From: Fidelibacterota bacterium
GTDB taxonomy: Bacteria > Fidelibacterota > Marinisomatia > Marinisomatales > UBA1611
Length of the DNA: 64,000 nt
Direction of reading: 5' to 3'
Assembly: GCA_018658715.1 (NCBI GenBank)
Contig: JABHUQ010000090.1
Location: forward strand, 1-64,000
Shown: piece by piece, positions 1 through 64,000 of the stretch
Numbering within the stretch: the first letter of the stretch is position 1
How the letters are laid out: the number at the start of each line of letters is the position of its first letter
Translations under genes and position numbers: made by a program
Notes under the pieces: generated by a model
Database searches by the model: none
What the model was told of the DNA's origin: nothing
What the model saw: only the letters and a program-made list of their open reading frames with translations

Positions 1-150
1 GAAGAACCAATAGAAACTTTGACGCTTGAAAGTCTCATCAAACAAGCCCGAAAAAACTGTAAAACGGTTGATAATGATTTAATGCCATTGAAATATAGAC
101 GAGAAATGATTAATGTTTATTTAGAAGAATTTTGGAATTCTCTATTATAG
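1..150 (+). CDS. C-terminal fragment of a CDS cut by the window edge, possibly CO_deh_flav_C-like (molybdopterin dehydrogenase FAD subunit)
   Basis: Open frame from base 1: EEPIETLTLESLIKQARKNCKTVDNDLMPLKYRREMINVYLEEFWNSLL*. The D..PLKYRREM..V pattern resembles the C-terminus of xanthine dehydrogenase FAD subunits. Confidence 0.4.
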   Translation, partial: EEPIETLTLESLIKQARKNCKTVDNDLMPLKYRREMINVYLEEFWNSLL

Positions 151-261
151 TTTGATATCTTTTTTGAATTATTAGTTAATAAGTATATATTGACCGGATG
201 GTCATGATATTTTATCTTATTTATTTGCCCAACAATATCTTTGATTGAGTAAATTAAAACT

Positions 262-1422
262 ATGTTAAAAAAACTTACATTTCTAACTGCGGGTGAATCA
301 CATGGCCGCGGTCTTCTTGGAATATTAGACGGAATTCCTGCATCATTAGATATTTCTGAAAATGAAATAAATATTCAACTCGCTAGAAGGCAAATGGGCC
401 ATGGTCGTGGCGGACGAATGAAAATTGAAACTGATAAGGCTGAAATTTGGAGCGGTGTTCGTCATGGGAAAACCCTTGGGTCACCTATTGGAATTTTAAT
501 CCAAAATAAAGATTGGGAAAACTGGACGGAAAAGATGTCTGTTGAACCCGTGGATGAAACAATTAAAAAAGTGACACTTCCTCGACCCGGGCACGCTGAT
601 CTTGCAGGGATTCAAAAATATGGTTTTGATGATATTAGGAATGTGCTCGAACGCTCAAGTGCTAGAGAAACAACCATGCGAGTCGCATTAGGATCTATTT
701 GCAGAAAACTATTAGAGGAAGTAGGTATTCAAGTTGCTAGTCGTGTTACACAAATACACTCCATAAAAGATGATTTCCCAATCCCTTCAGATTATTCACT
801 CGATATATTAAATAAAAAAGCTGATGAATCACCTGTTAGGTGCTTGGATAAAAACAAAGAAGTGGAAATGATAAATTGTATTGATGATGCCAAAACAAGT
901 GGGGATTCATTGGGAGGTATTTTTGAAGTTATTGCGACTGGACTACCCTATGGTTTAGGCGCGCACACTCAATGGGATAAAAAATTACAAACGCGTATTT
1001 CAAGTATAATGATGAGTGTGAATGCATTTAAAGGTATTGAAATAGGAAATGGCTTTTCTGGAGGAATGAAATTTGGAAGTGAAGTCCATGATGAAATTGG
1101 CTGGGATGGGAATAAATTTATACGTCACTCAAATAATGCGGGTGGTATTGAAGGTGGTATGAGTAATGCTCAACCTATCGTAGTAAGGATGGCAATGAAA
1201 CCTATTCCCACATTAATGAAACCGCTTAGGTCTGTAGATATTGAATCCAAAGAAAATAAGGACGCACATAAAGAACGAACAGATGCTTGTGCTGTTCCTG
1301 CTGCAGCTATTATCGCTGAAAGTATGTTATGTTTTGTTTTAGCTGATGCACTTTTAGAAAAATTTGGCGGTGATTCAATAGAACAATTAAAAATACATAT
1401 TTCTTCTTCAGCAAAATATTAA
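262..1422 (+). CDS. aroC: Chorismate synthase
   Basis: TAGESHGRGLLGILDGIPA, RRQMGHGRGGRMKIE, RPGHADLAGIQKYG, RSSARETTMRVALG motifs. Confidence 0.97.
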   Translation: MLKKLTFLTAGESHGRGLLGILDGIPASLDISENEINIQLARRQMGHGRGGRMKIETDKAEIWSGVRHGKTLGSPIGILIQNKDWENWTEKMSVEPVDETIKKVTLPRPGHADLAGIQKYGFDDIRNVLERSSARETTMRVALGSICRKLLEEVGIQVASRVTQIHSIKDDFPIPSDYSLDILNKKADESPVRCLDKNKEVEMINCIDDAKTSGDSLGGIFEVIATGLPYGLGAHTQWDKKLQTRISSIMMSVNAFKGIEIGNGFSGGMKFGSEVHDEIGWDGNKFIRHSNNAGGIEGGMSNAQPIVVRMAMKPIPTLMKPLRSVDIESKENKDAHKERTDACAVPAAAIIAESMLCFVLADALLEKFGGDSIEQLKIHISSSAKY

Positions 1423-1925
1423 TGACCATATATATTATTGGTATGATGGGATCAGGGAAATCCACAATTGGGAAGCGATTAGCTGAAAATATTGAATATC
1501 CATTTATTGATCTAGATTCTTATATCAAAAAAGAAGGAAATAAAACAATAGAAAATATTTTTCAGAACTATGGAGAAGAATATTTCAGGGAATTAGAAAC
1601 AAAATCACTTAAGGCAATTATGAATGATGGGGCTGTCATATCTTGTGGAGGTGGTATTGTATTAAGTAAAAATAACCACACATATTTAAAACAAGGAAAA
1701 ATAATTTATCTAGAAGCAACTATTTCTGAATTAGTAAAACGAATTTCTAATTCGAACCATAGACCATTATTGAAACAAAAAAATATTAGAAAAGAATTAA
1801 CTAACATTTTAGAGAAGAGAGAAAAAATATATTTAAAGTTGTCTAATTATACGATTGACACAACTAATAAATCTCCTGATCAAATTATTAAACAAATACA
1901 AAAGTTTTTAAATGAAAATAATTGA
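1422..1925 (+). CDS. aroK: Shikimate kinase
   Basis: GMMGSGKSTIGKRLA P-loop, FIDLDSYI, SCGGGIVL. Confidence 0.95.
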   Translation: MTIYIIGMMGSGKSTIGKRLAENIEYPFIDLDSYIKKEGNKTIENIFQNYGEEYFRELETKSLKAIMNDGAVISCGGGIVLSKNNHTYLKQGKIIYLEATISELVKRISNSNHRPLLKQKNIRKELTNILEKREKIYLKLSNYTIDTTNKSPDQIIKQIQKFLNENN

Positions 1926-2982
1926 CGTAAATCTCCTAAACCGGTCATATTCAATACAGGTAGAAGATGGGCTCCTTGCATCAATCTCAGGGCTATTAAA
2001 ACAAAGTAATATTGGCCAAAAATGGATTATTATTTCTCAGCATAGATTGATGGAGTTGTTTGGTTTTGATCTCATGGATCAATTAAACCAACAGGGCTAT
2101 TATATAGATTACATTACGGTGCCTACCGGTGAAACAGCTAAAAGTATGATTGAATTCAATCGAATTATAAGCCAAATGATTGAATTAAAATGCGATAGAT
2201 CCACAACAATTCTTGCCTTAGGAGGCGGTGTTGTTGGTGATGTTGCTGGATTTGTTGCTTCTAGTTTTATGCGAGGTATTGATTATTATCAAATTCCAAC
2301 CACATTATTAGCCATGGTTGATTCATCAATTGGTGGGAAAACGGGTATTAATATTTCTGAAGGAAAAAATTTGGTTGGAGCTATTTATCAGCCAAAGGGC
2401 GTTTTTATTGATCCAAGAATATTAGACTCACTACCAAGAGAAGAAGTTGTTTCAGGTTTAGGTGAAATATTAAAATATGGTGCAATAAAAGATGAGTCTT
2501 TCTTTTCAGCCACATCGCAACATTTAGAAAATTTAGATACATTCCCTTTTGAAAATGCTATAGCTAGATCATGTGAAATTAAGGCTAAAATAGTATCTCA
2601 AGATGAATGCGAAGGCGGATTACGTAGATTGCTCAATTTTGGCCATACGATTGGCCATGCTCTTGAAGCCCATTTTGGTTATGGCCAATTACGACATGGT
2701 GATGCTGTATCATATGGAATGATAAGCGCGGGATGGATATCAAAGGAGTTAGGGTTATTAAAGAGAAATGAATACAAAACTTTTAAACAATCTATTTTAA
2801 GATTACCTCTCCCATCATTAAATAAATTTGACCCTGTTTCTTTATTGCCATTTATTAAAAATGATAAAAAAACAGTTTCAGGTATTTTGCATTTTGTGAC
2901 TTTGACGAATATTGGTTCAGCTTCCACAAATGATAATGTAACTGATAATCTATTAATTAGTGCTATGAAAGAAATACAATGA
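1912..2982 (+). CDS. aroB: 3-dehydroquinate synthase
   Basis: ALGGGVVGDVAGFVASSFMRGI, PTTLLAMVDSSIGGKTGIN, LNFGHTIGHALE. Confidence 0.97.
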   Translation: MKIIDVNLLNRSYSIQVEDGLLASISGLLKQSNIGQKWIIISQHRLMELFGFDLMDQLNQQGYYIDYITVPTGETAKSMIEFNRIISQMIELKCDRSTTILALGGGVVGDVAGFVASSFMRGIDYYQIPTTLLAMVDSSIGGKTGINISEGKNLVGAIYQPKGVFIDPRILDSLPREEVVSGLGEILKYGAIKDESFFSATSQHLENLDTFPFENAIARSCEIKAKIVSQDECEGGLRRLLNFGHTIGHALEAHFGYGQLRHGDAVSYGMISAGWISKELGLLKRNEYKTFKQSILRLPLPSLNKFDPVSLLPFIKNDKKTVSGILHFVTLTNIGSASTNDNVTDNLLISAMKEIQ

Positions 2983-3416
2983 AGTTTCTCATAATAAATG
3001 GTCCAAACCTTAATCTCTTAGGCAAAAGAGAACCTGAGATTTATGGATCTGATTCGTTAGCTGAAATTGAATCCTGGGTCAAAGATTCATTAGAAAACAA
3101 TGACCATCAAATTGAATGGTTTCAATCAAATCATGAAGGTGAAATCATAGATATAATTCATAAAGCAATTAATCATGTAGACGGAATTGTGATTAACCCG
3201 GGAGCATACACCCATTATTCCTATGCAATTCGAGATGCTATTTCTTCTGCAGCAATCCCTACAATAGAAGTACATTTAAGTGATATAAATAATCGAGAGA
3301 ATTTTAGACAAATTTCCGTTATCAAGGATGTATGTGTTAGGCAAATATTAGGATTAAGAAAAACAGGTTACCTCAAAGCCTTGAAGTTGCTAATAAATTT
3401 AAATAAAACAGATTAA
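2979..3416 (+). CDS. aroQ: Type II 3-dehydroquinate dehydratase
   Basis: INGPNLNLLGKREPEIYG, QSNHEGEIID, VINPGAYTHYSYAIRDA, VEVHLS-like motif. Confidence 0.96.
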   Translation: MKFLIINGPNLNLLGKREPEIYGSDSLAEIESWVKDSLENNDHQIEWFQSNHEGEIIDIIHKAINHVDGIVINPGAYTHYSYAIRDAISSAAIPTIEVHLSDINNRENFRQISVIKDVCVRQILGLRKTGYLKALKLLINLNKTD

Positions 3417-3420
3417 TTAA

Positions 3421-3447
3421 TTGATACCTAAATAAATAGCCTATACT
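3421..3447 (+). promoter_or_regulatory. Possible sigma70-like promoter for the his operon leader
   Basis: TTGATA (3421-3426) and TATACT (3442-3447) with a short 15-nt spacer, directly upstream of the His-rich leader ORF. Confidence 0.3.
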
Positions 3448-3461
3448 TTCACTACTGAATT

Positions 3462-3536
3462 ATGAACATGCGACGACGCCATAACCATCATCATCAACCC
3501 TTTACATTAAAAGGAAGGTCTGGCCGAGCTACATAG
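3462..3536 (+). CDS. hisL: his operon leader peptide (MNMRRRHNHHHQPFTLKGRSGRAT)
   Basis: 24-codon ORF with the His-rich run CAT AAC CAT CAT CAT, upstream of an intrinsic terminator and hisG. It is absent from the ORF track because of its length. Confidence 0.8.
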   Translation: MNMRRRHNHHHQPFTLKGRSGRAT

Positions 3537-3563
3537 TTTTTTAATAAAATTTCAAAAATATAA

Positions 3564-3596
3564 AAGCCCTCCGGACATCCGGGGGGCTTTTTTTTT
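3564..3596 (+). terminator. Intrinsic terminator of the his attenuator
   Basis: AAGCCCTCCGGA-ca-TCCGGGGGGCTT near-perfect stem (one G-U) followed by a run of T, 17 nt before the hisG ATG. Confidence 0.85.
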
Positions 3597-3612
3597 ACCA
3601 TAAAGGAATACA

Positions 3613-4488
3613 ATGAAAAATAATTTAAAAGTGGGACTTCCAAAAGGAAGCCTCCAAGAAACAACGCTTAAACTCTTAAAAAAAGCTGGATGGAATTTTA
3701 ACTTATCGAGCCGAGCGTATAAACCATATTGTGACGATAATGAATTGGAAGCTTGGCTTATCCGAGCTCAAGAAATGTCCGTTTATGTGGAACAAGGAAT
3801 TTTCGACATGGGAATTACTGGAAAAGATTGGATAGAAGAAAATAATTCAAATGTGGTTGAAGTTTGTGAACTCATTTATGCAAAATCCTATATGCGTCCT
3901 GTACGTTGGGTATTGGCTGTTCCAAACAATAGTAATATTCAATCTGTAAAAGATTTGGAAGGTAAGCGAATTAGCACTGAAGTTGTAAATATAACAAAAA
4001 AATATTTGAAGGAAAATAATGTTGATGCACATGTAGAATTTTCTTGGGGAGCAACTGAGGTAAAACCTGGAATACTTGTAGATGCTATTGTAGAAGTAAC
4101 TGAAACGGGTTCGTCACTAAAAGCAAATAACCTTCGTATTGCTGACACTATCATGGAATCAAGCACACGATTAGTAGCAAATAAGACTGCCTATAAAGAT
4201 CCATGGAAAAAGAAAAAAATAGATAATATTGCAATGTTACTACAAAGCAGTATAAATGCGACTGCTCGCGTCGGACTCAAAATGAATGTAAGTACGGATC
4301 AATTGGAATCGCTTGTATCTGTCCTCCCTGCTATGAAAAAACCAACTATAAGCCAACTTACAAATGGATCTGGGTCAGCCGTAGAAATAATTGTTGAAGA
4401 AAAAATCGTAAGAGATTTTATTCCACTTCTGATTGAAAATGGTGCAACTGATATAATCGAATACCCATTAAATAAAGTGATTATTTAA
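3613..4488 (+). CDS. hisG: ATP phosphoribosyltransferase (HisG, long form)
   Basis: [54 protein letters not shown]-terminal regulatory region present. Confidence 0.95.
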
Positions 4489-5744
4489 TGTTCAACATAT
4501 TTCACAATAAATCTGATTTATTAAACACAATTTCGATTCAACAGGAATTGTCTATGAAAGATTTACAACTAGTGGAAGAAATAATTTTATCTGTTCGTGG
4601 CCGAGGAGATAAAGCGATATTGGACTATACACAGCAGTTTGATCGCGTATTGCTTGATGATATAAAAGCCAATAAATCTGCCTTTAAATTGGAAGATACT
4701 GGTATTATAAAAACAATTAATCAGGCTTCGGAGAATATTAAAGCATTTCATCAGAAACAAATGCCAAAGGAATTTGACCATCAACAAGAAGATGGCACCG
4801 AAGTCTCCTTTAAATGGCGCCCGATCAAAAAGGTGGGTATATATATACCAAGCGGTAATTATCCATTGCTGTCTACCGTATTAATGAATGTAATACCAGC
4901 GCAAGTTGCTGGAGTTGATCAAATCATAATATGCACCCCACCACAATCCGATGGAAAAATCGATCCTTATATCTTATCAGTTTGCCAATATCTTGAGATT
5001 AAAGATATTTTTCAAGTTGGGGGCGCCCAAGCTATTGCTGCCATGGCCTTAGGTACGGAAACAATCCCAAAAGTGAATAAAATAGTTGGTCCAGGAAATC
5101 GGTATGTTGCAACTGCTAAACAATATGTTTCAAATCGTGTTGGTATTGATATGGTAGCGGGGCCAACTGAACTTGTGATTATTGCCGATGAATCTGCTAA
5201 TCCTACGTTCATTGCAGGTGACCTCCTTTCACAAGCTGAACATGATAAGGATGCATTTACATTATTATTATGCACTCAAAAAAGTACTATCGACAATACG
5301 AAGGATGAAATTATTCGTTTGCTAAAATCATTGAATACAAAAGATATAGCAACTGAATCATTTCTAAATAATGGTTTTGCATTTTTAACCAATTCCATTG
5401 ACGAGTGTATTGAAATATCAAATCATATTGCGCCAGAGCATCTTTCGATCCAAACAAAGAACATGGAATCACTCCAATACAAATGTATAGCCGGTGCAAT
5501 TTTTCTTGGAAATGAAACGCCAGTCGCTTGGGGAGATTATTGGGCTGGACCAAATCATACTTTACCTACATCTGGAGCAGCTCATTATCGCGGATTATTA
5601 AATGTATTAGATTTTCTTGTTCCATTTTCAGTGACCAAAGCCAGTACAAATCAAAAAAGTATTCAAGCGATTAGTTCGTTGGCGGAAACTGAAGGATTAA
5701 TGGGTCATGCCCTTTCCGTACGTCTTCGTGAAGGGGATGATTGA
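4488..5744 (+). CDS. hisD: Histidinol dehydrogenase
   Basis: [89 protein letters not shown]. Confidence 0.97.
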
Positions 5745-6796
5745 TGTTAAAATATTGGATTCAAAAAGATGTGCTTAACCAGCCACCCTATAAGGTAAAA
5801 ACTACCTCTTATCAAATTAAGTTAAACCAAAACGAATCTCCTTGGGATTGGCCGATTGACATTAAGGAGAGTATTAGCAAATCGATACTAGCTAGTGATT
5901 GGAATAGATATCCTAACTTAATTCCAATGGAATTAAAAAAGAAAATTGGTGAAATAAATCATATTGATAAAAATGGTGTAGTCATTGGTAAGGGATCCAA
6001 TGAAATTTTGCAGGCCGTATTTACAGCGAGTATCCGTTCAAAGGATACGGTGGTTTCCCTGTCACCAACTTTTGCAGTTTATAAAATACTGGTTAAACAA
6101 AAGGGTGCAATATTTATTGAATCAAAACTGGATTCTAATTTTGAAGTAGATCCATCAGATCTAATATCTAAATCAAGAAATGCAAAATTGACTATTATTT
6201 GTAATCCAAATTCTCCAACTGGTTCATTACTTCCATTAAGTGTTATTGAAAAAGTAGCCAAACAAACTTCCGGATTAGTTGTTGTTGATGAAGCTTATGT
6301 AGACTTTTCAAATGTTACTGCTGTTAGGTTATTGTTATCCTTTACAAACCTAATTGTCACGCGGACTTTTTCAAAGGCGTTTGCGATGGCTGGGTTCAGA
6401 ATTGGCTATGGATTAATGCACAATGAGTTAGCGTCTGAAATCCAAAAATGCCTTCTACCCTTTAATGTAGATGTGCCATCAATTATAGCATTAAATGCAC
6501 TTTTAGATCATTCAGTAGAAGTTCAAACTCGAGCACAAAAGATATGTACTGAAAGAGATCGTATCATTTCTGAACTAAATACAATTCCTGGTTTAAAGGC
6601 TATTCAATCCCATTCAAACTTCTTTCTGGTTTCATCCAAATACACACCCGAAAACATATTCAACTATTGCGCCAATAATGGTATTCTCATTCGGAACGTA
6701 TCATCGTATAAAGGACTTGAACAGTATAATCGAATTACAGTTGGTACGCATAGTGAAAATAATACTCTCATACGAATTCTAAAGGAAATGCCTTGA
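5741..6796 (+). CDS. hisC: Histidinol-phosphate aminotransferase
   Basis: KLNQNESPWDWP, IGKGSNEIL, NPNSPTGSLLP, VVDEAYVDF, TFSKAFAMAGFRIGYG. Confidence 0.95.
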   Translation: MMLKYWIQKDVLNQPPYKVKTTSYQIKLNQNESPWDWPIDIKESISKSILASDWNRYPNLIPMELKKKIGEINHIDKNGVVIGKGSNEILQAVFTASIRSKDTVVSLSPTFAVYKILVKQKGAIFIESKLDSNFEVDPSDLISKSRNAKLTIICNPNSPTGSLLPLSVIEKVAKQTSGLVVVDEAYVDFSNVTAVRLLLSFTNLIVTRTFSKAFAMAGFRIGYGLMHNELASEIQKCLLPFNVDVPSIIALNALLDHSVEVQTRAQKICTERDRIISELNTIPGLKAIQSHSNFFLVSSKYTPENIFNYCANNGILIRNVSSYKGLEQYNRITVGTHSENNTLIRILKEMP

Positions 6797-7596
6797 ATTA
6801 CGATGCTTACATATTTGATGTAGATGGTGTATTAATTGATACGAGCCAATCTTTCAGTTTAGCTGTTATATATGCAGTTGAAAAGGCAACTGCATCAACC
6901 CAATTCCAACTACACCATTACAATTCATTGAAAGATATATCAGGATTCAATAATGACTGGATCGTAGCTATTACCGGTGCAGGTTGGATAATATTTTACC
7001 CATCAACTTCATTTGAATCCTTTCTTGAATTGGTAATATATAGGGGTAATGGTTTTAATTCATTAAAAGCTGCCATTCCTGAAATAACAGATTCATTGAT
7101 TCAAAACGTATCACGATTAGCTATGGAAGCTTATGGTGGAATTACAGCGTGTGACCAACTTTATGGATTTAAACCAACATCCATTAAAATTGATGGAATG
7201 TGGAAAAATGAAACGCCTTATATAAAAAAAAATGTTATCGAAAACATATTACCCCTATCCGGAATTGTAACTGGTCGTAATAAAACTGAAATGGAATTAG
7301 GCTTCCAAATACTTGGTTGGGATTTACCAGAACCACGTGTTGCAGTTTCTGACAATCCAAAATTGGATAAACCCAATCCAAAAAAATTGATGCAAATAAT
7401 TGGTGAATTAGATAGCCAAACTCCGATCTATTTTGGTGATTCAATTGATGATTATTTATTGGTGAAAAACTTCAATGATCAATCTGAAATGAAAATAAAA
7501 TTTTGCTGTGTTGGTAAAAACAATGGTATTCCAGAATATGATTATAGAGTGAATGATATCATGGAATATTTTCAGAAATATGGAGTCAAATTATGA
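6793..7596 (+). CDS. HAD-superfamily hydrolase embedded in the his operon; candidate histidinol-phosphate phosphatase
   Basis: YIFDVDGVLIDTSQS motif I, SGIVTGRNKTEM motif II, PIYFGDSIDDY motif IV; TTG start overlaps the hisC stop. Confidence 0.8.
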   Translation: MNYDAYIFDVDGVLIDTSQSFSLAVIYAVEKATASTQFQLHHYNSLKDISGFNNDWIVAITGAGWIIFYPSTSFESFLELVIYRGNGFNSLKAAIPEITDSLIQNVSRLAMEAYGGITACDQLYGFKPTSIKIDGMWKNETPYIKKNVIENILPLSGIVTGRNKTEMELGFQILGWDLPEPRVAVSDNPKLDKPNPKKLMQIIGELDSQTPIYFGDSIDDYLLVKNFNDQSEMKIKFCCVGKNNGIPEYDYRVNDIMEYFQKYGVKL

Positions 7597-8165
7597 CAAA
7601 TGTTTCTCGTAAAACAAAAGAAACAGACATACAGCTTTCCCTAAATATCCGGGGGAATAAAAAAATTAACGTAGAAACCGGTATCGGTTTTTTTGACCAT
7701 ATGCTTACTTCTTTAGCTTTTTGGGGCAATTGGGATTTAAACCTGAAATGCAAAGGTGATCTGTATATTGACACTCACCACACCATTGAAGATGTAGCAC
7801 TTTCTTTGGGAAAAGCATTTTATAAAGAATGGTCAAAAAATAAAAACATAACAAGAATTGCTTACGCATTTTGTCCGTTAGATGAAGCATTGACTCGCAT
7901 TGTTGTGGACGTATGCAATCGCCCTTACAATACATTCCAAGCAGTATTTAATGTTGAAAAAGTGGGTGATTATGAAACAGCAATGACCGAACATTTTTTC
8001 AATTCGTTTGCACAGGAAGCCCGGATCACACAACATATTCATATGCTTCACGGAAAGAACGCTCATCATATTATTGAAACAATATTCAAAGGTCTCGGAC
8101 TTGCCCTAAAACGAGCCTGTACAATCACTGGAGCTGAAACCCAATCTACTAAAGGGATATTATGA
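7593..8165 (+). CDS. hisB: Imidazoleglycerol-phosphate dehydratase (monofunctional HisB)
   Basis: TGIGFFDHMLTSLAFWG, DTHHTIEDVALSLGKA, EHFFNSFAQEARITQHI, NAHHIIETIFKGLG. Confidence 0.96.
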   Translation: MTNVSRKTKETDIQLSLNIRGNKKINVETGIGFFDHMLTSLAFWGNWDLNLKCKGDLYIDTHHTIEDVALSLGKAFYKEWSKNKNITRIAYAFCPLDEALTRIVVDVCNRPYNTFQAVFNVEKVGDYETAMTEHFFNSFAQEARITQHIHMLHGKNAHHIIETIFKGLGLALKRACTITGAETQSTKGIL

Positions 8166-8758
8166 TTGGTGTAATACAATATGGAATTGGAAACATTGGA
8201 TCTGTAAAAAATGCATTGGATCATTTAAATATCCCTAATGTGGTAACGGCTGATCAGAATCAATTATCATCCTGTGATAGATTAATCCTCCCCGGTGTTG
8301 GTGCATTCGAGCCTGCTATGAACATTTTGTCGGATTTGAAATTTGATTTATTTATCAAAGATTGGGCTAATGATGGAAAACCGATTTTAGGAATTTGTTT
8401 AGGCATGCAGCTTCTGCTCTCCAGTAGTGAAGAAAAAGTAGTTACAAATGGGTTAGATCTCATCTCAGGACATGTTTCACAATTAAAGAAGGGTGATCGA
8501 AAAATTCATATTGGATGGAATAAAGTTGAACCACTCGGGAAAAATGATATTATTACTGAATCGGGGTTTGCTTACTTTGTTCATTCGTATGTTTGTCGGC
8601 CACAAAATGAATCTCACATTACTGCCCAAACTACATATGGACAATCATTTACATCTGCTATTCAAAAAGATAATGTTATAGGTGTGCAATTCCATCCTGA
8701 AAAGTCACAGGGTTTTGGATTAAGTATCTTAAGGAGATTTTCTATTGGAGAAATTTAA
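8162..8758 (+). CDS. hisH: Imidazole glycerol phosphate synthase subunit HisH
   Basis: QYGIGNIGSVKNALDHL, LPGVGAFEPAM, PILGICLGMQLL, GVQFHPEKSQGFG. Confidence 0.96.
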   Translation: MIGVIQYGIGNIGSVKNALDHLNIPNVVTADQNQLSSCDRLILPGVGAFEPAMNILSDLKFDLFIKDWANDGKPILGICLGMQLLLSSSEEKVVTNGLDLISGHVSQLKKGDRKIHIGWNKVEPLGKNDIITESGFAYFVHSYVCRPQNESHITAQTTYGQSFTSAIQKDNVIGVQFHPEKSQGFGLSILRRFSIGEI

Positions 8759-9467
8759 AATCATTCCAGCCATCGACTTAATTGATGGAAAATGCGTAAG
8801 ACTCATCCAAGGTGATTATGCACAAAAAACTATTTATAATGCTGATCCAAGATCTACAGCAGAACAATTTTTAGACGCAGGATTTGATTTGGTTCATGTT
8901 GTGGATTTGGATGGAGCAAAAGATGGCGAACCAAAAAATTTAAAATCTATAGAAGATATTGCTTCCTGTGGAATCACAATAGAACTAGGTGGTGGACTCC
9001 GAACTGAGGACCATCTTAAATCTGCTATAAATGCTGGTGTTCAAGATTTAATTCTTGGAACAAAATTATTAAATATTGGATCTGTAATCGATGAATGGGT
9101 TTCAATGTTCCCTAATCAGTTGGTTGCTGGGATTGATGCAAAAAATGGATTAGTTGCTGTGGAAGGCTGGGAAGAAACATCAGCTGTGTCTGCCATTGAT
9201 CTAATAAAGCAACTTGGTGAAAAAGGTTTCAAGCGAACAATTTATACAGATATTCAAAGAGACGGAATGTTGTCCGGCCCAAACCTGGAACAATTAAAAT
9301 CATTTGCAGAATATTCTCCAATTCCCACGATTGCATCTGGTGGTGTTGGTTCTATAACCGATATTCAAAATATTAAATCATTATCAATGAATAATATTAA
9401 TGGTGTCATCTTGGGCAAAGCTATTTATGACGGAAAAATTACATTAAAGGAATTAAGCGAATGTTAG
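8745..9467 (+). CDS. hisA: Phosphoribosylformimino-5-aminoimidazole carboxamide ribotide isomerase HisA
   Basis: [55 protein letters not shown] start. Confidence 0.96.
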
Positions 9468-10213
9468 CAAAAAGAATTATTCCCTGCCTTGATGTGAAGG
9501 ATGGAGAAGTTGTAAAAGGTGTAAACTTTGTTAATTTAACATCGGAAGGCAATCCTGTAGAACTGGCTGAAAAATATTCAAAAGAAGGCGCTGATGAACT
9601 GGTATTTTTAGATATTACTGCCACATTGGAATCCAGAAATAATGTTATTGATTTAGTAAAAGAAGTCGCCAAAAAAGTATTTATACCATTTACCGTTGGG
9701 GGCGGTGTTCGGTCTGTTAAAGATATTTCTGAATTATTAAATGCCGGAGCCGACAAAGTATCCATTAATTCTGCCGCATTAAAAAATCCTAAATTGCTCA
9801 ATGAAGCTTCAAACCGGTTTGGTTCCCAGTGCATTGTTTTAGCCGTGGATATAAAACGAACTGGAAGTTCATGGAATGTTTTTTCTCATGGTGGAAGCCG
9901 ATCGTTGGATATAAATGCTATTGAGTGGATTAAAGAAGCAGAAGATTGTGGTGTTGGTGAAATATTGCTCACAAGTATGGATGCTGACGGAACACAGGCA
10001 GGCGTTGATTTAGAGATAACAAAAATGATTAGCGATATGGTATCAATTCCGGTTATTGCTTCGGGCGGAATTGGTAGTCTGGATCATTTTAAAGATGCCT
10101 TTAACATTGGGAAAGCAGATGCAGTTTTGGCTGCTTCTGTTTTTCATAGAGATATAATTCCCGTTCAAAAAGTAAAAAAATATTTAACAGAAAACGACAT
10201 TCAAGTCCGATAA
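9461..10213 (+). CDS. hisF: Imidazole glycerol phosphate synthase subunit HisF
   Basis: [60 protein letters not shown]. Confidence 0.97.
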
Positions 10214-10226
10214 AAAAAGGAAAACA

Positions 10227-10616
10227 ATGGAAGAAAAAGAAGAAGGTCTAAATCTTAATTTGGATTACTCAAAATTAAAACAAATTGCATCCATCGATGA
10301 AGATGTAATTCCTGTGGCTGTACAAAATATTGAAACTGGGGATGTTTTAATAGTTGCTTATGTAAATCAAAAAGCTTTGGACTATACAATAAAAAATAAA
10401 GTGGCGACTTTCTGGAGCACTTCACGGAATGAAATTTGGGTAAAAGGATCCACCTCGGGGAATACATTAGAATTGGTAGACGTCCGTGTAAACTGCGATC
10501 AAAATTCCCTGCTGTACCGAGTTATCCCGGAAAATAAAAATGCCTGCCATACCGATAGACCCACATGTTATTATAGAAAAATAAAATCATCAAAAATGGA
10601 GTTTATTCATGAGTAA
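10227..10616 (+). CDS. hisI: Phosphoribosyl-AMP cyclohydrolase (HisI domain only, no HisE)
   Basis: [53 protein letters not shown]...[11 protein letters not shown]; 129 aa, so no fused HisE domain. Confidence 0.95.
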
Positions 10617-11862
10617 AAAAGTAGTACTCGCTTATAGTGGCGGGTTAGATACATCAATTATTTTAAAATGGTTAACAAACCAAGGTTATGCAGTCATTTG
10701 TTTTGTTGGGAATGTGGGGCAAAAAGAAGATTTTGAAGCCGTAGAAAAAAAAGCATTTGCTACCGGTGCATCAAAGGTATACACTGAAGATTTACGCAAA
10801 GAGTTTGTTACGGATTATATATTCCCCGCCCTAAAAGGGAATGCAATATATGAAGGTCAATATTTATTAGGGACATCATTAGCTCGACCGATTCTTGCTA
10901 AAAAACAAATTGAAATAGCAAAGTTAGAAGGGGCTGAATATGTCTCTCATGGGTCTACAGGTAAAGGAAATGACCAAGTACGATTCGAATTAGGGTATTA
11001 TGCGTTGAACCCCAATATTAAAGTGATTGCCCCCTGGAAAGATTCTGGATTTTTAGCAGAATTTAAAGGTCGAACTGACATGATTAATTATGCAAAAAAA
11101 TATGATATTGAAATTACTGCATCCAAAAAACGCCCTTATAGCAAAGATGAGAACCTTATGCATATTAGTCATGAAGCAGGCATTCTTGAAGATCCATCCA
11201 AGCGTCCAGATGATGATGTGTTTACTATTTCAAATACATTAATAAATGCACCTGATTCAGAAACACTCATTGAAATCGAATTTAAAAACGGAATTCCAGT
11301 ATGTGTGAAAAATATGGATGATAGTACCAGAAAAACAGATCCTTTAGAATTGTTTAATTATTTGAATGAGTTAGGTGGTGAAAATGGAATTGGCCAATTA
11401 GACATGGTTGAGAATAGGTTCATTGGGATCAAATCTCGTGGAATTTATGAAACACCTGGTGGTGCAATTTTATGGGTAGCGCATCGGGACTTGGAAGGAA
11501 TCGCTATGGATAAAGAAGTGATGCATCTAAGGGATATGCTTATTCCAAAGTTTGCTGAATTGATATACAACGGGTTTTGGTTTTCTCCAGAAATGGATTT
11601 TATCATGGCCGCATTTAATAAAAGTCAAGAAGCAATAAATGGGACTGTTCGCCTTGCATTATATAAAGGAAACATTATTCCCGCTGGTCGAGAATCTTCC
11701 ACATCCTTATATGATCAAGATTTATCAAGTATGGATATTGAAGGTGGATTTAATGCAGTGGACTCTCAAGGGTTTATTAATATAAATGCTATTCGACTAA
11801 AGGCGCATCATTTGGTACTTCATAAAAATAAACCTTATAGATGGCGGAAGGATAAATCATGA
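10609..11862 (+). CDS. argG: Argininosuccinate synthase
   Basis: [50 protein letters not shown]. Confidence 0.97.
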
Positions 11863-13042
11863 AAAAACTATGGGATAAAGGATATGATTTAAATAAAACA
11901 ATAGAATCATATACTGTAGGAAACGACCCTATTTTGGATAAACAACTCATTTATTATGATTGCATTGCATCTATTGCTCACACAAAAATGTTGGGCAAGA
12001 TGGGTTTGTTAACCAAAACAGAAGCGAGGTATTTAGTTCAAGAATTGAAGCACATCATAGACCTTGATAAAAAAGGTGAATTTCCAATTGCTCAAGACCA
12101 AGAAGATTGCCATACAGCCATTGAAATGTTTCTTACAAATTCATTAGGTGATGTGGGTAAAAAAATTCATACAGCACGATCAAGGAATGATCAAGTTCTA
12201 ACTGCACTTCGGCTTTACTACAAAGATCAAATAAATAATATTAATCAGCTAATTGAAGGGTTGATATATTCTATTTCTAGTTTCACCAGTGATCATGGGA
12301 ATATTCAGTTTCCAGGATATACTCATATGCAAAGGGCAATGCCATCTTCATTTGATTTGTGGGGAACCGCATTTTTAGATTCAATGAAGGATAATCTTTT
12401 ACTATTAGATACAGTCAATAAATTGGTAGACCAATCCCCACTGGGAACAGCCGCGGGATATGGAGTACCTTTAAATATTGATCGAGAATTCACAGCAAAA
12501 GAATTAGGGTTTTCTTCTGTTCAAAATAATTCGGTTTATACCCAATTTAGCCGTGGAAAATTTGAAATTTCTGTCTTACATGTATTATCTCAAATTATGT
12601 TAGATCTAAATAAAATAGCATCAGATTTAATTTTAATCAGTATGTCTGAATTTGGATATGTTGAAATACCAGACGAATTTTGTACTGGCAGTTCAATCAT
12701 GCCACAAAAAAAAACCCAGATGTACTGGAGTTACTTCGGGCAAAGTATCATGTGGTTTCTTCATTTGAGTTTCAAGTTTCACAGCTTACGGCAAATCTTG
12801 TATCGGGATATAATAGAGATATCCAACTCACAAAAGAACCAGTTATGCGTGGATTCTCAATAACAGCAGAAAGCATAAAAATAGCAATTTTGCTTTTTCA
12901 AAACATTTCAGTAAATGAACAAAAATGTAAAGATGCCATGACTGATGAATTATTTGCAACTGAAAAGGTGTATGAGCTGGTTAAAAAAGGTGTCCCATTT
13001 CGAGATGCTTACTTAAAAATTGCTAAAACGATAAATAAATAA
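11859..13042 (+). CDS. argH: Argininosuccinate lyase, split over two overlapping frames (11859-12863 and 12680-13042)
   Basis: N-part has [17 protein letters not shown] and [21 protein letters not shown] ends the first frame and [15 protein letters not shown] continues in the -1 frame. The switch is at the 9-A run 12706-12714. Confidence 0.92.
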
Positions 13043-13044
13043 TA

Positions 13045-14172
13045 ATGAAACGTCAACTCCCAAAATTAAACCGAATCGTTGTTAAAATTGGTAGTTCAAG
13101 CCTTTGTAAAAATAATGGAGAAATTGACCCCAACAGAATACAATCTATTGTGAATCAAATTTCATCAATACGGAATCGTGGTATTCAAGTTGTCCTTGTC
13201 TCAAGTGGAGCTGTAGCTGCTGGTCAACATTTACTATATGCAAATGGCACATCAATTGAAAATAAACAAGCTGCAGCGGCGATTGGTCAACCTGTTCTTT
13301 TGAGCACTTTCCAAAATTATTTTGAAACTCACAATCTGACAATCGCTCAAATTTTGTTGACCCATGATGATTTACATGACCGGGCTCGATATTTAAGCGC
13401 TAGAAATACATTAGGTATTTTATTAGACCACAATATTATTCCCATTGTGAATGAAAATGATACTGTCAGCACAGAAGAAATACAATTTAGTGATAATGAT
13501 TTTCTTGGAGCTCTATGCACAAACATGGTCAATGCAGATTTATTTATAATTTTATCAAACATAGATGGTATTGGCGAACAAGATCCAACCATTAACCCCG
13601 AGACTAATATTTATAATACTTTAATTATTGATGAAGTCGAACAACTAAAAAAGATCTTTCCAAAAAATAAACCGAACCAATTGAGCCGTGGTGGTATTTT
13701 TACAAAATTAGAAGCTCCTGTTATGGCTGCACAATATGGTATTCCTACCATTATAGCAAATAGTCAAACACCATCTATTTTATTAAAAATAATCAATAAC
13801 GAAAATGTGGGGACATATGTTCAACCAACTGAAACAAAACTTAATTCAAGAAAAGCATATATTGCACACGCAATCAAACCAAAATCATTTTTGATAATTG
13901 ATCATGGTGCAGCTCAAGCTATAAAAACAAATAAAGCAAGTTTGCTTCCTTCTGGTATTATTAAAACGGAAGGGTCTTTTTCTCGAGGAGATGGGGTCAT
14001 TTGTATCCAAGAGAATCGAGAAGAAGTAGCTCGAGGAATTGTAGAATATGACCAAGATGAAATAAATCTTATTCTGGGGAAACAATCATCAGATATTGAA
14101 TCTATACTTGGTTTTAAGCACCACAGAGGAATCATTCATCGCGATAATATGGTTATCATAAAGGAGTATTAA
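13045..14172 (+). CDS. proB: Glutamate 5-kinase with C-terminal PUA-like domain
   Basis: RIVVKIGSSSLCKN, QVVLVSSGAVAAGQH, PIVNENDTVS, FSDNDFLGA; C-terminal SRGDGVICIQENREEVARGIVEY. Confidence 0.95.
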   Translation: MKRQLPKLNRIVVKIGSSSLCKNNGEIDPNRIQSIVNQISSIRNRGIQVVLVSSGAVAAGQHLLYANGTSIENKQAAAAIGQPVLLSTFQNYFETHNLTIAQILLTHDDLHDRARYLSARNTLGILLDHNIIPIVNENDTVSTEEIQFSDNDFLGALCTNMVNADLFIILSNIDGIGEQDPTINPETNIYNTLIIDEVEQLKKIFPKNKPNQLSRGGIFTKLEAPVMAAQYGIPTIIANSQTPSILLKIINNENVGTYVQPTETKLNSRKAYIAHAIKPKSFLIIDHGAAQAIKTNKASLLPSGIIKTEGSFSRGDGVICIQENREEVARGIVEYDQDEINLILGKQSSDIESILGFKHHRGIIHRDNMVIIKEY

Positions 14173-14173
14173 A

Positions 14174-15415
14174 ATGAGTTTAAAAGAAATAGGGCAAAGA
14201 ATAAAGAGTACAAGTCAAATTTTGTCCACAATTACGACTATCCAAAAACAGACAGTGTTAAATGATTTAGCTAATGCTATTATCAACAACAATAACTCAA
14301 TTAAATCTGCAAATGAAAAGGATTTAGTTATAGCAAAAAGTAAAGGACTATCATCAGCAATGATTGACCGTTTACAATTAACAGATGATCGAATTCAATC
14401 TATGGCAGTAAGTGTAAAGGAAGTTGCAACTCTTCATGATCCTGTTGGGGAAATTGCTGAAGAATACACACGACCTAATGGGTTACAAGTTCAAAGGCGA
14501 CGAATTCCTTTAGGTGTCATTGGGGTTATTTATGAATCAAGACCAAATGTAACTATTGAAGCAGCTTCTTTATGCTTTTTTGCAGGAAATGGACTTTTAT
14601 TGAGAGGGGGTTCTGAAGCTTTTCATTCGAATATGGAATTAGTTAGAGTAATGAGAACTGTATTAAAAACGTATAACCTTGAAGGTGTAATTGATATTGT
14701 CCCTTCTACTGATAGAGCTAACATAGATGAAATGGCAAAAATGAATGATGTGCTAGATGTAATCATTCCGCGAGGAGGAGAAGGACTTATTAGACATATA
14801 TATTCGGTTGCTACTGTCCCAGTTATTGCGCACTATAAAGGAAATTGCCATGTTTATGTTGATAAAACAGCTAATATTAATAAGGCAATTGCCATAGTTA
14901 TGAATGGGAAAGTACAACGTCCCGGTGTATGCAATTCATTGGAAACGCTACTAATTCATAAAAGTATTTCTAATAAATTTTTACCTAGAATAATTGATAA
15001 ACTTGTTGCCGCTAAAGTAGAAATACGTGGATGTGATGTAACTCAATCCTATTCAGATATAGTTGTACCTGCTACTAATGATGATTATGATACGGAATTT
15101 CTTGAACTAATATTATCAGTAAAAGTAATTGATAGTTTAGACGATGCAATCTCACATATTCAACAATTTACCAGTGATCATACCGAAGCAATTATCAGCC
15201 AAGATCAAATTTCGATTGATACATTTATTCAATCATTAGATAGTTCAGCAATTATCGTAAATGCATCCACCCGATTTAATGATGGCGGTGAGCTTGGACT
15301 GGGGGCTGAAATTGGGATTAGTACTACAAAATTACATTCGTTCGGACCGATGGGTCTTCGTGAGTTAACGACAACTAAATTTGTCGTAACGGGGAATGGG
15401 CAAGTTAGAGAATAA
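14174..15415 (+). CDS. proA: Gamma-glutamyl phosphate reductase
   Basis: RRIPLGVIGVIYESRPNVTIEAASLCFFAGNGLLLRGGSEA, GKVQRPGVCNSLETLL, RFNDGGELGLGAEIGISTTKLHSFGPMGLRELTT. Confidence 0.97.
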   Translation: MSLKEIGQRIKSTSQILSTITTIQKQTVLNDLANAIINNNNSIKSANEKDLVIAKSKGLSSAMIDRLQLTDDRIQSMAVSVKEVATLHDPVGEIAEEYTRPNGLQVQRRRIPLGVIGVIYESRPNVTIEAASLCFFAGNGLLLRGGSEAFHSNMELVRVMRTVLKTYNLEGVIDIVPSTDRANIDEMAKMNDVLDVIIPRGGEGLIRHIYSVATVPVIAHYKGNCHVYVDKTANINKAIAIVMNGKVQRPGVCNSLETLLIHKSISNKFLPRIIDKLVAAKVEIRGCDVTQSYSDIVVPATNDDYDTEFLELILSVKVIDSLDDAISHIQQFTSDHTEAIISQDQISIDTFIQSLDSSAIIVNASTRFNDGGELGLGAEIGISTTKLHSFGPMGLRELTTTKFVVTGNGQVRE

Positions 15416-15428
15416 TCAAAATTTAGAT

Positions 15429-15614
15429 TTAATTTCGTCTATCGGTTGTATCTCTTCTCGGATTGTCGCGACGATCTTTAGGCAGCCTGTTATCTTTTTT
15501 TCTTTTTTCTTTAATATCAGTAAAGGTGGGTATTACCCGGCGATCAGAATCGCGCTGCTCTTTTTTACGACGATCGTTTCCTCGGCGATCTTCACCTATT
15601 CGATTGTTACTCAT
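15429..15614 (-). CDS. 61-aa highly charged DRR-repeat microprotein
   Basis: ORF track frame 15429-15674; internal ATG at 15614 chosen because the upstream part overlaps a terminator hairpin. MSNNRIGEDRRGNDRRKKEQRDSDRR...PKDRRDNPRRDTTDRRN. Confidence 0.6.
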   Translation of the reverse strand: MSNNRIGEDRRGNDRRKKEQRDSDRRVIPTFTDIKEKRKKDNRLPKDRRDNPRRDTTDRRN

Positions 15615-15638
15615 ACCTTTATTATTCCGTAAATAAAA

Positions 15639-15667
15639 TAATAACCCCGGTAAAACCGGGGTTATTA
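15639..15667 (-). terminator. Intrinsic terminator after the TerB-like gene
   Basis: Perfect 13-bp stem TAATAACCCCGGT-aaa-ACCGGGGTTATTA; T-rich on the minus-strand exit side. Confidence 0.75.
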
Positions 15668-15694
15668 AGTGCATTTTGTTAGTGTGAAAAGTTA

Positions 15695-16126
15695 TTAGCC
15701 TTTAAAATCAACAAATAATGTTGAGTCTGTTTTTACTAAGCTAACTTTATCTGTCATTTCCATAACACTGACAGATTCTTCAATCATCGCCATTTCATTC
15801 TCATGAATGAAATCATCAGCACGAGCGATATAAGCTAAGTTTTTAACTAACTTAAATCGATCTTCATCTGAACTAAGTAATGATTTTAAAGAAGTTAATG
15901 ATTCGGTGTACTGAGCAAATCGTGCACTTTCACTACCAAGTTCAATAAACTTATCAATGACAGATGCTTCTATAGCATCATAATCATCATCAGATAGGTC
16001 CGGTGCCATAACCTTAACGTTCCCTCGCATTGCTTCTTTTTCTGAATCGTCTACTTCTCCATCTGCTAAATATGAGACACAAACAAATGTGTAGACCAAA
16101 TCATGATTTTGACTCCAATTTCCCAT
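15695..16126 (-). CDS. TerB-like (tellurite resistance B fold) protein
   Basis: VYTFVCVSYLADGEVDDSEKEAM...LAYIARADDFIHENEMAMIEESV: two acidic helical repeats typical of TerB-like proteins. Confidence 0.65.
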   Translation of the reverse strand: MGNWSQNHDLVYTFVCVSYLADGEVDDSEKEAMRGNVKVMAPDLSDDDYDAIEASVIDKFIELGSESARFAQYTESLTSLKSLLSSDEDRFKLVKNLAYIARADDFIHENEMAMIEESVSVMEMTDKVSLVKTDSTLFVDFKG

Positions 16127-16410
16127 GACTTTCCTTTACAATAGTCTTTGTCGCAATTTCCTCGAAAATAATAGGTAGGTTTGCGACGTACACCCACACT
16201 AAAATTCGTGAAAACTTACTCTGTGTTTTATAGAAGGTCAAGATTTCTCCTAAAACACTGTTAAAATATTTATTCTTCCCATTACGAAGGTTTGTTGCTT
16301 CAATCTTTAGTCTATTGTAGCTTTTATTTTATATTCACGCATTAGAATAAAAGACCATGCATAAATATATCAAAAAAAACAATTAATTTTCGCTAACAAA
16401 GACTCAAACT

Positions 16411-18663
16411 ATGAAAAACATTAATACTGCCCTTGTCAAGTTCAATAGCTTACAATTCAATTATAGAACAATAATTTCTTTTTCCATTGTTCTGCTGGGT
16501 ATGCTATTTGTCGATTATGCATTTCATGTGAATTTTCCATCTATTGTTAATTTTTTTGATAATCGCCTAAATATTTCAATTTCCGATCATGAGAATATTG
16601 ATTTAGGATTTGCGCCTGAAATATGGGGCGGGGTATTAGCTATGGTTTTAGGGACATTAATCATTGTTATTGCAATTGCAGCAGAATCATCTCCTAAACT
16701 AATGGATTTATTTGTTAAAGATTGGTTAAGCCTAAGCTACGTTTGGTTTCTTATACTTTCATCGCTTCATGCTATTTTTATTATGTTTTATGTTGAACCA
16801 TTAAATCGCGTATCAAGTGTAGTGCTAAATACATATGTATTTTTGTTTATTGCATCTATTTTTGCCCTTCCATATATATTTTATATACTTCTTTATTCTA
16901 AAACAAGTAATGTAGTTAAAACTATTTCTGAAATCATAAAGACATTTATCCATAAAATGAAAACACCTAGAATAAAATCAGCTATGGGAAATGATCTGGG
17001 GATTGTAGATGAATATCAAAAAGAAATCATGAGTTCTCTTGATCAATTAGATGATTTATTAGCTTTTACAGAATTCAAAGAAACCCAAACAAATATTATA
17101 AGAGAAATAAGTACTATTGTTCAATTATACATTTCTGAAAAAAACGATTTCAATCCTGCATTTTTTAATCTTACATCAACTATTCGAAATAATGCCACAT
17201 TTCGAACTTATACTGAATTACAATACCAAGAAATGGCAGATACTTCCACATTTTATGAAACAAAAGTATTTCGCCTCTTGGGGAATGCATATATCAAAAT
17301 GATTGAAAATGACAGATTTGATATTGCTTCCCTTATCCCAGCAGAATTAGTTGATATTGGCAAAACATGTATCGGGGCAAATGATAATACAATTATGGAT
17401 AATGTTAACATCCGCTTCAACACACTTTTCAGGTTTGCTATTAAACACGCATATAAAAATAATGAACCTAGAAATTTATATAATCTTGCCTTTCACTATT
17501 CAAATATGATACAAGAATACATAAAAGTTGATCGTGTTGATATGGCAAAATATTGCTACGACAAATTCAAATTTTATGCGAATGATATTTATAAAAATGC
17601 AGAGTCAAATCCATCATTATATTTTATTGTTGATACACTAACATTTGAATTAAGAAAATGCCAAGTGCTCATCCATGAAAAAGGATGGAACGATGAAGAC
17701 CAGTTAGCTTTACTTGACCTTATCCTACAACTTGATAAACCACCTGGTTATTCCAAAGATGGCGTAGATAAAGGTATTTTAGGTGGTAATAACGGTACTC
17801 GACGAATTCAAATTGGTCTTGCATTATTTTACTTATCCATGAAAAAATATGATTTTGCTGAAGCTATTGCTCAAGATTATTTAGATGATTTAGCTTATTT
17901 TGATGAAAAAACATTTAAACAAAATGCAAATACTCAATGTTTTTTGTTATCTATTTTTGGGCCTACGTTTTGGGAAGATACGGATCGTGGAAACTTAAAT
18001 ATTTATTTTGCCCCAGAGAAAGACCAACTAGACCCATTTAAGGAATTATTATTCAGTTTAATGGATAAACGCATTGAAGTTCTAGAGCGTGATGCGCAGT
18101 TTTTATCTTTAGAGGTCGATAAACTTATGCAAAAACGACTCAAGCAAGATGGATATTTAAATGAAGCTGATAAAGAACGAATGGAGGATTTACAAAGAAA
18201 AATATCTGCACGAGAAAAACCGGAAGATGATAAACAAATCACATGGACTGAAAGCAATGACATTCTTTACTCTTTGTTATGCATTGCATTTTTTGCCGAT
18301 CAAGAAATAGATCAGTCTGAAAAAGGTATTATTTTTGATCGATTTGGACAATTTGTGCCTAATGTTTCAGATGATAGTTTTAATTCCGTTTTTGGTATTA
18401 CTACACAAAAATTCATTGAACTAGGAAATGAAGATACTAGGCAAAACCAGTTTGATCAGTCCATTCAAACTATTTTTGAAACACATAAAGATGATTCAGA
18501 CTATTTAATCAATTTGATTAAAGCATTTGTTGATATTGCAAATGCAGATGAATTTATACATGAAAATGAAATCAGTTTAATTCAAAATGCTATCCAAGTA
18601 CTAAACCTAAATATTGAATTAAACAATCCTAAATCCGGAGAAAAGTTAACAATTAAAAAGTAA
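16411..18663 (+). CDS. Membrane protein with N-terminal TM helices, large middle region and C-terminal TerB-like domain
   Basis: About four hydrophobic segments in residues 20-170. C-terminus LYSLLCIAFFADQEIDQSEKGII...AFVDIANADEFIHENEISLIQNAI closely parallels the neighbouring 143-aa TerB-like protein. Confidence 0.7.
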   Translation: MKNINTALVKFNSLQFNYRTIISFSIVLLGMLFVDYAFHVNFPSIVNFFDNRLNISISDHENIDLGFAPEIWGGVLAMVLGTLIIVIAIAAESSPKLMDLFVKDWLSLSYVWFLILSSLHAIFIMFYVEPLNRVSSVVLNTYVFLFIASIFALPYIFYILLYSKTSNVVKTISEIIKTFIHKMKTPRIKSAMGNDLGIVDEYQKEIMSSLDQLDDLLAFTEFKETQTNIIREISTIVQLYISEKNDFNPAFFNLTSTIRNNATFRTYTELQYQEMADTSTFYETKVFRLLGNAYIKMIENDRFDIASLIPAELVDIGKTCIGANDNTIMDNVNIRFNTLFRFAIKHAYKNNEPRNLYNLAFHYSNMIQEYIKVDRVDMAKYCYDKFKFYANDIYKNAESNPSLYFIVDTLTFELRKCQVLIHEKGWNDEDQLALLDLILQLDKPPGYSKDGVDKGILGGNNGTRRIQIGLALFYLSMKKYDFAEAIAQDYLDDLAYFDEKTFKQNANTQCFLLSIFGPTFWEDTDRGNLNIYFAPEKDQLDPFKELLFSLMDKRIEVLERDAQFLSLEVDKLMQKRLKQDGYLNEADKERMEDLQRKISAREKPEDDKQITWTESNDILYSLLCIAFFADQEIDQSEKGIIFDRFGQFVPNVSDDSFNSVFGITTQKFIELGNEDTRQNQFDQSIQTIFETHKDDSDYLINLIKAFVDIANADEFIHENEISLIQNAIQVLNLNIELNNPKSGEKLTIKK

Positions 18664-19227
18664 TTAACGAGTCAGAGCGAAAAAGAAGGCTTGAGTTAAA
18701 TTCCCAATATCTTGGCTTGCCGTCGCTAAATTTTCAACGGCCGCTTTTGCAACTTCATAATAAACCGGGCCACCAATAGATGGATTTTCATCAACCAGTT
18801 TTGTAAAGTCCGCAAGTTTTAATATTCCATATTTTAATGGTGTTGTCGCATGAACATGGGCAGTGCGAATCGCATCATCAAGTACTAAAGAAAATTCACC
18901 AATCCCAAAGGCTGGAACTTGCACAACAAAAACTGTCGCCTCTGATATCGGTTCAGTTTCAGGAGGCGGATCTGTTGTTTCTAAACGAATAATAGATTTT
19001 CTAGACATAGTAAAGCCACTTGCTGCTTTAACCATAATATCTTTTGATACTTCTACTTGCCCCTGAAAAACAAGTAACATAGTATCTCCAGTATCCCCTT
19101 CTTTAAATAAACGTTTTTTAGGTTTACATTCTTTTAAAGTGACTTGCTCTGCAATTTTAGCGCACATTTCTTCTGGCAATTTGGAGAAATGATTAATTTT
19201 TTTAATTTGTTCTTTTGTTGGATTCAT
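18664..19227 (-). CDS. Cyclic-nucleotide-binding-domain-like protein
   Basis: FSKLPEEMCAKIAEQVTLKECKPKKRLFKEGDTGDTMLLVFQGQVEVSK...FGIGEFSLVLDDAIRTAHVHATTPLKYGILKLADFTKLVDENP. Confidence 0.75.
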   Translation of the reverse strand: MNPTKEQIKKINHFSKLPEEMCAKIAEQVTLKECKPKKRLFKEGDTGDTMLLVFQGQVEVSKDIMVKAASGFTMSRKSIIRLETTDPPPETEPISEATVFVVQVPAFGIGEFSLVLDDAIRTAHVHATTPLKYGILKLADFTKLVDENPSIGGPVYYEVAKAAVENLATASQDIGNLTQAFFFALTR

Positions 19228-19230
19228 TTA

Positions 19231-20580
19231 TTAACTCAATACTAATGCTTGATGTTTTGCGTCTACAACATAGTCGTCTGACGGATTAATTTCTACAATG
19301 ATGTGTTCATCACTTGTTAGATTAATTCCAGCACTATCTAGCTGTTCTGTAATCATATCTCTAATGAGGGGACTGCCGCTTTCTCCCATCTGGTCTTCTA
19401 GGCTAAATCCCGATTTTCTAATTGCATAACCAATAAGCAATTGCTTATGTTTGAATTTATAGTAAGCTGATATTTTATTATGCGCAAGGCCAACTAACCC
19501 TTTTGGAATGGGGGCTACGCTAATACCTTTATTATTTGCTTCTTCATTTATGAGTTCATCAAGAAGTTGCGGGACACCAGGGTCCGTAATGTGTCTTGCT
19601 AATAGATGAGGGACATGATTATCAGTGAAAACAATTTCATTTACATTTGCTCTTTGAAGATGAGAAATATTTTCGCCATTAAAAACGTGAGCAACAACAC
19701 GTACACTTTCAGAAATAGCTTTTGCAGTTAATGTTGTTAATACAGTCTTATCTTCATCAGGTGCTTCATTTGGTAGAAGCCCCGAATTATCTGGTAAGAC
19801 TATAAACATACCAGCCTGTTCAAGAAATGCTTTTCTAAGAACGGCCTCCTGAGTAAAATTTTCTGATAAATGTGTTACATCTAATCGTTGGAGTCCTGAA
19901 ATAGCACGTTTAATTATTTCCTGATCTGTTTCATTAACCAATATTACAATTGGATTAGCTTCTTTATTTTCATCAAGTAATCTTAAAACGGACGGTACAA
20001 ATTGATTCCATCCAGCAATGATTAAATGACCTTTAAATTTATTTTCATCCAATATTTCATCTCCTTTTAATCTTGCGGCGACTAATACTGAAGCCACGGC
20101 TCCACCAAGTAATGTCACAATACCAAAATCTAATAACATAATTATTATAGCTAAAAATTTCCCAAAGTGAGTAACAGGACTTACGTCTCCGTAACCAACA
20201 GTCGTAAATGTAACAACAGACCACCAAAATGTATTATAAAATGTATCTGAAAAAGATGGGTCATCTTTGCCAATATGACCACCTACAGATTCTTTGAATG
20301 TATCGTATTCTACAATAGTCAATACGGTTGATGAAATTACGAGCATAATAATTGCCCATAACGCGTATCTAAATAAATCATTATTTAAATAGGCACTTTT
20401 TAAATAAGATGGTATAGATGTTAATTTGCTTATATGTTTTTCTTGAAGATGCTCTTCAGGAATTTCATCATCGAATGGTTCAACGGCTTCAACCTCAGCA
20501 AGCGCGTTTAATTGATCGAACATATCTTTATTTGCTTTTAGCAAATCGTCTATTGGTTTATCGTATTCTTTTTCTTCCAT
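19231..20580 (-). CDS. Potassium channel with pore loop and RCK/TrkA-N-like domain
   Basis: FYNTFWWSVVTFTTVGYGDVSPVTHFGKFLAIIIMLLDFGIVTLLGGAVASVL, then HLIIAGWNQFVPSVLRLLDE. Confidence 0.9.
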   Translation of the reverse strand: MEEKEYDKPIDDLLKANKDMFDQLNALAEVEAVEPFDDEIPEEHLQEKHISKLTSIPSYLKSAYLNNDLFRYALWAIIMLVISSTVLTIVEYDTFKESVGGHIGKDDPSFSDTFYNTFWWSVVTFTTVGYGDVSPVTHFGKFLAIIIMLLDFGIVTLLGGAVASVLVAARLKGDEILDENKFKGHLIIAGWNQFVPSVLRLLDENKEANPIVILVNETDQEIIKRAISGLQRLDVTHLSENFTQEAVLRKAFLEQAGMFIVLPDNSGLLPNEAPDEDKTVLTTLTAKAISESVRVVAHVFNGENISHLQRANVNEIVFTDNHVPHLLARHITDPGVPQLLDELINEEANNKGISVAPIPKGLVGLAHNKISAYYKFKHKQLLIGYAIRKSGFSLEDQMGESGSPLIRDMITEQLDSAGINLTSDEHIIVEINPSDDYVVDAKHQALVLS

Positions 20581-20679
20581 CTGGATTTTCTAGCTCTGCT
20601 TTACAAATTTGTAATAAGAATTCGTTAAATATACTATTGATTTATTTATCAATAAGCAAACAGGAATTTTTATATTTAT

Positions 20680-23600
20680 TTAATGATATTCTTGAATGGT
20701 TTTTACAACAATCTCTCTTTTAGATCGGATAGCACGAAGTGCTGCTTCTGCGCCAGAAAGGGTTGTAATTGCCATTATACCCTTTTGTATACATGCGCGT
20801 CCAATAGCCTCTTCATCATAACGTGACTGTGCACCTAAGGGTGTATTAATAACTAAATCAATTTCATCATTTTTAATACCATCTACTACATTTGGACGAC
20901 CCTCTCCTACCTTAAAAATAGATTTTACTGGAATACCATTACGACTCAATTCACGAGCAGTCCCTGATGTTGCAATAATGTCAAATCCAAATTCATGAAA
21001 ATCTCTAACAATAGGTATTGCAGCCATTTTATCTTGACTATTCACTGATATAAATATTTGACCTGTATCAGGAATTTCACTTCCAGCGCTAATAGTAGCT
21101 CTTCTAAACGATTCGCCGAGTGAATATGATATCCCCATTACTTCACCCGTAGATTTCATTTCGGGGCTCAAAAATATAGACTCTTCAGGAAATTTATTAA
21201 ATGGTAGAACAGCTTCTTTAACGGCTATATGTTTTAACTCATCCCAGGTATTAAGATTCATCCCTTTTAATTTTTCTCCTACAGCAAGTTTTGCTGCAAT
21301 TCGCGCCAAAGGAACATTTGTTGTTTTACTTACAAAGGGAATTGTTCGACTTGCTCTAGGGTTTACTTCTAATACATATATTTGATTATCTTTAAAAGCG
21401 AATTGGAGATTAATTAATCCAATCACTTTCAATTCTATAGCTAGCGATTTTGTTATACGAATAATTTCTTCCATCGCATTTGTCGTGATTCGATATGGAG
21501 GTAAGACACATGCTGAATCACCGGAATGAATTCCCGCTTCTTCAATATGTTGCATAATGGCACCAATATGAACCGATTCTCCATCAGAAAGTGCGTCCAC
21601 ATCAAACTCGAAAGCATCTTCTAAAAACTCATCAATTAATATAGGATGCCCTGCGGTAACATCTGCTGAACGAGCAATATAATCAATCAATTGTTCTTTG
21701 GAATATACAATTTCCATTGCGCGACCACCCAGGACATAACTAGGCCTAGCAAGAACGGGGAAGCCAATATTTTCAGCAACAACGACTACTTCATCCAGTG
21801 TCCGCCCTGTCCCATATTTTGGACAAGTCACATTTAGTTTATCTAAAATGGCTCCGAACTTTTCTCGATCTTCTGCTAAATCAATATTCTCTGGAGATGT
21901 TCCAATGATAGGAACTCCAGCATCTGATAATGCTCTTGCAATCTTCAAAGGGGTCTGTCCGCCAAATTGGACTAAAATGCCATTGGGCTTTTCAAATTCC
22001 ACAATGTTTAATACATCTTCAAAAGTTACCGGCTCAAAATAAAGTCTATCTACCAAATCAAAATCTGTACTCACTGTTTCTGGATTACAATTTACCATGA
22101 TCGTTTTGTAACCTAAATCTTGTAAACCAAAGACAGCTTGAACACAACAATAATCAAACTCAATTCCTTGCCCTATACGGTTTGGGCCACCTCCAAGAAT
22201 AATGATCTTTTTCCCTTCCAGCGGTACAATTTCATTCTCTTCATCATAGGTTGAATAGCAATAAGGTGTTTGTGCTTTAAATTCTGCAGCACATGTATCC
22301 ACAACTTTATAAGATGGAAGTACATTCTCATTTATTCGCAAATCTCGGATTTCCAACTCAGATTTTTTCCACAATCGTCCAATTTGTCTATCGGAATATC
22401 CATTTTGCTTTAATTTCTTTAGAGACATGGCTCCACTTACAGGATTATCAATATGCTGGCTCTCTATCAATAATTTAATCTGATACAAAAACCACGGATC
22501 AATTTTTGTTACTTCATACATATTTTCAATAGACTGCCCATCCATTAATGCTTGGCGTACTTTTAGCAATCGAAATGCAGTCCCATACCTTAATGCAGAC
22601 ATGTCCAATGATCGTGCGCGGCTTACATCTTCGTCTCCATCAGCAGGTAGTTTTGGTTCAAGTCCATCCAAACCAACTTCTAGTGATCTAAATGCTTTTT
22701 GCAAACTTTCTCGAAATGTCCGCCCGATCGACATGGCTTCTCCCACACTTTGCATTTGAACACCAAGATGCCCTGATGCCGATGGAAATTTTTCAAAATC
22801 AAAACGAGGAACTTTTGTGACTACATAATCAATAGTAGGCTCAAATGCTGCTAATGTTTTTCCTGTAATATCATTAGGGAGCTCATCTAGAGTATAGCCC
22901 ACAGCCAATTTTGCAGCTACTTTAGCAATGGGAAACCCCGTGGCTTTTGATGCGAGAGCGGAAGATCGACTCACTCTTGGGTTCATCTCAATCACAATCA
23001 TTCTTCCGTTTTCCGGATTAACAGCAAATTGAACATTTGATCCGCCCGTTTCAACACCAATCGTTCGTAAACAATGAATCGACCAATTGCGCATTTGCTG
23101 ATATTCTTTATCCGATAATGTCATAGCTGGAGCAACGGTCACTGAATCTCCGGTATGAATTCCCATAGGATCAATATTTTCAATAGAACAAATAATAATG
23201 GCATTATCAACTTTGTCCCGTACCACTTCCATCTCATACTCTTTCCAACCCAAAAGTGATTCTTCCATGAGTACTTCTGTTGTTGGGCTTGCGCTCAATC
23301 CATTTTCGATTAATTGTTGAAATTCATCACTATTATATGCTACAGAACCACCGGTACCACCCATGGTAAACGATGGACGAATAATAATAGGAAATTGCAT
23401 TTCATCCAGTAATGATTCTGCTTCTTCCCATGTATGAATAAATCCACCTTTTGCTGTATCAATACCAACTTCATCCATAGCTTTTTTAAAACGCTCTCGA
23501 TCCTCTGCTTTATCAATGGCATCCACTTGAGCACCAATCAACTGAACATTATTTTTTTCAAGAATACCTTCACGATATAAATCCATAGTTAAATTAAGAG

Positions 23601-23883
23601 CTGTTTGACCTCCAACGGTTGGTAAAATTGCATCCGGACTTTCTTTTTTAATAATGGCTTTTAAATATTCAACTGTTAGAGGTTCAATATAAGTTGCATC
23701 TGCTAAATCTGGATCTGTCATAATTGTTGCGGGGTTTGAATTCACTAAGATAACACGGTATCCTTCTTCTTTTAGTGCGCGAGTTGCCTGTGTCCCCGAA
23801 TAATCAAACTCACAGGCTTGACCAATCACAATTGGACCAGCACCAATGATTAAAATGGATTTTATATCTGTTCGCTTAGACAT
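20680..23883 (-). CDS. carB: Carbamoyl-phosphate synthase large subunit
   Basis: [33 protein letters not shown], two ATP-grasp halves, [20 protein letters not shown]. Confidence 0.98.
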
Positions 23884-23973
23884 GTCTTTTTAGTACAGGA
23901 TTACTGAGAACACATAGTTTCTTTATTATTAATAACTCTTTTAATCCCATTTTTTAACCTATGTTCGGTGTAG

Positions 23974-25065
23974 CTACTTATTTTCTATCATATCGATAAA
24001 TTGCTTGAAAAGATAATGGCTATCATGTGGCCCCGGGCTAGACTCTGGATGATATTGAACTGAGAATGCATTTAATTCATCGCAACGAATTCCTTCTGAT
24101 GTATTGTCATTTAAATTTATATGTGTTGGTTCTACGTTATGCGGAAGAGAATCCAAATCCACCGCAAAACCGTGATTCTGACTTGTTATTTCTACTTTAC
24201 CATTTTCTATATTTTTGACAGGATGGTTGCACCCGCGATGTCCAAACTTCAGTTTAAATGTTTTTGACCCCAAAGCTAGTGCTAATATTTGATGACCTAG
24301 GCAAATACCAAATATGGGTTTCTTACCCAAAATATCTTTCACCATTTCAATTGCATACTTCACTGCTGATGGATCCCCGGGCCCATTACTTAAAAATACA
24401 CCATCAGGATTAAAGTTCATTATTTCAATAGGTGAAACATGGCAAGGAAATACGGTTACATCACAACCATGACTTTCTAACAATCGTAATATATTGTGTT
24501 TAATTCCAAAATCAATAGCAGCTACTTTATATTTTCCATTGGTGGTCGATGTCCAATTATAGGATTGGCTACATGTTACTTCTTTGGCTAAGTCAAGTCC
24601 AGCCATTTCAGGGGTATGATTAAGTTTTTCTCTTAACGACTCAATATCCATATCAATCGTTGATATGATTCCGTTCATAGCTCCATGATTTCGGATATGT
24701 CTCGTTAAGGCTCGCGTATCGACTCCTTGGATTCCAACGATGTTTTGTTCTTTTAAATAATCACCAATGGATTGAGTTGAGCGCCAGTTAGATGGTACCT
24801 CTGTTTCTTCTTTAATAACAAATCCTGAAACTTGGATGTTTTTAGATTCAACATCTTCGGAATTAATACCATAATTCCCAATGTGGGGCGCAGTCATGGT
24901 TACGATTTGTTTACAATAGGATGGGTCTGTTAGAATTTCTTGATATCCAGTCATGCCTGTATTGAAACAGACTTCACCAATACTTTCTCCTTCGTCTCCA
25001 AAAGTTTTCCCTATAAAAAAATGGCCATCCTGTAACATAAGAATGGCCTTTGAATTAATTTGCAT
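23974..25065 (-). CDS. carA: Carbamoyl-phosphate synthase small subunit
   Basis: EVCFNTGMTGYQEILTDPSY, LSNGPGDPSAV, PIFGICLGHQILALALG, SVQYHPESSPGPHDSHYLF. Confidence 0.98.
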   Translation of the reverse strand: MQINSKAILMLQDGHFFIGKTFGDEGESIGEVCFNTGMTGYQEILTDPSYCKQIVTMTAPHIGNYGINSEDVESKNIQVSGFVIKEETEVPSNWRSTQSIGDYLKEQNIVGIQGVDTRALTRHIRNHGAMNGIISTIDMDIESLREKLNHTPEMAGLDLAKEVTCSQSYNWTSTTNGKYKVAAIDFGIKHNILRLLESHGCDVTVFPCHVSPIEIMNFNPDGVFLSNGPGDPSAVKYAIEMVKDILGKKPIFGICLGHQILALALGSKTFKLKFGHRGCNHPVKNIENGKVEITSQNHGFAVDLDSLPHNVEPTHINLNDNTSEGIRCDELNAFSVQYHPESSPGPHDSHYLFKQFIDMIENK

Positions 25066-25105
25066 TACTGAATTTCAAAAGATTCAGATAAAGAAAAAAA
25101 CGAAT

Positions 25106-25969
25106 TTAGTTAATGAGAACAAGTACTTTACACTCATCAAATAAATGAAATGATTTTTGGGCTGTTTTTATTTCAAGCCCCGATTTTAAAGATACAACGG
25201 GGTTTGTGCTTCCTGAATAATCTTTATTTAAAGCTGTAATAATGAGAGGATTATTACCTATACGGTTTTTTAGTTCTGGAGAGTCTAGAGATCTTGCATA
25301 ACCAACTAATCCTCTATTAATAGCATTCCCTCGAGTAGAATTATTCATTCCATAAATGGGTGTACCATTTTCATCTACTATTCGGGGAGCAAGAGCAGGC
25401 TTTAATGTTGTATTTCTCGCATCAATAACAATACCTGTAATTCTATGTGCTTTAGGAACTGTTGAGCGAGTCATTAAATATTGCACACTTTTCGGTTTGT
25501 CTGGTGCAAAGCCAACTCCAGGAAAAATAATTTCTGATAACCCCACCATAGAAATAGCCATAGCTACTTCAACATTACCATCTTTAATAAATTCAACCTC
25601 CCCATTTTGGTATGCGCTTGAAACATAAGATGAGATACGTTTTTCAATTGTGGGGTCATATTGCATGAATTCCCCAAGAGGAATTCCATTATAATTTATT
25701 TGTTTGACAAGGTTGTTAATATTATTTCTAGCTCTGTTTTTAGCAGACCCCTGTGCAAATTTGATTTTTTTATCGCTTGGGGATGGGGATTCAGTGTTGG
25801 ACAGCTGGATTTTAGCAATCCCTTTTCCAACAATAACACGTTTTTCGTAATCAATAACCCCTTGATCGGTTCGTTGGATTATTGAAGATTGAGAAAATAC
25901 AAATGATGATAATAATAGTAAAATTGCCCCATCTTGAACCCTTTTAAAGAAAGAATAGTTATTCATCAT
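25106..25969 (-). CDS. Hypothetical secreted protein (LPP20-like)
   Basis: N-terminal signal-like region AILLLLSSFVFS; GKGIAKIQLSN...AQGSAKNRARNN, IVIDARNTTLKPALAPRIVDENGTPIYG. Confidence 0.5.
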   Translation of the reverse strand: MMNNYSFFKRVQDGAILLLLSSFVFSQSSIIQRTDQGVIDYEKRVIVGKGIAKIQLSNTESPSPSDKKIKFAQGSAKNRARNNINNLVKQINYNGIPLGEFMQYDPTIEKRISSYVSSAYQNGEVEFIKDGNVEVAMAISMVGLSEIIFPGVGFAPDKPKSVQYLMTRSTVPKAHRITGIVIDARNTTLKPALAPRIVDENGTPIYGMNNSTRGNAINRGLVGYARSLDSPELKNRIGNNPLIITALNKDYSGSTNPVVSLKSGLEIKTAQKSFHLFDECKVLVLIN

Positions 25970-26051
25970 GCTTAGAAGCTAATTCATTTTTATTGGAATA
26001 CACAACTTAATCCCATACAATCACTGATCTTTTTTTTGTATTTTCAATCAT

Positions 26052-27020
26052 ATGTTTAAATTGAAGAAACTTTCAGTCATATTATTATTTATCATTTTTT
26101 CTGGTTGCGTGGAAAATATCATAACAATCCGTATTCACCCAGATGGTCGATCTCATATCCAATTTTTCTCAAAAGGAGATTCCTTAGATATATTTAACCA
26201 CGACTTTATACATCCGTCTTCTCCTAATTGGCGCTCAATTTTTACAACATCAACAAATGAGGATGGAGATATCATCTGGGAAAAATTAACTGACGGATTT
26301 ATAGCGTCAAATTCTATTATATCACAGAATATATCTGATCATTCAATTGGTTATATAATTGAATCATCCATAAATAAAAATTGGTTTTCTACTACTTATG
26401 AATTCAAAGTTACGTTCCCTAAATTATTAGATTATAGAGGTACACCCTTATTATCAGAATCATTATTAACTGACAAAATGGATAGTATTCAATGGCTACC
26501 TGAAGCATTAATGAGTATTATCGATTCGGCTTTAACTCAATTATATAAGGACACCAAAATAACACTTCCATATCGCCAAGATCGACTTTCTAACCATTTT
26601 AAAAATACTTTTGCTCATATACAATCTGAAAACCTAATGGATGAATTGCACGCGGATAGAGGTTTATTCCTTTCTCGTATTTTGAAACCATTTGAACAAA
26701 TTGATACACTATTCATTTCTCAACTCAATACTGCTATGGATCCTTATGAAAGTAAACTCGAAAATATAATTAATCTAAAAGATGACCAATTTAAATTTAG
26801 GCTAATTACTCCAGGTGTTGTTCAATCTACGAATGCATTGGCTATATCAAATGACACATTAAAATGGGAATTTGGGCAAAATGAGTTTCTTAACAAGCCT
26901 AAAATACTTGAAGCAACAAGTAGGATCTATTCTATTATAGATTTACAAAAAACCATAACTTTTGGCTTATTAATCTTGTTAATTGGAGTTGGGTTATTGT
27001 ATCAAAAAATATTTAAATGA
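26052..27020 (+). CDS. Hypothetical lipoprotein with C-terminal TM helix
   Basis: LSVILLFIIFSGCVENI lipobox; TFGLLILLIGVGLLYQKIFK C-terminal helix. Confidence 0.6.
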   Translation: MFKLKKLSVILLFIIFSGCVENIITIRIHPDGRSHIQFFSKGDSLDIFNHDFIHPSSPNWRSIFTTSTNEDGDIIWEKLTDGFIASNSIISQNISDHSIGYIIESSINKNWFSTTYEFKVTFPKLLDYRGTPLLSESLLTDKMDSIQWLPEALMSIIDSALTQLYKDTKITLPYRQDRLSNHFKNTFAHIQSENLMDELHADRGLFLSRILKPFEQIDTLFISQLNTAMDPYESKLENIINLKDDQFKFRLITPGVVQSTNALAISNDTLKWEFGQNEFLNKPKILEATSRIYSIIDLQKTITFGLLILLIGVGLLYQKIFK

Positions 27021-27439
27021 TGAAAAAAGTATTCATAATTATAGGACTATTCTTTTGGGTAAATATGTCAAACCCAAAATATAATGATAGGCATTTATCT
27101 ATTTTAACTGAAGAATATTTTAAAACAGAAAAATTAGCTCCAAAATTAATTGGTCAACGGTTTTATATGGATGAAAATGACCGCATATTTCTAATTGATA
27201 TAGAATCAACAACCGTTTCATCGTGGGATGATATATATTTCTCCTTTCAAGCATTATCTCTATTGGGCAAATTGTCTAAGGAAGAATTTCATACATTTAT
27301 TGTGGTCTTGCATATTCCAGATCAGATTTTACCTTTTGTAACAATTTCAAATGCAAATTGCGCCACACTATATTTCATCGATGGAGATTATGATGAAAAG
27401 TGGTGGCGCGGGGAATGTCTACAGGTGAAAGAATTATAA
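27017..27439 (+). CDS. Hypothetical secreted protein
   Basis: Signal-like N-terminus; overlaps the preceding stop codon. Confidence 0.5.
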   Translation: MMKKVFIIIGLFFWVNMSNPKYNDRHLSILTEEYFKTEKLAPKLIGQRFYMDENDRIFLIDIESTTVSSWDDIYFSFQALSLLGKLSKEEFHTFIVVLHIPDQILPFVTISNANCATLYFIDGDYDEKWWRGECLQVKEL

Positions 27440-27497
27440 GATATCAAATAATCTTATTTACAATTTGAAAAAGGGATGTTTATAAAAGGAAATCATT

Positions 27498-27946
27498 ATG
27501 AATAATGACCAAAAAATGCATCATTACCTTGGGATAGAAATGAATATGCAAACTTGGAATTTGTTAATGAAAGAGAATAGAGATGACAAAGATGATGCTC
27601 GAATGGTTTATTTTTCAAAAGCATCTAACTATCATTGGAAAGAATCTCCACAATTTGAACCTATAAATGAGCAGCGCGGTGAATGGCTTATTTCACATGT
27701 ATATGCTGTATTAGGTCATGGAGAAAAAGCACTCGATCATGCTCAAAATTGTATGAATTTAACAAATAAACATGCTTTTAAAGATTTTGATTTAGCATAC
27801 GGCTATGAAGGAATGTCTCGCGCTTATGCTGCTTTAAATGATTCAAAAAAAATGGAAAAATATTTTCTATTATCAAAAGAAGCCAGTAATGGCATCCAAG
27901 GCGACGAAGATAAAAAAATATTTTTATCTGATTTGCATACAGAGCC

Positions 27947-27974
<28 letters not shown>
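27498..27974 (+). CDS. Hypothetical TPR-like protein
   Basis: GEWLISHVYAVLGHGEKALDHAQNCMNLT...AYGYEGMSRAYAALNDSKKMEKYFLLSKEA. Confidence 0.6.
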
Positions 27975-30458
<2,484 letters not shown>

Positions 30459-30459
<1 letters not shown>

Positions 30460-31646
30460 TGCGATTAATTATTAGTTTAATCTTTTTAAGTTGTTTTGGT
30501 TTTTCAGAATCCTATAGTCTGCAAAAAACAAAAACTAAAATTTCTAAATCACTTTTTATTGCACAACCAAATGATCAATCAAAACGTCTATTTGTTGTTT
30601 CTCAAAAAGGCACCATCCATATTATACAAAATGGTAAAACATTAAGAGAGCCATTTTTAGATATTTCTCATCACGTTCACAGTTCAAAACTCCCCGGTAG
30701 CGAAGAAGGTTTATTAGGCTTGGCTTTTCACCCCGGTTATAAAGAAAATGGGTTTTTTTATGTGAATTATGTCAATAAAAATGATTCATCTATTGTGGCG
30801 CGGTTTCAAGTTTCATCTAATCCCAATAGCGCAGATCCATCATCGGAATTGATATTGTTATCCCTTGCCCAACCCTTTGGAAATCATAATGGTGGTCATC
30901 TTTCTTTTGGCCCAAATGATGGATTTCTTTATATAGGTTTTGGAGATGGCGGAAAGTTTGGTGATCCCTTTAATCATGCGCAACAACTCAATAATTGGTT
31001 TGGGAAAATACTTCGAATTGATGTGAATTCTGGTAATCCATATAACATTCCAAAAGATAATCCATTTATAAATACAAAGAACATGCTTCCGGAAATTTGG
31101 TGCTATGGGTTGAGGAATCCGTGGCGTTTCTCATTTGATCAACATTCTGGAGATCTTCTAATTGGAGATGTAGGACAAAATTTGTGGGAAGAAATTAATT
31201 GGATCTCACATCCAGAATCACGTGGGACCAATTTTGGTTGGAAAATTATGGAAGGAAATCATTGTTATTCTCCTGAAGAAAATTGTAATAAAGAAGATTT
31301 AGTACTACCTATTTATGAATACCCTAACAATGCAAATTATATGAAAATACTCATGGGGTTTGATGATAATGCCGCCACGGGGTGTTCCGTAACAGGAGGA
31401 TATGTTTATCGCGGAAAATCTATACCTGAATTATTCGGGCGTTATATTTTCGGTGACTATTGTACGGGACGCATTTGGTCCTTCAAAAAAGAAAATAATC
31501 AAATGGTAGACTTCAGAAACGAACAATTAATCTTAAATAATAATAGCTCAAGCATGCCGAAGTTCATTTCTTCTTTTGGGGAAGACCAACAGAGAGAATT
31601 ATATATTGTGGATTACATTGGGGCTATTTACAAATTTGTCCCTTAA
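30459..31646 (+). CDS. PQQ-dependent sugar dehydrogenase family (glucose/sorbosone dehydrogenase-like)
   Basis: GSEEGLLGLAFHPGYKENGFFYVNY, GNHNGGHLSFGPNDGFLYIGFGDGG, EIWCYGLRNPWRFSFD, FGRYIFGDYCTGRIWSF. Confidence 0.88.
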
Positions 31647-31701
31647 TTTTTCATAGGTTCAATTAGCTTATTTATTTTAACTCACATTCTAGGGGTATCA
31701 C

Positions 31702-32022
31702 ATGGAAACAAAAATGATGAAAATTGAAGAAATTGTTGGAGATCTAATTTTAATTGTTCTAGACAATCATGAGCCATTAAAAAAAATTGGGATTGATCAA
31801 GATAAAATATTTGTCTACGTAAATGGCTATGATGAAAATGGGATATGGATTCACCACCCAAAATTTCAAGTGCCAAATGTAACGGGAAAAGGAAAATCAA
31901 AAACCAAAAATGTTGAAGCATCAATTTTAATTCCTTGGCCATTTATTGTGTCTATTGCCCATTTCCCAGGTGTTGAAGGATTTGATTTTCCATCACCATT
32001 TGAACAACATATCGGGTTTTGA
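31702..32022 (+). CDS. Hypothetical protein
   Basis: 106-aa ORF positioned between the sugar dehydrogenase and ABC ATPase genes. Confidence 0.45.
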   Translation: METKMMKIEEIVGDLILIVLDNHEPLKKIGIDQDKIFVYVNGYDENGIWIHHPKFQVPNVTGKGKSKTKNVEASILIPWPFIVSIAHFPGVEGFDFPSPFEQHIGF

Positions 32023-32025
32023 TTC

Positions 32026-32952
32026 GTGAGCACACCTGCAATACAAATTTCTGGATTAAAAAAATCCTACGATAATGTTCATGCACTTAATGGCGTTAAT
32101 ATTCAAATAGAACAAGGACAATTTTTTGGTTTACTCGGACCAAATGGAGCAGGAAAAACGACAACAATTAATATATTAACTGGATTAGTACGACGAGATA
32201 CAGGTGAAACCAATATTATGGGAAAAGATACGGTTAAAGATTATCGTTTTACCCGATCGCACGTTGGCATTGCCGCTCAAGAATTATCCGTAGATTGGTT
32301 TTTCCCTATAGAAAAACTGCTTTATTTCCAGGCAGGTTATTATGGTATTCCTGCAATAAAAGCAAAGCCCCAAATTGACCAATTATTAGACCGAATGGGG
32401 TTAATGGAAAAGAAAAATTCTCGTTTACGACAATTATCTGGCGGAATGAAACGAAGATTCCAATTAGCCAAAGCATTAGTCCATGATCCTAACATTATTA
32501 TTCTTGATGAACCAACCGCTGGGGTGGATGTCGAATTGAGGCATGATTTATGGCAATATTTAAGAGATCTTCATTCAGATGGAAAAACTATCTTATTAAC
32601 AACACACTACATTGAAGAAGCAGAATTATTGTGTGAAAAAGTGGCTATTATAGATGCTGGAAAAATATTAAAGGAAGGGACACCAAAAGAATTAACTCGT
32701 GAATTAGGCCAATCTGGCATTACCATTCATTTATCTGGATATGACAAAAAATTAATTCCTTGCCTAAGTGAATACACATACACTCAAGAAAAAAATCGCC
32801 TCCATTTTAGTGTTGATGACCCTGATTCTTCCCTTCCCAATATTATTAAACAAATCAGTTCTTGTGATATTCACATACAAAGTGTGGAATCTTCATCTTC
32901 TTCACTAGAAGATGTTTTTCTTCATTTGACAGGGAAAGGGATTAACCAATGA
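32026..32952 (+). CDS. ABC transporter ATP-binding protein (ABC-2 type)
   Basis: GLLGPNGAGKTTTINILTGL Walker A, LSGGMKRRFQLAKALVHDPNIIILDEPTAGVD; GTG start. Confidence 0.95.
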   Translation: MSTPAIQISGLKKSYDNVHALNGVNIQIEQGQFFGLLGPNGAGKTTTINILTGLVRRDTGETNIMGKDTVKDYRFTRSHVGIAAQELSVDWFFPIEKLLYFQAGYYGIPAIKAKPQIDQLLDRMGLMEKKNSRLRQLSGGMKRRFQLAKALVHDPNIIILDEPTAGVDVELRHDLWQYLRDLHSDGKTILLTTHYIEEAELLCEKVAIIDAGKILKEGTPKELTRELGQSGITIHLSGYDKKLIPCLSEYTYTQEKNRLHFSVDDPDSSLPNIIKQISSCDIHIQSVESSSSSLEDVFLHLTGKGINQ

Positions 32953-33710
32953 ACTGGATCGGTCTTTGGACATTAATAAAACGAGAAGTTGGACGGTTTT
33001 TATCTGTATATAAACAAACAATCCTTCCTGGGGTTATTTCATCTGGACTCTATATTGTTGTATTTGGGTTTACACTAGAACAACGAATTTCTGAGATAAA
33101 TGGCGTGCCGTATACTTTATTTATTTTGCCTGGGTTAATTATGATGACAACCCTCTCAAATGCCACATCAAATACAGCATCATCTATGCTTCAAATGAAA
33201 TTACTTCAGCAATTGCCTGATTTATTAACAGCACCATTGTCTGGATTTGAAATTTCATTTGCATATATTGTTGGAGGTGCACTTCGAGGTTTTATTAATG
33301 GTCTTATGGTTATTTTCGTTGGGGTATTACTCATCGATATGCCTGTTCAAAATATATGGGGTACATTGGGATTTATTTTTCTCGTTTCATGGGCATTTGC
33401 AAGTATGGGATTACTGCTTGGGCAATTAGCAGATACATGGGACCATTTAGCTACCATGCAGAATTTCTTTCTTACACCGCTAAGTTTCCTCGGGGGCATT
33501 TTTTATTCAATAAAAATGCTTCCTGATTGGGCTCAAACAATTAGTTATTTTAATCCTATTTATTATATGATTAATGGAATCCGGCATACTATTTTAGGTG
33601 TTTCTGACTCAGACCCAATGGTTAGTTTTTTTATGGCTTTAATCATGACTATTATATTTTCATTATCTGCAATGCTTGTGATGAAAAGTGGGAAAAAGAT
33701 TAAACTATAG
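32949..33710 (+). CDS. ABC-2 type transporter permease
   Basis: Six-TM pattern; FFLTPLSFLGGIFYSIKMLPDWAQTISYFNPIYYMINGIRHTILG. Confidence 0.92.
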   Translation: MNWIGLWTLIKREVGRFLSVYKQTILPGVISSGLYIVVFGFTLEQRISEINGVPYTLFILPGLIMMTTLSNATSNTASSMLQMKLLQQLPDLLTAPLSGFEISFAYIVGGALRGFINGLMVIFVGVLLIDMPVQNIWGTLGFIFLVSWAFASMGLLLGQLADTWDHLATMQNFFLTPLSFLGGIFYSIKMLPDWAQTISYFNPIYYMINGIRHTILGVSDSDPMVSFFMALIMTIIFSLSAMLVMKSGKKIKL

Positions 33711-33715
33711 GGTAT

Positions 33716-34441
33716 ATGAAAAAACTAGGGCTCATCATTTTTTCCTATTCTTTAGTGTATGGGCATGATCCAAATAATGATATTGCTTCCGTTTGGACAG
33801 CTTATTCAAGACTAAATTTTGTTCAAGGTGCAGACCAACAATCAGGCGCGGGAATCTATGCGCGGCTTAAGAGAGTTAAGGGAAATCAATTTAATGATAT
33901 TCGGTTATTTGGGAATGCATTGGAGAATGATCAATATCTGTATTTAAGACATAAATCTAGTCAAATTTTTTCTACCTATCCCGATTGGTATCGTTTTACG
34001 ACAGTATCCTATGAGAAAAATACGTTAGCAAACGTATCTTTACGTTATCACTATAATAATGGAATTGGATATTTTTTGAATAAAAGCAACACTGGAAATA
34101 TGACATTTGAATTAGGTCTCGCTTTTGATATGTCTGATTATTTTAACGATACATGGAAAACATCCTATATTAAATCTGCTTTTACATGGGATGTGACTAT
34201 TTCAAAATTTGAATCAAAAATTGAATTAGATTATTTTTCTCAAATTAGTGATATTGTTCAATCTGACTTGACTCGAGTCCAAATTCTTGGAGAAATCAAA
34301 TACCCGATTACTCCCGGCTTATCTTTCATTCTTTCTTATTCTCAAGAATTATCAAAAAATATAGAGTTTGATTCTGAAGCAAAAACTCTCTCCTACTCAA
34401 TTGGCTGGCAAAAACCTATTAGTGGTAAATTTCTGAAATGA
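33716..34441 (+). CDS. Hypothetical secreted/outer membrane protein
   Basis: Signal peptide-like N-terminus, alternating beta-strand-rich sequence. Confidence 0.5.
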   Translation: MKKLGLIIFSYSLVYGHDPNNDIASVWTAYSRLNFVQGADQQSGAGIYARLKRVKGNQFNDIRLFGNALENDQYLYLRHKSSQIFSTYPDWYRFTTVSYEKNTLANVSLRYHYNNGIGYFLNKSNTGNMTFELGLAFDMSDYFNDTWKTSYIKSAFTWDVTISKFESKIELDYFSQISDIVQSDLTRVQILGEIKYPITPGLSFILSYSQELSKNIEFDSEAKTLSYSIGWQKPISGKFLK

Positions 34442-35862
34442 AATATTTAATATCTCTACTTTTTCTCTTTATGCCTTATCTTGTGGCGCAGGGTAATGAC
34501 ATTACTTTAGAACGGAAAAAGTTAATTATTTTACCTGCAGATTCAGGTCCAGAATCCGTGGAGCAAAAAATCACGAATATGGTAAGTAGTGATGCAGTGC
34601 AACTAGGCCGATTTGATATTATTGACCGATCTCATTTAGATGCCATATTAGAAGAACAAAAACTTCATCTTTCTGGAATAATTGATGAAAACCAAGTAGT
34701 TGAGATTGGAAAAATAGCTGCCGCTGAAGAAGCATTATTCATTAAAATAATCGCTTACAATCAAAAGGGTGTACCGCCAAAAGATAAAGTCAAAAAAAAA
34801 GAAAAAGATGAAGAAGATGATACTTTATTTGAGTGGATTATAAAAGAGACTGTCACAGCTGTCTTTGATAAAAAGTTAGAGAAGGTTGATGAATATCCAT
34901 TTAATATTCAAACAGTCATTCAAGCAGAAGTTCGTTTAATAAATATTAAAACCGGCAAATCAAAAGAATCCTTCAAATTATATGGACACCATACTGGTGG
35001 AGCTAAAGCCGAATCATTAATTAGTGCTTTGGAGTCAATGCGGTGGCAATGTCGAACAAAATTAAAAACCCTTTATATTTTATCCAGTGAAATTGTGGAA
35101 ATAAATGGGAAAGAAATAACCATTCTATCAGGAAAAAATTTAGGATTAAGAAAAAATTCCATTTTTGAAATAGCTACAAGTGATCGTAAAAAAACTTATA
35201 AAGGGAAAACTATTACCATTCCGGGGAAACCAAGAGGCCTAGCTCGTATAACTGATGTAGGTCCTAATGCTAGTATTGCAAAAGTTGTCCGAAAGTGGCG
35301 ACCCATTAAAGAAGGAAATAAAATGTATGAACTAACTTCACCTCCGGGAGTAGATGATTTGACATTTGGGTATAATGAAGGTTATGCTTTAGAGTTAGGG
35401 TTTCGCCATTGGTTTGCTCCCTTCTTGCCTTTTTCTGCCAATTTTTCTGGACAAATAGGTGTGTTAAATGATAGTAGAAATGAAACAGTTAGTCATTTAG
35501 GTTCTGGGATTGGATTAAGTTTTTCTCTTTTTCAATTAGGGCCTATTGGGAGCGCCTTACAATTCCACCTTCCAATAGATCTTGTTTTTAAAAATGATGA
35601 TGAAAATCATTTAGCTACTACTCTTCTCTCTTCACCTAAAATTGGTTTGGAAGCATCAATCCTAATTGGAGAATCAAAAGATCTGTTTATTTCAGTTAAT
35701 AAAATATTGAATAGTGTGATGGGAAAGTGGACTTACAATGAATCTGAGCCAGATATTGTTGATACACAAACTTATAATGCCATTTGGGATGGGGAATCAC
35801 CATCAATTGATTTAACTGGATTATATCTTACCGTAGGTATTCGATTTATCCATATTCGATAA
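34438..35862 (+). CDS. CsgG-like protein
   Basis: KLIILPADSGPESVEQKITNMVSSDAVQLGRFDIIDRSHLDAILEEQKLHLSGIIDENQVVEIGKIAAAEEALFIKI. Confidence 0.65.
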   Translation: MKYLISLLFLFMPYLVAQGNDITLERKKLIILPADSGPESVEQKITNMVSSDAVQLGRFDIIDRSHLDAILEEQKLHLSGIIDENQVVEIGKIAAAEEALFIKIIAYNQKGVPPKDKVKKKEKDEEDDTLFEWIIKETVTAVFDKKLEKVDEYPFNIQTVIQAEVRLINIKTGKSKESFKLYGHHTGGAKAESLISALESMRWQCRTKLKTLYILSSEIVEINGKEITILSGKNLGLRKNSIFEIATSDRKKTYKGKTITIPGKPRGLARITDVGPNASIAKVVRKWRPIKEGNKMYELTSPPGVDDLTFGYNEGYALELGFRHWFAPFLPFSANFSGQIGVLNDSRNETVSHLGSGIGLSFSLFQLGPIGSALQFHLPIDLVFKNDDENHLATTLLSSPKIGLEASILIGESKDLFISVNKILNSVMGKWTYNESEPDIVDTQTYNAIWDGESPSIDLTGLYLTVGIRFIHIR

Positions 35863-36010
35863 TTTAAATATCTATAATGGATTGATAAGCGTTAACCGAA
35901 AATACGTTGATAGATTATCTATTCCATCAGACCATTCATCTATTGTCTGTGCCTATAGCGAATAAACTATTAATGGTAAACATAAGTAGAATTATTTTTT
36001 TAACATTGTA

Positions 36011-36613
36011 TTATAATACTCCAAATGGTTCTAATTCTTTTTTCAATTGAATCACATTTCTAAAATGGATTCCATTCATGCCTACTGAAATGGCTACATC
36101 AACATTTTCTTTTAAATCGTCGATAAAAATACTTCTTTCGGGCGAAGTTTTTGCCATCGCACATGCCTTAAGGTAGATGGCGGGATCCGGTTTTCTCAAT
36201 CCCACATCGAAAGAATATACTGTCCCATCTACTTGATGTGGAAATTGATACACATGAATTTCTTTTTCAATATGCATGGGATTTGTATTGGATAATAACC
36301 ATATTTTTGTTGTTCTGGACACAGACATTAAAACATCTATTGTCTCCGTTTCACCTACGATTAACTGAGACCACGCATTCCAAAATTGTGATGATGTTAA
36401 TCCCTTATGTGATGGAAGATTCTTTAAATAAGCTTGATAAAATCCTTCATCTGGGATAAACCCTTTTTCATATGCATCATGTGCATCTTCAGGAAAAGCT
36501 GATCGTACAATCTCAGGCGTAAGACCAGTGTGCTGAGATAATTGTTGAATCGTTGCTTCAGGGGAAATGGTTAATAAGACTCCCCCAATATCAAAAAAGA
36601 CTATATCAATCAT
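36011..36613 (-). CDS. HAD-superfamily hydrolase (YihX-like)
   Basis: IVFFDIGGVLLTISPE, LLSNTNPMHIE, GLRKPDPAIYLKAC, SIFIDDLKENVDVA. Confidence 0.88.
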   Translation of the reverse strand: MIDIVFFDIGGVLLTISPEATIQQLSQHTGLTPEIVRSAFPEDAHDAYEKGFIPDEGFYQAYLKNLPSHKGLTSSQFWNAWSQLIVGETETIDVLMSVSRTTKIWLLSNTNPMHIEKEIHVYQFPHQVDGTVYSFDVGLRKPDPAIYLKACAMAKTSPERSIFIDDLKENVDVAISVGMNGIHFRNVIQLKKELEPFGVL

Positions 36614-36620
36614 ATGTGTT

Positions 36621-37310
36621 TTACCATTCGAAGGGTCCGTCCACCACTTTCCAAAAATATAAACTCATTACAGATCGATAAGGTTTCCACTTTTCAGCTT
36701 TTTGTTCCATGTCTTTTGGTTTAGGTAATTCTTTCAATTTATAAAATTGTTGAAACCCTTTTTGGACACCTAAATCACCCGTTGGGAATACATCAGGACG
36801 ATTTAATGTAAACATAAGAAACATTTGTGCTGTCCATGGTCCGACCCCTTTAATAGATACAAGTTTATCTGTAATGGTTTCATCATCCCATTGATCCAAT
36901 TGATTTAAATCAATTGTTCCATCTAAAAAAGCTTGTGCAATATTTTTAATATAATTGGATTTTGCATTTGATAACCCAACTGATCGCAAAGTTTCATGTT
37001 CTGACCCTAGAACATCAGCTGGTGTTGGGTATTCTTTTCCATCATAAAGTGCAATAAAACGATCAGAAATGGTTTTAGCTGCTTTTCCGCTTAATTGTTG
37101 ATAAATAATGGCTCGTGTTAATGATTTAAAATAATTGTATTCTCGCGTTAAGGGATTCAATTTTAATTGATCCACCAAGGGTACTATTTCAGGATCAGCA
37201 ATTTTTAAGGTTGCGATGGCGTCCAACATTGAATACCCATTACTATTTTCCACAGACATAAATCTGGTAATCGCTTTCTTCGTTAAATGGGGTTTTATCA
37301 TGATTCCCAT
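36621..37310 (-). CDS. DNA-3-methyladenine glycosylase II-like (AlkA family)
   Basis: LTRAIIYQQLSGKAAKTISDRF, LVSIKGVGPWTAQMFLMFTLNRPDVFPTGDLGVQKG (HhH-GPD). Real start probably the internal ATG at 37259. Confidence 0.88.
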   Translation of the reverse strand: MGIMIKPHLTKKAITRFMSVENSNGYSMLDAIATLKIADPEIVPLVDQLKLNPLTREYNYFKSLTRAIIYQQLSGKAAKTISDRFIALYDGKEYPTPADVLGSEHETLRSVGLSNAKSNYIKNIAQAFLDGTIDLNQLDQWDDETITDKLVSIKGVGPWTAQMFLMFTLNRPDVFPTGDLGVQKGFQQFYKLKELPKPKDMEQKAEKWKPYRSVMSLYFWKVVDGPFEW

Positions 37311-37989
37311 ATTTTTTTTCGATAGTGAATCCTGCTTCAGTGAGTAATCGATCCATCGTATCTGGATAAATCATATGCATATCAAATTCAAACAAAGATG
37401 GGTCATCCATATTTTCTTTATAAAAATACCACCAAATATGATTGATTTGTGTTTCATCATTGTAGTGATTTCTTTCTTTAACCATCCCTTTTGATCCATC
37501 TTCAGGCCAAGTGAAATTGGTCACGTGATATAATTTGTTTTCATCTTTATATAAAAAACTTGGATCAGGGATAAATAAATCAATCACAAATTTTCCCTGA
37601 TTAGATAAATGTGTGTACGCCTGAGTTAAACATGCTAGTGCATCATCATTGGTGAGTAGATGAAAGAAGGAATTAAATCCTATAAATATAAAATCATATG
37701 TATTTGGTAACGAAAAAGTACGCATATCCCCCAAGATAACTCTTCCGTCAAACCCTTTTGATTTTATCTTTTGATTGGCATACTCCACATACTCTTGACT
37801 CGAATCCACTCCTAAATAGGACTGCCCTTTATCCATTATTTCTATTGCTAATCTTCCAGTCCCTGCTGCTAACTCTAATACGGAGCCACCTATCTCATCA
37901 GCCATATCTGTTATGAATTGGATATCATTATTTTTCCACCAATTCACCGCATCGTATAAAGCCGGCTCTGTATATATATTTGTGCCCAT
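37243..37989 (-). CDS. SAM-dependent class I methyltransferase
   Basis: GGSVLELAAGTGRLAIEIMDKGQSYLGVDSSQEYVEYA, GDMRTFSLPNTYDFIFIGFNSFFHL. Confidence 0.88.
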   Translation of the reverse strand: MGTNIYTEPALYDAVNWWKNNDIQFITDMADEIGGSVLELAAGTGRLAIEIMDKGQSYLGVDSSQEYVEYANQKIKSKGFDGRVILGDMRTFSLPNTYDFIFIGFNSFFHLLTNDDALACLTQAYTHLSNQGKFVIDLFIPDPSFLYKDENKLYHVTNFTWPEDGSKGMVKERNHYNDETQINHIWWYFYKENMDDPSLFEFDMHMIYPDTMDRLLTEAGFTIEKKYGNHDKTPFNEESDYQIYVCGK

Positions 37990-38118
37990 AACTGGGTGAA
38001 AGTTACTGAAGTAATTTTAGATAATTTTTCTGAATTATCATCAATAATATAAATTATACATACAAATTGGAACTCGTATATGTCCCCTACTGTAATAGTA
38101 TTAGTTTAGATAATTAGG

Positions 38119-38190
38119 CCCCAAGATGGGGATAGTAAGAGGTAGCCGGAGGATTGTTCTGTTTCAGAACGATTTTGCGGCTATTTTTTT
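38119..38190 (+). promoter_or_regulatory. Structured 5' leader ending in an intrinsic-terminator-like hairpin
   Basis: CCCC-aagat-GGGG hairpin (38119-38131), then TAGCCG(38143)...GTTCTG-ttt-CAGAAC...CGGCTA(38183) followed by TTTTTTT (38184-38190), just before AAGGAG and the ATG at 38213. Confidence 0.65.
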
Positions 38191-38212
38191 AATGTCAAAA
38201 AAGGAGCATGCC

Positions 38213-40297
38213 ATGGCTAAAATGTTATTTTTCTTTATTCAATTTATCTTTCTGTTTTCCATTGGATATTCGGATACAAAGTCTCCATCCCTACGATTAA
38301 AAGATATACAAGCTGGGTCAATGGTATTTAAAGATGAATCCAATGAAACATATAATACAATTCCTACTATTGCTACGGATGTAAATATCCATATTGTGGG
38401 TATGGCAGTAAATGCCACGATTGACCAAATTTTTACCAATACTCAACAAAACCCTATAGAAGCTATTTACGTATTTCCATTACCGGAAGAAGCGGCCGTT
38501 TATAGTATGCAAATGCTTATAGGCGACCGATTGATTGAAAGTAAAATCAAAGAAAAAGCAGAGGCCAAAAAGGAGTATGAGAAAGCAAAAAAGGAAGGAA
38601 AACGAGCCAGCTTAACGGAACAGGAACGCCCTAATATATTTACTCATTCTGTAGCAAATATTTTACCGGGAGATACGATTATTGTTCGGTTAAAATATGT
38701 GGACATTATTCACTATAGAGATGGAAGCTTTTCATTTCGATTCCCGACTGTTGTTGGCCCAAGATATATTCCTGGAGATACCATTCAAGGCTACACAGGT
38801 TCCGGGTGGGCGTTTGATACAAATCAAGTTCCTGATGCAAGCAGAATTACGCCACCCATTTTAAGAAACAATGAACTTGAGCATGGGACTGTGTCACTTG
38901 CCTTAAATATTGATATGGGTTTAGCCATTGATGGGGTTGAATCATTTACCCATTCTATTCTGGTGAAGGATGAAGGATTTGGAAAAAGAAAAGTATCACT
39001 CAATGCCCAGAAAGAAATCCCCAATCGAGATTTTCTTTTAACCATATCCCTAAAACAGGGGAATGAACCAAAAGCTGCATTCTTTTCTACTCAAAAAGAT
39101 AATGACCATTATTTTATGCTCATGGCTGTCCCTCCTACCCAATCTGATGAAACTGCGCTTCCAAAGGAAATTATATTTATTGTGGATGTGTCCGGTTCCA
39201 TGCAGGGGGAATCTATCCGCCAAGCAAAGCAGGGGCTCATTACAGCCATTCAATCATTAAAAGATTCAGATTCATTTAATATTATTTCATTTTGTGATAG
39301 TTACAATTCATTCTCGCCAAATCCGATACAAGTGACAGAACAAAGTAAAGCAATCGCTATTCAATATATCAATAACTTAGACGCGGACGGTGGGACTGAA
39401 GTGTTGTCTGCTCTGGAAGAAGGGTTACATCAATCCAACCAATCATCATTGGTGCCGATGATATTTCTTTTAACAGATGGATCAGTTGGGAATGAATCAA
39501 AAGTCATTCAATCAATTCATTCTCATTTAGGAAAAACGAGAATATTTCCGATCGGGATTGGATCAGCTCCAAACTCGTTTTTACTTCAGAAAATGGCAGA
39601 ACTAGGTCGTGGTACATTTACGTATATATCATCGCCGAAGGAAGTGGCTTCAAAAATACGTTCGCTATATCAAAAAATAGAAAATCCCGTTATTGCTAAT
39701 ATTCAACTCAGTATGAATGATTCATATGAATTGGTTCCAAAACAAATACCTGATTTATTTCAAGGAGAGCCATTAATTGTTTTTGGTAAGATGCCAAGCA
39801 CCAAAACAAATCATATATCTTTTTCAGGGAAAACACCCGGTGGTATCATGCAGTTAAATTTTCCCATAGATTTTAATACAGGGCAAATAGAAACAGCTAT
39901 TTCTACTTTATGGGGAAGGAAAAAAATATCCAGCCTTATGAATGAATATCGTTTAGGTAATCTATCTGCAAAACAATCCATTATTGATGTGGCCATGGAT
40001 CATAATCTAATAACAAAGTTTACTTCTTTCGTTGCCATCGAAAATCAAATTGTAAATCCTTCCCATCCATTAGCAAAAGTAGCCATCCCTGTCCCCTTGC
40101 CTAAAGGGTGGGACTATAATGCCATTTTTAATCATCCAAATCAATACAAATTACATATGGCATCACACCAAATAGATGCGCCCAAAAACCATCGGATGCA
40201 TTTACCACAAACGGCTACTTCATATCCGTTACAGTTTATGGTTGGATTAATTCTTCTATTATTAGGCATTACAGCAAGGAAGCTATCTTATGTTTAA
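38213..40297 (+). CDS. VIT + VWA domain protein with C-terminal LPQTA sorting signal (marine sortase target-like)
   Basis: VIT region VDATIDQIFTN-like, EAIYVFPLPEEAAVYSM...; VWA ILFIVDVSGSMQGESIRQAKQ-like; C-terminus LPQTATSYPLQFMVGLILLLLGITARKL. Start moved from 38126 to 38213 on AAGGAG. Confidence 0.88.
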   Translation: MAKMLFFFIQFIFLFSIGYSDTKSPSLRLKDIQAGSMVFKDESNETYNTIPTIATDVNIHIVGMAVNATIDQIFTNTQQNPIEAIYVFPLPEEAAVYSMQMLIGDRLIESKIKEKAEAKKEYEKAKKEGKRASLTEQERPNIFTHSVANILPGDTIIVRLKYVDIIHYRDGSFSFRFPTVVGPRYIPGDTIQGYTGSGWAFDTNQVPDASRITPPILRNNELEHGTVSLALNIDMGLAIDGVESFTHSILVKDEGFGKRKVSLNAQKEIPNRDFLLTISLKQGNEPKAAFFSTQKDNDHYFMLMAVPPTQSDETALPKEIIFIVDVSGSMQGESIRQAKQGLITAIQSLKDSDSFNIISFCDSYNSFSPNPIQVTEQSKAIAIQYINNLDADGGTEVLSALEEGLHQSNQSSLVPMIFLLTDGSVGNESKVIQSIHSHLGKTRIFPIGIGSAPNSFLLQKMAELGRGTFTYISSPKEVASKIRSLYQKIENPVIANIQLSMNDSYELVPKQIPDLFQGEPLIVFGKMPSTKTNHISFSGKTPGGIMQLNFPIDFNTGQIETAISTLWGRKKISSLMNEYRLGNLSAKQSIIDVAMDHNLITKFTSFVAIENQIVNPSHPLAKVAIPVPLPKGWDYNAIFNHPNQYKLHMASHQIDAPKNHRMHLPQTATSYPLQFMVGLILLLLGITARKLSYV

Positions 40298-40880
40298 TAT
40301 GAAAAAATGGATTTTCATACTACCCCTACTTCTCATTGGAATGGGTCTCTTTTTTGCGGGGAAATCAGTCTACTACTATTCAAAAGGTATTGCTGCATAT
40401 CATTTTATTGAAAATGCATGGGAAGATACCAAAGAAAAAAAGAAAACAACGAAACCTTGGACTTGGGCCGATTTTCACCCTGTTGCAAAACTCTATATTG
40501 AAAGTATTGATTTAAAATGTATCATTATGAATCAAATATCAGATGAAGCTTTAACATTTGGCCCGGGGCATTTATCTAGCACATCTCTCCCGGGTCAATC
40601 AGGAAATATTGTTATTGCAGGCCACCGCGATGGACATTTTAATAAATTGAAATCAATTAAAAAAAATGATGTTATTTCCATTGAAGGTATGAATCAATCC
40701 GAGTTTTATATAGTAACAGAAATTACACCTACGTCTGGACAGGATATATATTGGACAGAGCAGACGGAATATGATGTAATAACATTAATTACCTGTTATC
40801 CATTTCATTATATTGGAGAAGCTGGAGATCGATTTATTGTGCGGGCAGAAAAATTGGATATGTATAGTGCCCTCAAATAA
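40290..40880 (+). CDS. Sortase (marine sortase-like)
   Basis: GNIVIAGHRDGHF (His), VITLITCYPFHYIG (Cys), DRFIVRAE (Arg); N-terminal TM helix. Confidence 0.9.
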   Translation: MFNMKKWIFILPLLLIGMGLFFAGKSVYYYSKGIAAYHFIENAWEDTKEKKKTTKPWTWADFHPVAKLYIESIDLKCIIMNQISDEALTFGPGHLSSTSLPGQSGNIVIAGHRDGHFNKLKSIKKNDVISIEGMNQSEFYIVTEITPTSGQDIYWTEQTEYDVITLITCYPFHYIGEAGDRFIVRAEKLDMYSALK

Positions 40881-42239
40881 TTATTTCACTAACTGAAGTG
40901 ATTGGGTAGATACAAATTCTCCATGAATCATGTGAAGTAAATACGTTCCGGAAGCTACATTTTTCCCAAATATATTTTTACCATTCCAAGAAAATTCATG
41001 GTTCCCGGGGGTAAGTGTTTGATTCGCCAGTGTCATTACTTTTCTTCCCAATGTATCATAAATAATCAATAATACTTTTTCATTTTCGTGACTTGTTATT
41101 TTTATTTTACACGATTGATTAAATGGGTTCGGATAAATGTGTTTTATTCCTGGTGAAAGTGGAACAATATTGGATTGGACAGATACACTTTCTAATGCAT
41201 TTCCTAATGCTTCAATAAATCCATTCATTTCATCTATTGTTCCTGTGGAAACGCGTAAATGGTTCGGCATATCCCATCCATGGCGAATAATATAACCAGC
41301 TTCAGACAGTGCTTCTGCTACAGGTTGCACTTCCACACCACAATCCACCATCATAAAACTTGTTTCAGATGGAATATAAGACAATCCCAAATTATCAAAC
41401 CCAGCATAAAGGATAGATTTTGCTTCTTGGTTTAAGGATAAAGTTGCATCAATGTGATCTATGTCTTCTAATGATGCAATGGCAGCTGCTTGAGATGTGC
41501 GTGTTACAGTCGCATACAATTGGACATCTTCTATTTGGTCCGTGAGTTCTGGGGTAGAAACAGTATACCCAATACGTTCCCCTGCTAAACCATAAACTTT
41601 AGAAAAAGTTCGAATAACCACAACAGGCTTCCCATCTTGGATATATGGAATAACAGTCTCATAATTTGGGTCTGTTACATATTCATAATACGCTTCATCC
41701 ACACATACGACAATGCCTTCAGGGACTTGGTCCATAAAAGATGCAAAATCATCTGACGTAAAAATGCGTCCTAGTGGATTGTTTGGATTTACCAAAGAAA
41801 TAAGTGTTGTATTCTCTGTTACAGCATCTAAAATCGCGGATAAATCAATGTCATAATTTTCATCTAGAGGCACATAGACGGCCGTCCCGCCGTTTGTTAT
41901 AGCTTGATTTGCAATTTGCGTATAGGATGGATAAGCAGTAATCACTTCATCTTCGGGACCCAAAAAAGCATCAGCCACTTTCTGTATCATTTCTGTTGCG
42001 CCAGCTCCTACACAAAATTGGTCCGAACTCATTTCATAATATTCTGCAAGTACCGATTCAACATTGGTATTTAACCAATTTGGGTATCGATGAGCCAAAA
42101 CAGCTTCATCACGTAATGCTTGTAATCCCAGTGGAGATGGACCTAATGGATTTTCATTATAACAAATGCGCCCTAAATAATCTTCCGGTTCATCTATTGA
42201 GGAAAATGGCCGGGCTTGAATTCGCCCAACTCCCGGCAA
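40881..42239 (-). CDS. Histidinol-phosphate-aminotransferase-like PLP enzyme with C-terminal T9SS/FlgD-Ig-like sorting domain; upstream Tat-like signal continues in frame to 42305
   Basis: YNENPLGPS, GAGATEMIQKVADAF, NPNNPLGRIF, VCVDEAYYEYV, TFSKVYGLAGERIGY; C-terminus IKHIYPNPFNQSCKIKITSH...GTYLLHMIHGEFVSTQSLQLVK. Confidence 0.88.
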   Translation of the reverse strand: MPGVGRIQARPFSSIDEPEDYLGRICYNENPLGPSPLGLQALRDEAVLAHRYPNWLNTNVESVLAEYYEMSSDQFCVGAGATEMIQKVADAFLGPEDEVITAYPSYTQIANQAITNGGTAVYVPLDENYDIDLSAILDAVTENTTLISLVNPNNPLGRIFTSDDFASFMDQVPEGIVVCVDEAYYEYVTDPNYETVIPYIQDGKPVVVIRTFSKVYGLAGERIGYTVSTPELTDQIEDVQLYATVTRTSQAAAIASLEDIDHIDATLSLNQEAKSILYAGFDNLGLSYIPSETSFMMVDCGVEVQPVAEALSEAGYIIRHGWDMPNHLRVSTGTIDEMNGFIEALGNALESVSVQSNIVPLSPGIKHIYPNPFNQSCKIKITSHENEKVLLIIYDTLGRKVMTLANQTLTPGNHEFSWNGKNIFGKNVASGTYLLHMIHGEFVSTQSLQLVK

Positions 42240-42317
42240 TATTGTAAAACTGAATAAACCAGCTGATTTAAAAAAGTTTCTTCGTGTAAATGTAGAATTT
42301 TTTATGTGAGCCTCGTT

Positions 42318-43433
42318 TTAAATATCTAGCCCGTATTGGGCTTCCCATAGATCCAGTGAGTTGGATATAATTTTGTCCCATAATGGCGGGATTAAACAAA
42401 TAAATAATGTAGTCAAATAACCATAAGGCATTTGGGGCGCTTCTGGATATGGGTCTAGTCTCCAGAAAGGGACTCGAGGTTTTTCGTGATGAGCAGAATG
42501 ACGCGTTAATGAGAATAGAAGGATACTACTCATTCGACTATTTGTATTCCAAGAGTGTTCAGGGCCTACTGGATTATCAGGCTGGCGTCTTAATCCATAA
42601 TGTTCCATATAATTTACAATTTCTAAAATAAATTTTGCTAGTATAGCTTGGGCAATAAAAAGTGCAATTCCAAATTTTCCTCCAGCGAAATAAAATATAA
42701 AAGCAATAAAAATGGACATGGCATAACCGGTGAGCATTTGATTATGTAATGAAAAAAGAAAATGATTTTTCCGTTTAAGTCTCTTTCGCTCCAATTTCCA
42801 TGCACTGATATGCCCTAAAACAGATGAACGAATGAAAAAAGAATATACATTTTCACCCTTGCGTGCTGATGCGGGGTCAGCATCTGTCCCAACCGTAACG
42901 TGATGACCATAAACATGTTCAATAGAAAAATCAGCATTACAACTTGCGGATAGTAACCATCGACCTTCCAACATGGATAGCCTATTTTTTATTCTATGAG
43001 TAAGCTCATGTCCTACATTGGTACCATACCCGGCAACAATGAACCCTACACCTAATACTGCCCCTAAATAGTCTGTTGCTATATTTTGATTTCTTGATTC
43101 TAAAAAAGAATAAGAAAAATAATTCGACATTAGTTGTCCAAGCCCTAAAAAATCTTCATGTCCTTTTCCAGTAGACCAAGCGAGCGATAATAATAAGAAT
43201 CCAATAAATGGAAGTGCTAGATGTAAGGGGATTTCAACCAACCAGGGATGTGTATAATGATGAGTTAACTCATCATCGCCTAAAAAAGCATCTCCGAAAA
43301 TAAAAACAAAACATAAAGTTGAAAACCCAAGCCACATCCAGTGGCCACCTAAGAAAATACCGGTTATAATAATCCCAGAGATTAATGGGGTCAAATAATA
43401 TTTTATAATATGAATCATCTCAGCATTCCTCAT
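42318..43433 (-). CDS. AlkB-like alkane 1-monooxygenase / membrane fatty acid hydroxylase
   Basis: Eight-His set: GHELTHR, EHVYGHHVTVG, NYMEHYGL, LTRHSAHHEKP; multiple TM helices. Confidence 0.88.
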   Translation of the reverse strand: MRNAEMIHIIKYYLTPLISGIIITGIFLGGHWMWLGFSTLCFVFIFGDAFLGDDELTHHYTHPWLVEIPLHLALPFIGFLLLSLAWSTGKGHEDFLGLGQLMSNYFSYSFLESRNQNIATDYLGAVLGVGFIVAGYGTNVGHELTHRIKNRLSMLEGRWLLSASCNADFSIEHVYGHHVTVGTDADPASARKGENVYSFFIRSSVLGHISAWKLERKRLKRKNHFLFSLHNQMLTGYAMSIFIAFIFYFAGGKFGIALFIAQAILAKFILEIVNYMEHYGLRRQPDNPVGPEHSWNTNSRMSSILLFSLTRHSAHHEKPRVPFWRLDPYPEAPQMPYGYLTTLFICLIPPLWDKIISNSLDLWEAQYGLDI

Positions 43434-43481
43434 GAATGATGGATGAATTTATAATGAATTAAAGAAAATATCTTAAAAAGG

Positions 43482-44564
43482 TTAATCTAGGATCATAAGT
43501 TCTTTGGATGTTTGATTAAGAACTTCACACCCATTCTTTTGAATAATAACATCATCTTCAATGCGTACTCCTCCCCACTCGGGGATATAAATTCCTGGCT
43601 CGATGGTAACAACATAATTTTCTTGGAGTGTATCCGTGCTCATGGAACTCAATCGTGGCATCGTATGAATCTCTAAACCAAGCCCGTGTCCTGTAGAATG
43701 GATATAATATTCCCCATAACCTGCGCCATCAATATGGTTTCGAGTTAATGCATCCGCATCTTTACAGGATAATCCTGCCTTTACGCCATCCAGACCTTTT
43801 TGTTGAGACACTTTTACAATTTCATATATTTCGCGATGGCGGTCTGTGGCTTCTCCCACAACAGGTGTGCGCGTCATGTCCGCATGATATCCAGCATATT
43901 TTGCTGCAGCATCAATCACAATAAAATCACCTTTTTCAAAAGGCCTATCTCCAGAAACAGCATGTGGTAAAGCGCTGTTGGCTCCTGTTGCAACAATGGG
44001 TGAATAAGCTTCTCCGTCCCCATATGCACGATATCGGAATGACAATTCATTGGCTATTTCCTTTTCGGTGACACCAACTTTAATCATCGGAAGTACTTCT
44101 TTATATACTTGATCTGTAATTTCCACAGCAGTACGCAAAGCATCTAATTCAGTATCATCCTTAACGGCAGCTAATTCTTCAATAATGCGACTTGTTTTTT
44201 CCCAATTCACGTGTGTGAATTGTTTCTTCATGTTGTTGAACAAACTTACAGACACAAAGTCTGCCTCAAACCCAAGTTTGATTCCATCAGATAAATCACA
44301 ATTTTTAGACATCATTTTTAAATGTGCTTCATTCCCAATAATGCGATTGAATCCTTTAACTTCACTTTTAGATTGGGTTAAATATCTTCCATCTGAAAAG
44401 AAATATTGATTATCCATTGTGACTAGGCATGAACCAGCAGAACCAGTGAATCCAGTCATATATCGAACATTGGTCATATTTGTAATATATATCCCGTCAA
44501 GATTCTGTTCTGATAAGGATGCGGTTAGTCGGTCAAGACGCTGGGAATAAATAAGGTCGCTCAT
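43482..44564 (-). CDS. M24-family Xaa-Pro aminopeptidase
   Basis: MTGFTGSAGSCLVT, FIVIDAAAKYAGYHADMTRTPVVG, HSTGHGLGLEIHTMPRLS, EPGIYIPEWGGVRIEDDVII. Confidence 0.94.
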   Translation of the reverse strand: MSDLIYSQRLDRLTASLSEQNLDGIYITNMTNVRYMTGFTGSAGSCLVTMDNQYFFSDGRYLTQSKSEVKGFNRIIGNEAHLKMMSKNCDLSDGIKLGFEADFVSVSLFNNMKKQFTHVNWEKTSRIIEELAAVKDDTELDALRTAVEITDQVYKEVLPMIKVGVTEKEIANELSFRYRAYGDGEAYSPIVATGANSALPHAVSGDRPFEKGDFIVIDAAAKYAGYHADMTRTPVVGEATDRHREIYEIVKVSQQKGLDGVKAGLSCKDADALTRNHIDGAGYGEYYIHSTGHGLGLEIHTMPRLSSMSTDTLQENYVVTIEPGIYIPEWGGVRIEDDVIIQKNGCEVLNQTSKELMILD

Positions 44565-44579
44565 AATTTTTTGATGGGG

Positions 44580-45323
44580 TTAATTGTTTGAAATGAAATC
44601 GTTGATTTCTTTTCTTTCTCGTTTTATTCTATCTAACGATTCACCTTTTTGTTCTAATACATTTAATACTTCTAAAGCTTGGTTTAAGAGGCCTTGGTTT
44701 TTTAGTACTGTAACCATGGTAAACGTTGCTAATCTATTACTTATTTTTAATGGTTCAGTATCTTCTTTATAATCTGGTATTGTAATGGGGTTAGTAGGTT
44801 TGGTTTCTGCGGAAAGCGGTTCTTTTTGTTTTTTACTTACGGGTGGATCTGCTAATTTTTTCTTGGATGCAACAATGCGTTTTTTCGTTTCTTTTTGTTG
44901 TGCGGATACTTCTTTTTTCAGTTGCATGTCCATTCTTTGAACAAATACTTGAGCTGCTTCATTCGCAGGATCTAACTCTAGGACTTTTTTCCAATGGGTG
45001 AATAATGTTTTTGGTGATCGCTCTAATTCTGTTTGAACACTACATAATTCTAATGTTGCATTCAAATGATCAGATGGATAATTAAGGCTCATAATAAACG
45101 CTTTTTCAGCCGCTTTTAAATTTCCAGCTTCTTTTTCAACTAAACCTAAAAGGTAATGCCCTTCTTGGTCATATTCATGGTACCCAAGTCCAATTTCACA
45201 GACTTTCCTAGCACGATAATAATCACCTTTAGAATAATATTTTTCTGCTAATACAGGAAAAAGAATTGTATCCATATGGTCAGCAAAATATAGTTCTAAT
45301 TCTAATAGGCTTTGAATATTCAT
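44580..45323 (-). CDS. Tetratricopeptide-repeat protein
   Basis: YSKGDYYRARKVCEIGLGYHEYDQEGHYLLGLVEKEAGNLKAAEKAFIMSL. Confidence 0.75.
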   Translation of the reverse strand: MNIQSLLELELYFADHMDTILFPVLAEKYYSKGDYYRARKVCEIGLGYHEYDQEGHYLLGLVEKEAGNLKAAEKAFIMSLNYPSDHLNATLELCSVQTELERSPKTLFTHWKKVLELDPANEAAQVFVQRMDMQLKKEVSAQQKETKKRIVASKKKLADPPVSKKQKEPLSAETKPTNPITIPDYKEDTEPLKISNRLATFTMVTVLKNQGLLNQALEVLNVLEQKGESLDRIKRERKEINDFISNN

Positions 45324-45326
45324 ATC

Positions 45327-45731
45327 TTATCTACGATGTGATTGAACCCATTCAGTTATAAAATCAACAGTTTCTTGGACGGGAGTACCGGGGCCGAATA
45401 ATCCACCCACACCAAGTGATTTTAATTCATCCATATCCTTTTGGGGAATAATACCACCTCCAACAAGCAGAACATCATTTATTCCTTTTTCCTTCATTAG
45501 GTTGAGAACTCGAGGGAAAATAGTCATATGAACATTATTTAAACTTGATAAAGCAATAACATCAGCATCTTCTTGCAGGGCAGCTGAAACAATCATTTCG
45601 GGCGTTTGGCGTAAACCGAGATATATAACTTCCATCCCAGCATCACGATAAGCAGCAGCTAAAACTTTTATTCCTCTATCATGACCATCTAAACCAGGCT
45701 TCGCCATTATTATGCGTATTTTTCTTTCCAT
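45327..45731 (-). CDS. Stand-alone B12-binding domain (methylmalonyl-CoA mutase C-terminal-like)
   Basis: [43 protein letters not shown]...[30 protein letters not shown]. Confidence 0.92.
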
Positions 45732-45816
45732 AAGACTTAAAATTAAAAAGCATCATTCTCACTTCATAACCAAATCATTTTATAATATTTAGCTGAAAGT
45801 GGTGATTTTTTCCCTA

Positions 45817-46269
45817 TTATTGTGTACTGTCTAAAACAAATGTGACGGGTCCATCGTTTACTAAAGAAACATCCATTGTTGCGCCAAATTCCCCGGATTG
45901 GACGGGAACTCCTTCTTGACTCATTTGTGCAATAAAGTATTCATATAATGCATTCCCTTTTTCGGGAGAAGCTGCACCCAAAAAACTAGGGCGGCGTCCT
46001 TTTCGTGTATCGCCACATAACGTAAATTGACTAATAACTAAAGCAGATCCACCTATATCTAATAAAGATAGATTCATTTTATCATTATGATCATTGAATA
46101 TTCGAAAATGTTTCATTTTATGTACTAAATAATCTGCATCTTTCTCTTGATCATTTTCCGCTACTCCAAGCAAAACAACCAAACCTTGCCCAATTTCTCC
46201 AACAGTTGACTGATTGACTGTTACTTTACCTTGAGAGCATCTTTGAATAACGGCAATCATTCTATCCAA
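45817..46269 (-). CDS. dtd: D-aminoacyl-tRNA deacylase
   Basis: MIAVIQRCSQGKVTV, ALVISQFTLCGDTRKGRRPSFLGAA, FGATMDVSLVNDGPVTF. Confidence 0.95.
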   Translation of the reverse strand: MDRMIAVIQRCSQGKVTVNQSTVGEIGQGLVVLLGVAENDQEKDADYLVHKMKHFRIFNDHNDKMNLSLLDIGGSALVISQFTLCGDTRKGRRPSFLGAASPEKGNALYEYFIAQMSQEGVPVQSGEFGATMDVSLVNDGPVTFVLDSTQ

Positions 46270-49200
46270 ATATTATCTTTACCGTAAATGTCTCTCAATT
46301 GTCTTAAGAATTCACGTTCGGTAGAAACTTTAATATTGTGTACTAAAACACGCGTTGGCTTATGACCGTTTCCATTTGGTAAATGAAAAATAACACCGCA
46401 TTTCCCGGGAAATCGATGAGCCAATGAATAAACTTGTTCCACAGATTCAGCATTGGAAAACCCACTATCAAACCGAATATTTAGCCGTGTAGATAATAAA
46501 TCTCTCACTCGATCAATCGGAATAATTTCATCCGCTAACATTTTAAAATCTGAAAAATCTGAATTATCGGATGGTTTCCCTTTTACAAAAACGACTTTAC
46601 CATCTTCGACTAAATCTTCATACTTCCTGTAGCATTCACTAAATGCAACAATTTCTGCCCTACCGCCTAAACAGTCTAAACTAAAAAAGGCCATTGGGTT
46701 ATTTCGGCGATCATATCGTCGCGTGATAGATGTAATAAGTCCACCAACTGTAATTACATCATTTTTTGATAATGTCATTTCACTTTCAAAATCAGCATTA
46801 GAAAATTCTTCTAAATCTTCTGCATGTTCCAATAGTGGGTGACCTGTCAAATATAAGCCTAAAACTTCTTTCTCTTTAGCAAGAGTATCCTGTTCTTCCC
46901 ATTCTGCAACATCGGGTAGGTTAGGTGTGCGTATTAAATCACTTTGGCCATCTGCATTACCAAACATATCCACTTGGTTTTGATCTCTTCCGTTTTGCAT
47001 TTGCTGACCATATCTAATCGCATCATCTACAGCTTGGTACATCTGAGCTCTAGCCCCTTCAAAATTATCCATCGCTCCAGCAAGGACAAGACTTTCAAGT
47101 ACTTTTTTATTAACTGTTCTTTGTTCTACTCTCGCACATAAATCAAAGATAGAATCAAAAGGCCCATTTTCATCTCTATCTTCAATAATTTTTTCTAATG
47201 CTTTAAGACCTACATTTTTTATTGCATTCAAGCCATAAGAAATGGATTTTTCTCCAACCGGTCTAAAATGGACATTCGAAACATTTATATCTGGGAGATT
47301 AACTTCAATCCCAAACTTTCTACATTCATTAATTAAAATTACAACACGATCCGTGGTTGTCATTTCACTGGTTAAATTTGCAGATAAAAATTCTGCCGGA
47401 TAATGCTCTTTCAACCAGGCTGTTTGATATGCAATATATGCATAAGCAACAGAATGACTTTTATTAAACCCATATTGAGCGAATTTTTCAATTAAAGCAA
47501 AAATATCACGCGCTTTTTTTGAAGAGATTTTTTTCCGCCCTGCCCCTTCAACAAATTTAACAGACATTTCATCCATTAAAGATTTGATCTTTTTACCCAT
47601 GGCACGACGCATTAAATCCGCTTCCGCCAGTGTAAAGTCAGCAACCTCGTGAGCAATTTGCATTACTTGCTCCTGGTATACGATAATCCCATACGTTTCT
47701 TTTAAGATAGGCTCCATAATTGGATGTGCGTATTTGATCTGTTTTTTCCCATGCTTCCGATCAATAAATTCAGAAATATTCTGCATAGGACCTGGACGGT
47801 ACAATGCATTCATCGCTACCAAATCATCTAAAACAGTTGGTTTAAGTTTTTTAAGAAATTCCCTCATTCCAGATGATTCAAACTGAAAGACGCCTATGGT
47901 TAATCCCTTCGCAAAAAGTTCATAAACTTTTTCATCATCCATTGGGATTTTTTCTATATCAATATCAATCCCTTTTTCTTTGATAAGTTTTACCGCCTTA
48001 TCAATAACAGTAAGGTTTCTCAAACCAAGAAAATCCATCTTAAGCAATCCAAGCTCTTCAAGTCCTTTCATGTCATACTGACTTGTAACATCACCCGTAT
48101 TTGATTTATATAAAGGAACGTAATCTGTTAATTCTCCTGGAACAACAACAACACCTGCTGCATGAGTTGATGCATGCCGATTCATCCCTTCGAGAATTTT
48201 TGATTGAGTAATTAATTCTTTATAAGCACCATCTGCCATTTTTTGTAATTCAGAGCTCTTTTTTAATGCACTATCAAGTGTAATATTTAATTCATTTGGA
48301 ATTGCCTTCGCAACTCGATCAACCTCATTATATGAAAAACCCAATACACGCCCAACATCCCGTACCACTTGCTTCGCCTTCATTTTCCCAAAAGTGATAA
48401 TTTGTGTTACAGAATTTTCACCATATTCACCTTTAATATAATCAATCACTTCGCCTCGACGCTCAATACAAAAGTCAATATCAATATCTGGCATACTAAC
48501 GCGATCAGGATTTAAAAATCGTTCAAAAAGCAAATCGTGTTTTAAAGGATTAATATTTGTTATCCCAAGTGCGTATGACACTAAACTTCCTGCAGCAGAT
48601 CCGCGACCTGGCCCAACAGGGATTCCATTATTTTTAGCATATTTAACAAAATCAGCTGTAATTAAAAAATAGCCAGCGTAACCCATATTCTTTATAACAG
48701 CTAGTTCGTGATCAAGTCTTTTTCTTGCGTCGGGTGAAATATCACCCAACAATGATTCTGTACCTGAATCAGATAAATATTTTAAATAATCATCTGCGTC
48801 CTGTGTGGGAGAGCCTTCGGGAATCATGTACTGTGGCAATAATAAGTTCCCAAATGTCAAATCCATATCAATGCTATCCGCAATACGTCGTGTGTTTTCT
48901 ATAGCTCCTGAATAATCTTTGAATAAATGATGCATTTCATCTTGAGATTTGAAATAAAATTCGGGAGTTGCATATTTTAAACGCTTTGTATCAGTTTGAA
49001 CTGCACCCGTACCTAAACAAATATGAATATCATGAGCATTGGCATGATCTTTTTTTGAATAATGTGCATCATTTGTACATACCATAGGTAACTCCAAATC
49101 AGCAGATAACTTTTGCATATTTTTAATATTTTCTGCTTCTTCAGGAATTCCATGGTTTTGGATTTCTAAATAATATCTATCCGGAAATATTTCGGAAAAT

Positions 49201-49691
49201 TTTAAAGCTATTTCACGTGCACCTTTATAGTCGCCTTTTAACATTCTTTCAGGGACAGCGCCTTTTAAACAACCTGAGAGACAAATTAATCCTTCACTAA
49301 ACTCTGATAACAGATCCATATCAATACGTGGGCGATAATAAAATCCTTCAAGATAACCCGCGGTGACCAATTTCATGAGATTTCTGTAACCGACGTTATT
49401 TTGCGCTAATAAGATTAAATGATTGTTTCCCCACCCACTTTCAGCTGTTGTTTTTTTCTCAAATCGACTCCCAACCGCAACATATACTTCACAACCAATA
49501 ATAGGCTTTACACCTGCTTTCTTTGCAGACTTATAGTATGGGACAACGCTAAACATATTACCATGTTCTGTTAAAGCAACAGAATCCATATTTAAATCGC
49601 CAATGGTATTAACCAATTGATCTACACGTTGTGCTCCATCCAGCAAACTATAGTCAGAATGATTGTGAAGATGTACGAATTCAGATGTCAT
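46257..49691 (-). CDS. dnaE: DNA polymerase III alpha subunit
   Basis: FVHLHNHSDYSLLDGAQR PHP, GPGRGSAAGSLVSYALGIT, PDIDIDFCIERRGEVI, YGFNKSHSVAYA. Confidence 0.97.
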   Translation of the reverse strand: MTSEFVHLHNHSDYSLLDGAQRVDQLVNTIGDLNMDSVALTEHGNMFSVVPYYKSAKKAGVKPIIGCEVYVAVGSRFEKKTTAESGWGNNHLILLAQNNVGYRNLMKLVTAGYLEGFYYRPRIDMDLLSEFSEGLICLSGCLKGAVPERMLKGDYKGAREIALKFSEIFPDRYYLEIQNHGIPEEAENIKNMQKLSADLELPMVCTNDAHYSKKDHANAHDIHICLGTGAVQTDTKRLKYATPEFYFKSQDEMHHLFKDYSGAIENTRRIADSIDMDLTFGNLLLPQYMIPEGSPTQDADDYLKYLSDSGTESLLGDISPDARKRLDHELAVIKNMGYAGYFLITADFVKYAKNNGIPVGPGRGSAAGSLVSYALGITNINPLKHDLLFERFLNPDRVSMPDIDIDFCIERRGEVIDYIKGEYGENSVTQIITFGKMKAKQVVRDVGRVLGFSYNEVDRVAKAIPNELNITLDSALKKSSELQKMADGAYKELITQSKILEGMNRHASTHAAGVVVVPGELTDYVPLYKSNTGDVTSQYDMKGLEELGLLKMDFLGLRNLTVIDKAVKLIKEKGIDIDIEKIPMDDEKVYELFAKGLTIGVFQFESSGMREFLKKLKPTVLDDLVAMNALYRPGPMQNISEFIDRKHGKKQIKYAHPIMEPILKETYGIIVYQEQVMQIAHEVADFTLAEADLMRRAMGKKIKSLMDEMSVKFVEGAGRKKISSKKARDIFALIEKFAQYGFNKSHSVAYAYIAYQTAWLKEHYPAEFLSANLTSEMTTTDRVVILINECRKFGIEVNLPDINVSNVHFRPVGEKSISYGLNAIKNVGLKALEKIIEDRDENGPFDSIFDLCARVEQRTVNKKVLESLVLAGAMDNFEGARAQMYQAVDDAIRYGQQMQNGRDQNQVDMFGNADGQSDLIRTPNLPDVAEWEEQDTLAKEKEVLGLYLTGHPLLEHAEDLEEFSNADFESEMTLSKNDVITVGGLITSITRRYDRRNNPMAFFSLDCLGGRAEIVAFSECYRKYEDLVEDGKVVFVKGKPSDNSDFSDFKMLADEIIPIDRVRDLLSTRLNIRFDSGFSNAESVEQVYSLAHRFPGKCGVIFHLPNGNGHKPTRVLVHNIKVSTEREFLRQLRDIYGKDNIWIE

Positions 49692-50529
49692 AAATAGAAC
49701 CTAGATAAATAGCCAGCAATCCAACAATGGTACTGAACTTTAATAATTTAGCACCTCGGATAGCGCTTGTTTTCCCTGGATTATTCTGTAATGAAACTAC
49801 AACAACTCCTAAAGGAATCTCAACGCCGAAGATCAATAATATCCCATAAAATATTCCGTATATATCTACAAAATATGGAATGAATGCGCCCAACCCAACT
49901 AAGCCTGATGAGAGTGTAACTAGATGAACACTTTTTGATAATCCAGCAACAATTGGGTATGTCCTTAAGCCTGCACTTTTGTCTCCCTCAATATCAGCTA
50001 TATCTTTAACAAGTTCACGAATGAATGTTAATCCAAAAGCTAAAATAGAAGGTACAATCATTAATTTAATGTGCCCGAAAGCTGCTCCTGAAAATATAAA
50101 TGTTAACCCGAGAATAAGTGAAACAGCAATATTGCCGACGAGTGGTTGTCCTTTTAAAAAACCACTATATAATATCATTAAAGGGAGAGCAATACCTAAT
50201 GAAATAAGTTTTGCTTCAAAATTCAATTGAAATGAAATAATACTTCCTATTAAAAATAAAATAACAGATATATAGAATGCACCATCCCGTGATATTACAC
50301 CTAAACTTAATGGGCGATTAGGTTGATTTATTTTATCAATTTTATAGTCAACAAAATCGTTATAGGCATTTGCCCCAGCATTATAACAGACAACAACACC
50401 CGTAGTAATTACAATCAATAATACATCTATATCAGGGCTTACAATGAGTGATGTAAAATAAACGGCAACTGCGCCTGTAATTAAATTTAATGGCCTTAAT
50501 AATTTTAATGTTGCGGTTAATTTATTCAT
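49681..50529 (-). CDS. UbiA-family prenyltransferase (DGGGP-synthase-like)
   Basis: NAYNDFVDYKIDKINQPNRPLSLGVIS and REVVKDIADIEGD-like (RELVKDIADIEGDKSAGLRTYPI) Asp-rich motifs. Confidence 0.85.
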   Translation of the reverse strand: MNKLTATLKLLRPLNLITGAVAVYFTSLIVSPDIDVLLIVITTGVVVCYNAGANAYNDFVDYKIDKINQPNRPLSLGVISRDGAFYISVILFLIGSIISFQLNFEAKLISLGIALPLMILYSGFLKGQPLVGNIAVSLILGLTFIFSGAAFGHIKLMIVPSILAFGLTFIRELVKDIADIEGDKSAGLRTYPIVAGLSKSVHLVTLSSGLVGLGAFIPYFVDIYGIFYGILLIFGVEIPLGVVVVSLQNNPGKTSAIRGAKLLKFSTIVGLLAIYLGSIYDI

Positions 50530-50538
50530 GATGAATTA

Positions 50539-51420
50539 CTAGGCAATTTTAACAATCAATATTCTATCATCACCATTATAATCCTTCATTAATTCAACAT
50601 TTTTAAATCCCTGATCTTTAAAAAGATTCATCGCTTTTATTGGGTGGTCATTTAATCCTACTTCAAGTATCAACCAACCGCCAGGCAAAATCCATTCATG
50701 TGATTTTTCTGCTAATCGTCGATAGAAAGTTAAACCATCCTGATTGTCAGTTAATGCTTCATGTGGCTCAAATTGTTTCACATCTTCCATGAGTGAATCC
50801 ATCTCTTCTTGACGAATATAAGGCGGATTACATATTATCAAATGTGCAGGTTCCTGAATGGGCTTGTTTAATAATATATCATCTTGTTCAAATTGTACAT
50901 TTTTTACTGTATGGTAGTTTTTGTTTTTGTCTGCAATTTGAAGTGCATCTTTCGATATGTCAATTCCAATTACTTGAGTGTTAGGCCTTTCCATTGCAAC
51001 AGTAATTGCGATACAACCCGAACCCGTTCCAATATCAATAATATTCATTTTTTCAATTTCAGGTATTTTCTCCAATGAAATATCGATCAATCTTTCCGTT
51101 TCTGCCCTTGGAATAAGAACAGATGGAGTGACAAAAAATGTTCGACCATAAAATTCAGTTGAACCTGTGATATATTGTAAGGGTTCATGAGAAATGCGTC
51201 TTTTTACCCATCCGCGAAGTATAGATAATTGAGATTTAGAAAGAGTTTCTTCAAAACGAAGATATACATCCATCCTTGAGCAATTTAATAGAGATTGAAG
51301 TAACCATTCAATTTCCGATCTTGGAGTAGAAAATTTCTTTTCTCTAAAATAGGTTTCTGCCCAATGAATCAGATCTATGACACGCCAAGTTTTCGTTTTA
51401 TCTTGGGCAGATAAAGACAT
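50539..51420 (-). CDS. prmC: Peptide chain release factor N5-glutamine methyltransferase
   Basis: PRAETERLIDISL, IIDIGTGSGCIAITVAMERP, IICNPPYIRQEEM. Confidence 0.96.
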   Translation of the reverse strand: MSLSAQDKTKTWRVIDLIHWAETYFREKKFSTPRSEIEWLLQSLLNCSRMDVYLRFEETLSKSQLSILRGWVKRRISHEPLQYITGSTEFYGRTFFVTPSVLIPRAETERLIDISLEKIPEIEKMNIIDIGTGSGCIAITVAMERPNTQVIGIDISKDALQIADKNKNYHTVKNVQFEQDDILLNKPIQEPAHLIICNPPYIRQEEMDSLMEDVKQFEPHEALTDNQDGLTFYRRLAEKSHEWILPGGWLILEVGLNDHPIKAMNLFKDQGFKNVELMKDYNGDDRILIVKIA

Positions 51421-52485
51421 TTATTCTGTATTCGCTAACAATTCTTGCTGTTCTGCTATTTTTAATTGTTCGATCAATTCTGTTATGTCCCCATCCAATA
51501 TTTCATTGAGTCTGTGGGTTGTAAAACTAATGCGATGATCTGTAACGCGCCCCTGCGGAAAGTTATACGTTCGAATCTTGGCAGATCGATCGCCCGTAGA
51601 AACTAAACTTTTTCTTTCTGCTGCGCGTTCTTTGGCTATTTTTTCTTGCTCGGAAGCTAATAATCTTGATTTTAAAACCTTTAATGCAGCTGCTCGATTT
51701 TTGTGCTGAGAAGATTCATCTTGGCAGGTAACAACTAAACCTGTTGGAATATGAGTTATCCGAATAGCAGACTCCGTCTTATTCACATGCTGTCCACCTG
51801 CACCGCTTGCTCGATAAGTATCAATTTTCAAATCACCTTCATTTACATCTACATCTACATCTTTTGCTTCGGGCATAACGGCAACAGTTGCGGCCGATGT
51901 ATGAACACGACCACTTGTTTCTGTCTTTGGAACGCGTTGGACACGATGAACACCACTTTCATATTTCAGCATTCCGTACGCACCTTTTCCTTCTAGCGCA
52001 ACAATAACTTCTTTGAAACCGCCAATTCCTGTTCCATTCGATTGAATTACTTTCTGTTTCCAATTATTACGTTCTGCATAACGAGAATAAAGACGATATA
52101 AATCAGCTGCAAATAACGCAGCTTCATCTCCCCCCGTTCCAGCTCGTATTTCTAAAATTAGGTTTTTATCGTCGTGCGGATCTTTGGGCAATAATAATAA
52201 TTTAATTTGTTCTTCTAGCAAAATTTGATCACGCCCCAGTGTCTCTATTTCTTCTTCTGCCATAAGCTTTAATTCATCGTCATCGCCTTCAAGAAGTTCC
52301 TTATCTTCATCAATCTGGTGTAACACTGAAATATATTGTTTAGCAACATTAACAATTTCTTCCAATTGCTTTTGTTCTTGAGCGAGTGTCTTTATTTTTT
52401 CTATGTCAGTTACATTATCTGGGTCTGCCATTTGCTTTGACATATCATCATATTTCTCTATGATTGAAATAAGTTTATTCTTCAT
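51421..52485 (-). CDS. prfA: Peptide chain release factor 1
   Basis: [56 protein letters not shown] (GGQ). Confidence 0.97.
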
Positions 52486-53450
52486 CCAATCGCCTCTGCA
52501 ACATACTCTTTTCCGGATACTTCATCAAACTGATCACCGAATGCTTCTTTTAGTGCTTGGATGGCTACTTCTACCATTTCATCTTCAGGATGGCGGGTTG
52601 TAATATTCTGAAGCCAAAGACCTGGTTTCTTTAATACTCTAAAAAACAAATTATCATTTTTTGCCGTTAATTTAATGACTTCATACCCAACACCTGAGAC
52701 AAATGGGATTAATGGTAGATGAAATAAAAGACGAATAGGCAATGATATAGTTCCAAGAATAGATATGACAATCATATCAATTGCTGCGAAAACTATGATT
52801 GCTGATAATAGAACAATAAATAAAAAACTAGTTCCACATCGAGGGTGTTGTGTAGGAAAAGATTGGGCATTTTTAACACTAATTTCTCTACCTGACTCAA
52901 AATTGTAAACGACTCTATGTTCTGCGCCATGGTATTGGAACAATCTACGCACATCGGATAGTAATGAGATTAATCCTAAATACACGACAAAAAATAAAAT
53001 CCTAAAACTTCCAGAAATTAAATTAAAAGCTAATGCTTCTTTTTCTACATTTAATAATTTAGTTGTTATCCACATAGGAGCAATCATAAAAAGAAGAACC
53101 GCTAAACCTATCGAAAAGAGAGTTGTTAAAAAATTGGCAATTTTACCTGGTTCTTTTTCGCCTTCTTTCAATGGAATTGCAATATCCGCTGACCACTGAA
53201 GTGTACCTAATCCAATTTTCATTGCTTCATATAGCGATGCCATTCCTCTTAGAATCGGTTTTTTCCAAAATGAAGATTTTTCTGTAATTGCTGTAAAATC
53301 TTCTCGTCGTATTTGGATGTCACCTTTTGGATCTCTAACCGCTGTAGCATAAGCGCCTGGAACACGCATCATAACACCTTCAATAACAGCTTGGCCACCA
53401 ACAAGAATAGTTGGTGCAGATGTTAGAAATTGTATGAAGCGGTTTTTCAT
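52482..53450 (-). CDS. DUF1385 family membrane protein
   Basis: [66 protein letters not shown]. Start moved to the ATG at 53450 (track start 53567 overlaps rpmE and a terminator). Confidence 0.9.
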
Positions 53451-53451
53451 A

Positions 53452-53499
53452 GATAAAAAAATGGCTTTGATAGCAGAAAACCCACTCTCAAAGCCATTT
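53452..53499 (-). terminator. Intrinsic terminator after rpmE
   Basis: AAATGGCTTTGA (53459-53470) / TCAAAGCCATTT (53488-53499), 12-bp stem with T run on minus-strand exit. Confidence 0.75.
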
Positions 53500-53511
53500 A
53501 TATAAGTTTGG

Positions 53512-53763
53512 TTACTGAGCGTTACCGTATTTCTTTTGGAATTTCTCAATCCGTCCAGCAGTATCAACTAAGTTTTGCTGACCAGTGAAAAATGGGTGAG
53601 ATTTATCAGATATTTCAATTTTACATAGAGGATATTCATTCCCATCATCCCAAACAATAGTTTCTTTTGTTTCGACTGTAGATCGAGTAAGAAATGAATA
53701 ATCACATGATGTATCTTTAAAAACAACCAATCGATACGATTCTGGATGTATTCCTTTTTTCAT
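53512..53763 (-). CDS. rpmE2: Ribosomal protein bL31 (type B)
   Basis: [36 protein letters not shown]...[37 protein letters not shown]. Confidence 0.95.
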
Positions 53764-53775
53764 TTTTTGTCTCCT

Positions 53776-54978
53776 TTAGACAATCTGCTTCAACGCAGAT
53801 TTTACTTTTTCCAGTCCATTCTGGATAATTTCAATATTGGTCGCAAAAGAAAACCTAATATAACCCGGAGCACCAAATCCATCTCCCGGTACTGTTACGA
53901 CCTGTGCACAGCCTAGAATATACTCAGAAATATCAAAAGAATCCTTCAAGATTTTCCCGTCTGCTTTGCGACCTAGATAAGATGAAAAGTCTGCAAATGT
54001 ATAAAATGCGCCACCCGGCATTTCGCATTTTACGCCAGGCAAATCATTTAATAATTGAACCATAACATTTCTTCGTTCTTTAAACTGGTCACGCATATCA
54101 GTTACACATGTTTGATCGCCAGTAAGAGCTTCAATTGATGCCTTTTGGCCAATTGAATTTGCACATGATGTTGCCTGCCCTTGAATCTTAGCCATTGCTT
54201 TAGTTAATACTTTATTCCCTGCAGTATATCCAATTCTCCAACCAGTCATAGCATACGTTTTTGACATACTTAGGCATGTTAATACTTCTGCACCGATTTG
54301 ATGGTCTCGATTTATTTTTTCAGTGCTAACAAAAGATTGTTCAAAAACAAGCCGCTCATAACATTCATCCGATATAATAACCCAATTATGCTTAACAGCT
54401 AAATTGAGTAATTTTATAACTGCCTGCTCACTCCAAACACCACCTGTTGGGTTAGATGGGGAATTCATAATAACCCCTTTAATATTTGGCGTTATTTTTG
54501 ATTCTAAATCATCAAAATCGGGCTCAAATTGTTTATTTGAATCTGTCTTGACAAAGATAGGTTCAGCATCAGCTAATCGAACCATTTCGGGAAATGAAAC
54601 CCAATATGGAGCAAAATTGATTACTTCATTCCCTTCTTGAAATAAAGCTTGGCAAGCATTATATAAACTTTGCTTTTCACCATTTGAAACTAAAATTTGA
54701 TCTAGTGTAAACTCCAATTTATTTTCACGTTTCAATTTCTCTATAATTGCCTCGCGTAATTCTATCATTCCTGGGCCAGCAGTGTATTTAGTAAAACCAT
54801 CATCCATGGCTTTTTTACCTGCATTTATTATGTGAGCTGGAGTATTAAAATCAGGTTCACCTACACCAAAATTAATTACTGGTATTCCTTTTGCTTTCAT
54901 TTCGGCTGCACGTGTGGCCATTTGAAGTGTAAAGGAAGGGTTTACCTTATGGACTCTGTCTGAAAGTTTAAACGTCAA
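53776..54978 (-). CDS. Class I aspartate-type aminotransferase
   Basis: GEPDFNTPAHI, MNSPSNPTGGVW, SDECYERLVF, LSMSKTYAMTGWRIGYTAG. Confidence 0.94.
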   Translation of the reverse strand: MTFKLSDRVHKVNPSFTLQMATRAAEMKAKGIPVINFGVGEPDFNTPAHIINAGKKAMDDGFTKYTAGPGMIELREAIIEKLKRENKLEFTLDQILVSNGEKQSLYNACQALFQEGNEVINFAPYWVSFPEMVRLADAEPIFVKTDSNKQFEPDFDDLESKITPNIKGVIMNSPSNPTGGVWSEQAVIKLLNLAVKHNWVIISDECYERLVFEQSFVSTEKINRDHQIGAEVLTCLSMSKTYAMTGWRIGYTAGNKVLTKAMAKIQGQATSCANSIGQKASIEALTGDQTCVTDMRDQFKERRNVMVQLLNDLPGVKCEMPGGAFYTFADFSSYLGRKADGKILKDSFDISEYILGCAQVVTVPGDGFGAPGYIRFSFATNIEIIQNGLEKVKSALKQIV

Positions 54979-56039
54979 AGTTTATGTTGACGCTTATGAT
55001 ATTTTGCTGAATTAAACTTAGCATCATTTGGGTCATCTAATTCTTCGGGGTTTTCTTTATTGAAGTTATCTTCTTCTTCAATTTCAAATTCTTCTGAAAG
55101 AACTCTTTTGCTTGAAGCTTTTTTGGGGTTTTTAGCTTTTCTTTTTGGTCTTGGTTTGGGTTTGGGTTTGGGTTTTGGTGTTGGCTTTTCTTTCTTGTTT
55201 GCCTTTCGTGATCGACGGGGTTTTGGTACATCTTCAAGACTAATGGATTCCATGTCTTCCGTTACATCCTCACCTATATCAGATGAAGATCCAAGTTCGT
55301 CTTGTTTCTTTGTTTCTGATTTAAGTTCATCTTCATCGAACTGAAATGACTCAGGGTTAAACATTCCGTAAATGGAGCCATACCCTCTGGTAATTCCATT
55401 CCCAATACCAATATAGTTTGGAAGAACAAAATTAGCCTTAAACTCTCCCATAAATGCGCCCCAGTTATTTTCATCAACAGGACGTGGGAAAAGAGATGTT
55501 ACTTTAACTTTTGTGAAGATTTTTTCTTCAGTTTTAACACCCATTTCACTTGCTATAAATAAAATATTTTGGCCAAGCAACCTATGAAGGAATGTTGGTT
55601 TCTCTTGATTTGTTAAGAACCGGTATTTCCCGCCAGTCATTTGATTTAACGCAACCCAAGGAGTAATAAAGCGGTATCGAATAAGTCGTTCAGATGGAAT
55701 AAACTGATTATCGCTATTTTCAACATCTGCACCAGCAACATCAAATGTAATATTTCCAAAGTCTAAATGACCCAACTTTTCAGCAAGTGATCTTACGGGA
55801 TCTGCGCCCTCGTTGATACCAATTATAAAGATTTGCTCATTCAAGATTTTAACTTGAACGCGAGGATATAAAAACTGTTCACGGTATGTCCCGTCCATGT
55901 ACGGAATAACAGGTTCTTTCTCAAACTGTCGCATAAAAACACCTTTTACTTGGTAAGGAGTTTTTCGTACTGGTTTGTCTGTTACAATTCTAACGGTTAC
56001 AGTTTCTACATTAGGATAATTAACGTCAGTCATATTCAT
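54975..56039 (-). CDS. Orphan Cas6(b)-like RNA-binding/endoribonuclease-fold protein with long KP-rich charged tail
   Basis: Body YPRVQVKILNEQIFIIGINEGADPVRSLAEKL ... WGAFMGEFKANFVLPNYIGIGNGITRGYGSIYG resembles Cas6b (EFxxNxxLPxYIGxGxGxxxGFGxV G-rich loop). Tail RKANKKEKPTPKPKPKPKPRPKRKAKNPKKASSKR. Confidence 0.6.
   Translation of the reverse strand: MNMTDVNYPNVETVTVRIVTDKPVRKTPYQVKGVFMRQFEKEPVIPYMDGTYREQFLYPRVQVKILNEQIFIIGINEGADPVRSLAEKLGHLDFGNITFDVAGADVENSDNQFIPSERLIRYRFITPWVALNQMTGGKYRFLTNQEKPTFLHRLLGQNILFIASEMGVKTEEKIFTKVKVTSLFPRPVDENNWGAFMGEFKANFVLPNYIGIGNGITRGYGSIYGMFNPESFQFDEDELKSETKKQDELGSSSDIGEDVTEDMESISLEDVPKPRRSRKANKKEKPTPKPKPKPKPRPKRKAKNPKKASSKRVLSEEFEIEEEDNFNKENPEELDDPNDAKFNSAKYHKRQHKL
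55153..55178 (+). repeat. TTTGGG-type tandem repeat (encodes the KPKPKPKP tail on the minus strand)
   Basis: GGTTTGGGTTTGGGTTTGGGTTTTGG read directly. Confidence 0.85.
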
Positions 56040-56071
56040 ATAGAAAAATTATTTACGTAGAACTTAAGGTG

Positions 56072-57322
56072 TTACATACTCATAGTGTCAAGAAATTCTA
56101 GATTACTTTTAGATCTTTTCATTCTTTCTAACATGAATTCCATCGCCTCTTCTACGTTCATTTCATTTAGTAATTTTCGAAGAATCCACATTCTACCTAA
56201 CTCTTTCCTTGATAGAAGTAATTCTTCCTTACGAGTGCCAGATTTGATAATATTAAAAGAAGGATAAATTCTGCGGTCACTCAATCTTCTTTCTAAAACA
56301 AGTTCCATATTCCCTGTTCCTTTAAATTCTTCAAAAATAACTTCATCAGCACGACTACCAGTATCAATCAAAGCTGTTGCAATAATAGTTAAACTTCCAC
56401 CTTCTTCTGTATTTCTTGCAGCCCCAAAAAATTGTTTAGGTTTTTTCATCGCATTAAAGTCCACACCACCTGATAATATTTTACCACTGTGAGGAGTCAC
56501 AGCGTTATGAGCGCGCGCAAGTCTAGTTATACTATCTAATAAAATTACAACATCTTCACCAAACTCGACCATTCGCTTTGCTTTTTGAATAACCATATCA
56601 GCAACGGATACGTGCCGTTCTGGCGGTTCATCGAATGTTGAACTCACAACCTCAGCATCGACATTTCGCTTCATATCTGTTACTTCTTCTGGGCGTTCAT
56701 CAATTAATAAAACAATTCGTTTTGTTTCTGGATGGTTTTTACTAATTGCATTAGCAATTTTTTGAAGTAAAACTGTTTTTCCTGTTTTTGGTTGAGCAAC
56801 AATTAGACCTCTTTGCCCTTTTCCAACGGGAGACATTAAATCCATGACTCGCATTGAATAACCTTTCTCTTCTACCTCAAGGCTAAATTTTTCTTCTGGG
56901 TAAAGTGGTGTAAAATTGTCAAACAAAATTGCTTTTCGGATATCTTCAGGCGGTCTGTCGTTAATCATTTCAACTTTTAGCAATGCATAAAAGCGTTCTT
57001 TCTTTTTTGGAGGCCTAATTTGTCCTGAAATAAGATGACCTGTTTTTAATCGAAATCTTTTGATTTGTGACGGACTCACATAGATATCGTCAGGGCCCGG
57101 CATATAATTAAAATTAGGGCTACGTAAAAAACCGTAACCATCATTCATAACTTCTAAAACGCCACGAGCGAATAATGCTCCGTCTTTTTCAGCTTGAGCT
57201 TCTAGAATTTTTACAATTAATTCCTGTTTATTTAGACTTGAGATTCCACCGTTTAGTCCTAATTCCTGAGCAAGCTTTGTCAGGTCTTTGATACGGAGAA
57301 CCTGCAGTTCGTTTAGATCCAT
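56072..57322 (-). CDS. rho: Transcription termination factor Rho
   Basis: [98 protein letters not shown]. Confidence 0.98.
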
Positions 57323-57418
57323 AAAATGGCACCTCTGCCGGTTTGTGATTAGTTAAATTTTGAAAGTAGAACTGTGTTCTGGGGAAAACGTGAAACCTAA
57401 ATTACATAAAAACTAACC

Positions 57419-58678
57419 TTAGTCAAAGGGAAAATGAAAATAGTCGAAAACTTCTGAAGCAAGGTAATGGCTCCCAAAAATGAGTCCAATTTCATCACCC
57501 TTTAATTCAGCAACACATTTTTTTATTGCAATATCGAATGACTGAAATGCTGTCCCGTGAATACCAAATGATTCCATTTTATTATACAAATCTAACTCAT
57601 TCATTAATAGTCCGTTTTTATCTGATACAAATGATAATGACTTAAATTGGCCCCTAAGTGTGTTACAAATAAGGTCTAATTCTTTATCTCCTTTCAAAGC
57701 AATAATCCCGCTAATTTTGCCTAGATGTATTTTTTTTAAATTTGATAATATTTTTTCGATCCCTTGCTTGTTATGAGATACATCATAATATATGGTTGGT
57801 TTTGAGTTAATTTTTTGCAATCTCCCCAGCCAATAACTCTTCGCTAAGCCTCTCTTTATTTTTAACATAGCCAAGTTTGGATTATACAAGAGAGCAGCTT
57901 CTATAGCTAATACGGCATTTTCAGCCTGAAAATCTCCAACAATTGGTATAAAATATTTTTGACCCTTATAACAATAATGCGTACCTGTCTCAAATAGTTC
58001 AACATGCGTAATCAACTTAGGATTAATGAATTTTATATTTACATCTTTTATAATACTCGCTTGTTCCAAAACCTTTTTTGCTTTATTTGTCTGCATAGAC
58101 GAAATAACAGGAGCTTCTTTTTTTATTATACCAGCTTTTTCTATTGAAATCTTTTCCAAAGAGTCCCCTAGTATTTCTCTATGATCTAGTGAAATGGGTG
58201 TAAAGACAACTATATTTGGTTTGATAATATTCGTAGAATCTAGTCGGCCTCCTAATCCAGTTTCTATAATAGCTAGATCAATATCATTATCTTTAAAATA
58301 TGAAAAAGCCATAGCAGTAATGACTTCAAAATATGTAGCATTTATTTCCGATATTTTAGCCTGATACTTAGCCATAAAATCAATAATATATGAATCTGGT
58401 ATATTTCTATTATTTATATTTATCCTTTCATTAAACTTTACAAGATGTGGGGATGTATAATGTCCAGTCATATAACCACTTTGACGGAAAATAGATGCGA
58501 TCATTTTTCCTGTTGAACCTTTTCCGTTTGTTCCTGCAATATGAATAGAATCAAAATAGTTCTGAGGATTATCGCACACATCCAATAATTTGATGGTGTG
58601 CTCTAAACCAAGTTTGATCTCTTCTCTTCTAAGAGCATAAAGATCTGAGAGTAAATCTTCAAGATGAGTGTAATTCAA
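57419..58678 (-). CDS. folC: Folylpolyglutamate synthase/dihydrofolate synthase
   Basis: HIAGTNGKGSTGKMIASIFRQSGYMTGHYTSPHLVKFNERI, ETGLGGRLDSTNI, YDVSHNKQGIEKIL. Confidence 0.94.
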   Translation of the reverse strand: MNYTHLEDLLSDLYALRREEIKLGLEHTIKLLDVCDNPQNYFDSIHIAGTNGKGSTGKMIASIFRQSGYMTGHYTSPHLVKFNERININNRNIPDSYIIDFMAKYQAKISEINATYFEVITAMAFSYFKDNDIDLAIIETGLGGRLDSTNIIKPNIVVFTPISLDHREILGDSLEKISIEKAGIIKKEAPVISSMQTNKAKKVLEQASIIKDVNIKFINPKLITHVELFETGTHYCYKGQKYFIPIVGDFQAENAVLAIEAALLYNPNLAMLKIKRGLAKSYWLGRLQKINSKPTIYYDVSHNKQGIEKILSNLKKIHLGKISGIIALKGDKELDLICNTLRGQFKSLSFVSDKNGLLMNELDLYNKMESFGIHGTAFQSFDIAIKKCVAELKGDEIGLIFGSHYLASEVFDYFHFPFD

Positions 58679-59540
58679 TCGTTTTAACTTTGTCTATAGA
58701 AAAATCTACAAATCGTTTAGCAACCTTTGAAAATTGACTTGGTAAATCAGTAACAAAACATTCAAGGTGACCATACGCATCTGATGGAGCCATTAATTCT
58801 TTTTCACTCAAAATTTGAATTACTTTTTGAGAAACTGCTTCCCCCGAATCAACGAGTTTAACATCTTTAGGCAAGACATTATAAATCGTTCTCTTTAAAA
58901 TAGGATAATGCGTACAACCTAAAATAACAGAATCAACTTTAGAGTCTATTAACGGTTTTAAGTAAACACGTGCAATATTTTCTGGTATTTCGCCTTCGAC
59001 CCATCCTTCTTCAGCTAAAGGAACAAATAATGGACATGCTTGATTTGTAACATGAATGTTTGACTGATACTCTTTCAATTTTATTTCATATGCGCCAGAT
59101 TGGATAGTCGAATGGGTACCTAAAACACCAATTTGATTATTTGTCGTTTCTTTAATGGCTTCTTCAACACCCGCTTCAATAACACCCTCAATTGGAAGTG
59201 AATGTTTGGAACGTAAATATTCTAACGATAATGAAGATGCTGTATTACAAGCAACAATGATCATTTTACAATTTTTAGAAATTAGAAATTCTGATATTTC
59301 TTGAGAATATTGCTGTATTAATTGTTGGCTTTTATTCCCATATGGGACTCTTGCTGTATCACCCACATAAATCATTTGTTCATATGGAAGTTGTTTTTTT
59401 AATTGATTCAGGACTGTTAACCCGCCAACACCTGAATCAAATATTCCTATGGGCCTAGAATCTGTCATATTATTCTTCGGCCAATAGTTTTTCTCGGGAT
59501 TCTTTAAAATGCCTAATCCCTTTATAAATTGATTCTGCAA
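58659..59540 (-). CDS. murI: Glutamate racemase (start probably near 59468, MTDSRPIGIFDSG)
   Basis: GIFDSGVGGLTVLNQLKKQLP, DTARVPYGNKS, VACNTASSLSLEYL, LGCTHYPILK. Confidence 0.94.
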   Translation of the reverse strand: MQNQFIKGLGILKNPEKNYWPKNNMTDSRPIGIFDSGVGGLTVLNQLKKQLPYEQMIYVGDTARVPYGNKSQQLIQQYSQEISEFLISKNCKMIIVACNTASSLSLEYLRSKHSLPIEGVIEAGVEEAIKETTNNQIGVLGTHSTIQSGAYEIKLKEYQSNIHVTNQACPLFVPLAEEGWVEGEIPENIARVYLKPLIDSKVDSVILGCTHYPILKRTIYNVLPKDVKLVDSGEAVSQKVIQILSEKELMAPSDAYGHLECFVTDLPSQFSKVAKRFVDFSIDKVKTIELHSS

Positions 59541-61005
59541 TTTCTTGTCTATAGGATGGTTTTTTTAAATTTGCTTCTTCTTTAGCATTCGAAATAAATC
59601 CAACTTCAACTAATACATTTGGCATACTTGCACCAATTAAAACATAAAACCCTGCTTGTTTTACTCCTCTATTTGGTGTTGATAGTCTTTTATCTAATTC
59701 CATTTGTATAATTGCAGCTAAATCTTCACTTTCTTTGGAAAAAGTACTTTGGGCCATAGTGGCCATAATTAAAGCTTCACCTGTAAGCTCTTCATATTTG
59801 CTATTAATATCTTCTAATTTTATTGCTGAATTTTCTCTAGACGCTACTTCAATCGCATCTTTGTTTTTACCAGGCCTTAATAAATAAGTTTCAAAACCTT
59901 GAACTTTTCTATTTGGGTTTGCATTCGCATGAATACTTACAAATAATTTACCATTTGCCTCATTTGCAATTTGTGTCCTCTTTCTAAGAGGAATAAAAAC
60001 ATCTTCTTCTCGAGTGTAAATAACTCTAGTCCGAAGATTTTTTTCAATTTGTCGACCAAGTCTCTTTACAATATCTAATGTAATATCCTTCTCTTTGGTC
60101 CCCTTCTTTCCTGTTGTTCCTCCATCTTTTCCGCCGTGTCCTGCATCCAAAACAATAGTGTCTAAATGCCAGCGCTCCTTAACAGACTCAATCCTTGCAG
60201 AACTTTTCCCCAACGGCGTACGTAAAGTAACTACAATTTCATCTGGATCCCTGCTTTGATAAAAATCATGACTTACGATTTTAGAACCCAATTTAAATGC
60301 AACTTGAGCCGATTGTCCTAATTGGTCTGCCTCAATTTGGCGAACAACACCCCTTGTTGGTGTTGTATTCATATTTAAAGTATCTATAAACCCCCCGGAA
60401 ACGGTCAAATAATACCATCCATTTTTATTCTCAAATGAACTAATACTTCTTTCGTCAAAAGTTTTTCGCGTTTTAATTCGTAAAATGGTTCCGTTAGATT
60501 TTTCCTCAATCGACATGCCAGTTATATTATAACCAACAACATCTACATCCAAAATTCCTCTTCTAGCATCATATGAAATTCCAGGCAATGCCGTTGCGCG
60601 CATAATATTTATAAAAGGTTCAATTGGTATATATAAATCACCTTCTCCAAATTGGGCATAACTTGGCATCTGGAATATTTGTTCATCGACTAAAACAAAA
60701 CTTGAGCTCCGAGAAAGTTTCACTCTTCTACCAGCAATATAAATTACAATTTTCCCTCTATCAGAATTTTCGTAAACCTTTAGAGATAGGGCATGGGCCA
60801 ATTCTTTTGCTGATACCATAACATCTTTAGACTTGGAATAAGTTTTAATTTCGGCTTCTGTTCCGGTGCTTTTGTTAAAAACACGGATTGAAGAATCTCC
60901 GAACAATAATGCTGAAAATAATAATATTCCCAAAATGATTTTATTTCTAAAAAACATAGTCCTGAATTTATCGGTGTATTTTACTGGGATACAATAATGG
61001 ACCAT
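59470..61005 (-). CDS. N-acetylmuramoyl-L-alanine amidase
   Basis: IVLDAGHGGKDGGTTGKKGTKEKDITLDIVKRLG, FVSIHANANPNRKVQGFETYLL, PNVLVEVGFISNAKEE. Confidence 0.94.
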   Translation of the reverse strand: MVHYCIPVKYTDKFRTMFFRNKIILGILLFSALLFGDSSIRVFNKSTGTEAEIKTYSKSKDVMVSAKELAHALSLKVYENSDRGKIVIYIAGRRVKLSRSSSFVLVDEQIFQMPSYAQFGEGDLYIPIEPFINIMRATALPGISYDARRGILDVDVVGYNITGMSIEEKSNGTILRIKTRKTFDERSISSFENKNGWYYLTVSGGFIDTLNMNTTPTRGVVRQIEADQLGQSAQVAFKLGSKIVSHDFYQSRDPDEIVVTLRTPLGKSSARIESVKERWHLDTIVLDAGHGGKDGGTTGKKGTKEKDITLDIVKRLGRQIEKNLRTRVIYTREEDVFIPLRKRTQIANEANGKLFVSIHANANPNRKVQGFETYLLRPGKNKDAIEVASRENSAIKLEDINSKYEELTGEALIMATMAQSTFSKESEDLAAIIQMELDKRLSTPNRGVKQAGFYVLIGASMPNVLVEVGFISNAKEEANLKKPSYRQEIAESIYKGIRHFKESREKLLAEE

Positions 61006-62816
61006 TAAAAATATGATTCTAATAATAATCCCGAACTCACTTCAGGGCGAATATTAAAGTGACTATTTTCCCAGGTGGATGATATACGAAAACTTAACCG
61101 ATATTGTTCCGATTTATATACCACCCTAACTCCCAGGTTATGCCCAATATATGATACCATTTTTGAGCGCATTTCACCTGGAAGATTAATATCCCAAAAA
61201 TAGATTCTTGTATCAAATGATTTTACATTTGAAGACGTCCAGTCAAAAACATAATTCACTTGAGATATTTGTTTGTCTAGTCGATAGTTGATTCCATAAC
61301 CAATAGATCCATTTACTTCTGTAACATTCAATTGTAATTTTGATTTTAAGTGGTTGGAATGTGTGTAGTACCCCGTAGCTTGATATCGAGTTGTCATATT
61401 ATTAGGATTAAAGTCCTCAGCTAAAAATCCGGTAGATGTGATTGTTTTATTTTCGTTCTTGACTCTTAACCTAATAGTAAGTTTCTTTCCCCGTCTTTCA
61501 TATTGAACTCCAGATTCAAATCCTGATTCGGGGTAAATATCTGGCGCCGAGTTTAATCTTTTTTTAAATATATCATTATAAAGCGAAAAACGATGATTGT
61601 TTATTTTAAATAGTATACTTTGATAGATCCCATTTTCACCATCAGATGTAGATGACCATTCCGTGGATGGGTTTGAGCGTAATGATGAATATTTGGGCTC
61701 TATCCTTCTGATTATACCTAAATATTTAAATAATTTAAAACTTGACTTAACACCCAATATAGATGCTTGTGTTTTATTATTTCCAATAGCTGTTTCACCA
61801 AATAAATCTATTATGTCTATTTTTGTATTGAAGTATAAAGATTGCCCAATTGCCCTAATCTGACTTTCATTTTCTATCCATTGTGCGTTTAAAACTGTGG
61901 CTCCAAATATATTTTTTTTGAATTCTTTCTCCCAATTCAAAATACTTGACTTTTCATTTAATGATTCTTTTCTAACTAATTCTGATTCTGATACATGAAT
62001 TCCTGTATTAAATATTTTCAATTGTCCGGTACTATCAATTTCACCATCTCTTTTAGTCTCCCCAATTGAAATCGTTATTCTGCCAAATCTATTATGTATC
62101 TGGGATACCACTCCTCTAATATTCCAATTTTCATGACTTGATTTATAAACCTGAAGACCTTTACCAATCCTAGACAATTGACTAAAACTCCCAATCCCCT
62201 TTTTTACTGGAACTGACCTCCATAATAATAAGCCATATCCATTATTTAATTGAAAATCGCCAAAAACAATATTTCCAAAACTGGTTTTAATATCTAAATA
62301 CATGGATATTTGATCTAATGCTTTTTCTTCAAAGGGGTCTCTTTCAACTAAAAAACCAAATTGGTTTTCTCCTCTATTTATTCTTCCAGTCAATCGAACT
62401 TGTAAATCATTTTTAGCGGTGAAATATTGTTTGAAAAAAATATCCGTGGGTAGTTTTATTTGATTTAATGTATTTAAAAACTCAACAAAGAGTTCTCCAT
62501 TTTCTGACAATTTATTAAGGGGAATAGACTGCGATTCATCATAAGACTTTAATAAAACAATATCACTTTCATCTAAAAACGAAAGTCCTTCAATATGATG
62601 AATAATTTTTAAATTTAATCCAGAATAGATATGTTCAATATATTCTAATGAAATAATGTCATCATCTGGTAATGGGTTTTCTTCCTCGCGATTGATTTGG
62701 GATAAAAATTGATTCAACCCCTGAGCTACACATAATTCACTTAGAAAAAGGAATAGTATAGTACATACTAATTTTATGGGAATACCTTCCAATGTTTTCA
62801 TATGAAATAATACCAT
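61005..62816 (-). CDS. Predicted outer-membrane beta-barrel protein (HHH/ComEA-like OMP family)
   Basis: N-terminal helical region, then FGNIVFGDFQLNNGYGLLLWRSVPVKKG and alternating beta-rich sequence ending in an aromatic residue (LLLESYF). Confidence 0.55.
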   Translation of the reverse strand: MVLFHMKTLEGIPIKLVCTILFLFLSELCVAQGLNQFLSQINREEENPLPDDDIISLEYIEHIYSGLNLKIIHHIEGLSFLDESDIVLLKSYDESQSIPLNKLSENGELFVEFLNTLNQIKLPTDIFFKQYFTAKNDLQVRLTGRINRGENQFGFLVERDPFEEKALDQISMYLDIKTSFGNIVFGDFQLNNGYGLLLWRSVPVKKGIGSFSQLSRIGKGLQVYKSSHENWNIRGVVSQIHNRFGRITISIGETKRDGEIDSTGQLKIFNTGIHVSESELVRKESLNEKSSILNWEKEFKKNIFGATVLNAQWIENESQIRAIGQSLYFNTKIDIIDLFGETAIGNNKTQASILGVKSSFKLFKYLGIIRRIEPKYSSLRSNPSTEWSSTSDGENGIYQSILFKINNHRFSLYNDIFKKRLNSAPDIYPESGFESGVQYERRGKKLTIRLRVKNENKTITSTGFLAEDFNPNNMTTRYQATGYYTHSNHLKSKLQLNVTEVNGSIGYGINYRLDKQISQVNYVFDWTSSNVKSFDTRIYFWDINLPGEMRSKMVSYIGHNLGVRVVYKSEQYRLSFRISSTWENSHFNIRPEVSSGLLLESYF

Positions 62817-63564
62817 ATTCTATTTTGTATTTTGACATTGCCAAAAATAAGCCGCCAGATATTATTCCGGGGTTTGACCCACTTCCTATTGCAACCCCGA
62901 AAAAAGGTGTTGGTGTATATGAAAAACCAAATTTTAGACTACCTTTATAAACCAAATCTTGTTCCCTAGAAAGATATGCTTTTATCTTATTTTCAAACTG
63001 ATAAATAAATCCGGCTGAAATTATCTGAGGTAATGCATCTTCACTTATACCAATTATAGGTTTATTAATATTTGTAATTAAACCTACAAAAGTAAAATTA
63101 TCAGATAAGGATGATTCCCACGATAACGTTAATCCTCCCGTTGAAGCATTGCCATAATTTTGAATAAAAATGGTATAATAATTAGCCGATATACCCCAAG
63201 CCAGCTTTTCCTTTAATCTGCCTGCTCCTATAAAAGAAACTGTTGATTCTTGATATAATTGGTTCCCAAAAGAATTAACCCCAAAACCTAAATGATATTT
63301 TTGTAATGGTACGCCGACCAACCACGATGATTCTCTTAAACTGGAGACACTAAACTTATTTCCAATTGTGCCTGAAAAATGAATATTTTTATTTAAGATT
63401 ATACTTCTAGGGTCATTTTGAGCTCCAAATCCATAACCGTTAATATTAATCACCGGATTTCCAAGGGCTAAGTTATAAGCAGAATTAGGGATCGATTCAA
63501 ATGCACAGAAAATGCGCGAAACACCAATCACACATATACAAAAAGTAATATTGATTAATCTCAA
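62737..63564 (-). CDS. Predicted outer-membrane beta-barrel protein (PorV/PorQ-like)
   Basis: Signal peptide, SAYNLALGNPVININGYGFGAQNDPRSIILN, beta-strand-rich. Confidence 0.5.
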   Translation of the reverse strand: MRLINITFCICVIGVSRIFCAFESIPNSAYNLALGNPVININGYGFGAQNDPRSIILNKNIHFSGTIGNKFSVSSLRESSWLVGVPLQKYHLGFGVNSFGNQLYQESTVSFIGAGRLKEKLAWGISANYYTIFIQNYGNASTGGLTLSWESSLSDNFTFVGLITNINKPIIGISEDALPQIISAGFIYQFENKIKAYLSREQDLVYKGSLKFGFSYTPTPFFGVAIGSGSNPGIISGGLFLAMSKYKIEYGIISYENIGRYSHKISMYYTIPFSK

Positions 63565-63599
63565 TTGATTTGTTACATATAAAATAGATTTAAATATAC

Positions 63600-63635
63600 A
63601 AACGCCCCATCTCGAATAATCGAGTGGGGCGTTTA
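63600..63635 (-). terminator. Strong intrinsic terminator
   Basis: AAACGCCCCA-t-CTCGA-ataa-TCGAG-TGGGGCGTTT near-perfect stem downstream of the 71-aa membrane ORF. Confidence 0.85.
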
Positions 63636-63659
63636 TTTATGTACTTGTGGGGTACCGTT

Positions 63660-63875
63660 TTATTTTTTCTGGTACCACATTACCATGACGGCTAATGCAA
63701 GCAGCCCGGCAAATCCCGCATCACCAAATTGGGACATTACTCGACCAATGCCGGCAATAACTCCAAAATAGTCGTCAAACAGAATGCCAACGACGATCCC
63801 AACCACAATCAAACTTTTAGAAAGTTCAGTGAGTAGTCCTAACCATTCGTTAACAACGTCTAAAGCTTTGCGCAT
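63660..63875 (-). CDS. Small (71 aa) membrane protein
   Basis: Two hydrophobic segments; ATG preceded by an AGGAGG-like site (tttcctcctatt on +). Confidence 0.75.
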   Translation of the reverse strand: MRKALDVVNEWLGLLTELSKSLIVVGIVVGILFDDYFGVIAGIGRVMSQFGDAGFAGLLALAVMVMWYQKK

Positions 63876-63935
63876 GTTTTTCCTCCTATTTTAACATAGT
63901 GATCAACCCAAAAGGGCCTGACATTATGTCTATGA

Positions 63936-64000
63936 TTATCCTAGGAATGAGAGAAAAACTAACAGAGCTAACAGCCCGGCGAAACCGCCATCAAGGAACA
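63936..64000 (-). CDS. C-terminus of a second small membrane protein, paralogous to 63660-63875 (cut by window edge)
   Basis: Minus-strand frame ...FLDGGFAGLLALLVFLSFLG* aligns with FGDAGFAGLLALAVMVMWYQKK*. Confidence 0.6.
   Translation of the reverse strand, partial: FLDGGFAGLLALLVFLSFLG

Follow-up and report, generated by a model that had tools for sequence, protein, structure and literature searches.

A potassium channel and a stand-alone cyclic-nucleotide-binding domain (CNBD) protein, and not the TerB proteins encoded beside them, are the core of a five-gene block between proA and carB in the window, as we call the whole 64,000-nucleotide stretch of DNA analysed here. The window's family belongs to Candidatus Neomarinimicrobiota (SAR406), an uncultured marine phylum whose MAGs are the nearest relatives with a name, and the channel-CNBD pair is the old core of the block, to which TerB, a membrane-anchored TerB protein (memTerB) and a DRR microprotein are a later addition specific to the window's family. 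Judging from the sequences and their arrangement, we consider it probable (roughly 0.6) that the channel and the CNBD protein are two subunits of one cyclic-nucleotide-gated K+ channel complex, with the TerB genes as an added input.

The five ORFs that the original prediction had listed (DRR, TerB, membrane-TerB, cNMP-binding protein and K+ channel) were all found where it had placed them. The features of the block are as follows.

15429..15614, minus strand: DRR microprotein, with a probable length of 61 aa counted from MSNNRIGEDRR (the 81-aa ORF as listed begins at 15674)
15640..15666, minus strand: terminator- or attenuator-like hairpin separating terB from the DRR gene, -19.9 kcal/mol
15695..16126, minus strand: terB, soluble TerB-domain protein, 143 aa (Pfam PF05099, 37.6 bits, 3.2e-9)
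16127..16410, no strand: divergent terB/memTerB intergenic region with conserved AAGGTCAAGATTTCT (alignment of 18 regions)
16411..18663, plus strand: memTerB, 750 aa, four TM helices and a C-terminal TerB (AF2 model, homologue alignment)
18664..19227, minus strand: cnbd, stand-alone cyclic-nucleotide-binding protein, 187 aa, with its start codon 3 nt past the channel stop codon
18667..18711, minus strand: conserved C-terminal CNBD tail NLTQAFFFALTR, of the KLTTAFSLIL type in most of the phylum
18862..18909, minus strand: phosphate-binding cassette FGIGEFSLVLDDAIRT with E111 and R121 (homologue alignment)
19231..20580, minus strand: kch, 449 aa, K+ channel of the MthK-like 2-TM type with an RCK domain (Pfam Ion_trans_2 and TrkA_N)
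19294..19422, minus strand: RCK C-lobe insertion, about 43 residues, approximate limits (channel alignment)
20380..20580, minus strand: extension of about 65 cytosolic residues at the channel N-terminus, confined to the window's family

Elsewhere in the window, argH is frameshifted at a poly-A run (between QKK and NPDV, window 12690-12720) relative to an intact homologue in L034, which reflects either an assembly error in the homopolymer or a genuine lesion.

The channel-CNBD gene pair across the phylum

A profile made from the window family's CNBD alone was searched against 245 genomes of the phylum. Outside the window's family its matches were stand-alone CNBD proteins some 170 aa long, and in 70/70 of the loci examined, chosen by the CNBD profile only, a channel from a single subfamily of RCK K+ channels lay directly upstream on the same strand. 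Gaps between the two genes ranged from -47 to 167 nt, with a median of about 7 and often a 4-nt overlap. For the reverse test, 20 channels of the subfamily were taken from genomes where the family CNBD profile had given no match, and a CNBD was encoded directly downstream of all of them (20/20). This reciprocal pairing across the phylum bears out the earlier suggestion of a cNMP/K+-channel signalling pair.

The neighbours of the pair differ from locus to locus, with valS in many, and elsewhere an FKBP-type gene, a Na/Pi transporter or, in the window, carB. The pair is kept in several gene contexts, and is thus not merely a case of frozen synteny, although the 90 loci have a common ancestry and therefore stand for far fewer than 90 independent events. 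Pore and CNBD are separate ORFs in all 90 loci, the longest open frame listed for the channels being 487 aa. Taken as sequence evidence, the pairing of the genes could reflect a shared pathway rather than a shared complex.

The channel and its RCK insertion

The window channel scored well above the Pfam cut-offs for both Ion_trans_2 and TrkA_N, with its TVGYGD filter at 20185-20202. The kch profile matched MthK at E=5e-36, and MthK also gave the top Foldseek matches of the channel model (E=4e-17), which confirmed the predicted TVGYGD K+ channel with an RCK-like domain. MthK, a Ca2+-gated archaeal channel, is thus its best match in sequence and fold, and shares with it two TM helices, the TVGYGD filter and an RCK gating ring. 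Unlike MthK, however, the channels described here have a constant CNBD gene partner, an RCK C-lobe insertion of about 42 residues and, in the window's family, a long N-terminal extension.

The insertion was 41-43 residues long in 83/83 complete CNBD-linked channels and in 5/5 members of the window's family. The same site holds 4 and 12 residues in two unlinked channels of the phylum and 5 in MthK, the MthK sequence used agreeing with the residues aligned in the profile match. Helices were placed at the insertion in the AF2 channel model, which is a modest one (pLDDT 70, pTM 0.40). Among the plasmid matches listed for the channel, the alignments end ahead of the insertion. The N-terminal extension was 59-69 residues in five members of the window's family, compared with mostly 4-12 in linked channels elsewhere, and the family's channel also has a larger turret.

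The CNBD protein and its likely ligand

The window CNBD scored 26.3 bits in Pfam, close to the cut-off of 27.5, yet all 21 aligned homologues matched PF00027 (best 3.5e-16), and the CNBD profile matched the CNBDs of PKA-R, PKG, MloK1, SthK and HCN; the call of a stand-alone cNMP-binding domain was thereby upheld. The ligand-binding E111 was kept in 105/106 CNBDs and R121 in 106/106, and in the C-terminal tail L177, T178 and A180 were kept in 105/106. The tail and the RCK insertion of the channel may be read as signs of a physical partnership.

In the window's family the CNBD is remodelled, with an extra loop before the cassette, a 2-residue insertion within it (FGIGEF as against FGEM) and the changed tail, and the 2-residue insertion could alter nucleotide binding there. 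Both members of the pair are thus remodelled in the same family that has the TerB and memTerB neighbours.

The CNBD proteins are 167-187 aa long and have only a short tail beyond the CNBD, leaving no room for a DNA-binding domain, and no helix-turn-helix family was found in Pfam scans of them. A Crp/Fnr transcription factor was ruled out, as the C-terminal helix-turn-helix is missing. CNBD matches on plasmids (Ilyobacter, Moraxella) were also set aside, as they lack an adjoining K+ channel.

The genome of the window encodes eight class III cyclases and one diadenylate cyclase. The conserved Glu and Arg together with the eight class III cyclases make cAMP or cGMP the likely ligand. The strongest class III cyclase match of the genome (G000:C78:24341-25877) is convergent with a channel bearing a TVGFSE filter, and a partnership of these two was set aside, as no cyclase adjoins the related channel in G018. 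Across the phylum there is a second conserved channel of the RCK type, about 330 aa long and without a CNBD partner (L252:4922-5914, which is the G000:C78 channel; L253, L254 and L258), and its filter reads TVGFSE, TVGFGE or TVGFNE in place of TVGYGD.

The TerB proteins and the DRR gene

The two TerB calls of the original prediction fared differently. The soluble protein was well supported at 37.6 bits (cut-off 24.4), carries conserved ADGEVD and ARADxFIHENE motifs and is divergent in sequence from memTerB; its profile gave no meaningful match among PDB sequences. The C-terminal TerB of memTerB (PF05099) stood at the threshold, with 22.4 bits as a protein and 24.9 in the genome search against the same cut-off, and a TerB match was obtained in 11/23 memTerB homologues. 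The two TerBs of the block matched each other at about 31-35% identity, and the genome's other TerB matched neither of them in the same search, which suggests that the fused domain of memTerB came from the neighbouring terB.

The AF2 model of memTerB (pLDDT 78.5) places four TM helices at the N-terminal end, ahead of a large cytosolic part that is helical throughout and a helical TerB at the C-terminus, in agreement with the membrane protein of about four TM helices and a large middle region that had been predicted. The TM helices fall at about residues 19-161 and the all-helical cytosolic domain at 165-515, followed by a beta-hairpin with an invariant FWEDTDRGN (520-530), a coiled coil (537-600) and the TerB (614-735). 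A Foldseek search with the model returned just generic helical-repeat matches with poor TM-scores and no PDB fold worth naming. Residues 75-187 weakly matched DUF2254 (PF10011; 0.0047, and 1.8e-4 for the best of 23 members), but membership of that family was ruled out at 16.2 bits against a cut-off of 28.8. The likeness to DUF2254 is thus a weak one of the membrane part, and the remainder of memTerB has no named relative.

A short Arg/Asp-rich ORF of the DRR type lies downstream of terB in 19/20 related family loci, so that the predicted microprotein is taken to be a real gene, although its listed extent (15429-15674) is probably too long. The strong hairpin lies downstream of the longer start, which makes the internal start at MSNNRIGEDRR likely. 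Strong hairpins of similar structure and differing sequence were present at the matching place in most of 16 relatives, and the hairpin may set the ratio of terB to DRR. The divergent terB/memTerB intergenic region is 237-329 nt long in relatives, and its best-conserved element, AAGGTCAAGATTTCT (window 16210-16250), contains a -35-like TTGACC. Read by eye, this region would hold a promoter for terB, with the -35 at 16237-16242 and the -10 at 16213-16218.

How the TerB genes are linked to the pair

Analysis of gene neighbourhoods found the block well beyond its own genome, conserved across one Neomarinimicrobiota family, where memTerB, TerB and DRR adjoin the channel-CNBD pair in 21/22 testable genomes. 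In the 21/21 genomes with both genes on one contig, memTerB and cnbd are convergent neighbours, -6 to 81 nt apart. Four memTerB genomes lie outside the 21: in G007, G009 and G014 the contigs end near or within memTerB, and in the exception, G002, memTerB and cnbd are on different contigs. In G002 memTerB is followed, where cnbd would be expected, by some 600 nt of unrelated sequence rich in repeats (L040:8206-8841). The outer flanks of the block vary: one side carries pro or menA/pqqC-like genes, and the opposite side carB or a sodium-solute symporter.

Related genomes carry parts of this arrangement. In a sister group (L049-L055) memTerB is 600 aa and lacks the TerB domain, and the soluble TerB is kept, as is the channel-CNBD pair where the contig is long enough. 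In family f9 the memTerB core stands alone beside der, again without TerB. In G177, a genome of another family (L045 / L127), terB-memTerB lies beside a different K+ channel and the usual channel-CNBD pair is found elsewhere; this is a single case, in a genome with 8% contamination. The same terB-memTerB genes are also flanked by a gene resembling a Na/Ca exchanger (named by eye), an ion-transport neighbourhood.

These observations bear on a reading of all five genes as one envelope/ion-stress module, with memTerB and TerB as the sensor and the channel complex as the effector. The conservation of the block in the window's family despite its differing outer flanks speaks for such a module, as does the second K+ channel beside terB-memTerB in G177. 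However, the channel pair forms a complete unit outside the window's family without any TerB genes, and in f9 the memTerB core occurs without linkage to the channel. Grouping the five genes as a single module, as the original prediction did, is correct for the window's family and not elsewhere in the phylum, and the sensor-effector reading we regard as possible but doubtful. That reading overlaps the mechanism we favour, and for the window's family it may hold in part.

A proposed mechanism

In the complex that we favour, pore and RCK gating ring would be contained in one polypeptide and the cyclic-nucleotide sensor would be a separate subunit on the ring. The probable docking elements would be the roughly 42-residue insertion of the RCK C-lobe on the channel side and the conserved C-terminal tail on the CNBD side, a contact that we infer. 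Binding of cAMP or cGMP from class III cyclases to the CNBD would then change the conformation of the ring, the pore would open or close, and K+ flux and membrane potential would be set in this way. The window's family would have gained memTerB, with its four TM helices, helical scaffold and TerB, as a further membrane partner, which together with the soluble TerB, and perhaps DRR, might provide a second input such as a divalent cation or the state of the membrane. That memTerB supplies this second regulatory input is a guess, prompted by its position, membrane anchoring and TerB domain. More generally, we infer the docking, nucleotide identity, gating direction and roles of TerB, memTerB and DRR, and offer them as predictions.

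The two proteins might instead be co-regulated and act separately, with Ca2+, Na+ or a nucleotide as the channel's own RCK ligand and the CNBD reporting cAMP or cGMP elsewhere. RCK domains do bind ligands unaided, Ca2+ in MthK and ATP/ADP in KtrA (PMC6957272). However, 90 loci show the pairing in both directions, the CNBD protein lacks any other domain that could serve as an output, and the channels possess the extra C-lobe element just when they are linked, as judged against two unlinked cases; we consider separate action rather improbable. It is very unlikely that the genes are accidental neighbours held together by slow rearrangement. The carB and pro genes too stay adjacent in part of the window's family, but pair and block remain intact while both outer flanks change, and kch and cnbd often share those 4-nt overlaps. 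The least credible explanation is a Pycsar-like abortive anti-phage system in which a cyclic nucleotide opens the K+ channel, in line with the phage-response module of the original prediction: PADLOC did match Pycsar proteins and TIR effectors, at best with 1.1e-7, but these matches are limited to generic CNBD segments, the cluster unlike Pycsar has no adjacent nucleotide cyclase (PycC), it lies between housekeeping genes and looks vertically inherited, the pair is conserved phylum-wide, and no copies of memTerB or CNBD were found in viral contigs, nor of memTerB on plasmids, so that with neither cyclase neighbour, mobile context nor viral copies this reading was rejected.

Comparison with known systems

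The closest parallels to a CNBD linked to a K+ channel are SthK, MloK1, LliK and the CNG/HCN channels, which have a similar phosphate-binding cassette. In these the channel subunit itself contains the CNBD, and a C-linker may be present or absent (PMC6093708). Here, in contrast, the CNBD forms a protein of its own, and the pore belongs to a 2-TM RCK channel; with separate ORFs in all 90 loci, the defining feature of CNG/HCN channels, a CNBD in the chain of the pore, does not apply. In TrkAH the ligand-sensing cytosolic subunit is encoded apart from the membrane subunit. The same is true of KtrAB, whose ligand is ATP/ADP (PMC6957272). However, the separate subunit of KtrAB and TrkAH is the RCK ring, whereas here RCK stays with the pore and the CNBD is the separate subunit. 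The block resembles Ter systems (TerZABCDEF) in combining a TerB-domain protein with a TerB domain on a membrane protein, but that membrane protein is not TerC; neither TerC nor TerD was found on searching the whole genome, and a tellurite/Ter system was therefore rejected.

No description of such a channel-CNBD pair was found in the literature searched, which took in few subscription papers. As coverage outside Neomarinimicrobiota consisted of plasmids and phages together with this limited literature, a claim of novelty may prove too strong.

Implications

CNBD gating and RCK gating are two main routes by which cytosolic ligands control K+ channels, and the CNBD channels used for comparison all have it fused to the pore. 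If our main reading is true, the pair would be a natural two-gene version in which the sensor could be added, removed or swapped in vitro, and direct tests of a CNBD driving an RCK ring would become possible. Cyclic nucleotides would then have a concrete effect assigned to them in this uncultured marine phylum, where class III cyclases are plentiful, and a membrane protein with a TerB domain could be placed in a physiological setting away from Ter operons. The pair looks like a cyclic-nucleotide-gated channel split into two genes, and the TerB/membrane block looks like an added regulator.
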